A stretch of 64,000 nucleotides of DNA, taken from NCBI RefSeq assembly GCF_021491355.1, contig NZ_JAKENF010000002.1, forward strand, positions 558,001 to 622,000, given 5' to 3'. The translations under genes and the position numbers were made by a program. Numbering within the stretch: position 1 is the stretch's first letter; each line of letters starts with the position of its first letter. Origin of the DNA: Alitabrizicola rongguiensis (lineage in GTDB: Bacteria; Pseudomonadota; Alphaproteobacteria; Rhodobacterales; Rhodobacteraceae). Below, piece by piece: positions 1 to 64,000 of the stretch. The notes under the pieces were generated by a model that saw only the letters and a list, made by a program, of their open reading frames with translations, was not told the origin of the DNA and ran no database searches.

Positions 1-916
1 TCGCCGCAAAATCCTTCTGGATCTCGAGGAAATCACCTTCGTCAGCGACCTTCAGGATCAGTTCCTTCATGTCGTAGGGCTGGTTTGGGTTGTCGGGCAC
101 CAGCGTGTCGAGGCTCATCTCGACGCGCGCCGGATCATCAAAGAACGGGCGGACGGGGGCCTTGTCGCGGTTGTTAAGCGGCAGGAAATCGAACAGGCGG
201 CGAGTTTCAGCCAGCGCCTCAACGTCGTTCTCATAGGCGCCGTCGGCGACCGAGGACTTGCGTGTATGGGTCGAGGCGCCGCCAAGTTCCTCGGCTGTGA
301 CCACCTCGTTCGTCACGGTCTTCACCACGTCGGGTCCGGTGACGAACATGTAGCTGCTGTCCTTCACCATGAAGATGAAGTCGGTCATCGCAGGGGAATA
401 GACCGCGCCCCCAGCGCAAGGCCCCATGATGAGGCTGATCTGAGGCACAACGCCCGAGGCGAGGATATTGCGCTGGAACACCTCGCCATAGGCCGCCAGC
501 GAGCCGACCCCCTCCTGGATCCGCGCTCCGCCCGAGTCATTGATGCCGATCACTGGCGCGCCGTTCTGCACGGCCATGTCCATGATCTTGCAGATCTTTG
601 CGGCATGGGTTTCGGAAACCGACCCGCCGAGCACCGTGAAGTCTTGCGAGAAGACATAAACCATGCGCCCGTTGATCGTGCCCCAGCCAGTCACGACACC
701 ATCGCCGGGGATCCGTGTCTCCTCCATCCCGAAATCGGTGCAGCGATGGGCAACGAACATGTCGAATTCCTCGAACGAACCTTCGTCGAGGAGAAGCTCG
801 ACACGCTCGCGCGCGGTCAGCTTGCCCTTCGAATGCTGGGCCGCAACCCGGCGCTCTCCTCCACCCGCACGAGCGATGGTGCGACGGTCTTCGAGTTGCT
901 GCAGGATGTCCTTCAT
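1..916 (-). CDS. pccB: propionyl-CoA carboxylase beta chain (partial)
   Basis: The reverse strand encodes the first ~305 residues of the carboxyltransferase (beta) subunit of propionyl-CoA carboxylase; the C-terminal part lies beyond the left edge. It transfers the carboxyl group from biotin to propionyl-CoA, giving methylmalonyl-CoA. The family's oxyanion-hole signatures are visible as [13 protein letters not shown] and [11 protein letters not shown]. The ATG at 916 follows a strong GGGGGAGG ribosome site. TTTGCAAA-type elements lie about 70-110 bases upstream, and a PccR-like regulator gene sits 2.5 kb away, so propionyl-CoA-responsive control is likely. The identity is clear from the family signatures; the exact substrate (propionyl- rather than another acyl-CoA) is inferred from the regulator. 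Confidence 0.93.
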
Positions 917-987
917 GGCGGTCCTCCCCCGGATTTGCGCCGCACCATAGCGACGTGTTCGGGCGGAGAGAACAATATTCCCGTAAA

Positions 988-1028
988 TTTGCAAACTATT
1001 GGCAGATGTCCAGATGCAAATTGCAAAT
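988..1028. promoter_or_regulatory. probable PccR operator region upstream of pccB
   Basis: A perfect TTTGCAAA octamer lies at 988-995. At 1013-1028 GATGCAAA is followed directly by TTGCAAAT, so ATTTGCAA at 987-994 and TTGCAAAT at 1021-1028 form an inverted pair. PccR of Rhodobacter sphaeroides is known to recognise TTTGCAAA-type motifs at the pccB promoter. A related element precedes the pccR-like gene in this window. Binding is inferred. Confidence 0.6.
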
Positions 1029-1097
1029 CAGGTCTGACTGGCCAATGTCCGCCTGCTGGCGTAAGCCGAGGCCCATTCCAGATATCCGAGACTCATC

Positions 1098-1451
1098 ATG
1101 CCCTCCATTCCCGTTCCAGTCCTGACCATCGGCCTGCTGATCTGTTCGAACCTGTTCATGACATTCGCCTGGTATGGGCATCTGAAGTTCACCGACCAGC
1201 CGCTTCTCAAGGTCATCTTCATCAGTTGGGGGATCGCGTTCTTCGAATACCTTCTGATGGTTCCGGCAAACCGCTTTGGCTACGGCTATTTCAACGCCGC
1301 CCAATTAAAGACCATTCAGGAGGTCATCACACTGACGATCTTTGCCGGGTTCTCGGTCCTCTACCTGAAGGAGCCGCTCAGCTGGAATCACCTGCTGGGC
1401 TTCGCCTTCATCGCGCTCGGCGCGTTCTTCATCTTCCACCGCTGGAGCTGA
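1098..1451 (+). CDS. DMT-like DUF486 family membrane protein
   Basis: A 117-residue protein with four hydrophobic segments (about residues 4-24, 36-54, 72-90 and 96-114) and conserved central stretches such as FTDQPLLK and ANRFGYGYFNAAQLK. It matches the DUF486 family, small relatives of the drug/metabolite transporter superfamily located in the inner membrane; no substrate is established. It reads away from pccB across the TTTGCAAA-bearing region, so it could share that control, but this is only positional. Confidence 0.8.
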   Translation: MPSIPVPVLTIGLLICSNLFMTFAWYGHLKFTDQPLLKVIFISWGIAFFEYLLMVPANRFGYGYFNAAQLKTIQEVITLTIFAGFSVLYLKEPLSWNHLLGFAFIALGAFFIFHRWS

Positions 1452-1507
1452 ACCATTTGAGTCGCGCGCCGTTCGCCCTATCCTGACAGGAAGCGGGGGA
1501 GTGAAAG

Positions 1508-2134
1508 ATGGCGCGTTACAGACTTTATGGCTGGAGACAGACCGGTTCGATGGCGATCGAGGCCGCATTGGCCGAGGCCGGGGTTGACCACGACTTTATT
1601 CCCGTCAGCCGCGCGACCGACGAGACTCGCGGCGAGACCTTCACCCGGATCAACCCGCGCCAGCAGTTGCCCGCCCTGGTCCTGCCCGACGGCACGGTCG
1701 TGACCGAGGGTCCGGCGATCCTTGCGCATATCGGCGATGCCTTTCCAGGAACAGGCCTGGTCCCGCCGGGAGGAAGCAGCGCCCGCGCGACGCTCGACCG
1801 CTGGACGGCCTTCTTTCACGCCAATGTCTATGAAGCGATGCTGCGCGAACTCCGGCCCGCAACCTATACCGACGATCCCGCAGGCGCGACCGCCGTTGCC
1901 TCGGCTGCGACCGCCTATGTGAAGCGGCACTTCGAGATCTTCGAGGGGCAACTCGGCCCCGGCCCTTACCTCTTTGGCGAGCGACTGAGCAGCTTCGACA
2001 TCTATCTCTGGATGCTGTGCCACTGGGTCGACAGAGACTGGCTTGCCGCCACCTGCCCCGGCATCACCCGCCTGTGCGATGCGGCTTCGGCCCGTCCGGC
2101 CCTCGCTGAGGTGCTGCGCCGGCATTTCGGCTAG
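1508..2134 (+). CDS. glutathione S-transferase family protein
   Basis: A 208-residue protein with a thioredoxin-like N-terminal half (residues 1-80, including the cis-Pro and acidic motif region 'LPALVLPDGTVVTEGPAIL') and an all-helical C-terminal half. Length and layout fit cytosolic GSTs, which conjugate or reduce electrophiles with glutathione. The ATG follows GGGGGAGTGAAAG. The substrate cannot be told from sequence. It stands alone between two membrane-protein genes in the same direction. Confidence 0.85.
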   Translation: MARYRLYGWRQTGSMAIEAALAEAGVDHDFIPVSRATDETRGETFTRINPRQQLPALVLPDGTVVTEGPAILAHIGDAFPGTGLVPPGGSSARATLDRWTAFFHANVYEAMLRELRPATYTDDPAGATAVASAATAYVKRHFEIFEGQLGPGPYLFGERLSSFDIYLWMLCHWVDRDWLAATCPGITRLCDAASARPALAEVLRRHFG

Positions 2135-2179
2135 TTCTCGTCGATGGACATTCTGCCCGCGCGGGTCTAGCTCGGGATC

Positions 2180-3406
2180 ATGACCCCCGACAGCCGTTTC
2201 CTCGACAGGCGCAGCCCGCCGCATATCATGACGCTCGTCCTGCTGGCCGGGCTGCCGGCTCTTTCGCTCAACATCTTCCTGCCCTCGCTGCCGGCAATGG
2301 CCAGCCATTTCGGCGTCAGCTACAGCACGATGCAATTGTCGCTGTCTCTGTATCTCGTGGCGACCGCTGTTCTGCAGATTCTGGTCGGACCGATTTCGGA
2401 CATGATGGGGCGGCGGCCGGTGATGCTGGCCACGACCGCGATCTTCATCCTGGCGACCTTTGGGGCGTTGGTGGCGCCAAACTATGGCGTCTTCCTTGTC
2501 TGTCGGCTTCTGCAGGCCACAATGACGGCCGGGCTTGTTCTGTCCCGAGCCGTTGTGCGGGATATCGTCTCGCAGGATCAGGCCGCATCCATGATCGGCT
2601 ATGTCACGATGGGCATGTCGATCGTGCCGATGGTGGGCCCGGTGATCGGTGGTGCGTTGGAAGAGGCCTGGTCCTGGCATGGCAGCTTCGTGCTGCTTCT
2701 GCTTGGCGGGCTTGGGCTTTTCGCCCTGATCTGGGCCGATATGGGTGAGACGGCGCAGCGCGCAGGATCGGGTTTCGCCGAACAGGTCCGGCAGTATCCG
2801 GAATTGCTGAAAGCAAGACGGTTCTGGGGTTACTGCCTTTCGGCCGCCAGCGCAGCCGGGGCGTTTTATGCCTATCTGGGCGGGGCGCCCTATGTCGGCT
2901 CGGAGGTCTTCGGGATGGACCCGGCGACGCTCGGCCTCTGGTTCGGCGCACCGGCAGTGGGCTACATGGCAGGCAACTACCTCTCCGGGCGCTTTGCCAT
3001 GCGGCTGGGCGTCAATCGCATGGTGCTGATCGGGACGCTTTTCACCACGGCCGGGCTCCTGGCGCTGACGCTGCTGACCCTGGCGGGCTTCACGGCACCG
3101 GCGGTGTTCTTCGGATCGATTGTGACGGTGGGCCTCGGCAACGGCGTCGTGCTGCCAAGCGCCAATGCCGGGATGCTTTCGGTGCGCCCACGTCTGGCCG
3201 GGTCGGCCTCCGGCCTGGGCGGGGCCTTCATGATCGGTGGCGGCGCCGCCCTTTCGGTCTTGGCGGGTGCGGTTCTGGGCCCCGGATCCGGGGCGCTGCC
3301 GCTGGTCCTCCTGATGCTGGCAAGCTCGGTGATGTCGGTCGTATTCATTCTCTGGGTACTGGCGCGAGAGCGGTCGCTGCGGCGAAGCGGCGGCTTGCCG
3401 GGATAG
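2180..3406 (+). CDS. Bcr/CflA-type MFS multidrug efflux transporter
   Basis: A 408-residue inner-membrane protein with about 12 hydrophobic helices. The loop 2-3 signature reads GPISDMMGRRPVML and the drug/H+ antiporter motif C is represented by GMSIVPMVGPVIGGALEE, which together point to the DHA1 Bcr/CflA exporters. The first ATG has a poor ribosome site; an ATG at 2228 would remove 16 residues before the first helix and is an alternative. The stop codon lies one base before the TTTGCAAA element of the downstream regulator gene. Confidence 0.85.
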   Translation: MTPDSRFLDRRSPPHIMTLVLLAGLPALSLNIFLPSLPAMASHFGVSYSTMQLSLSLYLVATAVLQILVGPISDMMGRRPVMLATTAIFILATFGALVAPNYGVFLVCRLLQATMTAGLVLSRAVVRDIVSQDQAASMIGYVTMGMSIVPMVGPVIGGALEEAWSWHGSFVLLLLGGLGLFALIWADMGETAQRAGSGFAEQVRQYPELLKARRFWGYCLSAASAAGAFYAYLGGAPYVGSEVFGMDPATLGLWFGAPAVGYMAGNYLSGRFAMRLGVNRMVLIGTLFTTAGLLALTLLTLAGFTAPAVFFGSIVTVGLGNGVVLPSANAGMLSVRPRLAGSASGLGGAFMIGGGAALSVLAGAVLGPGSGALPLVLLMLASSVMSVVFILWVLARERSLRRSGGLPG

Positions 3407-3407
3407 G

Positions 3408-3436
3408 TTTGCAAAGGCTAGGCTCGCTTTAGCAAA
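3408..3436. promoter_or_regulatory. probable autoregulatory operator of the PccR-like gene
   Basis: TTTGCAAA at 3408-3415 is followed 12 bases later by TTTAGCAAA at 3428-3436. The second element overlaps the AAGGAG ribosome site (3435-3440) of the gene starting at 3447. This is the same octamer as upstream of pccB, so the regulator probably binds both places; occupancy here would be expected to repress its own expression. Inference from motif identity and position. Confidence 0.5.
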
Positions 3437-3446
3437 GGAGCCGCCG

Positions 3447-4844
3447 ATGGCCGTCCAGAAACTCTACGCCGGAACGACGCTGCGCGAATTGCGCAGCCGC
3501 CTTGGCCTGACGCAAAAGGCCTTCGCGGCCAAGCTCGACGTGTCGCTGCCCTATCTGAACCAGATGGAGAACAACCACCGCCCGGTTTCGGCTGCCGTGG
3601 TGCTGGCGCTGGCACAGGAGTTCGGCTTCGATGTCACGACCCTGACCACCGGCGACAGCGAGCGGCTGGTCAGCGACATGCGTGAGGCGCTGGCGGACCC
3701 TGTCTTTGCCTCGGCAACCCCGCCTTTGGCCGACCTGCGGCTGGCTGCGTCGAATGCCCCCGCGCTGGCCCGCGCCTTTCTAGAACTCCACCGCGCCTAT
3801 CGCCAATCGCATGAACGGCTCGCCTCGCTGGACGAGGCGCTTGGCCGCGAGGGCGCGACGCTGCGGCCCTCGCCCTGGGAGGAGGTGCGGGATTTCTTCC
3901 ACTACTGCGACAACTACATCGACGCCGTCGACCGCGCCGCCGAGCATTTCGCAGCGCCAGGGGGGCAGATGCGCGACCCGCTACTTGCCGCCACTGACGC
4001 TTTGGCTGCGCGTAGTATCACGCTGCGCCATGACGACGACAGCGACCTGCGCCGCTACGATCCCGCCGCCCGCGTCCTGACGATTTCGCGGCGCGTGGCC
4101 GGGGCGACCCAGACCTTCCAGTTGCTGCACCAGGTCGCGCTGCTGACGCAGGACGATCTGATCGAGGCGACGCTCGACCTTGCCCGGTTCCACACGCCCG
4201 AGGCCCGCGACATAGCCAAGATCGGGCTAGCGAACTATTTCGCCGGGGCGGCCCAGATGCCCTATCGCGCTTTTCTTCAGGCGGCCCGTGAAACGCGGCA
4301 TGATCTTGAGCAACTGGCCGATCGCTTCGGCGCCTCGATCGAACAGGTGGCGCACCGCCTGTCCACGCTGCAGCGGCCGGGCGCCAAGGGGATTCCGTTC
4401 TTCTTCGTCCGCGTCGATCAGGCCGGCACCATCACCAAGCGCCATTCGGCGACACGGCTGCAATTTGCCCGGTTCGGAGGCGCCTGCCCGCTTTGGAACG
4501 TGCATCAGGCCTTTGAAACACCGGGCCGTTTCCTGCGCCAACTCGCCGAGACGCCGGACGGCGTGCGCTACCTCTGTCTGGCGCGCGACGTCTCGAAATC
4601 GGGAGGGTCGTTTCATGCGCCGGTCCGCCGCTATGCGATCGGACTCGGCTGCGAGGTGCAGCATGCGGGGGAACTTGTCTATGCGGATGATCTCGACCTG
4701 ACCGGGCGCTTCGAGCCGATCGGCATTTCCTGCCGGATCTGCGAGCGCGCGACCTGTCATCAGCGGTCGGTCCCGCCTCTGGAGCGGCGGCTGAAGGTAA
4801 CGCCAGACCGGCGCGGCATACTGCCCTACGAAATCGCGGGCTGA
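3447..4844 (+). CDS. pccR: short-chain fatty acyl-CoA regulator family protein (PccR-like)
   Basis: A 465-residue cytoplasmic transcription factor. Residues 10-65 form an XRE-type helix-turn-helix (TLRELRSRLGLTQKAFAAKL...). The rest fits the ScfR family (DUF2083-type C-terminal region), ending in a cysteine cluster CRICERATC near residue 430. In R. sphaeroides the family member PccR activates pccB in response to propionyl-CoA; RamB and MccR are sister regulators for acetate and methylcrotonate. The short distance to pccB and the shared TTTGCAAA motif argue for PccR. The start is set by AAGGAG six bases before the ATG. Family certain; specific orthology likely. Confidence 0.85.
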   Translation: MAVQKLYAGTTLRELRSRLGLTQKAFAAKLDVSLPYLNQMENNHRPVSAAVVLALAQEFGFDVTTLTTGDSERLVSDMREALADPVFASATPPLADLRLAASNAPALARAFLELHRAYRQSHERLASLDEALGREGATLRPSPWEEVRDFFHYCDNYIDAVDRAAEHFAAPGGQMRDPLLAATDALAARSITLRHDDDSDLRRYDPAARVLTISRRVAGATQTFQLLHQVALLTQDDLIEATLDLARFHTPEARDIAKIGLANYFAGAAQMPYRAFLQAARETRHDLEQLADRFGASIEQVAHRLSTLQRPGAKGIPFFFVRVDQAGTITKRHSATRLQFARFGGACPLWNVHQAFETPGRFLRQLAETPDGVRYLCLARDVSKSGGSFHAPVRRYAIGLGCEVQHAGELVYADDLDLTGRFEPIGISCRICERATCHQRSVPPLERRLKVTPDRRGILPYEIAG

Positions 4845-4869
4845 CCGCGGGGGCGATACGCCCCCGCGG
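4845..4869. terminator. perfect GC hairpin between convergent genes
   Basis: An 11-bp perfect stem (CCGCGGGGGCG / CGCCCCCGCGG) with a three-base ATA loop begins directly after the pccR stop and ends eight bases before the end of the convergent small gene. It has no T tract, so it would act as a factor-assisted or bidirectional terminator or as a 3' end stabiliser. Confidence 0.6.
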
Positions 4870-4877
4870 CGGAATTC

Positions 4878-5120
4878 TCAGGCCGCAGCCTTCAGCGCGT
4901 GCCAGATCTGATCCTTGAGACGCATGCGGCGCTGACGCAGTTCATGCTCGCCGGCCTCGTCGATCACCTCGACGCGGGTTTCGGCACGGTGCACGGCGCG
5001 GTTCACCTCATGATACTCTTCGACCAGTTTGGCGAAATGCGCATCCTTCTGTTTCAGCGCGCTGATCTTCGCAGCTTCAGCCGGGAATTCCTCGGCCAGA
5101 TCATGTGGTGTGTTGGACAT
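4878..5120 (-). CDS. YdcH-like DUF465 family protein
   Basis: An 80-residue, highly charged, helical protein (NTPHDLAEEFPAEAAKISAL... RRMRLKDQIWHAL) matching the DUF465/YdcH family of small coiled-coil proteins of unknown function, common in alphaproteobacteria. The frame opens 22 codons further upstream, but the ATG at 5120 is chosen because it follows AAGGGAGACGCAG and matches the usual family length. Confidence 0.8.
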   Translation of the reverse strand: MSNTPHDLAEEFPAEAAKISALKQKDAHFAKLVEEYHEVNRAVHRAETRVEVIDEAGEHELRQRRMRLKDQIWHALKAAA

Positions 5121-5207
5121 CTGCGTCTCCCTTTCGATACGTTGCCGATTCACATTATCGGCACGACCGGCACTGCGATTTGACACCGATCAAGTCTGCG
5201 CCGGCGT

Positions 5208-5873
5208 TTATCGGGCGGCCGGGCGCCAACCCGCTGCGCGTGCCTCGGCTGCCGTACAAAACCACCGCTCACCCTTCGACGGGCTGATGACCGTCGTGGC
5301 ATAGTGTTCCTGCCCCGGGCTATGGAAGATGCGCTCTCCCCGGGCAGAGATGTTGCCTTTGAGTTGGCAGCCCCCCGCCCCTGCTGTTGGGGCCGAACCT
5401 GCACCTTCCGGATGACGGTAGGCCTCCGGAGTCACCATCCGCGCCGCCCAGAGGCCGCGTTTCTCGGAGCGGGCGATGTTTTCCTCCGGCACGAACGCAT
5501 TGGAATAGCGGCGGTAGGCATAGGCCGCGCCGTCGCGCACCAAGGCCGCGTTCAGGATCTGCCCCTCGACACGACAGACTGCGAGGAGGCGCCCGAACCT
5601 GTCATGCGCGTCCCCTTCGCAGGTGACAGATCGCCCGCGCAGCAGTTGCGCCAGTTGCTGGCCCGACCATTTGCCGCAGTCCCAGTTCTTTCCGTCGCGA
5701 TCGCAGGTCTGGTCATGCTCGGGCGCGTCGATGCCGAAGAGGCGGATCTTCTCGCCCCGCAGGATCAGCGTATCTCCATCCACAGCCTCGCCGCGACCGA
5801 CAAGAACCGCCGAGTGCGCCGGGGCGGCCAGCAGCGTAAGGAAGACAAGAAGGGCGGCACGAAGCGGCGACAT
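5208..5873 (-). CDS. secreted thermonuclease-family (SNase-like) nuclease
   Basis: A 221-residue protein with an N-terminal signal peptide (hydrophobic residues 5-20, cleavage near AHSA) followed by a staphylococcal-nuclease fold: VDGDTL, RLFGIDAPE, and the ARSEKRGLW segment typical of the family. The C-terminal ~60 residues (GCQLKGNIS...ERWFCTAAEARAAGWR) form a small Cys-containing module seen after SNase domains, with WFCTAAEA near the end. It probably degrades nucleic acids in the periplasm or outside the cell. A CtrA-type box lies 44 bases upstream of the start. Confidence 0.88.
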   Translation of the reverse strand: MSPLRAALLVFLTLLAAPAHSAVLVGRGEAVDGDTLILRGEKIRLFGIDAPEHDQTCDRDGKNWDCGKWSGQQLAQLLRGRSVTCEGDAHDRFGRLLAVCRVEGQILNAALVRDGAAYAYRRYSNAFVPEENIARSEKRGLWAARMVTPEAYRHPEGAGSAPTAGAGGCQLKGNISARGERIFHSPGQEHYATTVISPSKGERWFCTAAEARAAGWRPAAR

Positions 5874-5916
5874 GCCTACCAGATCGGCACAGGCGGCATG
5901 CGGATCAACCCATTCG

Positions 5917-5932
5917 TTAACAAATGGTTAAC
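5917..5932. promoter_or_regulatory. CtrA-type binding box upstream of the nuclease
   Basis: TTAA-CAAATGG-TTAAC matches the full CtrA consensus TTAA-N7-TTAAC exactly. Because it is built from two GTTAAC units (GTTAAC-N5-GTTAAC), the consensus also reads on the other strand. It lies in the 107-base gap before the SNase gene. CtrA is the alphaproteobacterial master regulator of cell cycle, motility and, in Rhodobacterales, gene transfer agents. Confidence 0.6.
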
Positions 5933-5980
5933 GAGAGTTGTCTTTGGGTGCCACCTGCTGTCGCGCAGGAGTCGTCCGGC

Positions 5981-7639
5981 TCAGCGTTGCGCAGTTGCCC
6001 AGCGCGGGTTGATCCAGGGTTCGAGGTTCGCCGGCGCCAGCGGTTGGCGGCCAAGGATATGATCCGCGGCCTTCTCTCCGGTCATGATCGACGGCGCGTT
6101 GAGGTTGCCGTTCGTCACCCGCGGGAAGATCGAGCTGTCGGCAAGCCGCAGTCCTTCGACCCCGATCACCCGGCATTCCGGATCGACCACCGCCATCGGG
6201 TCATCGCGACGCCCCATCCGCGCCGTCCCGCAGGGATGATAAGCGCTTTCGGCGTGTTCGCGGATGAAGGCGTCCAACTCGTCGTCGGATTGCACTGCCG
6301 CCCCAGGCTGGATCTCGTACTTGACGAACGGTTCCATCGCCAGCTGCGAGAAGACCTCGCGGGTCAGGCGTATGCAGGTGCGGAACTCGTCCCAGTCATC
6401 GGGATGGGACATATAGTTGAAGCGAATGACAGGCGCCGCCTCGGGGTCTGCCGAGCGGAGCGAGACCGAGCCGCGCGACTTCGACCGCATCGGGCCGACA
6501 TGCACCTGGAAGCCGTGCCCGCCCGCCGCCGCCTTGCCGTCATAGCGCACGGCGATCGGCAGGAAGTGGTACTGGATGTCGGGATAGTCGATCCCGGCCT
6601 TCGAGCGAATGAAGGCGCAGGCCTCGAACTGGTTCGAGGCGCCAAGCCCGGTGCCGGTGAACAGCCATTGCGCGCCCACCAGCGCCTTGCCCCAGAGGTT
6701 CCAGTATTTGTAGAGCGTGATCGGCTTCTTCGAGGCGAATTGCAGGTAAAGCTCCAGATGGTCCTGCAGGTTCTGGCCAACGCCGGGGCGGTCAGCCACC
6801 ACCGGGATACCATGTTCCGCCAGATGCGCGGCCGGGCCGATGCCGGAGAGGAGCAAGAGCTTCGGCGAGTTGATCGACGAAGCCGCCAGCACCACTTCAC
6901 GACGGGCCGGGATGACCTGCACCTGCCCGCCTTGCAAGATTTCCACGCCGACGGCGCGGCCATTCTCGATCACCACCCGGCGGGCCAGACCGCGGATCAC
7001 CTGCACCCGGCCGGTCTTGATCGCCGGCCGCAGATAGGCATTGGCCGCCGACCAGCGCCGACCGCGCCAGATCGTGGCCTCCATGGCGCCGAAGCCTTCC
7101 TGCTGGCGGCCGTTATAGTCGGCCGTCACCGGATAACCGGCCTGCTTCCCGGATTCGATGAAAGCGTTGAACAGCGGGTTACGGCGCGGACCGCGGGTAA
7201 TGTGCAGCGGGCCGTCATGCCCGCGATATTCCTGCTCGCCGCCCGGCTCTTGCCCGTGCCAATGCTCCATCCGCCGGAAATAGGGCAGCACGTCGGCATA
7301 GGACCAGCCATGCGCGCCCTGCTCGGCCCAATGGTCGAAATCCTTGGCATGACCGCGGACATAGACCATGCCGTTGATGCTGGACGACCCGCCGATCACC
7401 TTGCCGCGCGGGGTGGCAAGGACGCGGTTCCCCAGATGCGGCTCGGGTTCGGTATGCAGGCCCCAGTCGTATATGCCCATGTTCATCGGATAGCTGAGCG
7501 CCCCCGGCATCTGGATGAAGGGCCCGGCATCGGTGCCGCCGTATTCGATCACCGTCACCTGCCAGCCGGCCTCGGCCAGCCGGTAGGCCATTGCGCAACC
7601 GGCCGATCCGGCCCCCACGATCACCACGTCTGCCGTCAT
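5981..7639 (-). CDS. betA: choline dehydrogenase
   Basis: A 552-residue GMC-family flavoprotein that oxidises choline to betaine aldehyde at the inner membrane. Visible are the N-terminal ADP-binding motif [16 protein letters not shown], the GMC signature [15 protein letters not shown], and the C-terminal [10 protein letters not shown] with the catalytic histidine. E. coli BetA is 556 residues. The open frame extends 37 codons upstream, but the ATG at 7639 is one base after the stop of the preceding gene and gives the family N-terminus. Last gene of the betI-betC-betB-dehydratase-betA operon. Confidence 0.95.
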
Positions 7640-7640
7640 G

Positions 7641-8639
7641 TCAGTCCCCTGTGAGGGCCACGAAGCGGTCCAGCGCCACGTTCCCCCCCGTCGCAAAGAT
7701 GAGGATGCTACGCCCGGTCGCGGGCAGTTGCCCGGCCAGCGCGGCGGCAAGCGCCACCGCTCCCGAAGGCTCCAGCACCAGTTTCAGTTTCTCGAAGGCG
7801 AAACGCATCGCCGCCCGGATCGCCGCGTCCTCGACCGCCAGCCCCTGCACACCTGCCGCGCGGGCGGCCGCGAGCGGTGCGGTACCTGGGGCGGTCGCCT
7901 GCAAGGCGTCGGCCACGGTGGAGGTGTTGCCCAGAACCCGCCGCATCTCGCCCGCCACAAGCGACTGGCCGAGGCCGTTGTAGCCCACAGGCTCAACCGC
8001 GAAGATGTCCATGCCGGCGTCCCGCGCCCTAAGCGCCAGGGCCACGCCACCCATCAGCCCGCCACCGCCCACCGGGCATGCTGAGAGGCTGACGGTGGCA
8101 TCACGGGCATCGAGCTGTTCCAAGGCCTCGAGCGCCGCGCCCGCCTGTCCGGCGACGATCAGCGGGTCGTCGAACGGATGCAGCAGCACCAGCCCCTCGG
8201 TCGCGGCGATCTCGCGCGCCTTGGCCGAGGCAACCTCTTCGCGCGGGCGGTCGCCATGCTGGGTCAGGACGACCCGCGCGCCGTAGCCTTCCGTCGCCTC
8301 GCGCTTCAGCGCGGGCGCGTCGAAGGGCATCACGATCGTGACGGGTACGCCGAGAGCGCGTCCCGCCGCAGCCAGGCCCTGCGCAAAATTGCCTGAGGAG
8401 AAGGCGACGACCCCGCGCTTGCGCTCCTCGGGCGAGAGATTGTGCAGCCGCCAGGTCGCGCCACGGATCTTGAAGGATCCCGTCGCTTGCAGGTTCTCCG
8501 CCTTCACGAAGGCCCGCTCGGCCCCACAGGCCCGGGCCAGCGCTTCGCTCTCGATCAGAGGCGTGCGCTGCGTGGCCTTGCGGGTGACCGCATAAGCCGC
8601 CGCCAGGTCATGCGGAGAGGGAAGGTCAGTAGGGCGCAT
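7641..8639 (-). CDS. PLP-dependent threonine/serine dehydratase-like enzyme inside the bet operon
   Basis: A 332-residue fold-type II PLP enzyme. Lys57 in GSFKIRG is the expected Schiff-base lysine, SSGNFAQG is the substrate loop, and GGGGLMGG is the phosphate-binding glycine loop. It has no ACT-like regulatory domain, as in catabolic L-threonine/L-serine dehydratases and serine racemases. The start at 8639 overlaps the betB stop by 14 bases, and its own stop is one base before betA, so it is made with the choline enzymes. A role in deaminating serine arising from betaine/glycine catabolism is an inference; an ATG at 8660 is an alternative start. Confidence 0.82.
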
Positions 8640-10083
8640 CGACGGGTCCCATTCCCACATAAACGGATTTTATCTGGGTGTAGTGCTCGATCGCCGCATG
8701 GCCGTTCTCCCGCCCGACGCCCGAGCGTTTCGCGCCGCCGAAGGGCATTTCAACCGGTGTCAGGTTGTAGGCGTTGATCCAGCAGGTCCCGGCTTGCAGC
8801 TGCCCGATCACCCGGTGCGCTCGTGGCAGGTCAGCGGTGAACACCCCCGCCGCCAGACCGAACTCTGTCGCGTTCGCGCGGGCGACGACCTCGTCCTCGC
8901 CGTCGAAATCGAGCACCGCCATGACAGGTCCGAAGACCTCTTCGCGGGCCAGCGTCATATCGTCGGTCACATCGGCAAAGACGGTGGGCTCCACAAAGAA
9001 CCCTTCATTCGCAAGGGCATGGCCGCCGCCGCAGACCAGCCGCGCGCCTTCGCTGCGGGCCGTGTCGATATAGCCCATCACTTTGTCACGCTGCACGGCA
9101 GAGACGAGCGGGCCCATCTGTGTCGTCTCATCCAGCGGATTGCCGAGGCGGATCGCCGCCGTCCGTTCGGCCAGCCGCGACAGGAACCGCTCCTTGATGC
9201 CGCGCTGCACGAAGACCCGGGTGCCGTTCGAGCAAACCTGTCCGGCCGAGTAGAAGTTGCCGAGCATCGCCGCGCCGACCGCATCCTCGACGCTGGCGTC
9301 ATCGAACACGATCAGGGGCGACTTGCCGCCCAGTTCCATCGTCACATGCCGCACGCCCTCGGCAGCCATCGCATAGACCTTGCGCCCCGTCGGGACCGAG
9401 CCGGTGAGCGAAACCTTGGCCACGCGCGGATCACTGACCAACGCGGCGCCGACCGCTCCTCGGCCCTGCACGACGTTGAAGAGGCCCGCCGGCAGCCCGG
9501 CCTCGATCAGGATTTCCGCGAGCTTCAGCGCGCCAAGCGGCGTCACCTCGGAGGGCTTGAAAGTCATCGCGTTGCCAAGCGCCAGCGCAGGCGCCGCCTT
9601 CCAGCAGGCGATCTGGCTGGGATAGTTCCAGGCGCCGATGCCTACGCAAAGGCCAAGCGGCTCGCGCAGGGTGTAGACGAAATCGCGGCCAAGAGGCACG
9701 GTCTCGCCCGTCACGGTGGGCGCGAGCCCCGCGAACCATTCCAGCGCATCGGCCCCGCTCGGCCAGTCGGCCACCAGCGTCTCCTGGATCGGCTTGCCGG
9801 TGTCCAGCGTCTCCAGTCGCGCAAGTTCCGGGTTCCGCTCCCGGATCAGGTCGGCGGCGCGGCGCAGGATGCGGGCACGCTCGACAGGGCGAGTGCGCCC
9901 CCATTCCACTTGCGCGGCGGCACCGCTCGCCAGCGCTGCTTCGATGACCTCGGGCGTTGCCTCGTGGACAACGGCGATCACCTCGCCCGTCGCGGGATAG
10001 ACGACCTCGATCGGGGCGCCGGACCTGTCCTCGACATAGGCGCCGTTAACAAAGTGGCTGGCTGTGGGTTGGGCGCGCATCAT
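8626..10083 (-). CDS. betB: betaine aldehyde dehydrogenase
   Basis: A 485-residue NAD(P)-dependent aldehyde dehydrogenase that converts betaine aldehyde to glycine betaine. It shows the glutamate motif [12 protein letters not shown] and the nucleophile motif [18 protein letters not shown], plus EVFGPVMAV. The length fits BetB (about 490). Its start overlaps the betC stop by four bases (ATGA), and the identity is fixed by the betC and betA neighbours. Confidence 0.94.
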
Positions 10084-11585
10084 TCCCCCCTCGGGAAGCG
10101 TTTGGAGGTTTCAAGCACGTTCAGGTCCATATGGTTGCGCATGTAGCGCTCGGACGCCTTCTGCAGCGGCTGGAAATCCCACGGAAAATAGGCGCCGTTG
10201 CGCAGCGCCTCATACACGACCCACCGCCGCGCCTGGCTGGCGCGGACGTCGGCGTCGAAGCGGGTCAGGTCCCACCGCGCCAGTGCCGCGGCCTTCAGTT
10301 CCGCCAGCACGCCGGCATAGGCGGGATCGGCGGCGAGGTTCCGCAGTTCCTGCGGGTCGGCCTGCATATCGAACAGCTGGTCGGGATCGAGCGTGCAGAG
10401 GTTCAGCTTCCACTTGCCCTTGCGCAGGCACACCAGCGGCGCCTCGCTCGCCTCGGCAGCATATTCCACTGCCACCGGACCATGCTCCGCGCCATTGGCG
10501 ACGGGCACCAGCGATGCGCCATCGGTCCAGGGCATCACCTCAGACATGTCGATGCCGGAGAGGTCGCAGAGCGTGGGCGTCACGTCGAGCGTCGAGACCG
10601 GCTGATCCACCTTGCCGGCGGGCATCTCCGGCGCCGCGATCATGAGCGGAACGCGGGCGGACCAGTCGAAGAAGTTCATCTTGAACCACAGGCCCCGCTC
10701 GCCCAGCATGTCGCCGTGGTCCGAGACGAAGACGATGATTGCCTCCTGCCGGGTACCCTCGAGTGCCGTCAGGATTTCGCCAATCTTGTCGTCGATATAG
10801 CTTATATTGGCGAAATAGGCCCGGCGCGAGCGGGCCACCATCTCGTCGGTGATGGTGTAGTTGTGCCAATCCGAGGCGTCGAAAATGCGCTTCGAATGCG
10901 GGTCCTGTTCGGCATAGGGGATGGGCGGCACCTCTGGCGCGAGGTGTTTGCAGTCTTCGTAGAGGTCCCAGTATTTCTTCCGCGCGACGTAGGGATCGTG
11001 CGGATGGGTGAAGCTGACCGTCAGCATCCACGGCCTGTCGTCGTTCCGCCGTCCGAGGTCATAGACCTTCTGCACGGCGTGGAAGGCGACCTCGTCGTCG
11101 TATTCCAGCTGGTTGGTGATCTCGGCCACCCCTGCCCCGGTGACCGAGCCCATGTTGTGATACCACCAGTCGATCCGCTCGCCGGGCTTGCGGTAGTCGG
11201 GCGTCCAGCCGAAATCGGCGGGGTAGATGTCGGTCGTCAGCCGCTCCTCGAAGCCATGCATTTGGTCCGGGCCGACGAAATGCATCTTGCCCGACAGCGC
11301 CGTCTGGTAGCCCGCGCGGCGCAGGTGATGGGCAAAGGTCGGGATGTCCGAGCGGAATTCGGCAGCATTGTCATAGACGCCGGTACGCGAAGGCAACTGC
11401 CCCGACATGAACGATGCCCGCGCCGGCGCGCAGAGCGGCGAGGCCGTGTAGGTATGGGCAAAGCGCGCCGATCGCGCCGCGAGCCGTTTCAGGTTCGGTG
11501 CATGAAGCCACGGCGCCGGGCCGTCAGGGAAAAGCGGCCCCGCCAACTGGTCGACCATCAGGATAAGTATGTTCGGCCGCGTCAT
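10080..11585 (-). CDS. betC: choline-sulfatase
   Basis: A 501-residue type I sulfatase that hydrolyses choline-O-sulfate to choline and sulfate in the cytoplasm. The formylglycine motif [11 protein letters not shown] begins at Cys52. Metal ligands are visible in [10 protein letters not shown] near the N-terminus and in [13 protein letters not shown]. The C-terminal tail ([29 protein letters not shown]) is typical of BetC. It overlaps betI upstream and betB downstream by four bases each, as in the Sinorhizobium-type betICBA operon. Confidence 0.95.
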
Positions 11586-12166
11586 GCCATTCCTCGCGCC
11601 AGTTCCGCATCCAGAGCATCGAGCACCAGCGCAACTGCCGCCGCACGATCGGGCTGCGACTGGCCAAGCGCCTGTCGCAGATAGACGCCGTCGATGATCG
11701 CCCCGAGCGAATCGGCTGCGCGCAGCGCGTTGCGACCGACCAGCGGCCTCAGATCGGACAGGAGGTTTGACCGCAGCCGGCGCTGATAGATTCCCAGAAG
11801 TCTCCGGGCTTCGGGCACCGTCTGGGCCATCACATAGAAGTTCAGCCAGGCCGAGACGACCTCGCCCCGGAAGTTTGCCGCGGTGAACGAGGCCCGGACG
11901 ATCGCCTGCAGCCGTTCCTTTGGTCCGTGCGCCATGACGAGCGCACCGCGCACCTCGGCGCCGTAAAGCGTCAGGATGTGGCGCATTGCGGCCAGAAACA
12001 GCGATTCCTTGTCACCGAAATAGTGGTGCGCCAGAGCCGAGGACATGCCCGCGCGTTTGGCGATCTGGCTGACGGTTACATCAAGACTTCCGGCCCGGCC
12101 AACCTCGGTGATCGTGGCGTTGACCAGTGCCGCCTTTCGGATAGGCTCGACTCCAACTTTCGGCAC
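11582..12166 (-). CDS. betI: TetR-family choline-responsive repressor
   Basis: A 194-residue TetR-type repressor with an N-terminal helix-turn-helix (DVTVSQIAKRAGMSSALAHHYFGDKESLF, residues 28-57) very similar to BetI; the remainder is the ligand-binding domain. The open frame begins with a TTG at 12181, but a GTG at 12166 preceded by GAGGGG gives MPKVGVEPIRK, matching the known BetI N-terminus MPK(V/L)GM, and a length like E. coli BetI (195). It probably represses both the bet operon and the divergent choX genes until choline is present. Confidence 0.92.
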   Translation of the reverse strand: MPKVGVEPIRKAALVNATITEVGRAGSLDVTVSQIAKRAGMSSALAHHYFGDKESLFLAAMRHILTLYGAEVRGALVMAHGPKERLQAIVRASFTAANFRGEVVSAWLNFYVMAQTVPEARRLLGIYQRRLRSNLLSDLRPLVGRNALRAADSLGAIIDGVYLRQALGQSQPDRAAAVALVLDALDAELARGMA

Positions 12167-12211
12167 CGGCGCCCCTCGCAAAAATGCTTGCCATGAGGTG
12201 CTAGCTTGAAG

Positions 12212-12231
12212 TTAATTGACTCGTCAATCAA
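12212..12231. promoter_or_regulatory. probable BetI operator
   Basis: A palindrome ATTGAC-TC-GTCAAT at 12215-12228, extended to 20 bases with one mismatched pair, lies in the 92-base gap between divergent betI and choX1. It resembles the BetI motif of other proteobacteria (ATTGAACGTTCAAT-like). Position and symmetry fit a single operator controlling both directions. Confidence 0.65.
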
Positions 12232-12258
12232 CAAAAACCCAACGGGGAGTCTGCCACT

Positions 12259-13182
12259 ATGTTCCGCACTACGCTCATGGCCAGCGTCCTGGCCTTGGCA
12301 ACCGCACCTGCATTCGCTGCAGGCTGCGACAAAGTCATCTTCTCGGATGTTGGCTGGACCGACATCACGGCCACCACCGCCATCACGAGCTTTGTGCTGC
12401 AGGCCCTCGGATACGAGACCGAGACCAAGCTTCTTTCCGTTCCCGTCACTTATACTGGCCTTGCCGAGGGCGACGTGGATGTGTTCCTCGGCAACTGGAT
12501 GCCGACGATGGAAGCCGACATCAAACCCTATCGCGATGCGGGCACCGTCGAGACGGTCCGCGCGAACCTCGAGGGCGCGAAGTACACCCTGGCCACCAAC
12601 GAGGCCGGCGCAGCGCTTGGCATCAGCGACTTCGCGAATATCGCGACCCAGAAAGACGCGCTGGAAGGCAAGATCTATGGCATCGAGCCTGGCAATGACG
12701 GCAACCGGCTGATCATCGACATGATCGCCTCTGGCCCGTTCAAGCTGGACGGGTTCGAGGTCATCGAAAGCTCGGAACAGGGCATGCTGGCGGAAGTCGA
12801 TCGCGCGACGAAGGCGGGCAAGCCGATCGTGTTCCTGGGCTGGGAACCCCATCCGATGAACGCCAACTTCAAGATGACCTACCTGACCGGGGGTGACGAC
12901 TATTTCGGTCCGAACTTCGGCGGAGCCACGGTCTTCACCAACACCCGCGCAGGCTATGCCAAGGAATGCCCGAACGTCGGGACGCTTCTGAACAACCTCA
13001 GCTTCACCCTTGCGATGGAGAACGAGGTCATGGGCAAAATCCTGAACGACGGCGACGATCCCGCCGATGCCGCGAAAGCCTGGCTGCAGGCCAATCCTGA
13101 TGCCGTGACCCCGTGGCTCGCTGGCGTGACCACCAAGGATGGCGGCGACGCGGCAGAAGCGGTCAAGGCAGCCCTGCAGTGA
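12259..13182 (+). CDS. choX: choline ABC transporter substrate-binding protein
   Basis: A 307-residue periplasmic protein with a signal peptide ending near AFAAG. The choline box of S. meliloti ChoX (Trp43, Asp45, Trp90, Tyr119, Trp205) is conserved with a constant offset of ten: Trp33, Asp35, Trp80, Tyr109 and Trp195. It captures choline for ChoW/ChoV. It follows the BetI-like palindrome, so choline induction is likely. The gene is followed by a close paralogue overlapping its stop. Confidence 0.95.
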   Translation: MFRTTLMASVLALATAPAFAAGCDKVIFSDVGWTDITATTAITSFVLQALGYETETKLLSVPVTYTGLAEGDVDVFLGNWMPTMEADIKPYRDAGTVETVRANLEGAKYTLATNEAGAALGISDFANIATQKDALEGKIYGIEPGNDGNRLIIDMIASGPFKLDGFEVIESSEQGMLAEVDRATKAGKPIVFLGWEPHPMNANFKMTYLTGGDDYFGPNFGGATVFTNTRAGYAKECPNVGTLLNNLSFTLAMENEVMGKILNDGDDPADAAKAWLQANPDAVTPWLAGVTTKDGGDAAEAVKAALQ

Positions 13183-14117
13183 GCCTGCCGAACCGGGTGA
13201 GCAAATCGCTTGTCCTGCTTGCATTGGCTGTCGCCCCGGCGGCTGCCAGTGCGGCTGACTGCGATACGGTGCGCATGGCCAATGTCGGCTGGACCGACAA
13301 CATGGCGCAGAACGGGGTAGCGACCGTGGTGCTGAAGGCGCTCGGCTACGAGGTGAAGGACGATCTTCTGTCGTTGCCGATCATCTTCGAAAGCCTGGCG
13401 CGCAATGACATCGACGTGTTCCTCGACATGTGGCTTCCCTCGATGGAGGGCATGATTGCCCCCTATCGCGACGCCGGTACGATCGACACGGTCCGGGCTG
13501 ACCTTGAGGGCGCGAAGTTCACGCTTGCGACCAACAGCGCCGGCAAGGCACTCGGGATCGCCGATTTCAAGGATGTGGCCCCGCATTCGGCCGAGCTTGA
13601 CGGCAAGATGTATGGCGTCGAACCCGGCAACGACGGCAACCGGCTGATCCTCGACATCATCGAGAAGAACGCCTTCGGCATGGGTGACCTTAACCTCGTC
13701 GAAAGCAGCGAACAGGCGATGATCAGCGAAGTCGCAAAGCTGACCAAGGACGGCAAGCCGGTGGTCTGGCTGGCTTGGGAACCCCATCCGATGAACGTTG
13801 CACTGGACATCACCTACCTGACCGGAGGCGATGAGTATTTCGGGCCGGATTTCGGAGGCGCGACCGTCTATTCGATCAGCCGCAAAGGCTATGTCGCGGA
13901 ATGTCCGAACACGGGCAAGTTCTTCCAGAATCTCGTCTTCTCTCTTCCGATGGAGAACGAGTTGATGGGTGCGATCCTGAATGATGGTGCCGATCCTCTG
14001 GACGCTGCGCGGGCCTGGCTCGGCCAGCATCCCGAGGTGCTGGGCCCCTGGCTTGAAGGCGTGACGACCAAGGACGGAGGCGATGCCCTCGCAGCCGTGA
14101 CTGCGGCGCTGAAGTAA
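13179..14117 (+). CDS. second ChoX-type substrate-binding protein (tandem paralogue)
   Basis: A 312-residue periplasmic binding protein similar to the upstream ChoX over its whole length (VGWTD, WEPHPMN, YLTGGD, FGPDFGGATV shared). The start is the GTG at 13179, whose GTGA overlaps the choX stop; the open frame extends further upstream without support, and a GTG at 13197 is possible. The aromatic cage is Trp38, Asp40, Trp85, Phe114 and Trp200: the tyrosine of ChoX is replaced by phenylalanine, which could change affinity or preference (for example betaine or another quaternary amine). It probably feeds the same ChoW/ChoV permease. Confidence 0.88.
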   Translation: MSLPNRVSKSLVLLALAVAPAAASAADCDTVRMANVGWTDNMAQNGVATVVLKALGYEVKDDLLSLPIIFESLARNDIDVFLDMWLPSMEGMIAPYRDAGTIDTVRADLEGAKFTLATNSAGKALGIADFKDVAPHSAELDGKMYGVEPGNDGNRLILDIIEKNAFGMGDLNLVESSEQAMISEVAKLTKDGKPVVWLAWEPHPMNVALDITYLTGGDEYFGPDFGGATVYSISRKGYVAECPNTGKFFQNLVFSLPMENELMGAILNDGADPLDAARAWLGQHPEVLGPWLEGVTTKDGGDALAAVTAALK

Positions 14118-14130
14118 CCCACGCGATGCT

Positions 14131-14158
14131 GGCGGCCCCGGTTCGGTCCGGGGCCGCC
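14131..14158 (+). terminator. intra-operon hairpin after the binding-protein genes
   Basis: A perfect 11-bp stem GGCGGCCCCGG / CCGGGGCCGCC with a six-base TTCGGT loop sits between the second binding protein and choW. Such hairpins often protect the 3' end of binding-protein mRNA or partly stop transcription, so that binding proteins exceed permease subunits. No T tract follows. Confidence 0.6.
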
Positions 14159-14184
14159 CAACTCTCTGACGGGGACGGGGACGC

Positions 14185-15018
14185 ATGGACTGGCTTACGG
14201 ACTACAAGATCCCGGTCGGGAAAACGGCCAAGGCAGTTTTCGACTGGATGAAGGACAATCTGGGCGGCTTATTCGATGCGATCTCTGCGATCCTCGATGG
14301 AATGATCGCCGCGATCCTTTGGGTGCTGCAGGCTCCTCCGGCGCTGGTCGTCATCGCGGTCTTCGTGGCGCTGACCTGGTACGTTCAGCGCTCCTGGAAG
14401 GTCTGCGTCGGCGTGCTGCTGGGTTTCCTGTTCATCCTGAACCAGGGCTACTGGGAGGAAACGACCGAAAGCCTGACGCTGATTCTGTCAGCCTGCGTCG
14501 TCTGCATGGGCCTTGGTGTTCCGATCGGCATCGCTGCGGCCCACCGGCCCCGCCTTTATTCGGCGATGTCGCCGATCCTCGACCTGATGCAGACGCTGCC
14601 AACCTTCGTCTATCTGATCCCCGCGATCGTCTTCTTCGGCCTTGGCATGGTTCCAGGCCTGATCGCGACGGTGATCTTCGTTCTTCCCGCGCCGATCCGC
14701 CTGACCCATCTCGGCGTCTCCTCCACCCCGCAATCGCTGCTTGAAGCGGCGACGGCGTTCGGCGCCACGCCAAGCCAGCGCCTGTGGAAGGTGGAGCTTC
14801 CCTATGCCTTCCCGCAGATCATGGCGGGCCTGAACCAGACGATCATGCTGTCCCTGTCGATGGTCGTGATTGCGGCGCTGGTCGGCGCCAACGGCCTCGG
14901 CGTGCCGGTCGTGCGCGCGCTGAACTCTGTCAACACGGCGCTTGGCTTTGAATCCGGCATGATCATCGTGGTCGTCGCCATCGTCCTTGACCGCATGCTG
15001 AGGGTAACCCGGAAATGA
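14185..15018 (+). CDS. choW: choline ABC transporter permease
   Basis: A 277-residue inner-membrane protein with an amphipathic N-terminal part and six hydrophobic segments. The permease-type coupling motif reads EAATAFGATPSQRLWKVELPYAFPQIMAGL. It belongs to the ProW/OpuAB/ChoW family that forms the channel for quaternary amines. The stop overlaps the start of choV by four bases (ATGA). Confidence 0.93.
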   Translation: MDWLTDYKIPVGKTAKAVFDWMKDNLGGLFDAISAILDGMIAAILWVLQAPPALVVIAVFVALTWYVQRSWKVCVGVLLGFLFILNQGYWEETTESLTLILSACVVCMGLGVPIGIAAAHRPRLYSAMSPILDLMQTLPTFVYLIPAIVFFGLGMVPGLIATVIFVLPAPIRLTHLGVSSTPQSLLEAATAFGATPSQRLWKVELPYAFPQIMAGLNQTIMLSLSMVVIAALVGANGLGVPVVRALNSVNTALGFESGMIIVVVAIVLDRMLRVTRK

Positions 15019-16049
15019 CCGAGCCCATGACTCCCGCCGTCGAGTTCGACCGCGTCTCGATCGTGTTCGGCGACCGGCCGCTATCAGCCCTGCCCCACAT
15101 GGACGAGGGCAAGACCCGCGCCGAAGTGCAGGCAGCCTGCGGCCAGGTACTTGGCGTCCATGACTGCTCACTGACCGTGGGCAAGGGCGAGATCCTTGTC
15201 CTCATGGGGCTCTCCGGCTCGGGCAAGTCCACGCTTCTGCGCGGCGTGAACGCATTGAACCCCGTGGTCCGGGGCGAGGTGCGCGTCCATGACGGCGAGA
15301 AGATGGTCAGCGTGACCAAAGCCGACCCGGAGACGCTGCGCCGCCTGCGCCTGTCGCATATCGCGATGGTCTTCCAGCAGTTCGGGCTGCTGCCCTGGCG
15401 CACGGTGCGCGAGAATGTCGGCCTGGGTCTGGAACTGGCGGGGATGCCGCCGGAAAAGCGCCGCGATCCGGTGGATGTCCAGCTGGCGTTGGTCAATCTC
15501 AGCCAGTGGGCCGAGCGGAAGGTGGGCGAGTTGTCGGGCGGCATGCAACAGCGCGTCGGCCTCGCCCGGGCCTTTGCCACGCAGGCGCCGATCCTGTTGA
15601 TGGACGAGCCCTTTTCTGCACTCGACCCGCTGATCCGGACACGGCTTCAGGACGAGCTTCTGGACCTGCAGAAGAAGCTGCGCCGCACGATCATCTTCGT
15701 CAGCCACGATCTGGACGAGGCCTTCAAGATCGGCAACCGCATCGCGCTGATGGAAGGCGGGCGCATCGTGCAATGCGGCACGGCGCGCGAGATCATCGCC
15801 AATCCGGTTTCGGACTACGTGGCCGACTTCGTTGCCCACATGAACCCGCTCGGCGTGCTGACCGCCGCGGATGTCATGGAAGCGGGCACCGGTGAAGGGC
15901 CGCAGGTCGCGCCCGGCGCGCCCGTCCGAGATGTCATGGAACTGTTGCGCGATGGCGCCGCGCAGGTGGTCGTCGTCGATGGCGGCGTACCGAAGGGAGT
16001 TATCCGCGCATCGACGTTGATGGGCCGGCTTCTCGACCCGCGCGGCTAA
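15015..16049 (+). CDS. choV: choline ABC transporter ATP-binding protein
   Basis: A 344-residue ATPase with Walker A GLSGSGKST, signature LSGGMQQR and Walker B ILLMDEPFSALDP. As in ProV/ChoV, the nucleotide-binding domain (to about residue 270) is followed by a short CBS-like tail (PVRDVMELLRDGAAQVVVVDGG). It powers choline uptake with choW and the two binding proteins. Confidence 0.94.
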   Translation: MTEPMTPAVEFDRVSIVFGDRPLSALPHMDEGKTRAEVQAACGQVLGVHDCSLTVGKGEILVLMGLSGSGKSTLLRGVNALNPVVRGEVRVHDGEKMVSVTKADPETLRRLRLSHIAMVFQQFGLLPWRTVRENVGLGLELAGMPPEKRRDPVDVQLALVNLSQWAERKVGELSGGMQQRVGLARAFATQAPILLMDEPFSALDPLIRTRLQDELLDLQKKLRRTIIFVSHDLDEAFKIGNRIALMEGGRIVQCGTAREIIANPVSDYVADFVAHMNPLGVLTAADVMEAGTGEGPQVAPGAPVRDVMELLRDGAAQVVVVDGGVPKGVIRASTLMGRLLDPRG

Positions 16050-16050
16050 A

Positions 16051-16069
16051 GGGGCGGCGCGTCCGCCCC
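16051..16069. terminator. hairpin between convergent choV and META-domain gene
   Basis: A seven-bp GC stem GGGGCGG / CCGCCCC with a five-base loop occupies almost the whole 21-base gap between convergent genes. It lacks a T tract. It probably ends the cho transcript. Confidence 0.5.
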
Positions 16070-16070
16070 C

Positions 16071-17282
16071 TCAGGGGCGGGCGGCGAGCATCACCGAGCT
16101 GTCCCCGCTGCGCAGGTCAAGCGTCCCGGCCTCGCTGACGTCAAAGCCGCTGACTGTCGCCAGGAGCGACTGGAACTCTTGCTCCAGTGCCATGAGTTCG
16201 TCCGGGCAGGCCATCATCGTCGCCGCCGCCGGTCCGAAGGACAGGCCCTCGCCCGTCAGGGTAAAGGCAGCGTTGTAGCGGTTGCAGGCCGACTTGCCAT
16301 AGACCCGGCCCTCGGCCACGTCGAAGACGATCGACAGTTCGACCTCGGCCGGAATGGCCCTGGCGCCGATCTGGGTCACCTGCCAAGCCCCAGCCAACAG
16401 GTCCTCGGGCCGCCCCCCGCAGCCGCTGAGCGTTCGGCCGTCATGCTCCAGCTTCGCCGTCACCGGAAAGGGCATGCCGCTCATCGTGTCGCTGCAGATC
16501 GTGCGCGACAGCGTCAGGACCAGCCCGGTAGCGAGATCCATGCGCAGGCCATCGGCCGAGGCATATGGCTCCGGGAGCCCCCCCGATATGGGCGCTGCGT
16601 CAGGAGTCGGCTGGAACGTGTAGCCGGTCTCGCTCAGGTCTAGCCGCCAGAAGGGTTCGTTGCCGCGCAGCGTGATCGGCAGGATGGGATCGGGGATCAT
16701 CATCTCGCATTCGGGAAGTTCGGTGCCCTTCAGCGTGACCCGGGCGAAATTGCCCTTCCCCCAAAACTCGGTCGGGGGCGTCGCGTTGTCGCCGTAGCGG
16801 GCACCATCCGCAGACAAGAGCGGCTCCAGCCGGATGGCCTCGTCCCCCGCCTTGAGTCGCGCCCCTCCATCGAGGAAATCGATCTGGATCGGCACGTTGC
16901 CACAGATCATCCGGTCGTTGAACGCGACCGGCGAGGGTCGGGTCAGCGGAACGAGACCGAGATCGACCGGGCCCTCGCCCGCAGCCACCGGGACCTGAGC
17001 CGATACCCAATCGGCCCGACCGGCGACAAAAATCGCGCCACGCAAGCTGTAGTCGCCGTTGTCCGGGGCCACGACGGCGAAGCGCAGCGGGACCTGCGCC
17101 CCCTTGGTCTGGATCCGCGCCTCGGCCACGATCCCGGCCGGCCCGCGCAGTTCGACGACGAGCTGGGCGTCTTCCGGCAGGGCGATCCGCTCGCGATAAC
17201 CCACCTCACCAGTCACGTCGCGGGCCAAGGCAGGCGCGGCCGCAAGAACGGTCGCGAGGATCAGGCAAGTCAGTCGGCGCAT
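16071..17282 (-). CDS. exported META-domain protein with YbaY-like N-terminus
   Basis: A 403-residue exported protein. After a signal peptide ending at ALARD, residues 20-125 resemble a YbaY-type beta-sandwich (GEVGYRERIALPEDAQLVVEL). A middle part (residues ~125-285: FWGKGNFARVTLKG, LRGNEPFWRL) resembles COG3650/MliC-like regions. Residues ~290-400 form a META domain (LAGAWQVTQIGARAI, GKSACNRYNAAF, MMACPDELMALEQEF), as in HslJ. Such proteins are linked to envelope stress or heat-shock tolerance; the precise role is unknown. Confidence 0.78.
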   Translation of the reverse strand: MRRLTCLILATVLAAAPALARDVTGEVGYRERIALPEDAQLVVELRGPAGIVAEARIQTKGAQVPLRFAVVAPDNGDYSLRGAIFVAGRADWVSAQVPVAAGEGPVDLGLVPLTRPSPVAFNDRMICGNVPIQIDFLDGGARLKAGDEAIRLEPLLSADGARYGDNATPPTEFWGKGNFARVTLKGTELPECEMMIPDPILPITLRGNEPFWRLDLSETGYTFQPTPDAAPISGGLPEPYASADGLRMDLATGLVLTLSRTICSDTMSGMPFPVTAKLEHDGRTLSGCGGRPEDLLAGAWQVTQIGARAIPAEVELSIVFDVAEGRVYGKSACNRYNAAFTLTGEGLSFGPAAATMMACPDELMALEQEFQSLLATVSGFDVSEAGTLDLRSGDSSVMLAARP

Positions 17283-17433
17283 CAGGTCCCTCCGGTTTGG
17301 CGCATCATCGGGGTGCGGGTCGCCCGCGTCAAATCCCTTTCGGTCGAGAATGGCGTCGGGATCGGGCGCGCCACGCGGGCTTTACCCTGCCCCGGCAGCC
17401 GCTATGGTGGCGCCGCCCGCCTGCTGCGGCGGC

Positions 17434-17517
17434 GCCCGCGTGGTGGAATGGTAGACACAGGGGACTTAAAATCCCTAGCCGCAAGGCGTGCCGGTTCAAG
17501 TCCGGCCGCGGGCACCA
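17434..17517 (+). tRNA. tRNA-Leu (UAA)
   Basis: An 84-base class II tRNA. The acceptor stem is GCCCGCG / CGCGGGC, the D region GTGGAATGGTAGACAC, the anticodon loop CTTAAAA with anticodon TAA, then a long variable arm (AGCCGCAAGGCGT) and the T arm CCGGTTCAAGTCCGG. The CCA end is encoded. The long variable arm and TAA anticodon define tRNA-Leu reading UUA/UUG. Confidence 0.96.
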
Positions 17518-17662
17518 AGTCTTCTGCACAACTGATTGGTTCCAAGACATCTTTATGCAGGTCGACTTCCAAGGGTCCACCCATAGTCCACGGATCTGAC
17601 ACCCGACGCTCCTCCAAGTTTTGGGAGAGTCCTCGGGTTGATTTCTGGCACTGTGCGGCCTC

Positions 17663-18622
17663 TTATCCTCTTCCTCTTTCGTAACTTGTGGCGAAGGTTC
17701 CGGTGACACTGGTGATCATGCCCCCCTTGGAGCGGCGCAGAAAAAGCGCGCTGATTGCATGATCCGTCGCAAAATCCAGCCCCTGACTGTCACCCATGAC
17801 CATAAGGGCTGTCGCCATCGCGTCTGCCAACATGCAGTGCTGCGACATCACGGTGACCGAGGCCGGGGCCGCGACCAAAGGGGCGCCACGGCGCGGGTCC
17901 ATCGTGTGGGAAAGGCGCGTTGTTCCCACCGAAACATAGTGGCGATAGTCCCCTGACGTGGCCACGGCCATATCCTCAAGCGCCAGAATGGAATGCGGAG
18001 CCGTCGCTTGGTCGTCCGGCGTCTCCACCCCGACCGCCCAGGGCCGCCCGGTACGCCGGAGACCCGTGGCCCGCACTTCGCCATCGATGCTGCAAAGAGT
18101 CGACGTATAGCCAAGAGCCGTCGCGGTTTCAGTAAGGCGGTCGACGCCATAGCCCTTGGCGATGCCCGACAGATCCAGCGCCAAAGCGGCCGATTTGCGG
18201 GCGCGCCTGTTGGCGATGTCCAGCTCCAACGCTTCGGTTGCCGGAACACGCGGTGTGGCACTTGCCGCCCGGATTGCGCCAAGGTCGATTCTGTCAGGCC
18301 CGAAGCCCCAGGCTCGGACAGCGTCGACAATGTTCATCTCGAAGGCCCCGCCTGTCTGGCGGCTGACGGCAAGGCCCGCCGACAGCACGGTCAGCAGTTC
18401 CTGTGGCAAAGGGACCCAGCTATCCAGCTGGGCAGCATTCAGGCGCATAAGATCGCTATCCGGTTTCCAGGTCGACATCTGGGCGTCAACCTCGTCGACC
18501 GCAGCCTGAAGATGGGCCCCCAGGTCAATATCAACGGCCCCTTCGTCGATCAGAACCGACCACCGTGTGCCCATTGTCGGGCCGCCAAATACAATTGCGT
18601 CATCAGTAGATGTCTTCGGCAT
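17663..18622 (-). CDS. apbE: FAD:protein FMN transferase (ApbE)
   Basis: A 319-residue ApbE-family enzyme, which attaches FMN from FAD to a Ser/Thr of exported target proteins using Mg2+. Visible are GGPTMGTRWSVLI at the N-terminus, LDLSGIAKGYGVDRL in the middle, and the metal-site region near the C-terminus (THTMDPRRGAPL-like SHTMDPRRG, then LADAMATALMVMG). No clear signal peptide is seen. It overlaps the upstream reductase gene by 20 bases, and a DUF2271 protein with a flavinylation motif is encoded two genes upstream, its likely target. Confidence 0.9.
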   Translation of the reverse strand: MPKTSTDDAIVFGGPTMGTRWSVLIDEGAVDIDLGAHLQAAVDEVDAQMSTWKPDSDLMRLNAAQLDSWVPLPQELLTVLSAGLAVSRQTGGAFEMNIVDAVRAWGFGPDRIDLGAIRAASATPRVPATEALELDIANRRARKSAALALDLSGIAKGYGVDRLTETATALGYTSTLCSIDGEVRATGLRRTGRPWAVGVETPDDQATAPHSILALEDMAVATSGDYRHYVSVGTTRLSHTMDPRRGAPLVAAPASVTVMSQHCMLADAMATALMVMGDSQGLDFATDHAISALFLRRSKGGMITSVTGTFATSYERGRG

Positions 18623-20810
18623 ATCGACCTCCGGCCTGCAAGGTCACGGGCGACAGTCCGAGCGGATGCAGGATCTCTGTCATCGCCTCGCGCACCCCCT
18701 GAGCCATCTCGCGGCCGCCGCAGACCATGACCCGCGCGCCTTCAGCGATCATGCGGCGGATCGCCTCGGCATCCTCGCGCAAGGCGTCCTGCACATAGTG
18801 CCGCTTCCCCATGCGGGAAAATGCGGTGCGGAGGCCGGTTAGGCGCCTATCGCGCTGCCAGTTGGCCAAATCATCGGCGTAAAGAAAGTCCGCCTGCGGA
18901 TGCCGCGCGCCGAACCACAGGTGCATCGGCCGATGCTTCCAGTTGGCGCGCAAGAACCCTGCCAGCGGCCCGATCCCCGTTCCCGCGCCAATCAGGATCA
19001 AGGGTGCTTGCGACCGGTCCGGCTGGAACCCAGGGTTCGGTCGTAGGAAAGCCTGCACCGCGTCTCCCGGCTGCAGAGCCAGAAGCTGACCCGAGCACAG
19101 GCCGCCCACATGCTTTCGCACGACGATCTCTACGAAGCCGTCCGCCTGGCTTGAGGCCAACGAATAGAACCGGGGCACCGTGTCGCCCTGTGGCACGACG
19201 CCAAGAAGGTCGCCCGCCCGAAACCGCCCGAAACCACGCCCGGTCAGCCGCTGCCAGAGGCCCCCCTTCGGCACTGCAAAGCGCAGGATTGCGGTAGGGG
19301 CCTGGACGCTATCTCCATAGTCCTTACGGGACATCAGGCGTAGCGCGGTGCTTTGTGGCGGCAGGGGTTGGTGGGTGATATCCAGGGAAAAGCCAATCCA
19401 CTCGCCAAAGGCGCGGGACCAGCGGGCAAAGGCTTGCGGCGATTGCCGGTCGATCCGGTCCAGCGGCATCTGCATAGCCCAGCCTGCGGCTTTCGCAGCA
19501 GCCTGCACCGCCTCGGCATAGGCACAGAAGCCGGGGAAGCTGCGGTCGCCGAAGCCCAACACCACCAGCGGCACTCCAGACAGGGGCGCGGCTGTCGCCA
19601 GACGGTCGAGCGCGCCTTTGGCCGAGGTCGGCGCATCGCCGTCGCCCCATGTTGCGGTCATGACGACAATTCGTTTGGCGTGCTTGTAGGTCCGCGGCGC
19701 GAAGGCAGAGAGGGCGGCCACATGAACGGCCTGTCCATGGGCCTGCAATGCGCAGGCCAAGGCAGTGGCAAAGCCCCAGGTGCTCCCGCCCTCGCTGCCC
19801 ACAAGGATCACCGTCTCCGCCACCGGCGCTGCGACCATCCCTGCCAGACGGGGACGGCTTTGGCGATTGCGCCACCAGATCAGCCCACCCGTCACCGACA
19901 GAACCGGGACCGTCAGCGCCGCAAGACCAAGAAGCAGCCCCCATAGCGCCGCGCCATCGCCGGTATGGATGACGTAGATCCATTCTCCCACCACGGTCCA
20001 CGGCCCCGGAGCTTGCCAGGCGAGCATCTCCCCGGTGCCCTGATCGATGTATCCGGTCCCCGAGCCAGTGCTCAGCGTGAACACATCCGTCGTGTCGCCA
20101 GGATAGGGAAAGGTCAGGTCCCGGAGGTCGGCAACGAGGACCTTTTGCAAAGCTGGCATCGCGTTGGGCGCCAGTCCCGTGACGCCGCTGACCGCATGGG
20201 GCATGACGGGGTTCGCTTCATCCGCTGGCAAAAGGTCAAAGGTCGCCGCCGTCATCCACAATGCCGTCAGCGCGGAAAGTCCAAGACCAAACACCGCGAC
20301 CCGCGCCAGTTCCGCATGCCAGCGCCCCGACCATGGCCCCTTGACCGCCGCGAACCAGCGCCCCCAGCCGCCTTGTCGCCGGGCCACCAGCATGGCGCCC
20401 GAGGCGGCCAGCATCAGCATTGCCAATGCTCCCACCGCCGACCCGAAGCGCCCCGGGTCGCCGAAGAGAAGGGATCGGTGGAAATCCGTCAGCCAGCGCC
20501 GCAGTGCGCCTTGGTCGGCACTGGCCACATCCAGCCCCGTGGCCGGATCGACAACCGCCGCCCCGGCCAAATCTCCGTCGAACCAGTAGGCAGTGATTGT
20601 GCCAGATGGCGAGCGTCGGATCTGCTCCACCTGCGGATGCACCGCCAGCACCTTCGTCGCCAGATCGCCCACAGTTTGCCCACTGACCTCGGATGGAGAG
20701 GACAGCCGCTCCAACGCAGGGAACAGCGACAGCGCCGCCCCGCTCAGCGCGAGGGCTAAGATCAAGACAGCGGCCAGAAGGCCGGGCCAGCGGTGGATTT
20801 GGCGAAGCAT
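18603..20810 (-). CDS. PepSY-TM / flavodoxin / FAD-NADPH reductase fusion (membrane electron-transfer protein)
   Basis: A 735-residue fusion. Residues 1-318 are a PepSY-associated transmembrane region with about four helices and histidines at 6, 111, 165 and 282 that could bind heme. From about 332 to 475 lies a flavodoxin-like FMN domain (ETVILVGSEGGSTWGFA...). The last ~230 residues are a ferredoxin-NADP reductase module with RFYSLASS (FAD), GGLCSG, GAGTGIGPLAGFLR (NADPH) and a terminal RYAEDIY like sulfite reductase flavoprotein. It should carry electrons from cytosolic NADPH across the inner membrane. It follows the DUF2271 gene by 11 bases. Confidence 0.88.
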   Translation of the reverse strand: MLRQIHRWPGLLAAVLILALALSGAALSLFPALERLSSPSEVSGQTVGDLATKVLAVHPQVEQIRRSPSGTITAYWFDGDLAGAAVVDPATGLDVASADQGALRRWLTDFHRSLLFGDPGRFGSAVGALAMLMLAASGAMLVARRQGGWGRWFAAVKGPWSGRWHAELARVAVFGLGLSALTALWMTAATFDLLPADEANPVMPHAVSGVTGLAPNAMPALQKVLVADLRDLTFPYPGDTTDVFTLSTGSGTGYIDQGTGEMLAWQAPGPWTVVGEWIYVIHTGDGAALWGLLLGLAALTVPVLSVTGGLIWWRNRQSRPRLAGMVAAPVAETVILVGSEGGSTWGFATALACALQAHGQAVHVAALSAFAPRTYKHAKRIVVMTATWGDGDAPTSAKGALDRLATAAPLSGVPLVVLGFGDRSFPGFCAYAEAVQAAAKAAGWAMQMPLDRIDRQSPQAFARWSRAFGEWIGFSLDITHQPLPPQSTALRLMSRKDYGDSVQAPTAILRFAVPKGGLWQRLTGRGFGRFRAGDLLGVVPQGDTVPRFYSLASSQADGFVEIVVRKHVGGLCSGQLLALQPGDAVQAFLRPNPGFQPDRSQAPLILIGAGTGIGPLAGFLRANWKHRPMHLWFGARHPQADFLYADDLANWQRDRRLTGLRTAFSRMGKRHYVQDALREDAEAIRRMIAEGARVMVCGGREMAQGVREAMTEILHPLGLSPVTLQAGGRYAEDIY

Positions 20811-20821
20811 GGGGAGTCCGA

Positions 20822-21292
20822 TCAGAAGCCGTAAGTGAAATCGGCGATGTAGCGGCGGCCCGACACGGGCGTCCCGGCCCCGGCGGTGGTCAGGGGCACC
20901 GCAATCTCATTAGGGCTCTCGCGCATATCCTCGGCTGCGGCGTCGATGTGCAGGGTATAGCCCGCGTCGAAGAGGGCGTCGGCCAAGTCCATCGACAGCT
21001 CCAGTTTCTGGCCCGATCCGACGCTGGCACCGGTGATCCCGTCCACTTGCGCCGGGTCGCCACCGGTAAACTGCGCCCAATCGATCAGGTGCCGGTAATA
21101 CTTCGACTTTCCACCCGCCATCCAAAGGCTGCCCGCATAGGCCCCCGAGGCGTCGGTCACATAGATGGCAAGATAGGCTCCCCTCCCGCCGTAGTCGGCC
21201 ATGTTGGCGGTCAGGGTAACGGGACGCGCCATGGCAAGGCCGGGGGTGACAAGGGCGGTGGACAGGGCAAGGGCGGCGATCAGGGATTTCAT
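20822..21292 (-). CDS. periplasmic DUF2271 protein, likely flavinylated electron carrier
   Basis: A 156-residue protein with a signal peptide ending near LAMARP, then a DUF2271 beta-rich domain (VTLTANMADYGGRGAYLAIYVTD, GSLWMAGGKSKYYRHL, DWAQFTGGD). It contains DGITGAS at residues 84-90, matching the ApbE target pattern D-G-x-[S/T]-G-A-[S/T]; Ser90 would carry FMN. ATG at 21292 is chosen because of the CGGAG eight bases upstream; a GTG at 21301 is possible. DUF2271 proteins are known companions of ApbE and PepSY reductases, so it probably accepts electrons from the fused reductase. Confidence 0.85.
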   Translation of the reverse strand: MKSLIAALALSTALVTPGLAMARPVTLTANMADYGGRGAYLAIYVTDASGAYAGSLWMAGGKSKYYRHLIDWAQFTGGDPAQVDGITGASVGSGQKLELSMDLADALFDAGYTLHIDAAAEDMRESPNEIAVPLTTAGAGTPVSGRRYIADFTYGF

Positions 21293-21317
21293 CCTGGACA
21301 CTCCGGAAGGGAAAGGA

Positions 21318-21650
21318 TCAGTTCGATTTCACGACCGGCGCGGTGCCGTTTGTGAAAAGCCCGTTCTTCGGTGGCGCTACGGTGCCCGCCTTTGCCGCGT
21401 CGCCGGCAGTCCCTGCGGCACAGCTCTCCTCGTCGTCATCGCCGCAGTCGTCGTCATCGTCCGAACTCGACCAAAGCGAGCCGCCGTCCTCATCCTCGTC
21501 ATCGTCGATGAGGGTCAGCTGCGGGTCCGGCAGGACGCGGTGTGAAAGGCCGGCACCCGGCGTCAGGGACAGGCCCTGGCCGCCGGCAAGTGCCGCCGAA
21601 CCAGCGCCAAGCGCCGTGGTCATCATCAGAAGGACAAAGGCAAACTTCAT
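21318..21650 (-). CDS. secreted Asp/Glu-rich small protein of unknown function
   Basis: A 110-residue protein with a clear signal peptide (MKFAFVLLMMTTALGAGSAALA). The mature part contains IDDDEDEDGG and DDDDDCGDDDEESC, with two cysteines framing an acidic run, then a Gly/Ala/Pro-rich tail. AAGGAG seven bases before the ATG is a strong ribosome site. I recognise no family. The acidic, Cys-framed stretch would bind divalent cations, which suits its place between a PepSY gene and a DUF2271 gene, but this role is inference. Confidence 0.75.
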   Translation of the reverse strand: MKFAFVLLMMTTALGAGSAALAGGQGLSLTPGAGLSHRVLPDPQLTLIDDDEDEDGGSLWSSSDDDDDCGDDDEESCAAGTAGDAAKAGTVAPPKNGLFTNGTAPVVKSN

Positions 21651-21699
21651 TTCTCATCTCCTTGGAGGTCCGGATTGCGCACCTGCGTCGTCGTCCGGG

Positions 21700-22017
21700 T
21701 CAATCGTCATGGGTATCGTCTTCGGGTTCACGGCCCTCGCCGTGGTCGTCCCCGAATTCCATCTCGACCACCGCCAGCGTTGCGGGGTTGAGCTTGACTT
21801 CGATCGCGCGGCCCTCGGCATCGCGACCGATCAACTCGTAGCAACCATCGTCGATCCGGATCCTGCGCAGGGCCCAGCCCTGGTCGGCTGCAAGTTTCAC
21901 GACCGCCTCGCGCGGCTGCCAGTCGGTCATCGGCACGGCGCAGTCGTCGTCACCCGCCAGCGCCGGGGTGGCGATCAGCACCAAGGTCAGCGCCAGCATT
22001 GTTGTTGTCCGGTTCAT
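21700..22017 (-). CDS. periplasmic PepSY-domain protein
   Basis: A 105-residue exported protein: signal peptide to about residue 22 (ALAGD), then a single PepSY fold (WQPREAVVKLAADQGWALRRIRIDDGCYELIGRDAEGRAIEVKLNPATLAVVEME) and an acidic, His-containing tail. The ATG at 22017 is an internal start in a longer open frame, chosen because it begins the signal peptide. It is the first gene of the minus-strand operon and is divergent from a response regulator; PepSY proteins beside QseB/BqsR-type regulators are a known pattern. Confidence 0.85.
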   Translation of the reverse strand: MNRTTTMLALTLVLIATPALAGDDDCAVPMTDWQPREAVVKLAADQGWALRRIRIDDGCYELIGRDAEGRAIEVKLNPATLAVVEMEFGDDHGEGREPEDDTHDD

Positions 22018-22062
22018 GGGCGACACTCCGCTTCGGGTCCTGCGGGCCTTTTGGCGCGCGAA

Positions 22063-22078
22063 ACTGACGCCAGCCTGA
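22063..22078 (-). promoter_or_regulatory. response-regulator box facing the PepSY operon
   Basis: On the minus strand this reads TCAGG-CTGGCG-TCAGT, two TCAG units repeated with an 11-base period, the spacing typical of OmpR/PhoB-family tandem sites. It points toward the PepSY gene starting at 22017. Confidence 0.5.
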
Positions 22079-22097
22079 AGGAGCGCGACAAACTGCT

Positions 22098-22113
22098 TCA
22101 GGTGGCCGTCAGG
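22098..22113 (+). promoter_or_regulatory. response-regulator box facing the regulator-kinase operon
   Basis: TCAGG-TGGCCG-TCAGG is a perfect pentamer direct repeat with an 11-base period; the following TTGCC makes the two units alike over nine of ten bases. It mirrors the box at 22063-22078, so the two form a 14/17-match inverted repeat (22064-22080 and 22096-22112). The arrangement is analogous to the TTAAG-N6-TTAAG box of BqsR. Autoregulation is inferred. Confidence 0.55.
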
Positions 22114-22151
22114 TTGCCACGCTATGCGGGGAACCGAAGGAGACAGGCCGG

Positions 22152-22811
22152 ATGCGTATCTTGCTGATCGAGGATGATCGCGTGATCGCCACCGCCCTGC
22201 GCGAGCAGGCGGAAGGCGAAGGGCATTCCGTCGATTGGGCCGCGCGGCTGGACGAGGCGTCCGATGCGCTGGCGACGGCCAGTTTCGACCTGATCCTTCT
22301 GGACCTAATGCTTCCCGATGGTCGCGGCCTGCCATTCCTGCGCGCCCTGCGGGCCAAGGGCAGCCAGACTCCGGTCATCATCATGACGGCGCTCGATCAG
22401 GTGTCCGACCGGATCGAAGGGCTGAACGCCGGGGCGGATGACTATCTGGTCAAGCCCTTCGATCTTTCGGAACTCTCGGCTCGCATCGGCGCCGTCGCCC
22501 GGCGCTATTCCGGCAACCCCAATCCCCTGATTTCACTGGGCGAGCTGTCCATCGACATTGCCGAACGCCGGGTCAGAAAGTCCGGTCGCCCCATTCCCCT
22601 GACCGCCCGCGAATGGGTATTGCTCGAGGCGTTCCTGCAAAAGCCGGGCCAGCTTCTGTCCAAGCCGCAGCTTGAGGAACGGCTCTATTCCTTCGATGCC
22701 GAGGTCGAAAGCAACACGATCGAGGTGCATGTCAGCCGCCTCCGCAAGAAATTGGGGGCGGGTGTCATCGTCACCGAACGCGGGCTTGGCTACCGTCTGG
22801 GTCCGGCATGA
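22152..22811 (+). CDS. OmpR-family two-component response regulator (QseB/BqsR-like)
   Basis: A 219-residue regulator with a receiver domain (phospho-acceptor Asp51 in LILLDLMLPDG, Lys101 in YLVKPFD) and a winged-helix DNA-binding domain (residues ~125-219, VESNTIEVHVSRLRKKLGAGVIVTERGLGYRL). It overlaps the kinase start by four bases (ATGA). The tandem TCAGG boxes upstream are probably its own targets, in both directions. Confidence 0.92.
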   Translation: MRILLIEDDRVIATALREQAEGEGHSVDWAARLDEASDALATASFDLILLDLMLPDGRGLPFLRALRAKGSQTPVIIMTALDQVSDRIEGLNAGADDYLVKPFDLSELSARIGAVARRYSGNPNPLISLGELSIDIAERRVRKSGRPIPLTAREWVLLEAFLQKPGQLLSKPQLEERLYSFDAEVESNTIEVHVSRLRKKLGAGVIVTERGLGYRLGPA

Positions 22812-24148
22812 CCCGTGCCTCGATCCGCCTGCGCTCGGCCGCCGCGCTGTCGCTGATCGTCACTCTGATCTGGCTAGGCACCGCTCTGGTCACGACGCGG
22901 CTTCTGACCTCGGAACTGAATGATGTCTTTGATTCAGCCTTGCAGGAAACCGGCCAGCGTATCCTGCAACTGGCCGTGGTCGACGTGCTGGGGCGGGAAG
23001 AGGAAGGTGTCGCTCAGCGCGTCATGGCGCTGGACGACCATGAGGAATACTACACTTACATCGTCCGCGATGACCGGGGTCGCATCCTTCTGACCTCGCA
23101 CCGCGCCGATCCCGCGCGTTTTCCGGCCTTCACCGAAACCGGCTTTCATCAGACATCAGAGCTGCGCTTCTATCATGAATCTGCCGTGCGCGGCACCATC
23201 TCGCTGACCATCGCCGAGCCCCTGTCGCACCGGCGCGAGGTGGCGCGCGAAATGGCACTTTCCCTGGCCCTGCCCCTAGTCGTGATGATTCCCCTCAGCA
23301 TTGCCGGCATCTTCTATGGGCTCGGCTATGGCCTGCGCCCCCTCGGCAAGTTGCGCGCACAGTTGGCGCGGCGCGGGGTGAAGGACATGTCGCCCCTGCC
23401 GACAAAGGACATGGTCACCGAACTTCGCCCGATTGGCGATGCGCTGAACCAGCTTCTCGCCCGGCTGGACACCGCCTTTGCCGCCGAACGTAGCTTTACC
23501 GCCAATGCAGCGCATGAGTTGCGCACGCCTCTGGCAGGGGCGCTCGCCCAGGTGCAGCGCCTGCGTCAGACCGCGACCGATCCCGACATCGCGAGGCGCG
23601 CGGGCGATGTCGAGGCGACGCTGAAGCGCCTGACCCGCCTGTCCGAACGCCTGATGCAGCTGGCCCGGGCCGAGGGCGCACGGCTGCTGACCGACACCGC
23701 CCAGGATCTGCGGCCCATCCTGCGGATTGTCGCTGGCGACTTTGCCCAAGGCCCCGACGCCGGGCGCGTGACCCTCTCGCTGCCCGATGCACCCGTCCGC
23801 TCAGACATAGATCCTGATGCCGTGGCGATCCTGGCCCGCAACCTGATCGAGAACGCCGTGCGGCACGGAGTTAGTCCCGTCACTGTCACCCTGGACCCGC
23901 AGGGTACGCTTTCAGTCGAAAATGACTGCCCACCGATTCCACCCGCCGAGCTTGCCGCCCTCTCTGGCCGCTTTGTGCGGGGCAAGGACGCTGGCGAAGG
24001 TAGCGGCCTTGGCCTTGCGATTGTCCACACCATTGCCGAACGGATCGGCTCGCCCCTTCGCTTGACCTCGCCGCTGCCCGGTAAAACCACCGGCTTTTCC
24101 GCGCGCGTCAACCTGCACGGCACGACATATCAGGACCAATCCAGATGA
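22808..24148 (+). CDS. sensor histidine kinase (QseC/BqsS-like)
   Basis: A 446-residue membrane kinase: TM1 about residues 10-30, periplasmic sensor 31-149, TM2 150-172, then HAMP-like region, H-box AAHELRTPLAG with His236, N-box ARNLIENAVRHG, and G-boxes GSGLGLAIVHTI. The periplasmic loop has acidic patches GREEEG (62-67) and DDHEEYY (76-82), possible metal ligands. The BqsS-type RExxE motif is not exactly present. Its partner is the upstream regulator. The stop overlaps the next gene (ATGA). Confidence 0.9.
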   Translation: MTRASIRLRSAAALSLIVTLIWLGTALVTTRLLTSELNDVFDSALQETGQRILQLAVVDVLGREEEGVAQRVMALDDHEEYYTYIVRDDRGRILLTSHRADPARFPAFTETGFHQTSELRFYHESAVRGTISLTIAEPLSHRREVAREMALSLALPLVVMIPLSIAGIFYGLGYGLRPLGKLRAQLARRGVKDMSPLPTKDMVTELRPIGDALNQLLARLDTAFAAERSFTANAAHELRTPLAGALAQVQRLRQTATDPDIARRAGDVEATLKRLTRLSERLMQLARAEGARLLTDTAQDLRPILRIVAGDFAQGPDAGRVTLSLPDAPVRSDIDPDAVAILARNLIENAVRHGVSPVTVTLDPQGTLSVENDCPPIPPAELAALSGRFVRGKDAGEGSGLGLAIVHTIAERIGSPLRLTSPLPGKTTGFSARVNLHGTTYQDQSR

Positions 24149-24492
24149 CCCTTGCCTACAAATCCGCCCATGCCGAACTCCATCACCTAGACCGCGCAGG
24201 CTGGCTGCGGACTGCCGTTCTGGGCGCCAATGACGGGATCGTCTCGGTCTCCTCGCTGATCGTCGGTGCCGCCGCCGCCGTGCCCCTTGCCGCAGCACTG
24301 CTGGCCCGCGCGACGCAGATCATCCCGGCCGTCGTCATCACCACGCTGTCCAGCCTCGCCGCCCTTCGGGCCACCGTCGCCGCGGCCGGCGGCGCGCCCA
24401 AGCTCTCGGCCACTGCCCGCGTCCTTTTCTGGGGCGCGGCCGCCATCGCAATCATCTCGGGAGTCGGCTGGGTCTTCGGCGTAAGCGTCTGA
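24145..24492 (+). CDS. half-length VIT1/CCC1-like membrane protein
   Basis: A 115-residue protein. The start HAELHHLDRAGWLRTAVLGANDGIVSVSSLIVGAAAA is the classic VIT/CCC1 N-terminus and first helix, and the end GVGWVFGVSV is the classic C-terminus. Full VIT proteins are ~230 residues with five helices and a cytosolic metal-binding domain; here the middle ~120 residues are missing without loss of frame. The family exports Fe2+/Mn2+ from the cytoplasm. It may be a reduced, still made version (ATGA overlap with the kinase gene) or a decayed one. Confidence 0.75.
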   Translation: MTLAYKSAHAELHHLDRAGWLRTAVLGANDGIVSVSSLIVGAAAAVPLAAALLARATQIIPAVVITTLSSLAALRATVAAAGGAPKLSATARVLFWGAAAIAIISGVGWVFGVSV

Positions 24493-25031
24493 CACTGGCG
24501 ATATCCGCTTCTGTTCCGCGCTGGAACTGTACTCGGCAGTCGGGCATTCTTTCTTGCAATGGCTGCAGAAGCTTGCGGCGGTCGCGACACCACCCTCCGC
24601 GATTGTGTGGACCGATCGCGCCAGGCGCCGGTTGAGACAATCGCAGCTGTGCGGAGAAGCCAGCTCTGCGGGCGCCAGCGTTGCGGTTGGAATGGATTCC
24701 CGGACTTTCTGGCGCAATCTGGCGGTCGAAGGAACCACCTTCCACGATCAGCAGGGCGAGACTTCGTCGGACCGCAGGTTGCTTGGCCTGACGGCAGACA
24801 GGCTTTCCGAAGCGCGTCAATTCCGGCGAAAGAACGTCCGGGCTCAGAAGTTTTCACGCGAGGCCAGGCGGAAATGAAACGCTTAACGCAGCCGTGGCCA
24901 AACTCATCAACAGCATGATTTCCGGCGGCAACTCGGTTCGCCGCCGTTCAGGTCCTTCACGACCCAAGGCAGACCGGTGAAGTCGACAGGGGTCCTCGGG
25001 ACAACACCCCGCAGAAACCGGCTGCCAGATG
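24493..25031. other. gene-poor stretch; strong hairpin at 24923-24946
   Basis: I recognise no gene here. Short open frames exist on both strands (for example 24554-24877, plus) but lack recognisable domains or good start sites. CGGCGGC / GCCGCCG at 24923-24946, extended by AAC/GTT with one bulge, makes a strong stem-loop just downstream of the minus-strand DUF3309 relic and may be its terminator. Confidence 0.5.
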
Positions 25032-25187
25032 TCACAGCCGACCAGTTGCCATCAGGATGATAAGGATCAGCAGGATCAATCCGAAAGCGCCGCTCGGGCC
25101 GCAGCCCTATGTTCGGCTATGTCCCCAGGTTGGAAGCACTCCCACGAAGAAAAGGATAAGAAGAACGATCAAAACGGTGCCAAGCAT
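25032..25187 (-). pseudogene. DUF3309 small membrane protein interrupted by an amber codon
   Basis: Read from ATG 25187, 51 codons give MLGTVLIVLLILFFVGVLPTW followed by GHSRT, then a TAG at 25107-25109, then GCGPSGAFGLILLILIILMATGRL and a TGA. DUF3309 proteins have this exact plan (PTWPHSRSWGYGPSG...), with Trp at the stop position, so TGG to TAG is a one-base change. AAAGG precedes the ATG. Everything else in the frame is intact, suggesting either a recent inactivation, read-through, or a sequencing error. Confidence 0.75.
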
Positions 25188-25198
25188 GGTGGTACCTT

Positions 25199-25438
25199 TC
25201 ATGAGAGTTCACCCGGAGCAGTTTCTTGGTCACTTGTGCTTGGTTCCTCAAGACCAAGGCTCAGACCGTCGGAAAGAGATTCTTCCGGATCTACATCCAG
25301 TCCGAGCGCGGCCGCGTATCGCGGGACGATCGACAACCGATTGAGCGGCGAAAACCACCGGCTGGCCTCACCGTCGCGTTTCAGTTCGGCAATCTGGGCC
25401 TCGAAAGCCTCGGCCGAACGCACCGGGTTTCTCGTCAC
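25199..25438 (-). CDS. small hypothetical protein
   Basis: A possible 79-residue acidic protein (GTG start; RSAEAFEAQIAELKRDGEASRWFSPLNRLSIVPRYAAALGLDVDPEESL). It lies between the LuxR gene and the DUF3309 relic, all on the minus strand, and its stop is next to the DUF3309 ribosome site. No family recognised and no strong ribosome site; it may not be expressed. Confidence 0.3.
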   Translation of the reverse strand: MTRNPVRSAEAFEAQIAELKRDGEASRWFSPLNRLSIVPRYAAALGLDVDPEESLSDGLSLGLEEPSTSDQETAPGELS

Positions 25439-25452
25439 ACAGGCGGTTCAGG

Positions 25453-25469
25453 GCCGCCGGCTTGGCGGC
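25453..25469 (-). terminator. hairpin after the LuxR gene
   Basis: GCCGCC / GGCGGC with a five-base loop begins about 10 bases after the stop of the minus-strand LuxR gene. A short GC stem without T tract; possible terminator. Confidence 0.35.
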
Positions 25470-25479
25470 GTGCCGATCC

Positions 25480-26271
25480 TCATGCCGTGTCGGTTGGAGC
25501 CTGCGGCCCGCGCTCGGCGAGATAGAGCGACAGGAGTTGCGTCTGCGAGGAAATGCCAAGCTTGCGATAGACGTTGCGGCGGTGGACCTTCACCGTGCCG
25601 GTGGCAATGCCCAGCCGCAGGGCGATGGATTCCGAGGAATGTCCCTGCAGGACCAGTTCCACGATCGCCGCCTCGCGGTCGGTCAGGTTCAGGCGCTGCC
25701 AGGGCTGGGCCGGAGCAGCCGACTTGGCCTGAGCACCGAAACGGGCCGCTACGCCCCCCCAGTAAAGCCGCACCAGATCGCCGATCAACGGCTCGGCCTG
25801 ACGCAGGGGAGCCAGTTCGGCATCGCTGAAACCACCGCTCGCCTCCCGCCGCATCAGCGACAGCACGATCGTCGCGTCCCCGACGGGCACGAAATAGCCG
25901 ACCTCCTCGGCGAGGCCCGTCTGAACGTAGTAGGTGCGGTAGTACTCGCTGGAATAGAAGCGGTCGGGGGCGAGGTCACGCATCCGGAACAGCCCGGATC
26001 GGCGGTCGCGGGCATTGCGGCAAAACGGGTCCAAAAGATAGGGGCCGGCCTGATAGAGCGTGACGAAGATATGGTAGAAGGCCGGTGTGAAGGTGCTGAA
26101 CAGGTCGAGGGGGCGTTCCCCGTCGTGATAGGCGAAGACCACGACCTCATCCACCGGCGCGAGTGCCCGGGCCAACCGCAGAAAGACCCGGCCTACGGCA
26201 TCGTCCGGCAGACTCGGGCGGCCGAGCGTCTCGCGCAAGGCGGCAAAGACATCGGGAAGAACCGGCGGCAT
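25480..26271 (-). CDS. LuxR-family transcriptional regulator
   Basis: A 263-residue regulator. The first ~180 residues form an unrecognised sensing domain rich in Tyr/Phe (APDRFYSSEYYRTYYVQTGLAEEVGYFVP). The C-terminal ~65 residues are a LuxR/FixJ helix-turn-helix (LTDREAAIVELVLQGHSSESIALRLGIATGTVKVHRRNVYRKLG). The frame is open far upstream, but ATG 26271 is preceded by GGAGATATAGGC and gives a sensible length. It is divergent from an ABC importer, which it probably controls; the effector is unknown. Confidence 0.85.
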   Translation of the reverse strand: MPPVLPDVFAALRETLGRPSLPDDAVGRVFLRLARALAPVDEVVVFAYHDGERPLDLFSTFTPAFYHIFVTLYQAGPYLLDPFCRNARDRRSGLFRMRDLAPDRFYSSEYYRTYYVQTGLAEEVGYFVPVGDATIVLSLMRREASGGFSDAELAPLRQAEPLIGDLVRLYWGGVAARFGAQAKSAAPAQPWQRLNLTDREAAIVELVLQGHSSESIALRLGIATGTVKVHRRNVYRKLGISSQTQLLSLYLAERGPQAPTDTA

Positions 26272-26352
26272 GCCTATATCTCCGGCAAAGCTGCCCCCCA
26301 GAGTTGCAGGGGAGACGTGATATATACCTCCCATGCGCCAATTCCGCCCGAA

Positions 26353-26370
26353 ATACCACTTTTGGGGTAT
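26353..26370. promoter_or_regulatory. candidate LuxR operator upstream of the ABC importer
   Basis: ATACCACTTTTGGGGTAT is an imperfect 18-base dyad (outer ATACC/GGTAT arms perfect). It lies about 70 bases before the transporter operon, in the gap shared with the divergent LuxR gene. An additional ATATACC element at about 26322 pairs with GGTATAT at 26366. Only position and symmetry support it. Confidence 0.35.
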
Positions 26371-26440
26371 ATGACCGCACCTGCCTTTCCCTGATCGTTT
26401 GATGCAAGACCCCGCAAATGGGGCGCGCAGGGGGTAGAAC

Positions 26441-27502
26441 GTGGCGCCAGAAGCCATCTCCGATCTGGAATTCCGACACCTGACCAAGCGGTATGGCGAG
26501 GTCGAGGCGGTGTCGGGGATCGACCTTTCCGTGCCTAAGGGCGCCTTCCTCGCGATTCTCGGTCCCTCGGGCTGCGGCAAGACCACCTGTCTGCGAATGA
26601 TCGGCGGGTTCGAACAGCCGACAGAAGGTGAGGTCCGCATTGCCGGGCAGGTCGTGAACGGCATCCCCGCCTATCAGCGGCCCGTCAACATGGTTTTCCA
26701 GCACTACGCGCTGTTTCCCCACATGAACGTCGCCGAGAACGTGGGCTATGGGTTGCGCCAGATGCGCCCTCGCCTGCCCAGCACCGAGATCGACCGCCGG
26801 GTTGGCGAGGCGCTCGAGATGGTTCGCCTCGGTTCCTTCGCCAAACGTCGGACGCACGAGATGTCGGGCGGACAGCAGCAGCGGGTCGCCCTCGCCCGTG
26901 CCATCGTCAACCGCCCGAAGATCCTGCTTCTGGACGAACCCCTGGCCGCGCTGGACAAGAAGCTGCGCGGCGACATGCAGTTGGAACTGCTCCAGTTGCA
27001 GCGGGAACTGGGCATCACCTTCGTGCTGGTCACCCATGACCAGGAAGAGGCGCTGTCGATGGCCGACCTCGTCTGCGTGATGAGCGCGGGCCGCATCAGC
27101 CAGCTCGGTACCCCGCAAGAGGTCTACGACCATCCGACCGATCTGTTCGTCGCCGACTTTGTCGGCAAAACCAACCGAATCCCGGTCACGGTAGATGGCG
27201 GGGTGCTGCGGCTCGCCGATGGCCGCGCCCTGCCCGGCGCCTCGGCGCTTCACGGATCTGCCATCGCCGCCCTTCGCCCCGAGGCAATCCGCATCGCCCG
27301 CGCGGGCGATGGTCTACCCGGCACCGTCACCCACCGGATCTTCCTCGGCTCCTTCGCCGAATACGCCGTCGCCGTCCCCGGGATCGGCGACATCCTCGTC
27401 ACGACCGACCGACGCGGCGCAACCGAGGCTGATCTGATCGCCCCCGGCGAGGCCGTATGCCTGACCTACGACCCAGCCGCCGTGCTGGTGTTCCCACAAT
27501 AA
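26441..27502 (+). CDS. polyamine-type ABC transporter ATP-binding protein (PotA-like)
   Basis: A 353-residue ATPase with Walker A GPSGCGKTT, signature MSGGQQQRVALARA, Walker B ILLLDEPLAALD and a C-terminal TOBE domain (from about residue 270). Starts with GTG after GGGGGTAGAAC. First gene of an ATPase, binding-protein, permease, permease, SDR operon that resembles PotABCD/PotFGHI importers for spermidine/putrescine; the real substrate may be another small amine or opine-like compound. Confidence 0.9.
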   Translation: MAPEAISDLEFRHLTKRYGEVEAVSGIDLSVPKGAFLAILGPSGCGKTTCLRMIGGFEQPTEGEVRIAGQVVNGIPAYQRPVNMVFQHYALFPHMNVAENVGYGLRQMRPRLPSTEIDRRVGEALEMVRLGSFAKRRTHEMSGGQQQRVALARAIVNRPKILLLDEPLAALDKKLRGDMQLELLQLQRELGITFVLVTHDQEEALSMADLVCVMSAGRISQLGTPQEVYDHPTDLFVADFVGKTNRIPVTVDGGVLRLADGRALPGASALHGSAIAALRPEAIRIARAGDGLPGTVTHRIFLGSFAEYAVAVPGIGDILVTTDRRGATEADLIAPGEAVCLTYDPAAVLVFPQ

Positions 27503-27527
27503 CGACAACCGACAGAGAGGGCTTCCT

Positions 27528-28685
27528 ATGACCAAGGACTTCAAGGACACGCCGATCACGCCGGATCGGTTCATGACGGAATTCATGCGCTGGAAGCGCG
27601 GGTCGATCACCCGGCGGCATTTCATGGGTGTGACGGGACTGGGCCTTGCCACCGCCGTGCTGTCGCGCTTCCCCGGCGCAGGGGTCAACCCGGCCTTTGC
27701 CGAGGACCTTGGCACCCAGATGGCGATTGCCACATGGCCCAACTACCACGACCCCGCCACGTTCGAGAACTTCACCGCCGCGACCGGCGTGGCCGTCGAG
27801 GTCAACGTATTTGGCTCCAACGAAGAGATGTTGGCCAAGCTGCAGGCGGGCGGCGCGGGCTGGTCGCTGTTCGTGCCGACCAACTACACGATCTCGACCT
27901 ATGCCGGGCTGAAGCTGATCGACGCGCTGGACCTTTCGAAGATTCCGAACTTCTCGCCTTCGACACAGAATCCACGCTTCACCTCGGAAGGCATGGTCGA
28001 CGGCACGACCTATGCCTTGCCGAAGAACTGGGGCACGACCGGTTTCGCGGTGAATACGGCCGAACTGAAGGCGCCGCTGACCTCGTGGAAAGACTTCTTC
28101 GCCGTCGCGATGAACGAGGCTGACGGCCGCGCGATGGTGCATGACTACCAGCTGACCACCATTGGCTCGGCGCTCGTCTCGCTTGGCCTCGACTTCAACT
28201 CGACCAAGCCCGAGGATCTGGCCCAGGCCGAGAAGCTGCTGCTGGAGGTCAAGCCGCACCTCTTTGCGATCAACTCGGACTACCAGCCCTCGATGCGGTC
28301 CACCGATGCGTGGATGACGATGTGCTGGACGAACGACGGCGCGCAGCTGAACCGCGACATGCCCGAGATCGCCTATATCCTCGGCACCGACGGCGGCGAG
28401 ATCTGGACCGACTACTATGCCATCCCGAGCTCGGCCCCGAACAAGGCCGCGGGCTATGCGCTCCTGAACTTCCTGATGGACCCGGCCGTCGCGGTGAAGG
28501 AGCATATCGCCAACGGCGCGCCCGCCACCGACAGCCGGGTGATCGCCCTGCTGCCGCCCGAGATCACCAGCAACAAGATCGTCTATCCCGACGAAGCCTC
28601 GCTGACGCCGCTGGAGTTCGGTGCGGCGGCGACGCTGACCGACCCGGGCCGGGCGGAACTCATGGCGCGCTTCAAGTCGGCCTGA
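27528..28685 (+). CDS. Tat-exported ABC substrate-binding protein (PotD/PotF-like)
   Basis: A 385-residue binding protein of the spermidine/putrescine class. Its N-terminus has a long polar leader with the twin-arginine motif SITRRHFMGVTG at about residues 25-37, followed by a hydrophobic stretch ending at AFAEDL, so Tat export is likely. The mature part begins MAIATWPNYHDPATFENFTAATG, typical of the family. It delivers substrate to the two permeases encoded immediately downstream. Confidence 0.9.
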   Translation: MTKDFKDTPITPDRFMTEFMRWKRGSITRRHFMGVTGLGLATAVLSRFPGAGVNPAFAEDLGTQMAIATWPNYHDPATFENFTAATGVAVEVNVFGSNEEMLAKLQAGGAGWSLFVPTNYTISTYAGLKLIDALDLSKIPNFSPSTQNPRFTSEGMVDGTTYALPKNWGTTGFAVNTAELKAPLTSWKDFFAVAMNEADGRAMVHDYQLTTIGSALVSLGLDFNSTKPEDLAQAEKLLLEVKPHLFAINSDYQPSMRSTDAWMTMCWTNDGAQLNRDMPEIAYILGTDGGEIWTDYYAIPSSAPNKAAGYALLNFLMDPAVAVKEHIANGAPATDSRVIALLPPEITSNKIVYPDEASLTPLEFGAAATLTDPGRAELMARFKSA

Positions 28686-28686
28686 G

Positions 28687-29553
28687 ATGGCACTCTCGGC
28701 AGCAGCCAGAAAAAGATGGGTCACGGCGGCGCTTCTGGCGCCCGCCGGGCTCTGGCTGTTCTTCTTCCTTGCCCTCCCGTTCCTCGCGATCCTTGTGTTC
28801 TCTCTCGGGGAACGGGCTCCCGCCGGCGGCTATCAGCCGGCGCTGACACTGGCCAACTATCTGAACCTCCCGGCCCGTGGGGCAGCCTTCCTGAACACGG
28901 CCCTGCTGGCACCAGTCGGAGCCGCGCTCTGCCTTGCCATCGCTTATCCGGCCGCGTGGTTCCTGGCGCTGCGGGTCGATCCGCGGCACCGACTCCTGCT
29001 GGTGGCACTCATGATCGTGCCCTTCTGGACCTCGATGCTCGTCCGGACCTACGCCTGGATGTACCTGCTCGGTGCCCGTGGCATTCCCCAGCTTCTGGAG
29101 ATGATCGGGATCGAAAACATCCGGCTCATCAACACGCCCGGCGCGGTGCTTCTCGGCATCGTCTACGGCTACCTGCCGCTGATGGTCATGCCCATCTATG
29201 TCAGCCTTGAAAAGCTGGACCGCCGCCTGCTGGAGGCGTCTTCGGATCTTGGCGCCCGGCCCATGTCGACCTTTCTGACCGTCACCCTGCCCCTGTCGAT
29301 GCCCGGCGTGATGACGGGCGTGGCGCTGGTGTCGATCCTGCTTTTGGGCGAATACCTGATCCCGCAGATGCTTGGGGGCGGCAAGGTCTACTTCATCGGC
29401 AATGCGCTCGTGGACCTGTTCCTGCAATCGCGCAACTGGCCCTTCGGGTCGGCGATCGCGGTTACGCTGGTGCTGGGCGTCGTGGGAGTTCTGCTCATCA
29501 CCATGCGGATCGCGTGGAAGGTGTCGGGCACCAGGCAGATGGATCTCGTCTGA
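28687..29553 (+). CDS. ABC transporter permease (PotB-like)
   Basis: A 288-residue inner-membrane protein with six helices and the permease coupling motif LLEASSDLGARPMSTFLTVTLPLSMPGVMTG. It starts one base after the binding-protein stop, and its TGA overlaps the next permease's ATG (TGATG). Confidence 0.9.
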   Translation: MALSAAARKRWVTAALLAPAGLWLFFFLALPFLAILVFSLGERAPAGGYQPALTLANYLNLPARGAAFLNTALLAPVGAALCLAIAYPAAWFLALRVDPRHRLLLVALMIVPFWTSMLVRTYAWMYLLGARGIPQLLEMIGIENIRLINTPGAVLLGIVYGYLPLMVMPIYVSLEKLDRRLLEASSDLGARPMSTFLTVTLPLSMPGVMTGVALVSILLLGEYLIPQMLGGGKVYFIGNALVDLFLQSRNWPFGSAIAVTLVLGVVGVLLITMRIAWKVSGTRQMDLV

Positions 29554-30362
29554 TGCGCGTGTTCCTGTCCGCCGTCTATCTGTTCCTCTACGCGCCGATT
29601 GCGCTGGTCGTGGTATTCTCGTTCAACGCCGGACGCAGCGCGACGCAAATGACCGGCTTTTCACTGCAATGGTATGGCAAGGCACTGTCGAACGTCTTCC
29701 TAACCGATGCCCTGAAGACCTCACTGATCGTGGCCTTCACTTCGGCCGCACTGGCCGCGGTCTTCGGCACGATGGCTGCGATGGGGATGGAGCGGCTCGG
29801 ACCCCGCCTGCGCGCTGTCTTCGATGGCATGCTGGCCGCCGCGATTGTCGTGCCCGGCGTGGTCATCGGCATCGCGACCCTTGTCGCGCTGGCGGGCCTG
29901 TTTGGGGTCATCAACCCGGTTCTGGCCGAGCTTTCATCGACCGCGCCCCAGTTCCAGATGGGCTACCTCTCGCTGATCGCGGCCCATGGCCTGTTCTCGA
30001 TGGCGTTGGTCGCGATGATCGTGAAGGCCCGGATCGCCAGCTTGTCGCGGGATATCGTCGAGGCGTCCTACGACCTTTACGCCCCGCCTTTCGCCACTTT
30101 CTTCCAGATCGTCCTGCCGCAACTGCGTCCGTCGATCCTGGCGGGATTCCTGATGTCCTTCACCTTCTCCTTCGACGATTTCATCATCGCATTCTTCGTC
30201 GCCGGGGCGAAGACGACGCTGCCGATGTATGTCTTCGCCTCGATCCGGCGCGGCGTGACGCCCGAGATCAACGCCATCGCCACCATGGTCCTTGTCGCCT
30301 CTCTGATCCTGATCGCGCTGGCCTGGCTTCTGATGCGGGAAAGGAAACCCCATGCTGCTTGA
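29553..30362 (+). CDS. ABC transporter permease (PotC-like)
   Basis: A 269-residue partner permease, with the coupling motif IVEASYDLYAPPFATFFQIVLPQLRPSILAGF. The ATG at 29553 overlaps the upstream stop; a longer open frame from 29514 is not needed. It overlaps the following SDR gene by 11 bases, so the enzyme is co-translated. Confidence 0.9.
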   Translation: MRVFLSAVYLFLYAPIALVVVFSFNAGRSATQMTGFSLQWYGKALSNVFLTDALKTSLIVAFTSAALAAVFGTMAAMGMERLGPRLRAVFDGMLAAAIVVPGVVIGIATLVALAGLFGVINPVLAELSSTAPQFQMGYLSLIAAHGLFSMALVAMIVKARIASLSRDIVEASYDLYAPPFATFFQIVLPQLRPSILAGFLMSFTFSFDDFIIAFFVAGAKTTLPMYVFASIRRGVTPEINAIATMVLVASLILIALAWLLMRERKPHAA

Positions 30363-31098
30363 GGGCAAGGTCGCCATCGTTACCGGAGCTGCCTCCGGCA
30401 TCGGTGAGGCGGGCGCCGCCGCCATGGCACGCGAGGGGGCGCGCGTGGTGATCTTCGACCGTGACGGCGACCGCGCCCGCGCGGTGGCCAAGCGGATTGA
30501 CGCCGAGGCGGTAGCGGTGGATGTGGCTGACGACGCGGGGCTCAACGCGGCCATAGCCGATGTCCTGTCCCGCCACGGACGCATCGACATCCTGCACAAC
30601 CACGCGGGGATCCAGGTCGCCGGTGATCTGGAGCAGGTCGCGGTGAAGGGCTTTGACGACTCCTGGGCCGTGAATGTGCGGGCGCATTTCATCGCGGCTC
30701 GGGCAGTGGTGCCGGCTATGAAGGCGCAGGGCAGCGGCGTCATCCTGAATACGTCTTCGTCCTCGGGCATCCAGTACGACCGCGAGATGATCGCCTATGC
30801 CACCACCAAGCATGCCGTTGTCGCCATGACGAGACAGATGGCGGGCGATTTCGGCAGGTACGGCATTCGTGTCAATGCGTTGTGCCCCGGCTGGGTGGAC
30901 ACCCCGTTCAACGCGCCCTTCATGGAACAGATGGGCGGTCGAGCGGCGCTCGAGGCTTACGTGGCCGAACGCGTGCCCCTGGGACGTTGGGCCCAACTCG
31001 ATGAGATGGCCGAGCCGATCCTGTTCCTGGTGTCGGACCGATCGTCCTACATGACAGGGCAGGTCCTGGTTGTGGACGGCGGCGAGACCGTGGTCTGA
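30352..31098 (+). CDS. SDR-family NAD(P)-dependent dehydrogenase
   Basis: A 248-residue classical short-chain dehydrogenase: cofactor motif TGAASGIGEAGAAAMAREGARV, HNHAG (variant of NNAG), catalytic Ser in NTSSSSGIQYD, and the YATTKHAVVAMTR Tyr-x3-Lys motif. It ends in DGGETVV. As the last gene of the ABC importer operon it probably oxidises the imported compound or a product of it; the substrate is unknown. Confidence 0.88.
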   Translation: MLLEGKVAIVTGAASGIGEAGAAAMAREGARVVIFDRDGDRARAVAKRIDAEAVAVDVADDAGLNAAIADVLSRHGRIDILHNHAGIQVAGDLEQVAVKGFDDSWAVNVRAHFIAARAVVPAMKAQGSGVILNTSSSSGIQYDREMIAYATTKHAVVAMTRQMAGDFGRYGIRVNALCPGWVDTPFNAPFMEQMGGRAALEAYVAERVPLGRWAQLDEMAEPILFLVSDRSSYMTGQVLVVDGGETVV

Positions 31099-31117
31099 AC
31101 CGCCGCACTCCCAATCA

Positions 31118-31984
31118 TCAAGGCGCGGGCATGCTCCGGCCATTGGCCATTTCAGAGGGACAGAGGCTCTCGATTGCTGTTCTGGCTGCATCCGAGACGG
31201 GTTCTATGGTTTCTCGCAGGATGCGGATGCGGTCGAACTCCTCGGGGTTCCTGAGCAGCGCCTCGCGCAGCGACACGCCGAAGGCCATGCGAAGTTCAGT
31301 CCCGATGTTGACCTTGCAGACCGCGGTCTCTTCGGCGAGCCGGCGGCGCAGGGCGATCGGGATGCCGGACCCACCATGCAGGACGAGCGGGAGCCCAGGT
31401 GCGGCAGCCTCGATCGCCTTCAGCCTCCCAAGGTCCAGTTCGGCGACGGCCGAGGTCATGAGGTGGTTGTTGCCGACCGAGACGGCAAGCGCATCCACCC
31501 CTGTTTCGCGGGCAAAAAGTGCGACCTCGGCCGGGTCTGTGCCCATCGAGGCTGCGCCGCCGTGGTATCCGACATAACCGAGTTCGGCCTCGACCGAGAC
31601 GCCACAGCTTCGGGCCAGCGCTGCGATCTCGGCAGTCCGAGCGATGTTGTGCTCCAGCGGCAGGGTCGAGCCGTCGAACATGACCGAGGTAAAGCCACAG
31701 TCGATGGCCTGCCGGCAGACCGCAACATCTTCCCCGTGGTCGAGATGGGCCACTACCGGAACCGAAGCGCCCTGCGCCAAAGCGTGGAACATGGCGCCGA
31801 AGACCGGAAGCGGCATATGTGCCCGTGCGCCCGGCCCGGCCTGCAGGATCACCGGCCGCGATGCAGCCTCGGCCGCACGGACATAGGCGACCGCATCCTC
31901 CCATCCCAAGACAACAAGGCCGGCGACGGCAGTGCGGTCGGTCAGGCAGGGTGTCAGAACGTCCTTCAGCGTCGCGCGTGTCAT
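31118..31984 (-). CDS. class II fructose-bisphosphate aldolase family protein (IolJ-like)
   Basis: A 288-residue TIM-barrel aldolase. Zinc/catalytic motifs visible are VVAHLDHGED, MFDGSTLPLEHNI, EAELGYVG, and LPLVLHGGSGI. In inositol catabolism IolJ cleaves 2-deoxy-5-keto-gluconate-6-phosphate to dihydroxyacetone phosphate and malonic semialdehyde; its place after iolC and iolB supports that role. The start overlaps the iolB stop (ATGA). A ketose-bisphosphate aldolase for another sugar cannot be excluded. Confidence 0.82.
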   Translation of the reverse strand: MTRATLKDVLTPCLTDRTAVAGLVVLGWEDAVAYVRAAEAASRPVILQAGPGARAHMPLPVFGAMFHALAQGASVPVVAHLDHGEDVAVCRQAIDCGFTSVMFDGSTLPLEHNIARTAEIAALARSCGVSVEAELGYVGYHGGAASMGTDPAEVALFARETGVDALAVSVGNNHLMTSAVAELDLGRLKAIEAAAPGLPLVLHGGSGIPIALRRRLAEETAVCKVNIGTELRMAFGVSLREALLRNPEEFDRIRILRETIEPVSDAARTAIESLCPSEMANGRSMPAP

Positions 31985-32823
31985 TTGAACTTGGCGATCA
32001 TGTCCTTGATGCCGGGGATCGTCTCGATCTGGTCGGCATGGCTCGGCTGGAAATACTGCACCAGCGATCGTTGGGTCTCACCACCGAGGATGGTGAAGTA
32101 ATACATCTCGTAGCCAGGCAGGACGCAGCAGGGATGATAGCCCCTGTCGATGGCAACCGTCGATCCGTCGACCACATGGTAAGCGTCTCCCGGCAGGCCA
32201 TCCTCGCGCTGAAGCATCTGCAAGCCGGAGCCACGGGGCGGATTGAAGCGGAAGTTGTAGACCTCGTCATGCCGAGTCTCATCCGGCAAGCGCGTGGTGT
32301 CGTGCTTGTGGCTGGGAAAGCCCGACCAGCCGCCCGCACCGACCGTATAGAGCTCTGACACCAGCAGACGGCCGACGCGGCCATGATACTTCGTGCCAAG
32401 GATGTGCTTGATCTTTCGGTGCGTCTTGGTGTCGTCCGACCCGTATTGCACAGGGTCGATGTCGGAGGCGCGGACCGCGAAAGGCGACAGCACCTCATCG
32501 AACCGCGCGCCAGCAACGAAGACCTCAGCCGCGTCAGACAGGCAGGTTACGGTGGCTTCGGCCCCGGTCGGGACGTAGACGCCCTCGGGCTCCCCGTCCC
32601 AGACATTCAGCCGCCTGCAGCCGATGTCGTCGAAGACCTGCCCCATCGTTTCGACCCGCACCGTTCCCGTCGCGGGCACGATGCAGGTCTCGTAGCCCGG
32701 CACCGTCGAAATGACGGTCTCGCCGCGCGCCAGCCGCAGGATGTTGAACCAGACCAGCGGAACGAGCGGGTCGTCTGCGCCGATAATCGGCTGGTTGCGG
32801 TTGTCGAAGGGGGGGATGTGCAT
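31981..32823 (-). CDS. iolB: 5-deoxy-glucuronate isomerase
   Basis: A 280-residue cupin-fold protein of the IolB family (FPSHKHDTTRLPDETRHDEVYNFRFNPPRGSGLQML, with the metal-binding His/Glu cluster, and DRGYHPCCVLPGYEMYYFTILGG). It isomerises 5-deoxy-glucuronate to 2-deoxy-5-keto-gluconate in myo-inositol breakdown. It lies 19 bases after the kinase gene and overlaps the aldolase gene. Confidence 0.9.
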   Translation of the reverse strand: MHIPPFDNRNQPIIGADDPLVPLVWFNILRLARGETVISTVPGYETCIVPATGTVRVETMGQVFDDIGCRRLNVWDGEPEGVYVPTGAEATVTCLSDAAEVFVAGARFDEVLSPFAVRASDIDPVQYGSDDTKTHRKIKHILGTKYHGRVGRLLVSELYTVGAGGWSGFPSHKHDTTRLPDETRHDEVYNFRFNPPRGSGLQMLQREDGLPGDAYHVVDGSTVAIDRGYHPCCVLPGYEMYYFTILGGETQRSLVQYFQPSHADQIETIPGIKDMIAKFK

Positions 32824-32842
32824 TGTGGTTTTCCTCCACCAC

Positions 32843-33808
32843 TCAGTACCTGCTCATGAACTCATCGAGCGTCGCACGATCGGGAGAGGCCGGGGCGCAG
32901 CCGATGCCTGCCACGATGATCGCCGCCGTCGCCGCGCCGCGCCCTACAGAAGCCTCCAGTGTCTTTCCTTGGGCAAGACCCGCAAGCAGCCCACCCATGA
33001 AGCCGTCGCCGGCCCCCATCGGCTTTAGTGCTGCGACGGGGAAAATGCCCGATCTGAAAGAGTAATCGGCGGTGAATGTGATGCTGCCCTCGGCGCCGCG
33101 CTTATAGACCGTGAAACAGGCCCCACCCCACGCAAGGTCGCGGGCAAGGTCCTGGCCGCGCTCGCCATTCCCTGCGAGAAGCCCGAACTCGTCATCATTG
33201 CCGACGACAACATCGACCGTCCTCGCCATCGAAAGGCAGATCTCCGCCGCCTCGGCCTGCGAGGTCCAGGAATAGGCGCGGTAGTCGAGATCGAGCACGA
33301 CGATCGCCCCGGCCTTCCGGGCCCGAGACGCCGCGGCAACGGCAGCCCCGCGCGACGGCTCTCTTGCCAGCGCGGTTCCGGTGATGACCAGCGCCGCGAC
33401 ACCATCGAAGGCGACCCGTTCCACATCGTCCTGGGTCAAGGCGAAGTCCGCCGCGCCGTTGCGGTAGAGAACAGCCTGGGCGCTGACAGGGCGGGTCTCG
33501 ACAACGGCGAGCGAGGTGCGTGCCTCGCCCGAGACGCGCCGGACATGCCCCGTTTCAACGCCAAAACGCGCGAGTTCCGCCAGACAGTAGCGCCCGACCG
33601 CATCGTCGGAAACACAGGACAACAGGGAAGCAGTCGCTCCCTGCCTTGCCAGCGCGACAGCAATGTTCCCCGCAGACCCGCCGATGGCAGAGACATAGCG
33701 GCTTGCCTCCTCGATCCGGGTGCCGGGCGGGTCGGCATACAAGTCCATCCCCACACGTCCGAGAACGACGAAGCGGTTCGATCGAAGACGCTCCCACAGG
33801 CGCTGCAT
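32843..33808 (-). CDS. iolC: PfkB-family sugar kinase, probable 5-dehydro-2-deoxygluconokinase
   Basis: A 321-residue ribokinase-fold enzyme. N-terminal GRVGMDLYADPPGTRIEEASRY and GGSAGNIAVALARQGA are typical of IolC; the C-terminal PfkB signature is PMGAGDGFMGGLLAGLAQG with the catalytic Asp. It phosphorylates 2-deoxy-5-keto-gluconate. The open frame runs far upstream; ATG 33808 preceded by AAGG is the family start. It is the first gene of the minus arm of the inositol divergon. Confidence 0.88.
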   Translation of the reverse strand: MQRLWERLRSNRFVVLGRVGMDLYADPPGTRIEEASRYVSAIGGSAGNIAVALARQGATASLLSCVSDDAVGRYCLAELARFGVETGHVRRVSGEARTSLAVVETRPVSAQAVLYRNGAADFALTQDDVERVAFDGVAALVITGTALAREPSRGAAVAAASRARKAGAIVVLDLDYRAYSWTSQAEAAEICLSMARTVDVVVGNDDEFGLLAGNGERGQDLARDLAWGGACFTVYKRGAEGSITFTADYSFRSGIFPVAALKPMGAGDGFMGGLLAGLAQGKTLEASVGRGAATAAIIVAGIGCAPASPDRATLDEFMSRY

Positions 33809-33949
33809 CACGTCACCTTGGCTGCCCGTGCGCCGGGGCCCATGAACTGGAGGACGGCGATCATGACATTCCGATTCCGTTTGGTTCCTCTTCTCGGCAG
33901 GCCCGGAGTGAATCCGAGTTGACGAGTCCCGGAACTCACGATAGCCATT

Positions 33950-33965
33950 TTGCAACCGGTTGCAA
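33950..33965. promoter_or_regulatory. LacI-family operator
   Basis: TTGCAACCGGTTGCAA is a perfect 16-base palindrome with the central CG typical of LacI/GalR operators. It lies in the 180-base gap between divergent iolC and the first dehydrogenase gene, 24 bases before the latter. The LacI-type regulator at 37148-38146 is its probable ligand. Confidence 0.75.
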
Positions 33966-33988
33966 TTTCTTTTCCAGAGGTCTGCACG

Positions 33989-35089
33989 ATGCGGGAAATC
34001 GGCATCGGAATCGTTGGCGGCGGCTATATGGGCAAGGCCCATTCCGTTGCGATGGCGGCGGTTGGCGCAGTTTTCGACACGCAACTGCGGCCAAGGCTGG
34101 AAATGATATGCGCCACGAGTCCCACCTCCGCCGAGCGGTATCGGACAGCCTATGGCTTCGCTCAGGCGACCTCGGATTGGCGCGTCCTTGTGGGCGATCC
34201 GAAGGTCGAAGCCGTGGTGATCGCTTCTCCGCAAGAGACACACCGGGCGATTGCGGAGTATGCCTTTTCCCTTGGTAAACCAGTGTTCTGCGAGAAGCCG
34301 CTTGGCGCAAACCTTGACGACAGCCGTGCCATGGTCGCGGCGGCCGAGGCGTCGGGGGCGGTGAACATGGTCGGATTCAACTACATCCGTACGCCGGCCT
34401 CGCAATTCGCCCGCGCTCTTGTCGCTTCGGGCGAGATTGGCAAGGTGACCTGGTTCCGCGGCGAACACACCGAGGATTTCGACGCAGACGGCACGCGCCC
34501 CGCGACCTGGCGCAACTTCGGTGCTGCCAATGGCACGATGGGCGATCTTGCACCCCATATGATCAACGCCGCGCTGGCTCTGGTCGGGCCCATCGCCAGG
34601 CTCAGTGCAGACATCGCGACCGTTCACGCCGAGCGCCCCGGCCACGAGGGGCGAGCGGTCAATGATGACCTCGGACAGTTCATGTGCCGGTTCGAGAACG
34701 GTGCGATGGGCCATCTGTCGTTCAGCCGGATCGCCCATGGCCGGAAGATGGGCTACGCCTACGAGATCACCGGAACGCGAGGCGCGATCCGATTCGATCA
34801 GGAAGACCAGAATGCGCTCTGGCTGTACAAGGCAGACGACCCGGCAACGATCCGGGGGTTCCGCAAGATTCTGACCGGCCCGGACCATCCCGACTATTTG
34901 GCCTTCTGCCAGGGTCCAGGGCACGGCACCGGATATCAGGACCAGATCATCATCGAGGCGAAGGACTTTCTGACAGCCATCGCCGAAGGCAAGTCACGCT
35001 GGCCGACCTTCCGCGACGGGATGGAAGTAAACCGCGTCATTGCCGCCGCGCAGGCCTCGGCGGCTTCGGGAACATGGATGGAACTGTGA
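33989..35089 (+). CDS. Gfo/Idh/MocA-family oxidoreductase
   Basis: A 366-residue NAD(P)-dependent dehydrogenase. Rossmann motif GIVGGGYMGKAH, the conserved Lys in FCEKPLGAN, and GDLAPHMINAAL in the catalytic region. The ATG at 33989 follows CCAGAGG; an upstream in-frame ATG at 33950 would fall inside the operator. Relatives oxidise myo-inositol, scyllo-inositol or sugars; with the iolB/iolC arm opposite, an inositol-type substrate is likely. Confidence 0.88.
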   Translation: MREIGIGIVGGGYMGKAHSVAMAAVGAVFDTQLRPRLEMICATSPTSAERYRTAYGFAQATSDWRVLVGDPKVEAVVIASPQETHRAIAEYAFSLGKPVFCEKPLGANLDDSRAMVAAAEASGAVNMVGFNYIRTPASQFARALVASGEIGKVTWFRGEHTEDFDADGTRPATWRNFGAANGTMGDLAPHMINAALALVGPIARLSADIATVHAERPGHEGRAVNDDLGQFMCRFENGAMGHLSFSRIAHGRKMGYAYEITGTRGAIRFDQEDQNALWLYKADDPATIRGFRKILTGPDHPDYLAFCQGPGHGTGYQDQIIIEAKDFLTAIAEGKSRWPTFRDGMEVNRVIAAAQASAASGTWMEL

Positions 35090-35099
35090 GAGGGTTGAG

Positions 35100-35984
35100 A
35101 TGATCAGGATCGGCAATGCGCCCTGTTCCTGGGGTGTCGAATTTGCGGACGATTCGCGAAATCCCCCCTGGCGCAAGGTGCTTTCAGACTGCGCTGCTGC
35201 CGGATACCGCGGGATTGAACTCGGTCCGATCGGCTACATGCCCGAAGATCCGACAACCCTGGCAGACGCGCTCGCCGAGAATGGGCTGACCCTGATCGGC
35301 GGGGTGGTGTTCCGTCCGTTTCACGATCCGTCGAAATGGGACGAGGTCTGGGATGCCAGCGAGCGCACCTGCAGGGCGTTGACCTCCCACGGTGCGCGGC
35401 ATCTTGTGCTCATCGACTCGATTTCGCCGCGGCGGGCGCCGACCGCCGGCCGTGCCAGCGAGGCCGAGCAGATGGATGCCGCCGAGTGGGCGGGCTTCGT
35501 CGATCGGATCCGCAAGGTCGCTCAGCTTGGCGTCGATCACGGGCTGTCGGTCGGCATCCATGCCCATGCGGCAGGCTTCATCGACTTCGAGCCGGAACTC
35601 GAACGACTTCTGGACGAGATCGACGAGCGGCTCCTGAAGATCTGCTTCGACACGGGCCACCATTCCTATGCCGGCTTCGATCCGGTGGCGTTCATGCGCC
35701 GGCATATCGGGCGCATTTCCTACATGCATTTCAAGGACATCGATCCGCAGGTGAAGGCTCGCGCCGTCGCGAACCGGACCGGGTTCTACGATGCCTGCGC
35801 CCAGGGCATCTTCTGCAATCTCGGGCGCGGCGACGTGGATTTTCCCGCCGTCCGCCAGATCCTGCTCGATGCCGGGTTCGAGGGATGGTGCACAGTGGAG
35901 CAGGACTGTGACCCGGCGGGACCCACATCGCCAATCGACGATGCCCGCGCCAACCGGGCCTATCTTTCCTCGATCGGCTTCTAG
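35100..35984 (+). CDS. IolE/IolH-like TIM-barrel isomerase/dehydratase
   Basis: A 294-residue protein of the xylose-isomerase-like TIM-barrel family. Metal-site motifs appear as IDSISPRRAP, GIHAHAAGF, CFDTGHHSYAGF, YMHFKDID and WCTVEQDCDP. IolE dehydrates scyllo-inosose in inositol catabolism; IolH relatives have unknown activity. The ATG at 35100 is 10 bases after the dehydrogenase stop. Assignment as an inosose-processing enzyme rests on context. Confidence 0.82.
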   Translation: MIRIGNAPCSWGVEFADDSRNPPWRKVLSDCAAAGYRGIELGPIGYMPEDPTTLADALAENGLTLIGGVVFRPFHDPSKWDEVWDASERTCRALTSHGARHLVLIDSISPRRAPTAGRASEAEQMDAAEWAGFVDRIRKVAQLGVDHGLSVGIHAHAAGFIDFEPELERLLDEIDERLLKICFDTGHHSYAGFDPVAFMRRHIGRISYMHFKDIDPQVKARAVANRTGFYDACAQGIFCNLGRGDVDFPAVRQILLDAGFEGWCTVEQDCDPAGPTSPIDDARANRAYLSSIGF

Positions 35985-35993
35985 GAGGCGAAC

Positions 35994-37151
35994 ATGAAAC
36001 GGCTGAACTGGGGTCTGATCGGTGGTGGCAAAGGCAGCCAGATCGGACCGGCCCATCGCATCGCTGCTGGCCTCGACGGGTATTTCACCCTGGCCGCCGG
36101 GGCGCTCGACGTCGATCCCGAGGCGGGTCGCGCTTTCGCAAGCGCACTTGGAATCGCGCCCGACCGGGCCTACGGCGACTGGTGCGAGATGCTCGAAGGC
36201 GAAAGAAACCGGCCCGACCGGATCGACCTGGTGACGGTGGCTACGCCCAATGCAACCCACTATGCCATCGCCAAGGCCTTTCTGGAGGCAGGCATCAACG
36301 TGCTTTGTGAAAAGCCGATGACGGTGACCGAAGCCGAGGCCGAGGACCTTGTCCTGACCGCCCGAAGGATGGGCCGCATCTGCGCGGTGAACTATGGCTA
36401 TACCGGCTATGCACTTGTGCGGCACATGCGGGCGATGGTGGCGCGCGGCGATCTTGGTCGGGTGCGGGTCGTCGTGGCCGAATTCGCCCATGGGCACCAC
36501 GCCAATGCGGCGGATGCCGACAACCCGCGGGTCCGCTGGCGCTACGATCCGGCGCAGGCCGGCGTTTCGGCCCAGTTTGCCGATTGCGGCATCCATGCGA
36601 TGCACATGGCGAGCTTCGTCACCGGGCAGCAGGTGGAGCGGCTCTCGTCCGATTTCGCTTCGTGCCTGCCGTCCCGGGTGCTCGAGGACGACGCGATGGT
36701 GAATTTCCGGATGGATGGCGGCACCGTGGGGCGTCTCTGGACCTCTTCGGTCGCGATCGGACGGCAGCATGGCCTGACGCTGCAGGTCTTTGGCGAAACC
36801 GGAGGGCTGCGTTGGGCGCAGGAGCAGCCGAACCAGCTTTACTACATGCCGCTCGGCGGGCGGCTGCAGGTCATCGAGCGCGGCGAGGGCAATCTCTCGC
36901 CCGAGGCCGACCGCGCAAGCAGGGTGACCGTGGGCCATGCGGAGGGGATGCCTCTTGCCTTCGGCAACATCTACCGCGACCTGGGCGAAAGCCTTCTGGC
37001 GGCGGCGGAGGGACGAAGGCCCGATCCCGCGATCACGCTGTTCCCGACAGCCGAAGACGGGCTGCGCTCCATAGCCGCGATCCATGCTGCGGTGGCCTCG
37101 GCCAGGGCTGACGGGGCCTGGGTCGATGCGAGGCCCACGCTCTTCCGTTAG
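35994..37151 (+). CDS. second Gfo/Idh/MocA-family oxidoreductase
   Basis: A 385-residue dehydrogenase with GLIGGGKGSQIGPAHRIAAGLD (NAD(P) site), LCEKPMTVTEAEAEDLV, and DCGIHAMHMASFVTG (catalytic His region). It starts nine bases after the IolE-like gene with GGAGG. This GGGKGSQIG-type N-terminus is found in dehydrogenases next to inositol or sugar catabolic genes. Its stop overlaps the convergent LacI gene by four bases. Confidence 0.88.
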   Translation: MKRLNWGLIGGGKGSQIGPAHRIAAGLDGYFTLAAGALDVDPEAGRAFASALGIAPDRAYGDWCEMLEGERNRPDRIDLVTVATPNATHYAIAKAFLEAGINVLCEKPMTVTEAEAEDLVLTARRMGRICAVNYGYTGYALVRHMRAMVARGDLGRVRVVVAEFAHGHHANAADADNPRVRWRYDPAQAGVSAQFADCGIHAMHMASFVTGQQVERLSSDFASCLPSRVLEDDAMVNFRMDGGTVGRLWTSSVAIGRQHGLTLQVFGETGGLRWAQEQPNQLYYMPLGGRLQVIERGEGNLSPEADRASRVTVGHAEGMPLAFGNIYRDLGESLLAAAEGRRPDPAITLFPTAEDGLRSIAAIHAAVASARADGAWVDARPTLFR

Positions 37152-38146
37152 GGCAAGGGCCGCAGCGTCCGCCGTTCGACGATGTGGCAGGGAAACAGCC
37201 TGACTTCCGGCGCGCGGGCCGGATCATTGAAGGTCGAGACGATGAGATCGATCGAGGCGGCCACGATCGCCTCGAAGGGCTGGTGGATCGTCGTCAGGGC
37301 AATGTTGGACCAAGAGGCGATTTCCATGTCGTTCAGGCCGATAATGCCGATCTCGTCGGGAATCCGCAGCCCTGCCTCGGCGGCGGCCGAGAGCGCCCCG
37401 ATCGACAGAACGTCGTCGGCGCAAAACCAGGCGTCAGGCCGCGTCTCCTGCGCGAGAAGACGTTGCATAGCGGAATGGCCCGCCTCGAAGCTGTAGGCAC
37501 CGGCAAATCCGATTGTGACGGGAACCCCTTGCCGGGCGGCATGTTCGGAAAACCCCGCAAGCCGGTCCTGGGTGGTGGAGGCTCCCTCGGGCCCGCCAAG
37601 GAATCCGAGCTGTCGGTATCCGCGTGCAATCAATGTCTCGGCCGCCATGCGCCCCGCCGCGACGTTATCGATCGCGACGACGTTCACCTTCGGCTCGGCC
37701 TCGGCCCTGCCAAAGGCATGAACCACGGGCAGTCCGGCATCGCGGAACGCTCGGGCAAAGTCGGTCGGCAGATGCGACGACGCGACGATGACCCCGTCAA
37801 CCGAGTATTGTCTGAGAAGCTGCACGGAACGGGCGGGATCGGTGTCCTCCGTCAGGTTGAGCAGAAGCGGCCGCAGACCACGCTCCTGGATTGCCCGAGT
37901 GAACTGGTCGAAGATCTGCAGGAAGACCGGATTGCGGAAGTTGTTCGAAACGAGACCCACAAGTTGCGTGCGCCGCGTCGTGAGGCTTCTCGCCAGCATG
38001 TTGGGGCTGTACCCGAGCTCGGCAGCCGCCTTCTCGACCTTGGCGCGCGTCTTGGCCGAGACCGAGGCGCCTTCGGTGAAGGCGCGCGACACAGCGGCCC
38101 TCGACACGCCGGCCCGCTCCGCAACCTCTTTCAGCGTGATCGCCAT
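37148..38146 (-). CDS. LacI-family transcriptional regulator
   Basis: A 332-residue repressor: helix-turn-helix and hinge helix ITLKEVAERAGVSRAAVSRAFTEGASVS... NMLARSLTTRRT, then a periplasmic-binding-protein-like effector domain (GLVSNNFRNPVFLQIFDQFTRAIQERG). It probably binds the TTGCAACCGGTTGCAA site and responds to an inositol intermediate. Convergent with the dehydrogenase gene; the two stops share TTAG. Confidence 0.9.
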   Translation of the reverse strand: MAITLKEVAERAGVSRAAVSRAFTEGASVSAKTRAKVEKAAAELGYSPNMLARSLTTRRTQLVGLVSNNFRNPVFLQIFDQFTRAIQERGLRPLLLNLTEDTDPARSVQLLRQYSVDGVIVASSHLPTDFARAFRDAGLPVVHAFGRAEAEPKVNVVAIDNVAAGRMAAETLIARGYRQLGFLGGPEGASTTQDRLAGFSEHAARQGVPVTIGFAGAYSFEAGHSAMQRLLAQETRPDAWFCADDVLSIGALSAAAEAGLRIPDEIGIIGLNDMEIASWSNIALTTIHQPFEAIVAASIDLIVSTFNDPARAPEVRLFPCHIVERRTLRPLP

Positions 38147-38498
38147 CCGCTCCTGCCGCTGCGCCTTCCCTGTTCCCGCCCGCCGGGCTGTCTGACCGCC
38201 AGATCATCGGGGCGCCCCCCTGCGCAAGGCGCGCGCGATGACATCCATCTATTGCATGGCGCCCGCCATTCCGCCACTTCCAGATCGCCCGGGCGACCAG
38301 ACGGCAGAGTGGAAGCGCATTGGCGCAAAGGCCACTTTGCGCGAGCAGGCCGCCGGAAGGCACCTTCGCGGCGCCAAGCCGGGCGCGATTGACGCTCGAA
38401 TATGGACTTTGCCTGCAACCGCTTGATGAGCCGAGATATCCGTAGCGATACTTGCGTGCTATCAAAGGCGACAGACAAGCCTGCGTGCGAGAGCAAAA
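38147..38498. other. intergenic region with a perfect 8-bp dyad
   Basis: This 352-base stretch separates the LacI gene from the P-type ATPase gene and serves as the upstream region of both. It holds GCGCAAAG-GCCA-CTTTGCGC at 38323-38342, a perfect stem with a four-base loop, of unknown role. A weak LacI-like element (CTGCAACCGCTTGATG, 11 of 16 positions like the operator) is near 38410. No gene recognised. Confidence 0.5.
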
Positions 38499-41081
38499 AT
38501 GCATGAGGCGACGGGTGATGCCGCCTTCTGGAGCCAGGATGTCGCCGCACTGACGGCAAGTCTGGAGGCTGGGGCGGACGGGCTTTCGGCGCGTCAGGCG
38601 CAATCACGCCTTGCAGACCTTGGGCCGAACCACCTTGAAGCGGCGCCGAAGCTCGGCGTGCTTCGACTTGTCCTGAGGCAGATCGAAAGCCCGATCGTCC
38701 TGATCCTTCTGGCCGCCGCCGCGATTTCGCTGGTTCTTCGGCAATGGGTCGATGCCGGGATTGTCCTCCTGATCGTGCTGGGCAGCGGGACGCTTGGCTT
38801 CTTTCAGGAATACCGTGCCTCGGTCGCCGTCGAGGCGCTCAAGAACCGGCTGGCACTGACCGCACGCGTGCTCCGCGACGGTGCCGAGACCAGTCTTCCC
38901 GTCAGCGGACTCGTGCCCGGTGATATGATCCTGCTTTCGGCGGGAAACCTCGTACCAGCTGACGGCCGGGTGATCGAAGCGCAGGATTTCCTGGTCAGCG
39001 AGGCCAGCATCACGGGCGAGTCGTTCCCGGTCGAAAAGCGCCCCGGCATCGTGCCACCTGACGCACCTGTGGGAGAACGCTCCAACATGGTCTGGCTTGG
39101 CGCGTCGGTGCGCAGCGGCACCGCGCGGGTCCTTGTCACCGCGACCGGCCGCAACACTGCCTTTGGAGCCATCGCCGCCCAGATCGCATCACGCGAGCCA
39201 GAGACCGATTTCGCGCGTGGCCTTCGGCAATTCGGCTATCTCCTCATCCGGGTGACTGTGCTGGTCGTGCTTTTCGTGTTCTGCGCCAACCTGCTGCTCG
39301 ACCGGCCGATGATCGACTCGCTGATGTTCGCCGCTGCACTTGCCGTTGGTCTATCGCCCGAACTCCTGCCGGCGATCGTAAGCGTCACGTTGGCGGCAGG
39401 GGCGCAGCGCATGGCCAAGGCGGGCGTCATCGTGCGCCGGCTTGAAGCCATCGAGAACCTCGGCTCGATGACTGTGCTGTGCTGTGACAAGACCGGCAGC
39501 CTCACCGAAGGCAAGCTGGTTCTTCGCGACGCCCTGGATCCGGCGGGCGCTGCATCAGAGCAGGTGAAGCGGCTGGCCTGGCTCAATGCCAGCTTCGAGA
39601 CCGGGATCGAGAACCCGCTCGACGCAGCGCTCGTGGAAGCAGGCAAGGTGGCAGGGTTCGCCTCGGCCGGCATCACCAAGATCGACGAGATCCCTTATGA
39701 CTTCGAGCGTCGGCGACTGACTATCGTGCTGTCAGAAAGCGGATCGGACGGTCACCTCATGGTGACCAAGGGCGCCTTTTCCGAAGTGCTCGGCACCTGC
39801 ACCCTGGTGCAGGACGGCGGTGATGCGGTGCCGCTGGATGTGCCCCGCCGTGCGGCGCTTGAGGCGATCTTCCGCGAGCGCAGCAGCGAAGGCCTGCGCG
39901 TGCTCGCGGTTGCGACGCGCCGCTTTGCGGCACGGCCCGACTACGCCCGGACCGACGAGAAGGAGATGACGTTCCAGGGCTTCCTCGCCTTCCTCGACCC
40001 GCCGAAGGCCGACGCGGCTGCAACCATCGCCTCGCTGCGCAGCCTGGGCATCGCGATCCGAGTGATCAGCGGCGACAACCGTCTGGTCACGGCCCATGTT
40101 GCCCGCGCGGTAGGGCTTGATGCCGATGCCATGCTGACGGGTGAGCAGATCGCCGGAATGCGCGACGAGGCACTGTGGCACCTTGCCCCTCGCACGGATC
40201 TGTTTGTGGAGATTGATCCGCAGCAGAAAGAGCGCATCGTGCGCGCGCTTCAGCGCACCGGAGGGGTCGTCGGCTTTCTTGGCGACGGGATCAACGACGC
40301 CCCTGCCCTTCATGCCGCTGACGTCGGAATTTCGGTGGCCGAGGCTGTGGACGTGGCCCGCGAAAGCGCCGACATCGTTCTGACGCGCCGCGACCTTGAG
40401 GTGCTGCGCGCAGGGGTCGAGGGCGGGCGGCGTACATTCGCCAATACGCTCAAATACATCTCGATCACGATCAGTGCCAATTTCGGCAACATGATCAGCA
40501 TGGCGGTCATGACGCCCTTCCTGCCGTTCCTGCCGCTGGCTGCGAAACAGATCCTCCTGAACAACTTCCTGTCGGATCTGCCGTCTCTGACGATTGCAGG
40601 CGACCGTGTCGATCCGGAACGCCTGTCGTCGCCGCAGCGCTGGAACGTCGCTGAGATCCGGTCCTTCATGATCGTCTTCGGGTTGGTCAGCTCGATCTTC
40701 GACTTCCTTACCTTCGGCCTGCTGCTTTGGGTGCTAAAGGCGGACGAGCCGGTCTTTCAGACGACCTGGTTCATGATCTCGCTCATGACCGAACTGGCGG
40801 TTGTGCTGATCCTCCGAACCCGCCGCCCGGTATTCCGCAGCCGACCGGGGACAATCCTTCTGTCGTCGACGCTTCTGGTCTTTGCCTTCACATTCGCCAT
40901 TCCCTGGCTTGGCCCGCTGAGCGCGCTCTTCGGTTTTGTGCCGCTGTCGTTGGGTACGCTCTCTGCGATCCTCGCCATTCTCATCGGCTATATGGCTGCA
41001 ACCGAAGTGACGAAGAGCTGGTTTTTCCGCGCGTCCCCCCGATCCGGAGACGGGACGAGGGCCCCGCCATCCCGCAACTGA
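38499..41081 (+). CDS. P-type cation ATPase, Mg2+-type (MgtA/MgtB-like)
   Basis: An 860-residue P-type ATPase. Actuator motif ITGES near 171, phosphorylation site DKTGSLT at residues 330-336 (the usual DKTGTLT has Thr; here Ser), and hinge GDGINDAPALHAADVGISV. Around ten hydrophobic helices are seen, and the C-terminal half (NFGNMISMAVMTPFLPFLPLAAKQILLNNFLSDLPSLTIAGDRVD) is characteristic of the Mg2+-importing class IIIB. It would move Mg2+ or a similar ion into the cytoplasm. It stands alone with its own upstream region. Confidence 0.87.
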   Translation: MHEATGDAAFWSQDVAALTASLEAGADGLSARQAQSRLADLGPNHLEAAPKLGVLRLVLRQIESPIVLILLAAAAISLVLRQWVDAGIVLLIVLGSGTLGFFQEYRASVAVEALKNRLALTARVLRDGAETSLPVSGLVPGDMILLSAGNLVPADGRVIEAQDFLVSEASITGESFPVEKRPGIVPPDAPVGERSNMVWLGASVRSGTARVLVTATGRNTAFGAIAAQIASREPETDFARGLRQFGYLLIRVTVLVVLFVFCANLLLDRPMIDSLMFAAALAVGLSPELLPAIVSVTLAAGAQRMAKAGVIVRRLEAIENLGSMTVLCCDKTGSLTEGKLVLRDALDPAGAASEQVKRLAWLNASFETGIENPLDAALVEAGKVAGFASAGITKIDEIPYDFERRRLTIVLSESGSDGHLMVTKGAFSEVLGTCTLVQDGGDAVPLDVPRRAALEAIFRERSSEGLRVLAVATRRFAARPDYARTDEKEMTFQGFLAFLDPPKADAAATIASLRSLGIAIRVISGDNRLVTAHVARAVGLDADAMLTGEQIAGMRDEALWHLAPRTDLFVEIDPQQKERIVRALQRTGGVVGFLGDGINDAPALHAADVGISVAEAVDVARESADIVLTRRDLEVLRAGVEGGRRTFANTLKYISITISANFGNMISMAVMTPFLPFLPLAAKQILLNNFLSDLPSLTIAGDRVDPERLSSPQRWNVAEIRSFMIVFGLVSSIFDFLTFGLLLWVLKADEPVFQTTWFMISLMTELAVVLILRTRRPVFRSRPGTILLSSTLLVFAFTFAIPWLGPLSALFGFVPLSLGTLSAILAILIGYMAATEVTKSWFFRASPRSGDGTRAPPSRN

Positions 41082-41223
41082 CTGGAAATTATTGAAAACC
41101 TGGCGCTTTGAGCATGGCGCCGCCGGCACCCGTCTGCCCTTTTCAATAGGTCGTCAGCCCATCAGATGACAGCTCACCTAACGCGGGCGTTTCAAATCGA
41201 ACCAGCTCGATGCGAACGGGTCG

Positions 41224-42129
41224 TTACTGCAGTCGCTCGGCCAGAAACACAGCGACCTCGCCCGCGGTATCCTCGCCGGAAAGACCCGTGGTGGATGGAT
41301 CCACACCCTGAACCACGACGAAGTCGACAAGTGCAGAAGGATCCGCGGCGATCCACGCATCGCGCAGGCGGCCCGATTGCAACTGCGGCACATCCAGATC
41401 GCCATCGGCGTGACGGATCATCAGCGGCGGCAGCTTTTGCCCCGCAGGCCAGGCTGAAAGAACGCCAATGGGTCCTACCTCGTCGGCCTTGGCCCGGTTC
41501 CCGGCAATCGGGAAACCCAGAAGTAGGCTTTCGGGACTATCGGCCGCATCGGCTGGTCCACGTGCAGGCACACGGTCAAGCGCGGCCATATCGGCATCCA
41601 ACTGGCCGAAGGCCATGGGCCCTCCGAAATCCACGATCGCCCGCGGGGCCTGTCCTTCTCGCGTCAGTTCCAGTCCGGCAGTCACCGCGAGGAAGCCGCC
41701 CGCAGATTTTCCCCAAAGGGCATAGCGCGCAGGATCGAGCCCGAATTGCGGGCCAGCCGTGCGAAGGAACCGCGCCGCCGCAACGACGTCATCGCGCGGA
41801 CCCGGCCACTTCGCCTCGGCCGCTGGTCGGTAGTTCACGCGCACGACGGCAATGCCAAGATCAAGCAGCGGCTCTGGCACCGGGGTATCGGACTTGTCTC
41901 CTCCGGTGAAGTCGCCACCATGAATGTCGATCACGTAGGGAAATGGTCCGTCACCGGCCGGCAGGTACAGGTCAAGCCTGTTCTTCTCGGACTCCGGGGC
42001 ATAGCGGATGTCGGTCTGGGCGGCCGCCGGCCGCTGCGCCTGGGCGACGAAGTACAGACCTGCCGCAGTCGCCGCCGCCATGATCAGCGCGGCAAGAACT
42101 GACAGGAGTCGACTCGGTTGTTCCGCCAC
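41224..42129 (-). CDS. membrane-anchored alpha/beta hydrolase (BD-FAE/esterase-like)
   Basis: A 301-residue protein with an N-terminal hydrophobic anchor (RLLSVLAALIMAAATAAGLYFVA) followed by an alpha/beta hydrolase fold: oxyanion HGGD, nucleophile elbow WGKSAGGFLA, and acidic RHADGDLDVP. No His follows in the last ~60 residues where the catalytic His is expected (VVVQGVDPS), so activity is uncertain. Start chosen: GTG 42129 after GGGGAAG; an in-frame start at 42234 would add 35 residues before the anchor. Confidence 0.7.
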   Translation of the reverse strand: MAEQPSRLLSVLAALIMAAATAAGLYFVAQAQRPAAAQTDIRYAPESEKNRLDLYLPAGDGPFPYVIDIHGGDFTGGDKSDTPVPEPLLDLGIAVVRVNYRPAAEAKWPGPRDDVVAAARFLRTAGPQFGLDPARYALWGKSAGGFLAVTAGLELTREGQAPRAIVDFGGPMAFGQLDADMAALDRVPARGPADAADSPESLLLGFPIAGNRAKADEVGPIGVLSAWPAGQKLPPLMIRHADGDLDVPQLQSGRLRDAWIAADPSALVDFVVVQGVDPSTTGLSGEDTAGEVAVFLAERLQ

Positions 42130-42346
42130 TCCACGCTTCCCCGCTGGCTTTTGTTTTGTCTGTCGGCGCCCAGTTTCGACCCAGTCGCGGCAAGACGTCA
42201 ACTGCGGCCGGTACTCTGCGCGCAATAAATGCACACCCCCTCGTGACAGGGCAGACGGGACAGCTTATCGTGCCTGCGGCGATCACATCCACAAGATGTG
42301 CGCCCACTTATCAGGATTGTACGAATTACAGCCAATAGGATCAGGC

Positions 42347-42610
42347 ATGAATAAACCGATCACACTTCTGCTGGCCATCGCGTTCACAACGACCGCAGCC
42401 CTGGCCCAGACCACCACGACGCAGGAGACCGAGAAACAGAAGCGCGATCACGAGATCGGCTGCATCGCCGGCACGGCCGCGGGCGTCCTTCTCGGGGCCG
42501 CGGTCGGCGGTATCTTCGGCGGCGGAGTCGGCAAGTCGCTTATGGAGATTGCGGGTGGCGGCGGCGGCGGCTTCGTCGGCCACAAACTGGCCTGCAAGAA
42601 GCAGTCGTGA
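42347..42610 (+). CDS. exported glycine-zipper protein
   Basis: An 87-residue protein: signal peptide (NKPITLLLAIAFTTTAALA), a polar linker (QTTTTQETEKQKRDHEIG), then a glycine-zipper double helix (GTAAGVLLGAAVGGIFGGGVG...GGGGGGFVG). Such zippers insert in or associate with the outer membrane. It is 17 bases upstream of an exported EF-hand protein, probably in one transcript. Function unknown. Confidence 0.75.
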   Translation: MNKPITLLLAIAFTTTAALAQTTTTQETEKQKRDHEIGCIAGTAAGVLLGAAVGGIFGGGVGKSLMEIAGGGGGGFVGHKLACKKQS

Positions 42611-42627
42611 TTGGAAAGGACATAGAG

Positions 42628-42981
42628 ATGATCCTTCGCATCCTGACTGCCACACTCGCCCTGTCTCTTCTTGCCATTCCCGCCTTCGCCGAGGATGCGC
42701 CCACCGTTCCGGGTGAGGCCGCCAACCTTGTAGACCGCAATGGCGATGAGGTGATCACTGTCGATGAAATGGACGCGTTCGTCGCCGCGGTTTATCCGGC
42801 GCTTGACGCCAATGGCGACGGCAAGGTCGACAAGACCGAGGCGCTCGTCGTCTTTTCCGAAGAGCAGTTTACCGCGATCGATACGAATGGCGACGGCGTG
42901 ATCTCTGTCGAGGAACTCACCGAGCAGGTGCGGTCCGACTTCAAGACCGCCGACCAGGACGGCGACGGCGTCCTGAAGTGA
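42628..42981 (+). CDS. exported EF-hand calcium-binding protein
   Basis: A 117-residue protein with a signal peptide (ILRILTATLALSLLAIPAFAED) and EF-hand loops DRNGDEVITVDE, DANGDGKVDKTE and DTNGDGVISVEE, plus a truncated fourth loop DQDGDGVLK at the C-terminus. It would bind Ca2+ in the periplasm. ATG 42628 follows GGAAAGGACATAGAG; the GTG at 42607 gives no signal peptide start. Confidence 0.85.
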   Translation: MILRILTATLALSLLAIPAFAEDAPTVPGEAANLVDRNGDEVITVDEMDAFVAAVYPALDANGDGKVDKTEALVVFSEEQFTAIDTNGDGVISVEELTEQVRSDFKTADQDGDGVLK

Positions 42982-42988
42982 CCACAGA

Positions 42989-43008
42989 GGCGGCTGAGCA
43001 CAGCCGCC
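42989..43008. terminator. hairpin after the EF-hand gene
   Basis: GGCGGCTG-AGCA-CAGCCGCC, a perfect eight-bp stem with a tetraloop, begins eight bases after the EF-hand stop. The next gene is convergent. No T tract. Confidence 0.55.
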
Positions 43009-43171
43009 GCAGGTTTCTGAACTCAGGTCGACGGCAGAAATGCCGGCGACCTTTCTTCATGAAGAACGGTCTCTTCTGAACAAGCCGAACGTTCGCCTCG
43101 TCGGGGCCTTTGGATCGTACGGCTGCGGGCCAATCAGCCTGTCCAGGACGACAGCCGTCACGCGCAGGTTC

Positions 43172-43621
43172 TCAATGGCAGTTCGGATGAGTCCCGATGT
43201 CGTCGGCGCTGACGACACGGTTGTTGGCGTTGGTCACCTGGACACACTGGAGCGTCTTGGGATTGTAGTAGATCCCGTACAACGTGTCTCCGGACGAGAA
43301 TGAATCGACGTCGTTGAAACCGCGCGACATGATGACGTCGATGGCTTTGATCGAGTCCATCCCTTGCAGGTCCGAGATCTTCGCTTTCCCCGAGCTCGAC
43401 GGGGCGGCCTGACCCGCTGCGGGAGGAGTCATCGGCTGCCCGTCTTCCGCCGCCCGGCAACCCTTCTTGTAGGATTCTCCGTGCTGGTTCTGGTCGTAGC
43501 GCCCCTGAGAGCAGTCCTTGTATCCGCGTTCGTATTCGCGCTGAGAGACGGTCTTGGCCTGGCCAGCCGTGGCGAGGGCAATGACCATGACGGCGGAGAG
43601 AAGCGAAACGGCGGTGTTCAT
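43172..43621 (-). CDS. exported protein with C-terminal Cys-containing domain, function unknown
   Basis: A 149-residue protein with a signal peptide (to about residue 22, AGQAK). The N-terminal half has CSQGRYDQNQHGESYKKGCRAAEDGQ; the C-terminal 65 residues (DSIKAIDVIMSRGFNDVDSFSSGDTLYGIYYNPKTLQCVQV...GTHPNCH) form a compact repeat-like domain seen in secreted proteins that share the Gf..v....w.n..T..C pattern. Four cysteines could form two disulfides. No function recognised. Confidence 0.7.
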   Translation of the reverse strand: MNTAVSLLSAVMVIALATAGQAKTVSQREYERGYKDCSQGRYDQNQHGESYKKGCRAAEDGQPMTPPAAGQAAPSSSGKAKISDLQGMDSIKAIDVIMSRGFNDVDSFSSGDTLYGIYYNPKTLQCVQVTNANNRVVSADDIGTHPNCH

Positions 43622-43787
43622 GATGTGAATAGTCCCTTTGCACTACAGAATTGGCGCCCTGGGCCTGGGCACCACCGCTTTCCATGCGGACGATTGCGTC
43701 GGTGCGCTATCCAGATTGCGAAGCTTCGGGCGATTTCGCATTTCACCGGGCTGTTTGCGCCTCCGCGGCAATGGCCGGGCGCCCGGC

Positions 43788-44246
43788 TCAGGCTGTTTCC
43801 TTGACCGCCTCCATCGCCACATAGGTCGAGGTCGAGGCGACGTGGGGAAGGGCCGAGATGCGCTCGGCAAGCACCCGGCGATAGGACTGGATGTCGGTCG
43901 TGCGCACCTTCATCAGGTAATCGAACCTGCTCGCGATCATGTGGCATTCCTCGATCTCCGGCACGGCGAGCACCGCCCGGTTGAAGGCCTGCAGCGCCGC
44001 CTCGCGTGTGTCGGACAGCTTGACCTCCACAAAGGCCACATGCGCCTCGCCCATGCGTACATGGTCCAGAACCGCGCGGTAGCCGGTGATGATCCCTTGC
44101 TCTTCCAGCCGCTTCAGCCGAGCTTGAACGGGTGATTTGGAGAGCCCCACGCGCCGCGCCAGTTCCACCGCAGGAATCCGCCCTTCGGTTTCCAGCACCC
44201 GCAGCATGGCGCGGTCGAATTCGTCGAGGTCGAAGGAAGATGGCAT
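43788..44246 (-). CDS. putR: Lrp/AsnC-family regulator of proline catabolism
   Basis: A 152-residue Lrp-type regulator: helix-turn-helix RIPAVELARRVGLSKSPVQARLKRLEEQGIITGY and a C-terminal RAM ligand domain (VPEIEECHMIASRFDYLMKVRTTDIQSY). Divergent from putA, it corresponds to PutR, the proline-responsive activator of putA in Rhodobacter and Agrobacterium. ATG 44246 (MPSSFDLDEFD) is preferred over an upstream TTG. Confidence 0.88.
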   Translation of the reverse strand: MPSSFDLDEFDRAMLRVLETEGRIPAVELARRVGLSKSPVQARLKRLEEQGIITGYRAVLDHVRMGEAHVAFVEVKLSDTREAALQAFNRAVLAVPEIEECHMIASRFDYLMKVRTTDIQSYRRVLAERISALPHVASTSTYVAMEAVKETA

Positions 44247-44282
44247 CACCAATCACCTCAAAAACAGTCAAGGCGACCGCCG

Positions 44283-44300
44283 TTCCCGCATCATCGGGAA
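44283..44300. promoter_or_regulatory. candidate PutR site
   Basis: TTCCCGCATCATCGGGAA is a perfect six-base dyad with a six-base spacer, in the 104-base gap between divergent putR and putA. A further TTCCCG lies at 44313-44318. Lrp-type regulators bind such repeated dyads. Inference from position. Confidence 0.45.
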
Positions 44301-44350
44301 AATCGCCTGCGTGTTCCCGTGTATCCTGACCCAAAGCACAGGAGCCCGCA

Positions 44351-47300
44351 ATGCCCGCCAGCGCCACCCAGACTGACCCGTGGACCACCATCACCGCGGC
44401 CTCGTTGGCCGAGGAGAGCCCGCTTGTGCTGCGTCTGATCGAAGACGCCAGGCTCGACACCGAAGCCCGCGCCCGGATCAGCGCCGCCGGGGCCGATCTT
44501 GTGACCCGCATCCGCGCCTCGACCCGTCCGGGCCTGATGGAGGTCTTCCTCGCCGAATATGGGCTTTCGACCGACGAGGGCATCGCGCTCATGTGTCTGG
44601 CGGAGGCGCTGCTGCGGGTGCCGGACGCCCAGACGATGGACGCGCTAATCGAGGACAAGATCGCCCCGTCCGACTGGGGCCGGCACCTCGGCCAGTCTTC
44701 CTCGTCGCTCGTGAACGCCTCGACCTGGGCGCTTATGCTGACCGGGCGGGTGCTCGACGATCGCGAGCCGGGCGTCGTCGGCCATCTGCGCGCCGCTGTC
44801 CGCCGTCTGGGCGAACCGGTGATCCGGACCGCCGTCGCCCGTGCGATGAAGGAGATGGGCCGCCAGTTCGTGCTGGGCGAGACGATCCAGTCGGCCATGA
44901 CCCGCGCAGAAGAACTTGAGGCGAAGGGATATACCTACAGCTACGACATGCTGGGCGAGGCCGCCCGGACCGCCGCCGATGCCAAGCGCTACGAGGCGGC
45001 CTATGCGGCGGCGATCCGCGCCATCGGCGCCGCCGCCAAGGGCGACGACATCCGCGCCAATCCGGGGATCTCGGTCAAGCTTTCCGCCCTCCATCCGCGC
45101 TATGAGATCGCCAAGCGTGACCGGGTGCTGGCGGAACTCGTGCCGCGTGTCCTCTCCCTCGCCCGTCTCGCCAAGGAATCCCGCCTCGGCTTCAACATCG
45201 ACGCAGAAGAGGCCGACCGACTGGCGCTGTCGCTCGAGGTGATCGAGTCTGTCCTGTCGGACCCGAGCCTTGTGGGCTGGACCGGCTTCGGCGTTGTCGT
45301 TCAGGCTTATGGGCGCCGCGCCGGGGCGGTGATCGACTGGCTCCATGCGCTGGCCATCCGGCTTGACCGCAAGATCATGGTTCGGCTGGTGAAGGGCGCC
45401 TACTGGGATGCCGAGGTGAAGCGGGCGCAGGTGCTGGGCCTCGCCTCCTTCCCGGTTTTCACGCGCAAGCAGGCAACGGACGTGAGCTATATCGCCAATG
45501 CGCGCAAGCTGCTCGGGATGACGGACCGCATCTACCCGCAATTCGCCACCCACAACGCCCATACCGCTGCCGCGATCCTAGATATGGCAGAGGACAAGAC
45601 CGCCTTCGAATTCCAGCGCCTGCACGGCATGGGCGAACGGCTGCACGACCTCGTGCTGACCGACAACGGCACGCGCTGCCGCATTTACGCGCCCGTGGGC
45701 GCCCATCGTGACCTTCTGGCCTATCTCGTGCGCCGGCTGCTCGAGAACGGCGCCAACTCGTCCTTCGTCCACCAGATCGTCGATGCCGAGGTCCCGCCCG
45801 AGGTCGTCGCGGCCTGCCCGCTGAGCACGATGGAGGCGATGGAGCCAATCGCCAATCCGGCCATCCCGCCCGGGCCGCAGCTTTTCGCGCCACGTCCTAA
45901 CTCGACCGGCCACGACCTGACCGACCTGACCGATCTCGCTGCGATCGAGGCCGCGCGCGAACAGCATATGGACCATCCTTTCGAAGCGCGCCCGATCCTT
46001 GCCGGCCCCGCTTCAGGCGGAAAGCGGGCGGTGATCGCCAACCCGGCCACTGGCGCGGTTGCCGGCCATGTCCTGCCAGCGCTTCCCTCGGACGTGGATG
46101 CAGCCCTGTCTGTTGCCGAGCCATGGTCTGCTGCCTCCGCCGAACGAGCCGCCGTCCTGTCCCGCGCCGCCATGCTTTACGAGCAGAACCTCGGCCCGAT
46201 CTTTGCCCTTCTGGCGCGGGAGGCCGGGAAATCCCTGCCGGATGCGGTGTCGGAACTGCGCGAGGCGGTGGATTTCCTCCACTACTACGCTGTCGGGGCA
46301 AAAGCGCTAACCGCACCGGCGCGCGGCATCTTCGCCTGCATAAGCCCGTGGAACTTCCCGCTCGCCATCTTCACCGGCCAGATCGCCGCGGCGCTTGCCG
46401 CAGGCAACGCCGTTCTGGCGAAGCCCGCCGAACAGACGCCACTGATCGCGGCCCTCGCCGTGTCGCTCCTCCACGAGGCGGGCGTTCCCAAGACGGCCTT
46501 GCAACTCCTGCCGGGCGACGGATCGGTCGGCGCGGCGCTCACCCGCGATCCGCGCGTCGCGGGCGTCGCCTTCACAGGCTCCACCGAGACCGCCCAGATC
46601 ATTCGTCGCAGCATGGCCGACCATCTCGACCCGACCGCGCCGCTGATCGCCGAGACCGGCGGCCTGAACGCGATGATCGTCGACTCGACCGCGCTGCCGG
46701 AACAGGCGGTGCGCGACGTGCTGGCCTCGGCCTTCCAGTCGGCAGGCCAGCGCTGTTCGGCGCTGCGCTGCCTCTACCTGCAGGAGGATATTGCCGAAAC
46801 CGTCCAAGAGATGCTCTTCGGGGCGATGGACGAACTGACGATCGGTGATCCCTGGCACCTTGCCACCGACATCGGCCCGGTTATCGATACCGAGGCGCAG
46901 ACCGGTATCCGCGCCTATATCGAGGCCGCACGGGCCGAGCGCCGGGTGCTGAAGGAGCTTCACGCGCCCCGCAAGGGCACCTTCATCCCGCCAACCGTCC
47001 TGCGCGTGAAGGGCATCGAGGACATGCCGCGCGAGATCTTCGGCCCTGTCCTTCACATCGCCACCTTCCGCGCCGCGGATCTGGACAAGGTGGTCTCGGC
47101 GGTCAACGCCACCGGCTACGGGCTGACTTTCGGGCTGCATACGCGCATCGACGACCGGGTGCAGCGCATTGTCGAAGGCGTCCATGCCGGCAACCTCTAT
47201 GTCAACCGCAACCAGATCGGCGCGGTCGTCGGCAGCCAGCCCTTCGGCGGCGAGGGCCTGTCGGGCACTGGCCCCAAGGCGGGCGGCCCGAACTATCTGC

Positions 47301-47800
47301 CCAGGTTTACCCGCGGCGCAGCCGATCCCGCGCTGGATGACGGCACGGCCACCACTGCCACCGTCGCGCAAGACGCCATCAAGGCCGCTGCGGCAGAGGC
47401 CCGGGCTGACGAGACACTGGAGCTTCCCGGCCCGACCGGCGAGTCGAACCGCCTCACGCTCTCGGCCCGCGCGCCGGTTCTTTGCCTTGGCCCCGGTCGT
47501 GCAGCCGCAGAGCAGCAGGCGCAGGCGATCCGCGCGTTGGGCGGGTCGGCCGCCCTTGCGCCCGGTTTGCCACCGGAAGCGCTGGCAACGCTCACCGGCT
47601 TCTCTGGCGCGCTGCACTGGGGCAGCCCTGAACAAGCCCGGCCCTATGCACAGGCACTGGCGGGGCGGCATGGTCCTATCCTGCCTCTGATCGGAGGGAT
47701 GCCCGACCGGTGCCACGCGCAGCTGGAACGTCAGGTCTGCATCGACACGACAGCGGCGGGCGGCAACGCGCGGCTTCTGTCCGAGGCCGCCGAGACTTGA
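44351..47800 (+). CDS. putA: bifunctional proline dehydrogenase / L-glutamate gamma-semialdehyde dehydrogenase
   Basis: An 1149-residue enzyme that oxidises proline to glutamate. The FAD-dependent proline dehydrogenase domain spans about residues 20-490 (VRLVKGAYWDAEVKRAQ, FATHNAHTAAAILDMA, FEFQRLHGMGERL). The NAD-dependent aldehyde dehydrogenase domain follows (FACISPWNFPLAIF, IAETGGLNAMIVDST with Glu, SAGQRCSALRCLYL with the nucleophile Cys), and then a C-terminal extension. It lacks the ribbon-helix-helix DNA-binding start of E. coli PutA, so control is left to PutR. Confidence 0.96.
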   Translation: MPASATQTDPWTTITAASLAEESPLVLRLIEDARLDTEARARISAAGADLVTRIRASTRPGLMEVFLAEYGLSTDEGIALMCLAEALLRVPDAQTMDALIEDKIAPSDWGRHLGQSSSSLVNASTWALMLTGRVLDDREPGVVGHLRAAVRRLGEPVIRTAVARAMKEMGRQFVLGETIQSAMTRAEELEAKGYTYSYDMLGEAARTAADAKRYEAAYAAAIRAIGAAAKGDDIRANPGISVKLSALHPRYEIAKRDRVLAELVPRVLSLARLAKESRLGFNIDAEEADRLALSLEVIESVLSDPSLVGWTGFGVVVQAYGRRAGAVIDWLHALAIRLDRKIMVRLVKGAYWDAEVKRAQVLGLASFPVFTRKQATDVSYIANARKLLGMTDRIYPQFATHNAHTAAAILDMAEDKTAFEFQRLHGMGERLHDLVLTDNGTRCRIYAPVGAHRDLLAYLVRRLLENGANSSFVHQIVDAEVPPEVVAACPLSTMEAMEPIANPAIPPGPQLFAPRPNSTGHDLTDLTDLAAIEAAREQHMDHPFEARPILAGPASGGKRAVIANPATGAVAGHVLPALPSDVDAALSVAEPWSAASAERAAVLSRAAMLYEQNLGPIFALLAREAGKSLPDAVSELREAVDFLHYYAVGAKALTAPARGIFACISPWNFPLAIFTGQIAAALAAGNAVLAKPAEQTPLIAALAVSLLHEAGVPKTALQLLPGDGSVGAALTRDPRVAGVAFTGSTETAQIIRRSMADHLDPTAPLIAETGGLNAMIVDSTALPEQAVRDVLASAFQSAGQRCSALRCLYLQEDIAETVQEMLFGAMDELTIGDPWHLATDIGPVIDTEAQTGIRAYIEAARAERRVLKELHAPRKGTFIPPTVLRVKGIEDMPREIFGPVLHIATFRAADLDKVVSAVNATGYGLTFGLHTRIDDRVQRIVEGVHAGNLYVNRNQIGAVVGSQPFGGEGLSGTGPKAGGPNYLPRFTRGAADPALDDGTATTATVAQDAIKAAAAEARADETLELPGPTGESNRLTLSARAPVLCLGPGRAAAEQQAQAIRALGGSAALAPGLPPEALATLTGFSGALHWGSPEQARPYAQALAGRHGPILPLIGGMPDRCHAQLERQVCIDTTAAGGNARLLSEAAET

Positions 47801-47831
47801 CGCCCCCTTTCGGATCGGGAACGCTGAACCC

Positions 47832-48572
47832 ATGTTCCCGATCCGCGATCACAACCCGTCTGGCCGCACGCCCTACGTGACCTACACCCTGATCGCGATG
47901 AACATCGTGATCTTCCTGCTCTATTGGCCGCGCCTGACCTCTGACTATGCGGCGGCCGTGTTCTTCGATCACTGGGGACTCGTGCCGCTCTATGTGATGG
48001 AGGGGCACGATCTGCATGGCATCCTGACCTCTATGTTCCTGCATGGCGGCTGGATGCACCTGATCGGCAACATGCTGTTTTTGCACATCTTCGGCGACAA
48101 CATGGAAGACGAGATGGGCCATCTGGGCTTTCTCGCCTTCTACCTCGCCAGCGGCCTTGCCGCTGCCGCCTTGCAGATCGTCGCGGACCCCTATTCGCGC
48201 ATCCCGATGGTCGGCGCATCAGGGGCAATCGCCGGGGTCATGGGGGGCTACCTGCTCTTGTTCCCCAAGGCGCGGGTGGACGTGTTCATCTTCTTCGTGG
48301 TGTTCTTCAAAGTCTTCCCCGTGCGTGCCTGGCTGATGCTTGGGCTGTGGTTCCTGATCCAGATCGGCAGCGGGGTGATCACCTCGCCCGCCGAAGGCGG
48401 GGTCGCCCATTGGGCTCACGCCGGCGGCTTCATCGCCGGGGTGGCGCTGACCTTGCCGCTATGGCTGCGCCTAGGCGGGCGGACCTTCTGGGACCGGACC
48501 AAAGGCCTGCCGCCCCATCCGGCCATCACCTATGCCAACAGCCGCGTTCCGATCGTGAGGCGGCGCAGATGA
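47832..48572 (+). CDS. rhomboid-family intramembrane serine protease
   Basis: A 246-residue membrane protease with about six helices. The Ser nucleophile lies in MVGASGAIAGVMGGY, the catalytic His in VAHWAHAGGFIAG, and FLHGGWMHLIGNMLFLHIFGDNME is the family's L1/TM2 signature. It cleaves single-pass membrane substrates. Its stop overlaps the ATG of the next gene (ATGA). Confidence 0.92.
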   Translation: MFPIRDHNPSGRTPYVTYTLIAMNIVIFLLYWPRLTSDYAAAVFFDHWGLVPLYVMEGHDLHGILTSMFLHGGWMHLIGNMLFLHIFGDNMEDEMGHLGFLAFYLASGLAAAALQIVADPYSRIPMVGASGAIAGVMGGYLLLFPKARVDVFIFFVVFFKVFPVRAWLMLGLWFLIQIGSGVITSPAEGGVAHWAHAGGFIAGVALTLPLWLRLGGRTFWDRTKGLPPHPAITYANSRVPIVRRRR

Positions 48573-48928
48573 AGGGCACCTGCCACTGCGGTGCGGTCGA
48601 GATCGAGGTGACGCTGTCTGATGGCTTTGCCACCGCCAGGCGCTGCGACTGTTCCTACTGCCGGCGCCGCGGCGCGATCGTTGTCTCGGCCAGGCTCGAG
48701 GATCTGCGGGTGGTGAAGGGGGCCGACACCCTGACGCTCTATCAATGGGGCACGAAGACCGCCAAGCACTGGTTCTGCAGGACCTGCGGCATCTACACCC
48801 ACCACCAGCGCCGCTCGAACCCCAACGAATTTGGTATCAACGTCGCGATCCTCGAGGGCATCAATCCTCGCGATCTGGGCGATGTTCCCTGGGCCGACGG
48901 GGTGAACCATCCATCAGATCGCGGCTGA
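48569..48928 (+). CDS. GFA-family (glutathione-dependent formaldehyde-activating-like) zinc protein
   Basis: A 119-residue protein with the zinc-binding cysteines of the GFA family: CHCGAVEIEV, CDCSYCRRRGA and FCRTCGIYTHHQRRSNPNEFGINV. GFA-type proteins bind zinc and glutathione-like thiols; for most members no reaction is proven. Translationally coupled to the rhomboid gene by ATGA. Confidence 0.85.
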   Translation: MKGTCHCGAVEIEVTLSDGFATARRCDCSYCRRRGAIVVSARLEDLRVVKGADTLTLYQWGTKTAKHWFCRTCGIYTHHQRRSNPNEFGINVAILEGINPRDLGDVPWADGVNHPSDRG

Positions 48929-48965
48929 GCGTCGCAAAGCCACGTCCCCGCAAACTGGAGCCCTC

Positions 48966-49430
48966 ATGGAACACGCCTACATCTCGCGGATCGTCTGGAC
49001 CGGAAACCGGGGAACGGGCACCTCGGGCTATCGCGCCTATGATCGGACCTGGGATATCGCGGTGCCGGGCAAGGCGGTTGTTCCCTGTTCGAACGACCCG
49101 CTTCTCGGCGGCGATCCGGGAAAGATGAACCCGGAGGATCTGCTGCTCTCGGCTTTGTCGGCCTGCCACATGCTGTGGTATCTGCACTACGCTGCGGATG
49201 CCAGGATCATCGTCACACGCTACGAGGACAAGCCCATCGGCATCGGCGAGGTATCTGCAGGTGGTGCAGGTCGCTTTTCGGCAGCGACCTTGCGGCCGCA
49301 CATTGCACTGCGGGCCGGCGCCGACCTGCAGGAGGCCGAGGCCATCCACCACCGCATCCACGAGGTGTGCTTCATCGCGCGGTCAGTGAATTTCCCTGTC
49401 CGCTATGAACCGACCTTCGAGGTTGTCTGA
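48966..49430 (+). CDS. OsmC/Ohr-family protein
   Basis: A 154-residue OsmC-fold protein. The two redox cysteines appear in LSACHMLWYLHYAADA and IHEVCFIARSVNFPV, as in organic-hydroperoxide-reducing OsmC/Ohr proteins. GDPGKMNPEDLLLSALSACH is the conserved loop. It likely removes organic peroxides with thiol reductants. Confidence 0.88.
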   Translation: MEHAYISRIVWTGNRGTGTSGYRAYDRTWDIAVPGKAVVPCSNDPLLGGDPGKMNPEDLLLSALSACHMLWYLHYAADARIIVTRYEDKPIGIGEVSAGGAGRFSAATLRPHIALRAGADLQEAEAIHHRIHEVCFIARSVNFPVRYEPTFEVV

Positions 49431-49448
49431 AGGTAGAAAGGCTCTGCG

Positions 49449-50237
49449 TCACTCGCCGCGGATGATCTTGCGGAAGCTTTCGAAGAGTTCGCCATTTCCG
49501 ACGATCACCGCGCCTTTTTCCATCGGATCGTCGCCTTCGCGGATCGCCGAGGCGAAGCCACCCGCCTCGCGAACAATCAGCAGTCCCGCCGCCATGTCCC
49601 AAGCGTTGATGCCGCGCTCCCAGTAGCCATCATAACGGCCTGCAGCAACATACGCGAGGTCGAGCGCAGCCGCCCCCCAACGCCGCACTCCGGCGCAGGC
49701 CGGCATCAACCGCGCCAGGTCCTGAAGCGTCGCAGGCAGCGTGGTGCGCCCGCCAAAGGGCACGCCGGTGGCAAAGATCGCCTCGATCATGTGACGGCGC
49801 CCTGACACGCGGATACGCGTGTCGTTCAGCCAAGCTCCGGCGCCCTTCTCGGCGACGAACATCTCGTCCTTCGCCGGATCATAGACCACGCCCGAAACGA
49901 TCTCGCCCTTGTGCTGAAGCGCGATAGACACCGCCCAATGCGGCAGGCCGTGCAGGAAATTGGTGGTCCCGTCCAGCGGATCGACGATCCAGCGCCGGGT
50001 CGGATCCTCGCCGTCCTGCCCGCCGGTTTCCTCGCCCAGCCAGCCATAGGTGGGGCGCCCGCCAAGGAGTTCTTCCTTGATGATCCGTTCGGCCTCGCGA
50101 TCCGCGCGCGAAACGAAATCGCCCGGACCCTTGGACGACACCTGAAGGTTCTCGACCTCGCGGAAATCCTTCACGAGGCTGCGGCCCGCCTTCCGTGCGG
50201 CCTTGATCATCAGGTTGAGGTTGGCGCTGCCCTGCAT
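49449..50237 (-). CDS. inositol monophosphatase family protein
   Basis: A 262-residue Mg2+-dependent phosphatase: WIVDPLDGTTNFLHGLPHWAVSIAL is the metal-binding core, WLGEETGG supplies further acidic ligands, and NAWDMAAGLLIVREAGG is the C-terminal signature. ATG 50237 starts MQGSANLNLMIKAARKAG, the common IMPase/SuhB N-terminus, although the frame is open further up. It may act on inositol phosphates or, like SuhB, in rRNA transcription. Confidence 0.9.
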   Translation of the reverse strand: MQGSANLNLMIKAARKAGRSLVKDFREVENLQVSSKGPGDFVSRADREAERIIKEELLGGRPTYGWLGEETGGQDGEDPTRRWIVDPLDGTTNFLHGLPHWAVSIALQHKGEIVSGVVYDPAKDEMFVAEKGAGAWLNDTRIRVSGRRHMIEAIFATGVPFGGRTTLPATLQDLARLMPACAGVRRWGAAALDLAYVAAGRYDGYWERGINAWDMAAGLLIVREAGGFASAIREGDDPMEKGAVIVGNGELFESFRKIIRGE

Positions 50238-50385
50238 GGCGATCGGCTCCGGTTTGTCAGGGCGTGCGTATAGGCGGGATGGGGTGGGAAGGAAAGGGGG
50301 ACGGTGCTGGTTGGAACCACCTAGCCCTTGGAGGAGATTCACAAATGGCCTAATGATGGGTTGTCCGTCCCAAGGAGTTTCATCA

Positions 50386-50829
50386 ATGAAATCGACAGTA
50401 CTCGCCCTTCCTCTCGTTGCTTGTGCCGCACTGGCGGCCTGTGTGCCGACGACGACCGCCACCACCTATCCCGCGGTCGCGCAGCAGACTGTCTTCGACG
50501 GCACGATCACCAACGTCCAGCAGGTCGTCCAAACCAATCCGAACAGCCAGATGGCCGGCGCGGTTGTCGGCGGCATTGCCGGCGGGCTCATCGGCAACCA
50601 GTTCGGCAACGGGACCGGCAAGGACGTGATGACTGGCCTTGGCGCTGCTGCAGGGATGGCTGCCGGTTCGAACATGGCCGCCGCGAACTCGCGCACGACA
50701 GCGCTGCAATGGACCGTACGTCTGGACGACGGGCGCTCGATTGCAGTGGTCCAGAACCAGAACTTCAAGGTCGGACAGCGCGTGAAGGTTCAGTTCACCG
50801 GCAACGGTGGCGCGCGGATCATCGGCTGA
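50386..50829 (+). CDS. glycine-zipper outer-membrane lipoprotein (SlyB/17-kDa antigen-like)
   Basis: A 147-residue lipoprotein with lipobox LAAC at residues ~16-19, a threonine-rich linker, a glycine zipper (MAGAVVGGIAGGLIGNQFGNGTGKDVMTGLGAAAGMAAGSNMA) and a C-terminal beta domain (LQWTVRLDDGRSIAVVQNQNFKVGQRVKVQF). This is the SlyB/17-kDa surface antigen plan. CAAGGAG precedes the ATG. Confidence 0.87.
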   Translation: MKSTVLALPLVACAALAACVPTTTATTYPAVAQQTVFDGTITNVQQVVQTNPNSQMAGAVVGGIAGGLIGNQFGNGTGKDVMTGLGAAAGMAAGSNMAAANSRTTALQWTVRLDDGRSIAVVQNQNFKVGQRVKVQFTGNGGARIIG

Positions 50830-50869
50830 TCCGCGACGGCGGATGGCGCGCCGGCCAGTGGGCGGCGCG

Positions 50870-52081
50870 CTATTCCTTTCTATCCGGGCGATGGCGCGAC
50901 AGCCAGACCAGCCCCATCAAGCCCAGGGCGGTCACCAGCGCAGCAAGTCCGAAGGTCGCCTCGGCGCCATGTGCCTGCCAGATCAGGCCGGACGCGAAGT
51001 TTCCAACCAGGACGGCCACTCCCCCCGCCAGATTGAACAGGCCAAAGGCCGTTCCCCGCAGGTCCCGCGGCGCCGTATCGGCGACAAGCGTGGCAAGCAA
51101 TCCCTGCGTCAAGCCCATGTGCAGTCCCCACAGCGCGATCCCTGCCCAGATGACCGGCAGCCCGCCGTCAAGGGCCAGCACCAGATCCGACAGGGCCAGA
51201 ACCGCGAAGCCCAGCATCAGCAGGCCCTCGCGCCCGATCCGGTCCGACAGAATTCCTACCGGATAGGCGGTCAGCGCATAGACGAGGTTAAGAACCACGA
51301 GAACGAGCGGAGACAAGGCAATGGCCAGACCCGCATCGCAGGCCCTCAGGATCAGGAACGCTTCGCTGATCCGCGCGAGGGTGAAGACCAGCGCCACGGC
51401 CACTACCCGCCAGAAGGCCCCGGGCAAACGGGCAAGTTCCGCGCGATGCAGCGGAAACCGTGCGGTTCTGGCGGGCCGGGCGGTACGCGGTTCCTTCACC
51501 GCGACGACAAGCACCAGCACCGACAACGCAGCAGGGATTACGGCCACCCAGAAGACTGTGCGGAAGTTCCCGGCCCAAAGCGCCATCAAGCCGATCGCCA
51601 GCAGCGGCCCGAGAAAGGCGCCAACCGTGTCGAGAGACTGGCGCAATCCGAAGGCCGCGCCTCGCAGCTCTGGCGGCGCGAGGTCGGCCACAAGCGCGTC
51701 TCGCGGCGCTCCTCGGATGCCCTTGCCGACGCGGTCGATGAACCGCGCGGCAACAACCCAACCCAGACTGCCCGCCAACGGAAAGACCGGCTTGGTGAGC
51801 GCGGCAAGGCCATAACCGACGACGGCCAGCCCTTTTCTGCGCCCAAGCCAGTCGGACAACGTCCCCGAGAACACCTTGACGATCAGCGCCGTCGCCTCGG
51901 CGATGCCCTCGATAAGCCCGACCGCGGCGTAGCCTGCACCGAAGACCGTCACGAGGTAGACGGGCAGCAGGCCGTGGATCATCTCTGAGGAGACATCCAT
52001 CAGGAGCGAGACGAGACCGAGCGCCCAGATCCCGCGAGGAAGGCGCATGCGGCTGGCGCTGATGGTGCGATCGTTTTCCAT
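50870..52081 (-). CDS. MFS transporter
   Basis: A 403-residue transporter with about 12 helices. Loop 2-3 motif SGTLSDWLGRRKGLAVVGYG and RFIDRVGKGIRGAPRDALVADLAPPELRG are typical of a family of MFS proteins related to arabinose/drug exporters (YfcJ/tetracycline-like). ATG 52081 is chosen from a much longer open frame because the preceding residues are not membrane-protein-like. Substrate unknown. Confidence 0.85.
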   Translation of the reverse strand: MENDRTISASRMRLPRGIWALGLVSLLMDVSSEMIHGLLPVYLVTVFGAGYAAVGLIEGIAEATALIVKVFSGTLSDWLGRRKGLAVVGYGLAALTKPVFPLAGSLGWVVAARFIDRVGKGIRGAPRDALVADLAPPELRGAAFGLRQSLDTVGAFLGPLLAIGLMALWAGNFRTVFWVAVIPAALSVLVLVVAVKEPRTARPARTARFPLHRAELARLPGAFWRVVAVALVFTLARISEAFLILRACDAGLAIALSPLVLVVLNLVYALTAYPVGILSDRIGREGLLMLGFAVLALSDLVLALDGGLPVIWAGIALWGLHMGLTQGLLATLVADTAPRDLRGTAFGLFNLAGGVAVLVGNFASGLIWQAHGAEATFGLAALVTALGLMGLVWLSRHRPDRKE

Positions 52082-52194
52082 GTGCCGGACCCTGTCACGC
52101 CCGGACGTCGGCGTCCATTGCCGGGCGTTCACCTTGTCGGGGCAGCGCTTTTCCGGCAAGAAGTCCGGGAATAGTGTCAAGCGGGAGCATCGCG

Positions 52195-52359
52195 ATGGAT
52201 TACAGCAAGTCGGGAAATTCCTCGCAGCGCAAGAACGCACCGAAACATCAGGAGCACAATGCCAAGGGTACGGCGAAGAACCCGTATGGCCAGACGCCAC
52301 CCAAAACCGAGCTCCTGGCCAAGCTGAAGGCGGCGGCCGAAGCAAAGAAAAAGGGCTGA
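52195..52359 (+). CDS. small basic protein of unknown function
   Basis: A 54-residue, lysine-rich, probably unstructured protein (MDYSKSGNSSQRKNAPKHQE... ELLAKLKAAAEAKKKG). The ATG follows GCGGGAG seven bases upstream and lies on a divergent promoter region with the MFS gene. Such small Lys-rich proteins occur in Rhodobacterales without known function. Confidence 0.6.
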   Translation: MDYSKSGNSSQRKNAPKHQEHNAKGTAKNPYGQTPPKTELLAKLKAAAEAKKKG

Positions 52360-52408
52360 CCGCAGCCTGCCGCTGACCACCATTACCCTGGCAGAAAGGG
52401 CGTCCATC

Positions 52409-53434
52409 ATGGCCGAAGGCTTCAACACCCGCATCCTTTTGGCCGCCCGCCCCGACGGGATGCCGCGCCAGACGGATTTCCGCTTTGACACCGCGTCGAT
52501 CCCCGAGCCGGGTGAGGGTCAGGTGCTGATCAAGATCCTCTACCTGTCGCTCGATCCCTACATGCGCGGTCGGATGAGCGCCGAGAAATCCTACGCCGCC
52601 CCGGTCGAGGTCGGCGCGGTAATGGAAGGGGGCACGGTCGGTCAGGTGATCCGCTCGCGCTATCCCGGTTTGGCCGAGGGCGATCTGGTCCTGTCCCATT
52701 CCGGCTGGCAGACCCATGCAGTGGCCAACGGCGCGGGCTTGCGCAAGCTGGATCCCGCCGCCGCGCCGCCCAGCACGGCGCTCGGCGTGCTCGGGATGCC
52801 GGGGTTCACTGCCTATGCGGGCCTTCTCACCCTCGGCCAGCCGAAACCGGGCGAGACGGTCGTCGTCGCGGCGGCGAGCGGCGCTGTTGGGTCCGTCGTG
52901 GGCCAGATCGCCCGGATCAAGGGCGCCCGCGCCATCGGCATCGCCGGCGGGCCGGAGAAATGCGCCTATGTCCATGACGAGCTTGGCTTCGATGCCGTCG
53001 TCGATCACCGCGCCCCCGATTTCGCTGCTCAGTTGGCCGCCGCCTGCCCGGCCGGGATCGATGTCTATTTCGAGAATGTCGGCGGTGCGGTCTGGGACGC
53101 GGTGTTCCCGCTTCTCAACACCTTTGCCCGCATCCCGGTCTGCGGCCTGATCGCCCAGTACAACCTCGGCCCTGCCGTGTTCGACGGCCCCGACCGCCTG
53201 CCGGGTCTGATGCGCGCCATACTGACGAAAAGCCTGACGCTCCGCGGCTTCATCCAGCGCGAATTCGCCGACCAGTTCCCGGCCTTCCATGCCGAGGCCT
53301 CGCGCTGGATCGCCGAAGGACGGCTGAAATACCGCGAGGACATCGTTGATGGCCTCGAAAACGCGCCGCGCGCCTTCGTTGACCTTCTGAACGGCCGGAA
53401 CTTCGGCAAGCTCCTGATCCGCGTCGCGGCTTAG
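52409..53434 (+). CDS. NADP-dependent MDR-family oxidoreductase (CurA/leukotriene-B4-reductase-like)
   Basis: A 341-residue zinc-independent medium-chain reductase: YLSLDPYMRGRMS is the family signature, AAASGAVGSVVGQIARIKGARAIGIAGG the nucleotide-binding motif. Relatives reduce alpha,beta-unsaturated carbonyls (curcumin, alkenals). The stop overlaps the convergent LysR gene by four bases. Confidence 0.9.
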   Translation: MAEGFNTRILLAARPDGMPRQTDFRFDTASIPEPGEGQVLIKILYLSLDPYMRGRMSAEKSYAAPVEVGAVMEGGTVGQVIRSRYPGLAEGDLVLSHSGWQTHAVANGAGLRKLDPAAAPPSTALGVLGMPGFTAYAGLLTLGQPKPGETVVVAAASGAVGSVVGQIARIKGARAIGIAGGPEKCAYVHDELGFDAVVDHRAPDFAAQLAAACPAGIDVYFENVGGAVWDAVFPLLNTFARIPVCGLIAQYNLGPAVFDGPDRLPGLMRAILTKSLTLRGFIQREFADQFPAFHAEASRWIAEGRLKYREDIVDGLENAPRAFVDLLNGRNFGKLLIRVAA

Positions 53435-54336
53435 GCCCGCTGGAGCTTCACCGGCTCGCTCCGTCCGAGCCGCAGGAAATGCGCCATGAAGGGCTTGGTC
53501 GCGTCATCCTCGCGCGTGGCGGCATAAAGCCGCCGCGTGATCGTTTCGGGGCCAAGCGGTCGGGTCACATAGTCTGCATTTGATCTTACGTCACGCAGGA
53601 CCCAGTCGGGCAGCACCGCCACCCCGCGGTTCGATCCGACCAGCATCAGGATCACCGCCGTCAGCTCCACCGGCCTCTGCCCTCGCGGCTCGACCCGCGC
53701 CGGGGTCAGGAGTTCGGTGAAGACGTCAAGCTTGTCGCGGCTCACCGGGTAGGTGATGAGGATCTCGTCGCGAAAATCCTCAGCCCCGATCCAGTCCTTC
53801 GTTGCCAGCGGATTCTGCGACGAGGCAACAAAGGTTGGATGATAGTCGAAGAGCGGATTGTAGACGACGCCCTCCAACCGCACGGGATCGGAGGAGATCA
53901 CCAGATCCACCTCCTCGCGCAGGAGCGCCGGCATTGCCTCGAAGGCAAGCCCCGCGCGGATGTCCACATCCACCTCGGGCCAGGCGTGGCGGAACTGCTC
54001 CAGCACCAGGAACAGCCAGTCGAAGCAGGCATGGCATTCGATGGCGATGTGCAGCCGCCCGGTCTTGCCCGACTTCAAAGCCCGGAATTCTTCCTCCAGC
54101 GCGTCGATCTCGGGAAGGATGCGCTCTGCCAGCTTCAGCATCCGCAGACCGGCCGCCGACAGCCGCATCGGCTTCGAGCGACGCACGAACAGCTCCACCC
54201 CCGCCTGATCCTCCAGTCCCTTCACCTGATGCGACAGCGCCGACTGGGTCATGTTCAGCATTTCGGCCGCCCGGGCGAGGCCGCCGGCCTGCTGGATTGC
54301 GCGGATGGTGCGCAGATGACGGAACTCGAGGTGCAT
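53431..54336 (-). CDS. metR: LysR-family regulator of methionine biosynthesis
   Basis: A 301-residue LysR-type regulator. N-terminal helix-turn-helix LEFRHLRTIRAIQQAGGLARAAEMLNMTQSALSHQVKGLEDQ, then the effector domain, with IECHACFDWLFLVLEQFR as in MetR, which senses homocysteine. It is divergent from metF, which supports the assignment. ATG 54336 is the natural start; the frame continues upstream without support. Confidence 0.9.
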   Translation of the reverse strand: MHLEFRHLRTIRAIQQAGGLARAAEMLNMTQSALSHQVKGLEDQAGVELFVRRSKPMRLSAAGLRMLKLAERILPEIDALEEEFRALKSGKTGRLHIAIECHACFDWLFLVLEQFRHAWPEVDVDIRAGLAFEAMPALLREEVDLVISSDPVRLEGVVYNPLFDYHPTFVASSQNPLATKDWIGAEDFRDEILITYPVSRDKLDVFTELLTPARVEPRGQRPVELTAVILMLVGSNRGVAVLPDWVLRDVRSNADYVTRPLGPETITRRLYAATREDDATKPFMAHFLRLGRSEPVKLQRA

Positions 54337-54348
54337 CTTGTGGTGATC

Positions 54349-54365
54349 CTCATATTGATCTTGAG
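54349..54365. promoter_or_regulatory. candidate LysR/MetR dyad
   Basis: CTCATATTGATCTTGAG carries CTCA and TGAG arms with nine bases between, close to the metR start in the 103-base metR-metF gap. It is only a weak dyad; a MetR role is suggested by position alone. Confidence 0.25.
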
Positions 54366-54439
54366 AATTATGAATTGGTCTCACATTCGGAAATCTGGGA
54401 CAAGGGGGTGTCCGAGAAGTGGACCCAAGGAGTCGATCT

Positions 54440-55306
54440 ATGCCTGCACCCCGCGTTTCATTCGAGTTCTTCCCGCCCCAGACGCTAGAGGCGTCGTTCC
54501 GGCTGTGGGAGACGGTGCAGATGCTGGCGCCTCTCCGCCCGGAATTTGTGTCGGTCACCTATGGTGCCGGCGGCACGACGCGGAAGCTGACGCATGAAGC
54601 CGTCACCACGATCGGGCGGGCAACCGGCCTGAATGTCGCCGCCCATCTGACCTGCGTGGATGCCACGCGGACCGAGACGCTGGACATCGCCCGCTGCTAC
54701 GCCGAGGCCGGCGTAACCGAGATCGTTGCACTGCGGGGCGATGCGCCGAAGGGCGCAACACGTTTCACCGCCCATCCCGAGGGTTTCGCCAATTCGGTCG
54801 AACTGATTGAGGCTCTTGCGGCGACAGGCCATTTCAACCTGCGCGTTGGCGCCTACCCCGAGCCCCACCCCGACGCCGCCGACACCCTCGCCGATGTCCG
54901 CTGGCTCAAGCGCAAGATCGAGGCCGGCGCCTCTTCCGCGATCACGCAGTTCTTTTTCGAACCCGAGACCTTCCTGCGCTTCCGCGATCTTTGCGCCAAG
55001 GAAGGGATCACCGCGCCGATCATCCCCGGCATTCTGCCCATCGAGAACTGGGCGGGCGTGAAGCGCTTTGCCGCCCGCTGCGGCGCGCAGGTGCCTGGCT
55101 GGCTGGACGAGGCGTTCCGCGCAGCGGCCCGCGACGAACGTGAGGAACTCCTGTCTGTCGCGCTGTGCACCGAGCTGTGCGACACGCTGATTTCGGAAGG
55201 GGTGGAAGACCTGCACTTCTACACCCTGAACCGCCCCCACCTGACGCGCGAGGTCTGCCACGCGCTCGGTATCACGGCGCAACCTGCGCTGGAAAAGGTT
55301 GCCTGA
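54440..55306 (+). CDS. metF: 5,10-methylenetetrahydrofolate reductase
   Basis: A 288-residue FAD-dependent TIM barrel that reduces methylenetetrahydrofolate to methyltetrahydrofolate for methionine synthesis. Motifs: SFEFFPPQT with the catalytic Glu, VSVTYGAGGTTR, HLTCVDATR, LRGDAPKG, and ITQFFFEPETFLRF. CAAGGAG precedes the ATG at 54440; the upstream MDPRSRS extension lacks a ribosome site. Confidence 0.94.
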   Translation: MPAPRVSFEFFPPQTLEASFRLWETVQMLAPLRPEFVSVTYGAGGTTRKLTHEAVTTIGRATGLNVAAHLTCVDATRTETLDIARCYAEAGVTEIVALRGDAPKGATRFTAHPEGFANSVELIEALAATGHFNLRVGAYPEPHPDAADTLADVRWLKRKIEAGASSAITQFFFEPETFLRFRDLCAKEGITAPIIPGILPIENWAGVKRFAARCGAQVPGWLDEAFRAAARDEREELLSVALCTELCDTLISEGVEDLHFYTLNRPHLTREVCHALGITAQPALEKVA

Positions 55307-55354
55307 GAGGTCAGGCGTCCAAGGGGCCCTCCCTGGCCCCCTTGTTGCGCGAAC

Positions 55355-55383
55355 TGGGGGGCCGGATGGTCCCCCATTTTTTT
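55355..55383 (+). terminator. Rho-independent terminator after metF
   Basis: TGGGGGGCC-GGAT-GGTCCCCCA folds into a nine-pair stem (one G-T pair) with a tetraloop, followed by seven T residues at 55377-55383. This is the clearest intrinsic terminator in the window. A weaker GGGGCC hairpin lies just before it at 55321-55343. Confidence 0.85.
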
Positions 55384-55433
55384 CTGCTCTCCAGCATTTG
55401 ATCTGTCGGCGTCCGCCGCTGTAGGGTCATGCC

Positions 55434-55757
55434 ATGACAGACAGCCCCGTGAAACCCGGAAGATCGGTCGAACCTGGGCGTGGCCCCGTCCGCCTTGCGG
55501 GCCTCCTCCGCTGCGACACTCCGGCGGATGCCGATCTCGTGCGTCTGCACCTGCCCAACCACGAACGGCTGTCCCGCGCCGAGCCGGGATGCCTCTGCTT
55601 CGCGGTCACGCCGACCGACGACCCCCTGGTCTGGCGGGTCGAAGAGCTCTTCGCGGACCGTGCCGCCTTTGACCACCACCAGATCCGAACGCGCGCGTCA
55701 GAGTGGTTCCGCGCCACCGCCCATATACGCCGCGAGTACAACGTCACGGCAGATTGA
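55434..55757 (+). CDS. antibiotic-biosynthesis-monooxygenase-fold (ABM) protein
   Basis: A 107-residue protein of the ABM/YgiN dimeric alpha-beta barrel type (GLLRCDTPADADLVRLHLPNHERLSRAEPGCLCFAVTPTDDPLVWRVEELFADRAAFDHHQIRTRAS compressed pattern: short ferredoxin-like fold with EELF and HHQ motifs). Members are small oxygenases or binding proteins. It begins directly after the metF terminator and has its own start. Confidence 0.72.
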   Translation: MTDSPVKPGRSVEPGRGPVRLAGLLRCDTPADADLVRLHLPNHERLSRAEPGCLCFAVTPTDDPLVWRVEELFADRAAFDHHQIRTRASEWFRATAHIRREYNVTAD

Positions 55758-55863
55758 TGACGTCTCTGCCGTACAAACCAGGGAATTTTCTGGAGGCCGT
55801 GCGCTCCGATGGCGGCATCAGAGGCGCGATGACTGGAGCTCGGGCTCCGACCATTTATGACAA

Positions 55864-55889
55864 ACAACGTATATATTGCAAGGCGTTGT
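55864..55889. promoter_or_regulatory. inverted repeat in an AT-richer gap
   Basis: ACAACG at 55864-55869 and CGTTGT at 55884-55889 are six-base inverted arms separated by 14 bases that include TATATAT. They lie in the 219-base gap upstream of the Tat-exported esterase and may mark its promoter/operator; nothing else is recognised in this gap. Confidence 0.3.
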
Positions 55890-55976
55890 CACTTCTTCCA
55901 ACCATAAGTCCGGAGCAGCCGACAGAAAACGGCACCAGCCGCGTTTGACGTACACTCCGATACGAAGGATCTTTCA

Positions 55977-57278
55977 TTGCAACGTCGCCACGTCCTGCTC
56001 GCCGGTCTGGGCCTTACCGTCTCCGCCTTTCTTCCCATCCGCCCGGCCCTGGCCAAGGCGACCGGCGCGCCGCCTTACATCCTGGGTGCCACGGCCGTCA
56101 CAAGGGTCTTCGGCAACGGCCAGCGGCTGATCGGCGTCGCCATCGAACAGGACCGCCCGGTCGAGGCGGAAGCGCTGAATCCGGCACTTTACAGCGTCGA
56201 GGGCCGGACAATCACCCGGGTCTATGCTGCAACGGAACCCGGTGTCGAAGCCCAGTACGGCCACTGGATCATGCTGGATCTGTCGCCGGACGATGCCGCC
56301 GCCCAGCTTTTCGTCACGGACGGCCGCACAACGACCCGCCATCCGGCCGCGACGACAGTCACGATCACGCCCGGAGGCGCGCCGGTCACTCCGGAATCCG
56401 GCCCGCCCTCGGGGCCGCCGGACTTCAACACGATCCCCCGCTCGATCCCGACCGACGCCGCAGTCAACCTCGTCGTCGATAATTTCCTGCAGGACCAGTT
56501 CCACGATGCCAAGACTGGCGACACGCTGGCGTACAACCTTTTCGAGCCGAAGGACCGCGACCCGCAGGCGGCGCTGCCACTTGTCCTTTTCATGCATGAC
56601 GCCGGCAATACCAGCCCGGTGATCGATACGACCCTTGTTCAGGGCCTGGGTGCGATCGGCTGGGCCTCACCCGAGGATCAGGCGCGCCATGCCTGCCTTG
56701 TCCTGGCCCCGCAATATGCCAGCCAGACAGTCAACGACGACTCGCAGGCCACCTCTCTTCTCGACACGACGCTGCACCTTCTGGACCATATCGCCGCCAC
56801 GCGGAACGTGGACCGGAAGCGCATCTATGTGACCGGCCAATCCGGCGGAGGCATGATGTCGATCGCGATGATGGTGCGGCACCCCGACCTCTTTGCCGCC
56901 GCCTTCCTCGTGGCCTGTCAGTGGGATCCGGCGGTGGTGCAGCCCCTCGCCCGCCAGAGGCTCTGGGTCGTCGTGGCCGAGGGCGACGCCAAGGCCTTCC
57001 CCGGCCAGAACGCGATCATGAAGGTGATCGAGGCGGAAGGTACCGCGCATTCCGAGGCGATCTGGGACGGCACGTCGGATGCTGCCACCCTGGACAAGGC
57101 CGTCGCCGAGCAGGCCGCACAGGGCAAGACGGTAAACTACTCCGTCCTGCAGAAGGGCACCGTGGTTCCTCCGGGGCAGGTCGACAATCCGGGGGCAAAC
57201 CACGTCAACACATGGCGCATCGCTTATGATATTCCAGCGATCCGCGACTGGATCCTGCAGCAGGTCAAGCCGGGCTGA
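55977..57278 (+). CDS. Tat-exported esterase/PHB-depolymerase-like hydrolase
   Basis: A 433-residue protein. The TTG start follows GAAGGAT and gives the twin-arginine leader QRRHVLLAGLGLTVSAF. Residues ~35-165 look like an Ig-like N-terminal domain; the remainder is an alpha/beta hydrolase with nucleophile elbow VTGQSGGGMMSIAMM and a late His (GANHVNTWRIAYD). This layout is seen in secreted esterases related to PHB depolymerase and EstA-type enzymes. Substrate unknown. Confidence 0.82.
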   Translation: MQRRHVLLAGLGLTVSAFLPIRPALAKATGAPPYILGATAVTRVFGNGQRLIGVAIEQDRPVEAEALNPALYSVEGRTITRVYAATEPGVEAQYGHWIMLDLSPDDAAAQLFVTDGRTTTRHPAATTVTITPGGAPVTPESGPPSGPPDFNTIPRSIPTDAAVNLVVDNFLQDQFHDAKTGDTLAYNLFEPKDRDPQAALPLVLFMHDAGNTSPVIDTTLVQGLGAIGWASPEDQARHACLVLAPQYASQTVNDDSQATSLLDTTLHLLDHIAATRNVDRKRIYVTGQSGGGMMSIAMMVRHPDLFAAAFLVACQWDPAVVQPLARQRLWVVVAEGDAKAFPGQNAIMKVIEAEGTAHSEAIWDGTSDAATLDKAVAEQAAQGKTVNYSVLQKGTVVPPGQVDNPGANHVNTWRIAYDIPAIRDWILQQVKPG

Positions 57279-57309
57279 CCCGGCAGAGGGGCAGGATCAT
57301 GGACCGGCT

Positions 57310-58260
57310 TCATCCCGCAAACCGGTCCGTCGCCCGGATGAGCGCATCGCGGATGCCGGGCTCCGAGGCGGCATGGCCCGCGCCCTCGATCAGGTGGAAC
57401 GCCGCCTCGGGCCAGGCCTTGTGCAGCTCGAACGCCGTCCGCGCCGGGCAGGGCATGTCATAGCGGCCGTGGATGATCGCGCCGGGTATGCCGTGCAGGC
57501 GGCGCGCGTCGCGCAGGAGCTGACCCTCCTTGAGCCAGCAGTCGTGGAAGAAGAAGTGGTTCTCGATCCGGGCGAAGGCCTCGGCAAAATGCGCCTCGCC
57601 GAAATGTTCGACCAGCGCGGGGCGTGGCAGGAGGGTGATCGTTGTGCCTTCCCAGGTCGACCAGGCCTGCGCCGCCACCCGCCTCACCTCCGGGTCGGGT
57701 GAGGTCAGCCTCCGACGGTAGGCCGCGACAAGATCGTCCCGCTCCACCTCGGGAATGGGGGCAAGGAATCTCTCCCAGGCGTCGGGAAACATCTCGGACA
57801 CGCCATAGCGGTAGTACCAGTCGATCTCGGCCTTCGTGACCGTATATATGCCCCGCACGATCAGGGCGCGCACCCGCTCGGGATGGGTCTCGGCATAAGC
57901 GAGAGCCAGCGTTGCCCCCCATGACCCGCCAAAGACCACCCATGTCTCGCATCCGACCAGCGCGCGCAACCTCTCGATGTCGGCAACCAGATGCCAGGTC
58001 GTGTTCGCCTCGAGTTCCGCGTAAGGGGTCGAGCGACCGCAGCCGCGTTGATCGAACAGCAGGACGTCATAGCGCGACGGGTCGAAGAACCGGCGGTGAT
58101 CGGGTTCGCATCCTCCTCCAGGTCCGCCATGCAGGAAAACGGCTGGCGTCGCACCCGGTGTTCCGACCCGTTCCCAATAGATCACATGGCCGTCGCCGAC
58201 CTCCATCCGCCCCGTCTCATAGGGCTCGATCGGCGGATAGAACTCGCGCGGGGTCTCCAT
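57310..58260 (-). CDS. pip: proline iminopeptidase
   Basis: A 316-residue alpha/beta hydrolase of peptidase family S33. HGGPGGG forms the oxyanion hole, FGGSWGATLALAYAETHPERV holds the Ser nucleophile, and YDMPCP/GAGHAASEPG hold the Asp and His regions. RFFDPSRYDVLLFDQRGCGRSTPYAELEANTTWHLVADIERLR is diagnostic of Pip. It removes N-terminal proline, which fits a strain able to use proline through PutA. Confidence 0.92.
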   Translation of the reverse strand: METPREFYPPIEPYETGRMEVGDGHVIYWERVGTPGATPAVFLHGGPGGGCEPDHRRFFDPSRYDVLLFDQRGCGRSTPYAELEANTTWHLVADIERLRALVGCETWVVFGGSWGATLALAYAETHPERVRALIVRGIYTVTKAEIDWYYRYGVSEMFPDAWERFLAPIPEVERDDLVAAYRRRLTSPDPEVRRVAAQAWSTWEGTTITLLPRPALVEHFGEAHFAEAFARIENHFFFHDCWLKEGQLLRDARRLHGIPGAIIHGRYDMPCPARTAFELHKAWPEAAFHLIEGAGHAASEPGIRDALIRATDRFAG

Positions 58261-58416
58261 CTGTGCCGCCTCCTTGGCTGATTTCAGTGTCGAGATGATC
58301 GCAAATGGCGCGCAGGGGCAAGAACGGACGGCGCCGGAATGCCGCTGCCAGTTCCCTACGGCCTATCTGTGCATCTAGACTGGATCGCGGTCATTGGATC
58401 AGGAGGATGTATCGCA

Positions 58417-59925
58417 ATGAGATTTGGCGGATCATTTACGGCGACGCTCGTGGCTTTGTTCCTTGGCGTCGGCACATTGCATGCCGAGCCTAAGTTCAAG
58501 GCTGACGTCCCCAGCAAGATAACCACCCCTAACAGCGTCGAGAGCCGCATCGGAACACTCAAGTTCAGCAAAGGTGTGCCGGACAGCGAGACGGCGGCGA
58601 AGATTTACGACAACCTCGACTTCATGCGGGGCGTACAGGCCTTTATGACCGGTATCTCTGCCACCTCGGTCCGCGCCATGTGCAACGGCCTTGAAAGCGC
58701 AGGAATCAAGGCGAACCAGGCCATCGGCATCACCGAAGACCTGATGGATGCCCGCAGCCTGTTCCTGACACCGAACACGACCACGGTCTACGCTTTTGCC
58801 TGTCTCGACCTGAGCGGCGGCCCCATCGTCTTCGATGTGCCGACGGGTGTTCTCGGCCCGGTCGACGATGCCGACTTCCGTTGGGTGACCGACATCGGCC
58901 TCACCGGCCCGGACAAGGGCAAGGGCGGGAAATACATGTTCGTGCCGCCCGGCTACAAGGGTGAGGTGCCGAGCGAGGGTTACTTCGTCGCCAAGCCCCG
59001 CACCAACACGCAGATCATCTTCTTCCGTGTCTTCGTGAAGGACGGCGACATCGCCGCAGCGGTGAATCACGTGAAGGAGAACGCGAACCTCTACCCGCTG
59101 TCCGCCGCCTCCGGCACCCCCGCCAAGGTCGCGTTCATCAACACCTCGGGACTGAAGTTCAACACGATCAGCGCCAACGATTTCAGCTTCTTCGAAGAGC
59201 TGAACCAGGTCGTGCAGGCCGAGCCGGCCGATTTCGTCGATCCCGATCAGGTCGGGCTTTACGCCTCGATCGGCATCCGCAAGGGCCAGCCCTTTGCGCC
59301 AGACGAGCGCATGAAGAAGATCCTGACCGAAGCCGTGGCTGTCGGCAACGCAACCGCCCGCACCATCCTGTTCGACAGCCGCGACCCGGCGGTGAAATAC
59401 TATCCCGACCGGCAGTGGTCGACGCCCTTCGTCGGCGGCAGCTACGAGTTCCTCGATGGTGCGGCGCGCTTGCTCGATGCCCGTACGATGTTCTTCTACT
59501 ATGCCACCGGCATCACCCCTGCGATGTCCTTCGCCAAGGTCGGCGAGGGTTCGGCCTATGCCGTGGCCGTGCGCGATGCCAAGGGCGAGGCACTTGACGG
59601 CGGCAAGACCTACAAGGTCACCCTGCCCGGCCCGATCCCGGCCAAGGATTTCTGGTCCTTCGTCGTCTATGACAACGACACACGCTCGCTGCTTGAAACC
59701 GACCAGAAGCTGGCCGGCGTCGACAGCACAAACAAGAAGTTGAAGGTTGGGGCTGACGGTTCGGTCACCGTCTGGTTCGGCCCGATGGCGCCCGAGGGTG
59801 AAGAAGAAAACTGGGTCCAGACCATGCCAGGCAAGGGCTGGAACACACTCCTCCGGCTTTACGGGCCGCTTGAACCCTGGTTCGACAAGAGCTGGAAGCC
59901 GGGCGATCTCGAACTGGTCGAGTAA
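58417..59925 (+). CDS. exported DUF1254/DUF1214 domain protein
   Basis: A 502-residue exported protein with a signal peptide (to about residue 24, LHAEP). A DUF1254 domain ([47 protein letters not shown]) is followed by a DUF1214 domain ([33 protein letters not shown]...[24 protein letters not shown]). Such proteins are widespread and periplasmic, with no agreed biochemical role. AGGAGG lies about ten bases before the ATG. Confidence 0.88.
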
Positions 59926-60050
59926 GCCGCCGCGTTGAAGGTTTGGGCCGCCCTCCTTGCGGGGCGGCCATTTCCGTTCCGGCTTCCCCGATGCCGTTTG
60001 CCCTTTCGCCCGGATCGGCTATCGTCGCGCCAAACCGCAAGGACGCCCTT

Positions 60051-60494
60051 ATGCCGAAACCGATCTATATTCTGAACGGACCCAACCTGAACCTGCTTGG
60101 CCACCGCCAGCCCGAGATCTATGGCCGCGCGACGCTCGAGGATGTTGCAGAGGCCTGTGCGGCGCTTGCGGAGGAACTCGGCCTGACGATCCGCTTCCAC
60201 CAGTCGAACCACGAAGGCCAGCTGATCGACTGGATCCACGAAGCACGGGGGGAAGGCGCGGCTATCATCATCAACGCCGGGGCGCTGACCCACACCTCGA
60301 TTGCCATCCTCGATGCACTCAATACCTTCGAAGGACCGGTGCTTGAGGTCCATATCTCCAACATCCACAAGCGCGAGAGCTTCCGCCACCATTCCTATGT
60401 CTCGCTTCGCGCAGACGGTGTGATCGCCGGTTTCGGGATCGAAGGCTACCCTCTCGCCCTGCGCCGCATCGCCTCCCTGATTGGAGGCAAATGA
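60051..60494 (+). CDS. aroQ: type II 3-dehydroquinate dehydratase
   Basis: A 147-residue enzyme of the shikimate pathway: [19 protein letters not shown] carries the catalytic Tyr, [13 protein letters not shown] and [18 protein letters not shown] are conserved, and [18 protein letters not shown] holds the catalytic His/Arg. ATG 60051 is the family start. The stop overlaps the next gene's ATG (ATGATGG), an unusual coupling of aroQ to an aldolase. Confidence 0.95.
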
Positions 60495-61261
60495 TGGATC
60501 TGCCGAAGAACCGCTTCAAGCAGGCCCTGGCCGAGGGCCGCTCGCAGATCGGCATGTGGTGCACCATTCCCGGACCCGTCCCTGCCGAAGCGCTGGCAAC
60601 ATGCGGCTACGACTGGGTGCTGATCGATACCGAGCATTCGCTGACCGACATTCCCGATACGATGGCGATGATGCAGGCGATGGTTGGCCATGGCCCGTCG
60701 TCGCTCGTCCGGCCGGCGGCGAATGATCCGGTGCTGATCAAGCGCCTGCTAGACCTCGGCGCTCAGTCGCTCCTCATTCCCTATGTCCAGACCCGCGCCG
60801 AGGCGGAAGCGGCGGTGGCTGCGATCCGCTACGCGCCCCGAGGCATCCGCGGCGTTTCCTACATGACGCGGGCCTCCGGCTACGGCGCTGTCGATGGCTA
60901 CCTCAAGCGTGCCGAGACCGAACTGTGCCTGCTCTTGCAGGTCGAGACGGACACCGCCTTGACCCGGATCGAGGAGATTGCCGCGGTCGATGGGGTGGAC
61001 GGCCTCTTCATCGGCCCGTCCGATCTAGCCGCCAGCATGGGACATCCCGGCGAGCCGGGGCACCCCGAGGTCGTTGCCGCGATCGAGGCCGCGATCCCCC
61101 GCATTGTGGCGACCGGAAAGGCCGCCGGAATCCTTGCAACCGACGTAACCTTCGCCCGCCGCTGCATCGAGCTTGGCACGACCTTCACCGCCGTCGGCGT
61201 CGACCTGCACCTGCTCGTGCTTGCCGCCCGCCGGCTGGCGGCAGAGTTCCGCGGCGCCTGA
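60491..61261 (+). CDS. HpcH/HpaI-family class II aldolase
   Basis: A 256-residue TIM-barrel aldolase: [66 protein letters not shown] (RxR and metal region), and [23 protein letters not shown]. The family retro-aldol cleaves 4-hydroxy-2-oxo acids to pyruvate plus aldehyde. It overlaps aroQ and precedes an AMP-ligase and a thiolase-like gene by three bases, suggesting a small acid-degradation or -synthesis operon. Confidence 0.9.
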
Positions 61262-61264
61262 GCC

Positions 61265-62419
61265 ATGACATCCGAGCGATTCCGCTGGCATCCCGCCGCT
61301 CGGATCGTAACCGCCGAGGGTTCCAGCAACGGGGTTGGAGCCGACCTGAAGCCGGTGATCCCGGCACGCCCGGCGGCAGAGGCCCTGAAACAGGCCATGG
61401 CTGCCGCAGCGGCAGGACTGGCCTTCCGCATTGGTGGCGACGGTCCGCCACCTCCCCCCGGCCCGGTCATTGAAACGCTTACCTCCGGCTCTACCGGCAG
61501 CCCCCGCCGCATCCGCCGCGCGCACGCTTCCTGGATCGCGAGTTTCGAGGTCAACGCGCGGCTGTTCGGCCTCGGTCCAGGTTGCCGGGTCGGGATTCCT
61601 GGGCAACTGGTGCAGTCGTTGGCGCTCTATGGCTCTATCGAAACGCTGCATCTAGGCGGCGAACTGCACCCGCTCGACATGCTGCGCCCGGATCATCAGG
61701 CTCAAGCCATCCAAGTCCGCGGCATTGAGATGCTTTATGCCAGTCCAGTGCAGTTGCGCCTGATCACAGAGGCTGGCGTGCAGCTGCCCAGCCTTCGGCT
61801 TGTCCTCTGTGGCGGGGCAAAGCTTGATCCGGCCACTTGCGCCTTGGTCGGCAGCATCGCGCCGAACGCCCGGCTGTGCGAATTCTACGGCGCGGCCGAG
61901 GCAAGCTTCATCACGCTTTCCGACCCCGACACACCGGAAGGGTCGGTGGGGCGTGTCTATCCGGGCACCGAGCTGGATATTCGCGACGGTGAGATCTGGG
62001 TGCGGTCCCCCTACCTGTTCGAGGGGTATGCCGGCGATCCAGGACCGGCCCAGTGGCAGGAAGACTGGTTGTCGATCGGAGAGTACGGGCGGCTCGAGGA
62101 TGGATACCTCTACCTGCACGGCCGCGCGGGCAGGATGGTCACGGTGGCCGACCAGAACGTCTTTCCCGAGGCTGTCGAGAGCTTTCTTCTGTCCCTTCCG
62201 GGTGTAACCCGCGCCGCCGCCCTCGCCCGCCCGGACCAACGGCGTGGCCATGTCATCGAGGCCTTTGTCGCAGGGGGTGACGTGGAAGCGGTGCTTTCAG
62301 CCTGCCGCTGCCAGCTTGGGCCGCTGGCCGCGCCCCGCCGCATCCATCGCATAGCCGACTGGCCTTTGCTCCCATCCGGCAAGACAGACCTAGCGGCGCT
62401 GGAGCGCGCGCTGCCGTGA
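61265..62419 (+). CDS. short AMP-dependent ligase (ANL family), truncated N-domain
   Basis: A 384-residue adenylate-forming enzyme. Signature LTSGSTGSPRR, EFYGAAEASF, and the C-terminal catalytic Lys in LPSGKTD are present. At 384 residues it is about 120 shorter than most acyl-CoA synthetases; the missing part is N-terminal to the P-loop. Known short ANL proteins include MenE-like and biosynthetic ligases. Coupled with the aldolase (gap three bases) and thiolase (GTGA overlap). Substrate unknown. Confidence 0.82.
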   Translation: MTSERFRWHPAARIVTAEGSSNGVGADLKPVIPARPAAEALKQAMAAAAAGLAFRIGGDGPPPPPGPVIETLTSGSTGSPRRIRRAHASWIASFEVNARLFGLGPGCRVGIPGQLVQSLALYGSIETLHLGGELHPLDMLRPDHQAQAIQVRGIEMLYASPVQLRLITEAGVQLPSLRLVLCGGAKLDPATCALVGSIAPNARLCEFYGAAEASFITLSDPDTPEGSVGRVYPGTELDIRDGEIWVRSPYLFEGYAGDPGPAQWQEDWLSIGEYGRLEDGYLYLHGRAGRMVTVADQNVFPEAVESFLLSLPGVTRAAALARPDQRRGHVIEAFVAGGDVEAVLSACRCQLGPLAAPRRIHRIADWPLLPSGKTDLAALERALP

Positions 62420-63510
62420 ACGCATGGATCACGGCAGCCTTCCGCACCCCTGTCGCATCGCGTGGCGGTGGCCTTGCCGGGCTGCACGCCCACGAACTTG
62501 CGGCGCCGCTTGTGGCCCCCTGTCTGGCCGCCGCGGGACTGGCACCGGATCAGGTGGACGAGATGATCCTGTCGAACGTCCTGGGCGAAGGCGGCAACCC
62601 CGCGCGTCTCGCGGCGCTCGCCGCAGGTCTGCCCGAGCGCGTGGCCGGGCTGACGATCGACCGGCAATGCGCCGGCGGGCTCGACGCGATCCTCTTGGCG
62701 GCTGCTTTGGTCAATTCAGGTCAGGCCGATGCCGTTCTGGCAGGCGGGAGCGAGAGCTATTCGCGTCGCCCGTTGCGGCTGCGCACCGATCCTGCCGGGG
62801 GCGCACCGACGGCCTATGATCAGGCGCGCTTCACGCCCTGGCCAGATCGCGACCCCGATATGGCGGCGGCATCCGCGGCGCTTGCCGAACGCCTCGGCAT
62901 CGCCCGTGCCGAGCAAGAGGCCTGGGCCGTGTCCAGCCACGCCAAGGCCCTCGCGGCGCAGGAGCGGCTGCGTTCCGAAATCATACCACTTGCCGGCCTG
63001 ACCGATGATGCCTTTACCCGCAGGCTGTCGCCGGCGATCGCGGCACGGGCACGCCCCATCGCCGGCAGCATCACCGCGGCGACGGCGGCAGTGGCGGCAG
63101 ACGGGGCGGCGCTGTGCCTCGTTGTCTCGGACAAGCTGATGCGGCGTGCCCCCAAGGCGTTGCGCATTCTGGGCGGCGTCACACTCGGCGCCCGGCCCGA
63201 TGAACCGGGTCTTGCCCCAATTCCGGCGATCAAGGCGTGTCTCGCAAAGGCGGGCGTGGCGACCGATCGCATCGGGCAGGCCGAGATCATGGAGGCCTAT
63301 GCCGTTCAGGCCATGGCCTGCATCTCTGGCGCGGGCCTTGATCCGGCACGGGTCAATCCCGGTGGCGGGGCGCTGGCACGCGGCCATCCGGTCGGCGCGT
63401 CGGGGGCGATCCTTGCTACGAGGCTGTTTCACGACCTGTCGGGCGGGATCGGCCTAGCCGCCATCGCGGCGGCGGGCGGGATCGGCACTGCCCTGTTGGT
63501 TCAGGACTGA
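62416..63510 (+). CDS. thiolase-like protein lacking two catalytic residues
   Basis: A 364-residue thiolase-fold protein. The acyl-accepting Cys (DRQCAGGLDAI) and the His (GALARGHPVGASGA) are present, but the NEAFA motif reads MEAYA, losing the oxyanion Asn, and the second Cys (CIGGG) reads AAAGG. It therefore probably does not act as an ordinary acetyl-CoA acetyltransferase. GTG start overlaps the AMP-ligase stop (GTGA). Confidence 0.8.
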   Translation: MNAWITAAFRTPVASRGGGLAGLHAHELAAPLVAPCLAAAGLAPDQVDEMILSNVLGEGGNPARLAALAAGLPERVAGLTIDRQCAGGLDAILLAAALVNSGQADAVLAGGSESYSRRPLRLRTDPAGGAPTAYDQARFTPWPDRDPDMAAASAALAERLGIARAEQEAWAVSSHAKALAAQERLRSEIIPLAGLTDDAFTRRLSPAIAARARPIAGSITAATAAVAADGAALCLVVSDKLMRRAPKALRILGGVTLGARPDEPGLAPIPAIKACLAKAGVATDRIGQAEIMEAYAVQAMACISGAGLDPARVNPGGGALARGHPVGASGAILATRLFHDLSGGIGLAAIAAAGGIGTALLVQD

Positions 63511-63513
63511 GCG

Positions 63514-63777
63514 CTATTCGGCCGGGCTTTGCTGGAAGACTCGCTTGCGGACACCGCGCCACAGATAGATCAGCGGCCAGCGCAGCACCGACGAGCCTGC
63601 AGCCAGCGCGAGCATGCCGATCCATGGGCCGTTCTCGTAGGTGACCCAGCCGAGAATGGGGATGCCGACGGAGATCAGCAGATAGGCGGCGCGCCAATGC
63701 TGGTCGCGGCTGGGCAGCATGGCAATCACGTTCGCGACGATGAGCCAGATACAGACGGCAACAAGAGACAGGCTCAT
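63514..63777 (-). CDS. DUF2484 family membrane protein
   Basis: An 87-residue protein with two to three short hydrophobic segments (SLVAVCIWLIVANVIAML, AAYLLISVGIPILGWVTY, IGMLALAAGSSVLRWPLIYLWRGV). It matches DUF2484, a Rhodobacterales-specific small membrane protein family usually found among cell-wall genes such as murC/murB. It overlaps the next gene upstream by four bases (ATGA), making a tandem pair. Confidence 0.78.
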   Translation of the reverse strand: MSLSLVAVCIWLIVANVIAMLPSRDQHWRAAYLLISVGIPILGWVTYENGPWIGMLALAAGSSVLRWPLIYLWRGVRKRVFQQSPAE

Positions 63778-64000
63778 TGGTTCTGCTCCCCGACCCGTTC
63801 GACCGGCAGACCGACTGCCCTGCGACCGAAGTAAATCAGCGGCCGGCGGAACATCGACCCGAACCCCAGCAGCGCCAGGGCAGCCCAGACCCAGCCATGT
63901 TCCCAGCCGATCCAGCCGATCAGCACCGGTGCGGCAATAAGCAGCGCCAATCCCGGCGCCATCTGGCGGCGGAACGGCAGCAAGGCCACGGCCGTGGCGG
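63774..64000 (-). CDS. second DUF2484 membrane protein (partial at 5' end)
   Basis: The visible frame gives at least 75 residues (ATAVALLPFRRQMAPGLALLI...). Its start lies beyond the right edge: the first visible residues ATAVALLP align with residues 15-22 of the neighbour (ANVIAMLP), so about 14 residues are missing. A GTG at 63989 is therefore not the real start. It is a tandem paralogue of the preceding gene, coupled by ATGA. Confidence 0.75.
   Translation of the reverse strand, partial: ATAVALLPFRRQMAPGLALLIAAPVLIGWIGWEHGWVWAALALLGFGSMFRRPLIYFGRRAVGLPVERVGEQNQ

Follow-up and report, generated by a model that had tools for sequence, protein, structure and literature searches.

Among the closest described relatives of this locus are the PepSY-like flavinylation systems (Méheust 2021, PMC8238504). 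In these, a PepSY_TM gene is clustered with a gene for flavinylation (ApbE, FMN-binding, DUF2271 or DUF3570), and the published filter asks that one or more of the target genes encode a signal peptide. Clusters of the PepSY-like or DUF2271 kind have been linked to iron in passages of three reports (PMC8238504, PMC11870441, PMC7190382). Within the 64,000-nucleotide stretch of Alitabrizicola rongguiensis DNA analysed here, hereafter the window, PepSY_TM, ApbE and DUF2271 all score above their Pfam cut-offs in one operon. The DUF2271 protein carries TGAS, in agreement with the target motif [S/T]GA[S/T], and has a leader by a hydrophobicity rule. This core of ApbE, DUF2271 and a PepSY_TM-diflavin fusion is that of a PepSY-like flavinylation system, so the type is a known one. 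The genes named in an initial annotation of this DNA all lie where it placed them, and Pfam confirms their families. The features are as follows:

17663-18622, minus strand: ApbE, FAD:protein FMN transferase (PF02424, 241.7 bits)
18603-20810, minus strand: PepSY_TM, Flavodoxin_1 and NAD_binding_1 fusion, a diflavin NADPH reductase (Pfam)
20822-21301, minus strand: DUF2271 protein with export leader, probably carrying covalent FMN (PF10029, 107.2 bits)
21318-21650, minus strand: Asp-rich exported protein with conserved C-terminal tail (no Pfam match)
21700-22017, minus strand: small exported PepSY_2 protein, likely ATG at 22017 (PF13670, 92.9 bits)
22064-22112, no strand: predicted operator with four half-sites (conservation across intergenic stretches)
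22152-22811, plus strand: OmpR/PmrA-type response regulator (PF00072, PF00486)
22808-24148, plus strand: sensor histidine kinase with 2CSK_N sensor domain, HisKA and HATPase_c (Pfam; alignment of 28 kinases)
24145-24492, plus strand: VIT1-family fragment of 115 aa, probably a remnant (PF01988, 33.2 bits, cut-off 28.1, in two pieces)

On balance, we lean towards reading the locus as a self-contained PepSY-like flavinylation module of the inner membrane and periplasm, which would transfer electrons from NADPH and act most likely as a metal (probably ferric) reductase.

Conservation of the locus and its VIT gene

The relatives set covered 80 of 110 relatives. In all, 172 matching loci came down to 160 distinct ones, the window included, once identical DUF2271 DNA was merged. 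Two loci without a DUF2271 match (L031 and L074) were dropped, and the DUF2271 places of three genomes (G089, G109 and G345) fell outside the fetched set. Upstream genes are counted only at loci with at least 4 kb upstream, which sets aside 14 of the closer and 9 of the more distant loci. In the 93 distinct closer relatives that remain, the divergent regulator is present in 90, the PepSY_2 gene in 91 and a protein bearing the acidic protein's C-terminal tail in 81. The PepSY_TM fusion is followed by ApbE in 86 of 87 closer relatives. The gene order recurs in most closer relatives and is not a product of chance. The gene set is widespread among certain aquatic and soil bacteria, and named cultured strains possess the operon too.

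A search for the same genes in other genomes, which the initial annotation had suggested, found them together in many, and the combination that it took to be new corresponds to the arrangement that relatives in Rhodobacteraceae and some Rhizobiales usually have. Three features that appear to be new, an ApbE without a leader, the conserved tail and the operator, are not mentioned in that annotation. Its reading of the locus as flavinylation-based electron transfer is supported by homology (TGAS, four His, the diflavin half and co-occurrence), whereas the novelty of the combination and the reduced VIT protein do not stand.

With regard to the latter, the window VIT gene has 115 codons against 235 at the same place in two relatives (L140 and L142), 360 bp being missing in frame, and PF01988 aligns to 24145-24492 only in two pieces rather than as a full-length domain. 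It is probably a remnant, an internally deleted copy of a gene that close relatives keep at full length. That the 115-aa product is a working mini-transporter seems very improbable. The deletion is in frame and the dN/dS of the remaining codons is still low (0.075-0.143), but about half of the protein is gone and a full-length VIT gene stands elsewhere in this genome. Moreover, 43 of 44 other VIT matches span at least 200 of 235 positions, and none of these 44, at distinct loci, is shortened likewise. Compared between relatives, the same codons also have a lower dN/dS on average (0.021-0.092), the ranges overlapping and the values being rough because many dS values exceed 1. A reduced VIT protein as a designed part of the system was rejected on the 360-bp deletion, the full-length copy elsewhere and the lack of any like case.

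Proposed electron path and compartment of flavinylation

The C-terminal half of the fusion resembles NOS, CYPOR and CysJ in sequence and fold, and H6, H111, H165 and H282 of its PepSY_TM part are invariant in 39 of 39 sequences. A model of the whole fusion (pLDDT 84, pTM 0.50) retrieved diflavin-reductase chains as the 50 of 362 fold matches listed, among which FoxB does not appear. By sequence, the N-terminal half as query did not find FoxB, only haemoglobin at E 0.12. T-G-A-S is invariant in all 47 aligned DUF2271 sequences, and the proposed acceptor, Ser90, was correctly numbered from the ATG, corresponding to residue 93 of the GTG-started ORF. Searches for solved relatives of DUF2271 found none by sequence (best E 0.035), and a fold search with a middling model (pLDDT 72) gave no match at E <=0.001. 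In the path that we propose, electrons would pass from cytosolic NADPH to the FAD and then the FMN of the diflavin reductase half, next to two hemes held by the four invariant His of the PepSY_TM half, and from there to covalent FMN on DUF2271 and a periplasmic acceptor.

Judged by the hydrophobicity rule, the operon ApbE has a leader in 0 of the 150 distinct loci scored, against 153 of 159 for its DUF2271 target (both out of 160 loci). A looser rule flagged one ApbE locus (L196), and none when restricted to the last 45 residues. The room upstream of ApbE is at most 35 codons in 136 of 150 loci; in the window, an open frame of 326 codons for a protein of 319 aa leaves about 7. As for the target, 20 of the 159 stretches at DUF2271 have RR near the start, where codons upstream of the translated part may be included; RR is absent from the DUF2271 leaders viewed (every second row of the alignment). 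The operon ApbE is predicted from these sequences to be cytosolic and, since it is so predicted, FMN would probably be attached to DUF2271 in the cytosol, before export. DUF2271 and ApbE of another species, both without signal peptides, were competent together in E. coli, as described in part of PMC8238504.

The thiamine-growth test outlined in a section of a review (PMC12052999), in which cytosolically expressed ApbE was no substitute for periplasmic ApbE, counts against flavinylation before export.

Alternatively, a different ApbE that is exported, such as NosX, could attach FMN in the periplasm and the leaderless enzyme do some other job, which we regard as improbable. This genome does encode a second ApbE, which has a twin-arginine leader and lies in nos-like surroundings. 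However, the operon ApbE is the sole one found in 13 of 58 genomes (from 61 other genomes with tail and DUF2271; G122, G248 and G255 left out), both ApbE matches adjoin DUF2271 in three further genomes (G153, G159 and G195), and the coupling of fusion and ApbE described above is nearly constant. Flavinylation before export is part of a broader proposal that is still tentative: the leaderless cytosolic ApbE may flavinylate DUF2271, which would be exported with covalent FMN; its partner may represent a new family of metal-binding proteins with the tail PPxNGLFxxGxxPxVxxN; and a regulator with a single genomic operator may switch them all. If true, flavinylation before export would contradict the reported rule that an ApbE acts on proteins in the compartment where it resides.

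The conserved tail, the regulatory pair and the metal

The Asp-rich protein has two Cys after its leader, and the tail that forms its C-terminus is also found on PepSY_2 proteins: 107 loci, duplicates included, comprise 83 acidic and 24 PepSY_2 proteins. Across 395 family genomes, 62 of the 63 with the tail also hold DUF2271, and 64 of 68 tail matches lie within 2 kb of it, a link that is partly built in because the tail model itself derives from proteins encoded beside DUF2271. The remaining four lie with two-component genes: one genome has no DUF2271 match (G170), and in the others DUF2271 is 29.5 kb away (G255), 4.7 kb away beyond another large ORF (G288) or on a separate contig (G122). The tail is thus not attributable to one partner, as two-component genes, not DUF2271, accompany it in the exceptions. 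A class-level search for the tail gave four matches, two of them weak (E 0.004 and 0.006), and the tail was not found in viral contigs. A literature search joining aspartate-rich proteins, PepSY and the periplasm found nothing. This conserved tail is a ready candidate docking peptide, and the Asp-rich protein and PepSY_2 would probably bind metal and present or report it.

These exceptions also bear on a different role, for which we see a real if minority chance: the tailed acidic protein and PepSY_2 may serve signalling rather than electron transfer, tuning a kinase that senses cations or envelope stress. In the relevant parts of PMC12714742, the small PepSY protein DbfQ acts on its own kinase, and that kinase gave no iron response in the reported test. 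Against this role, two loci (L075 and L089) retain the tail and DUF2271 with no regulator in the 8 kb upstream, and the great majority of tail matches keep DUF2271 within 2 kb.

The stretch 22064-22112 reads CTGACG-N5-CTGAAG-N15-CTTCAG-N5-CGTCAG and is predicted to be the operator of the response regulator, whose best NCBIfam score is to PmrA (208.5 bits, under the cut-off of 330). Of 129 intergenic stretches, 120 are distinct; 111 of these match with at most 4 mismatches of 24, while fewer than 6 mismatches occurred in 0 of 360 shuffles. The window match is exact (0 in 100 shuffles). In a genome scan without mismatches, the exact operator half occurs only at this locus; the scanned pattern gave 2 genomic matches against 1 for a backwards-read control. 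The divergent regulator and kinase would switch mainly this locus through the one four-half-site operator, with PepSY_2 perhaps as the periplasmic partner of the kinase. With only one strong operator, one reporter would be enough to identify the inducer.

ExxE, described as an iron-sensing motif in part of PMC12666569, is absent from the periplasmic part of the window kinase; 19 of 28 aligned kinases carry it at some position in that part. Iron or another divalent metal, which the initial annotation named as inducer and possible substrate, is a candidate for either role. The window kinase thereby departs from iron-sensing kinases of the BqsS and PmrB type, which counts against the ferric reading.

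The variants of the locus fit iron: VIT is present in 43 of 93 closer relatives, and between PepSY_2 and DUF2271 there is a cytochrome b561 gene in 35 of the 93 or a ferric-reductase-like gene in 13. It is rather unlikely that the metal is one other than iron (a lanthanide, calcium, uranyl or copper), handled by the Asp-rich protein and PepSY_2, and that the redox part serves it or another acceptor. Poly-Asp runs have no iron specificity, and sections of published work describe lanthanide-binding PepSY proteins (LanP, PMC11845868) and a PepSY_TM protein tied to copper (PMC13038864), but ferric-reductase-like and VIT genes recur in many versions of the locus and the published links cited at the outset are to iron. 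A literature search on PepSY, flavin reductases and iron reduction in Rhodobacteraceae turned up one paper, which covers the other three subjects but not PepSY. The locus brings three questions together in one compact system: the compartment in which exported flavoproteins meet ApbE, the acceptor that PepSY-like systems reduce, and the message that small PepSY proteins pass to their kinases.

Comparison with described systems

FoxB-type PepSY_TM reductases, as portrayed in parts of PMC11334425 and PMC13038864, have a membrane PepSY_TM part with four conserved His on two sides of the membrane. The PepSY_TM part here also has four conserved His, whose placement may resemble that in FoxB, and it is fused to a diflavin NADPH reductase. 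The cytosolic ApbE of Klebsiella pneumoniae lacks a signal peptide, but it modifies a soluble fumarate reductase of the cytosol, whereas the target here has an export leader (section of the review PMC12052999).

The BqsRS system of Pseudomonas aeruginosa, in the accounts given in parts of PMC12666569 and PMC4682146, also places regulator and kinase beside PepSY genes, and its site, TTAAG-N6-TTAAG, shares the 11-bp direct-repeat period of the operator. The two differ in the half-site, which is CTGA(A/C)G here within an inverted pair of direct repeats, in the hundreds of near-sites reported for BqsRS against one exact site in our mismatch-free scan, and in the ExxE motif, which the window kinase lacks. 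In DbfQRS-like modules, a small PepSY gene lies within four genes of kinase or regulator, opposite strands also being known there (passages of PMC12714742). The PepSY_2 gene here is adjacent and divergent to the regulator and, unlike in those modules, heads an electron-transfer operon, with the kinase as its putative partner.

DUF4198, frequent in the PepSY-like clusters presented in part of PMC8238504, is absent from the ten window proteins scanned. With those systems the locus shares ApbE, DUF2271 with [S/T]GA[S/T] and PepSY_TM with an NAD-binding part, and VIT1 also occurs in some of the published clusters. It differs from them, as far as the systems are set out in that report, in its leaderless ApbE, in its acidic tailed protein and PepSY_2, and in a dedicated two-component pair with one operator.

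Gene layout and the short VIT gene

The initial annotation had proposed a flavinylation-based electron-transfer system formed by a minus-strand operon and divergent genes. The system was correctly spotted: the genes lie where they had been placed, their families agree with Pfam, and this kind of system is already known. The window corresponds to G000:C6:558001-622000 in a source genome of 4.2 Mb and has the following layout:

17434-17517: tRNA-Leu (taa) gene, just past the 3' end of the operon
17663-22017, minus strand: PepSY_2, an acidic protein (no Pfam family matched), DUF2271, a PepSY_TM/flavodoxin/NADPH reductase fusion and ApbE, in that order
22064-22112: predicted operator CTGACG-N5-CTGAAG-N15-CTTCAG-N5-CGTCAG, between the PepSY_2 and regulator genes
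22152-24492, plus strand: regulator, kinase and a VIT1 fragment (24145-24492)

DUF2271 was present in 85 of the 395 same-family genomes searched. Window proteins were compared with 93 loci and 80 titled loci; 160 loci, including the window, were left once copies with identical DUF2271 DNA had been dropped. The same gene set, which the annotation had advised seeking in other genomes, was looked for in 93 closer loci, defined by DUF2271 identity of at least 63.5% and at least 4 kb upstream. These contain a divergent regulator (90/93), PepSY_2 (91/93) and a tailed protein, carrying the C-terminal PPxNGLFxxGxxPxVxxN described below (81/93), counts that overturn the suggestion of a new gene combination. 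Cytochrome b561 occurs in 35 of the 93, a ferric-reductase-like gene in 13 and VIT in 43 (14 of them on the side of the kinase, 29 on the strand of the operon). Where at least 3.5 kb of downstream sequence is available, the PepSY_TM fusion is found in 87/87 and ApbE in 86/87. The combination is therefore a common arrangement, of which the window shows a form that has neither the b561 nor the ferric-reductase gene. Among the carriers are Rhodobacter, Gemmobacter, Pseudooceanicola, Mesorhizobium, Bosea and Methyloceanibacter. Of the more distant loci, 43 extend far enough upstream, and among these only 14 have a divergent regulator, 31 PepSY_2 and four the tail. A more distant cluster version (L027:293-3876) has, before DUF2271, small c-type cytochromes together with an exported protein of 499 aa that matches no Pfam family, and L139:4757-7766 resembles it by eye. 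At L238:2727-4706, a 659-aa ORF, by eye P-type metal ATPase-like, separates DUF2271 from a tailed PepSY_2 gene.

The reduced VIT protein had been counted among the new features. The close relatives L140 and L142 encode 235 codons at this position versus 115 in the window, which has an in-frame loss of 360 bp within GCC-rich sequence; an assembly error may lie behind this short gene. Other VIT matches at distinct loci span at least 200 of the 235 positions in 43 of 44 cases (155 in L060). The remnant has a dN/dS of 0.075-0.143 against four relatives; for the same codons compared between relatives (five pairs) it is 0.021-0.092. These ranges overlap, and many dS values are above 1. This genome also carries a full-length VIT gene, some 109 kb ahead of the window, as well as weaker matches on other contigs.

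The acidic protein and the two-component switch

By regular-expression search, the tail was recovered from 107 loci (counting duplicates), on 83 acidic and 24 PepSY_2 proteins. Position by position, the conserved residue is present in 106 of the 107 for the second P of PP, 102 for each of N, G and L, 101 for F, 100 for the next G, 105 for P and 95 for the last N. The window's genome has one strong match (E 1e-15) and four others with E of at least 0.19. Of the 395 family genomes, 63 have tail matches, and DUF2271 is present in 62 of these 63 as well. The only four family matches not located within 2 kb of DUF2271 are found with two-component genes. A search of 190 genomes of the class yielded one additional strong match, adjacent to an ORF for DUF2271, and two weak matches. 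From the runs of Asp and the tail held in common, roles in binding a metal and in docking may be suspected. At L121:6692-7186, the NGLF part of the tail is present as three tandem copies at the end of a PepSY_2 protein. A two-component locus, L236:6428-8442, encodes a tailed acidic protein and a small membrane protein, DUF4405-like by eye, with DUF2271 not nearby.

The predicted operator recurs with at most four mismatches of 24 in 111 of 120 distinct stretches, window included; none of 360 shuffles had fewer than six. In a genome scan restricted to exact matches, the half CTGAMG-N5-CTGAMG occurred twice, both times at this operator, and a reversed control pattern once; the regulator thus probably serves mainly its own locus. 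The direct repeat in the operator, with its 11-bp period, is similar to TTAAG-N6-TTAAG, the site of BqsR (PMC4682146). Upstream of the regulator in L130, L129 and L125, loci without tail and PepSY_2 matches, both operator sides are CTGAAG direct repeats instead of CTGACG/CTGAAG. Small PepSY proteins with adjacent two-component genes form a known module, and one from Vibrio acts on its own kinase (PMC12714742). ExxE is absent from the periplasmic part of the window kinase and present somewhere in that of 19 of 28 aligned kinases.

Leaders of ApbE and DUF2271, and known systems

Only about seven codons separate the upstream in-frame stop from the first ATG of the window ApbE. At most 35 codons precede the PTMG motif in 136 of the 150 distinct loci scored. 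By our own hydrophobicity rule, a hydrophobic leader is missing from the operon's ApbE in all 150, whereas DUF2271 has one in 153/159 loci. The pairing of a cytosolic ApbE and an exported target would require that the target be modified before it is exported, or reached in some other way. The operon's ApbE is the sole one found in 13 of 58 genomes having the system, and in three more both ApbE matches lie beside DUF2271. The second ApbE of the window's genome (L002) starts with a twin-arginine leader, in a neighbourhood that we take to be nos genes. A third, partial match lies near a contig end (G000:C10:69821-70072).

Cytosolic ApbEs exist, one in Klebsiella acts for a cytosolic enzyme, and in a growth test an ApbE expressed in the cytosol did not take the place of the periplasmic one (review PMC12052999). 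By contrast, when DUF2271 and ApbE of another species were both produced without leaders in E. coli, DUF2271 was flavinylated; available excerpts of that eLife report (PMC8238504) carry no comment on pairing a cytosolic ApbE with a target that is exported.

In the core, TGAS is kept in 47/47 aligned DUF2271 sequences, bearing out the proposed ApbE target pattern, and His 6, 111, 165 and 282 of the fusion protein are invariant in 39/39. The reductase half of the fusion is similar in both sequence and fold to nitric oxide synthase, cytochrome P450 reductase and sulfite reductase. In the excerpts of open-access literature that were searched, neither the tail nor the operator nor the pairing of leaderless ApbE and exported target is described. 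This is a known kind of system, its core matching the PepSY-like flavinylation type (PMC8238504) tied to iron (PMC8238504, PMC11334425, PMC11870441, PMC7190382); the leaderless ApbE whose target is exported, the tailed acidic partner and a switch with nearly a single target make it a new variant worth testing.
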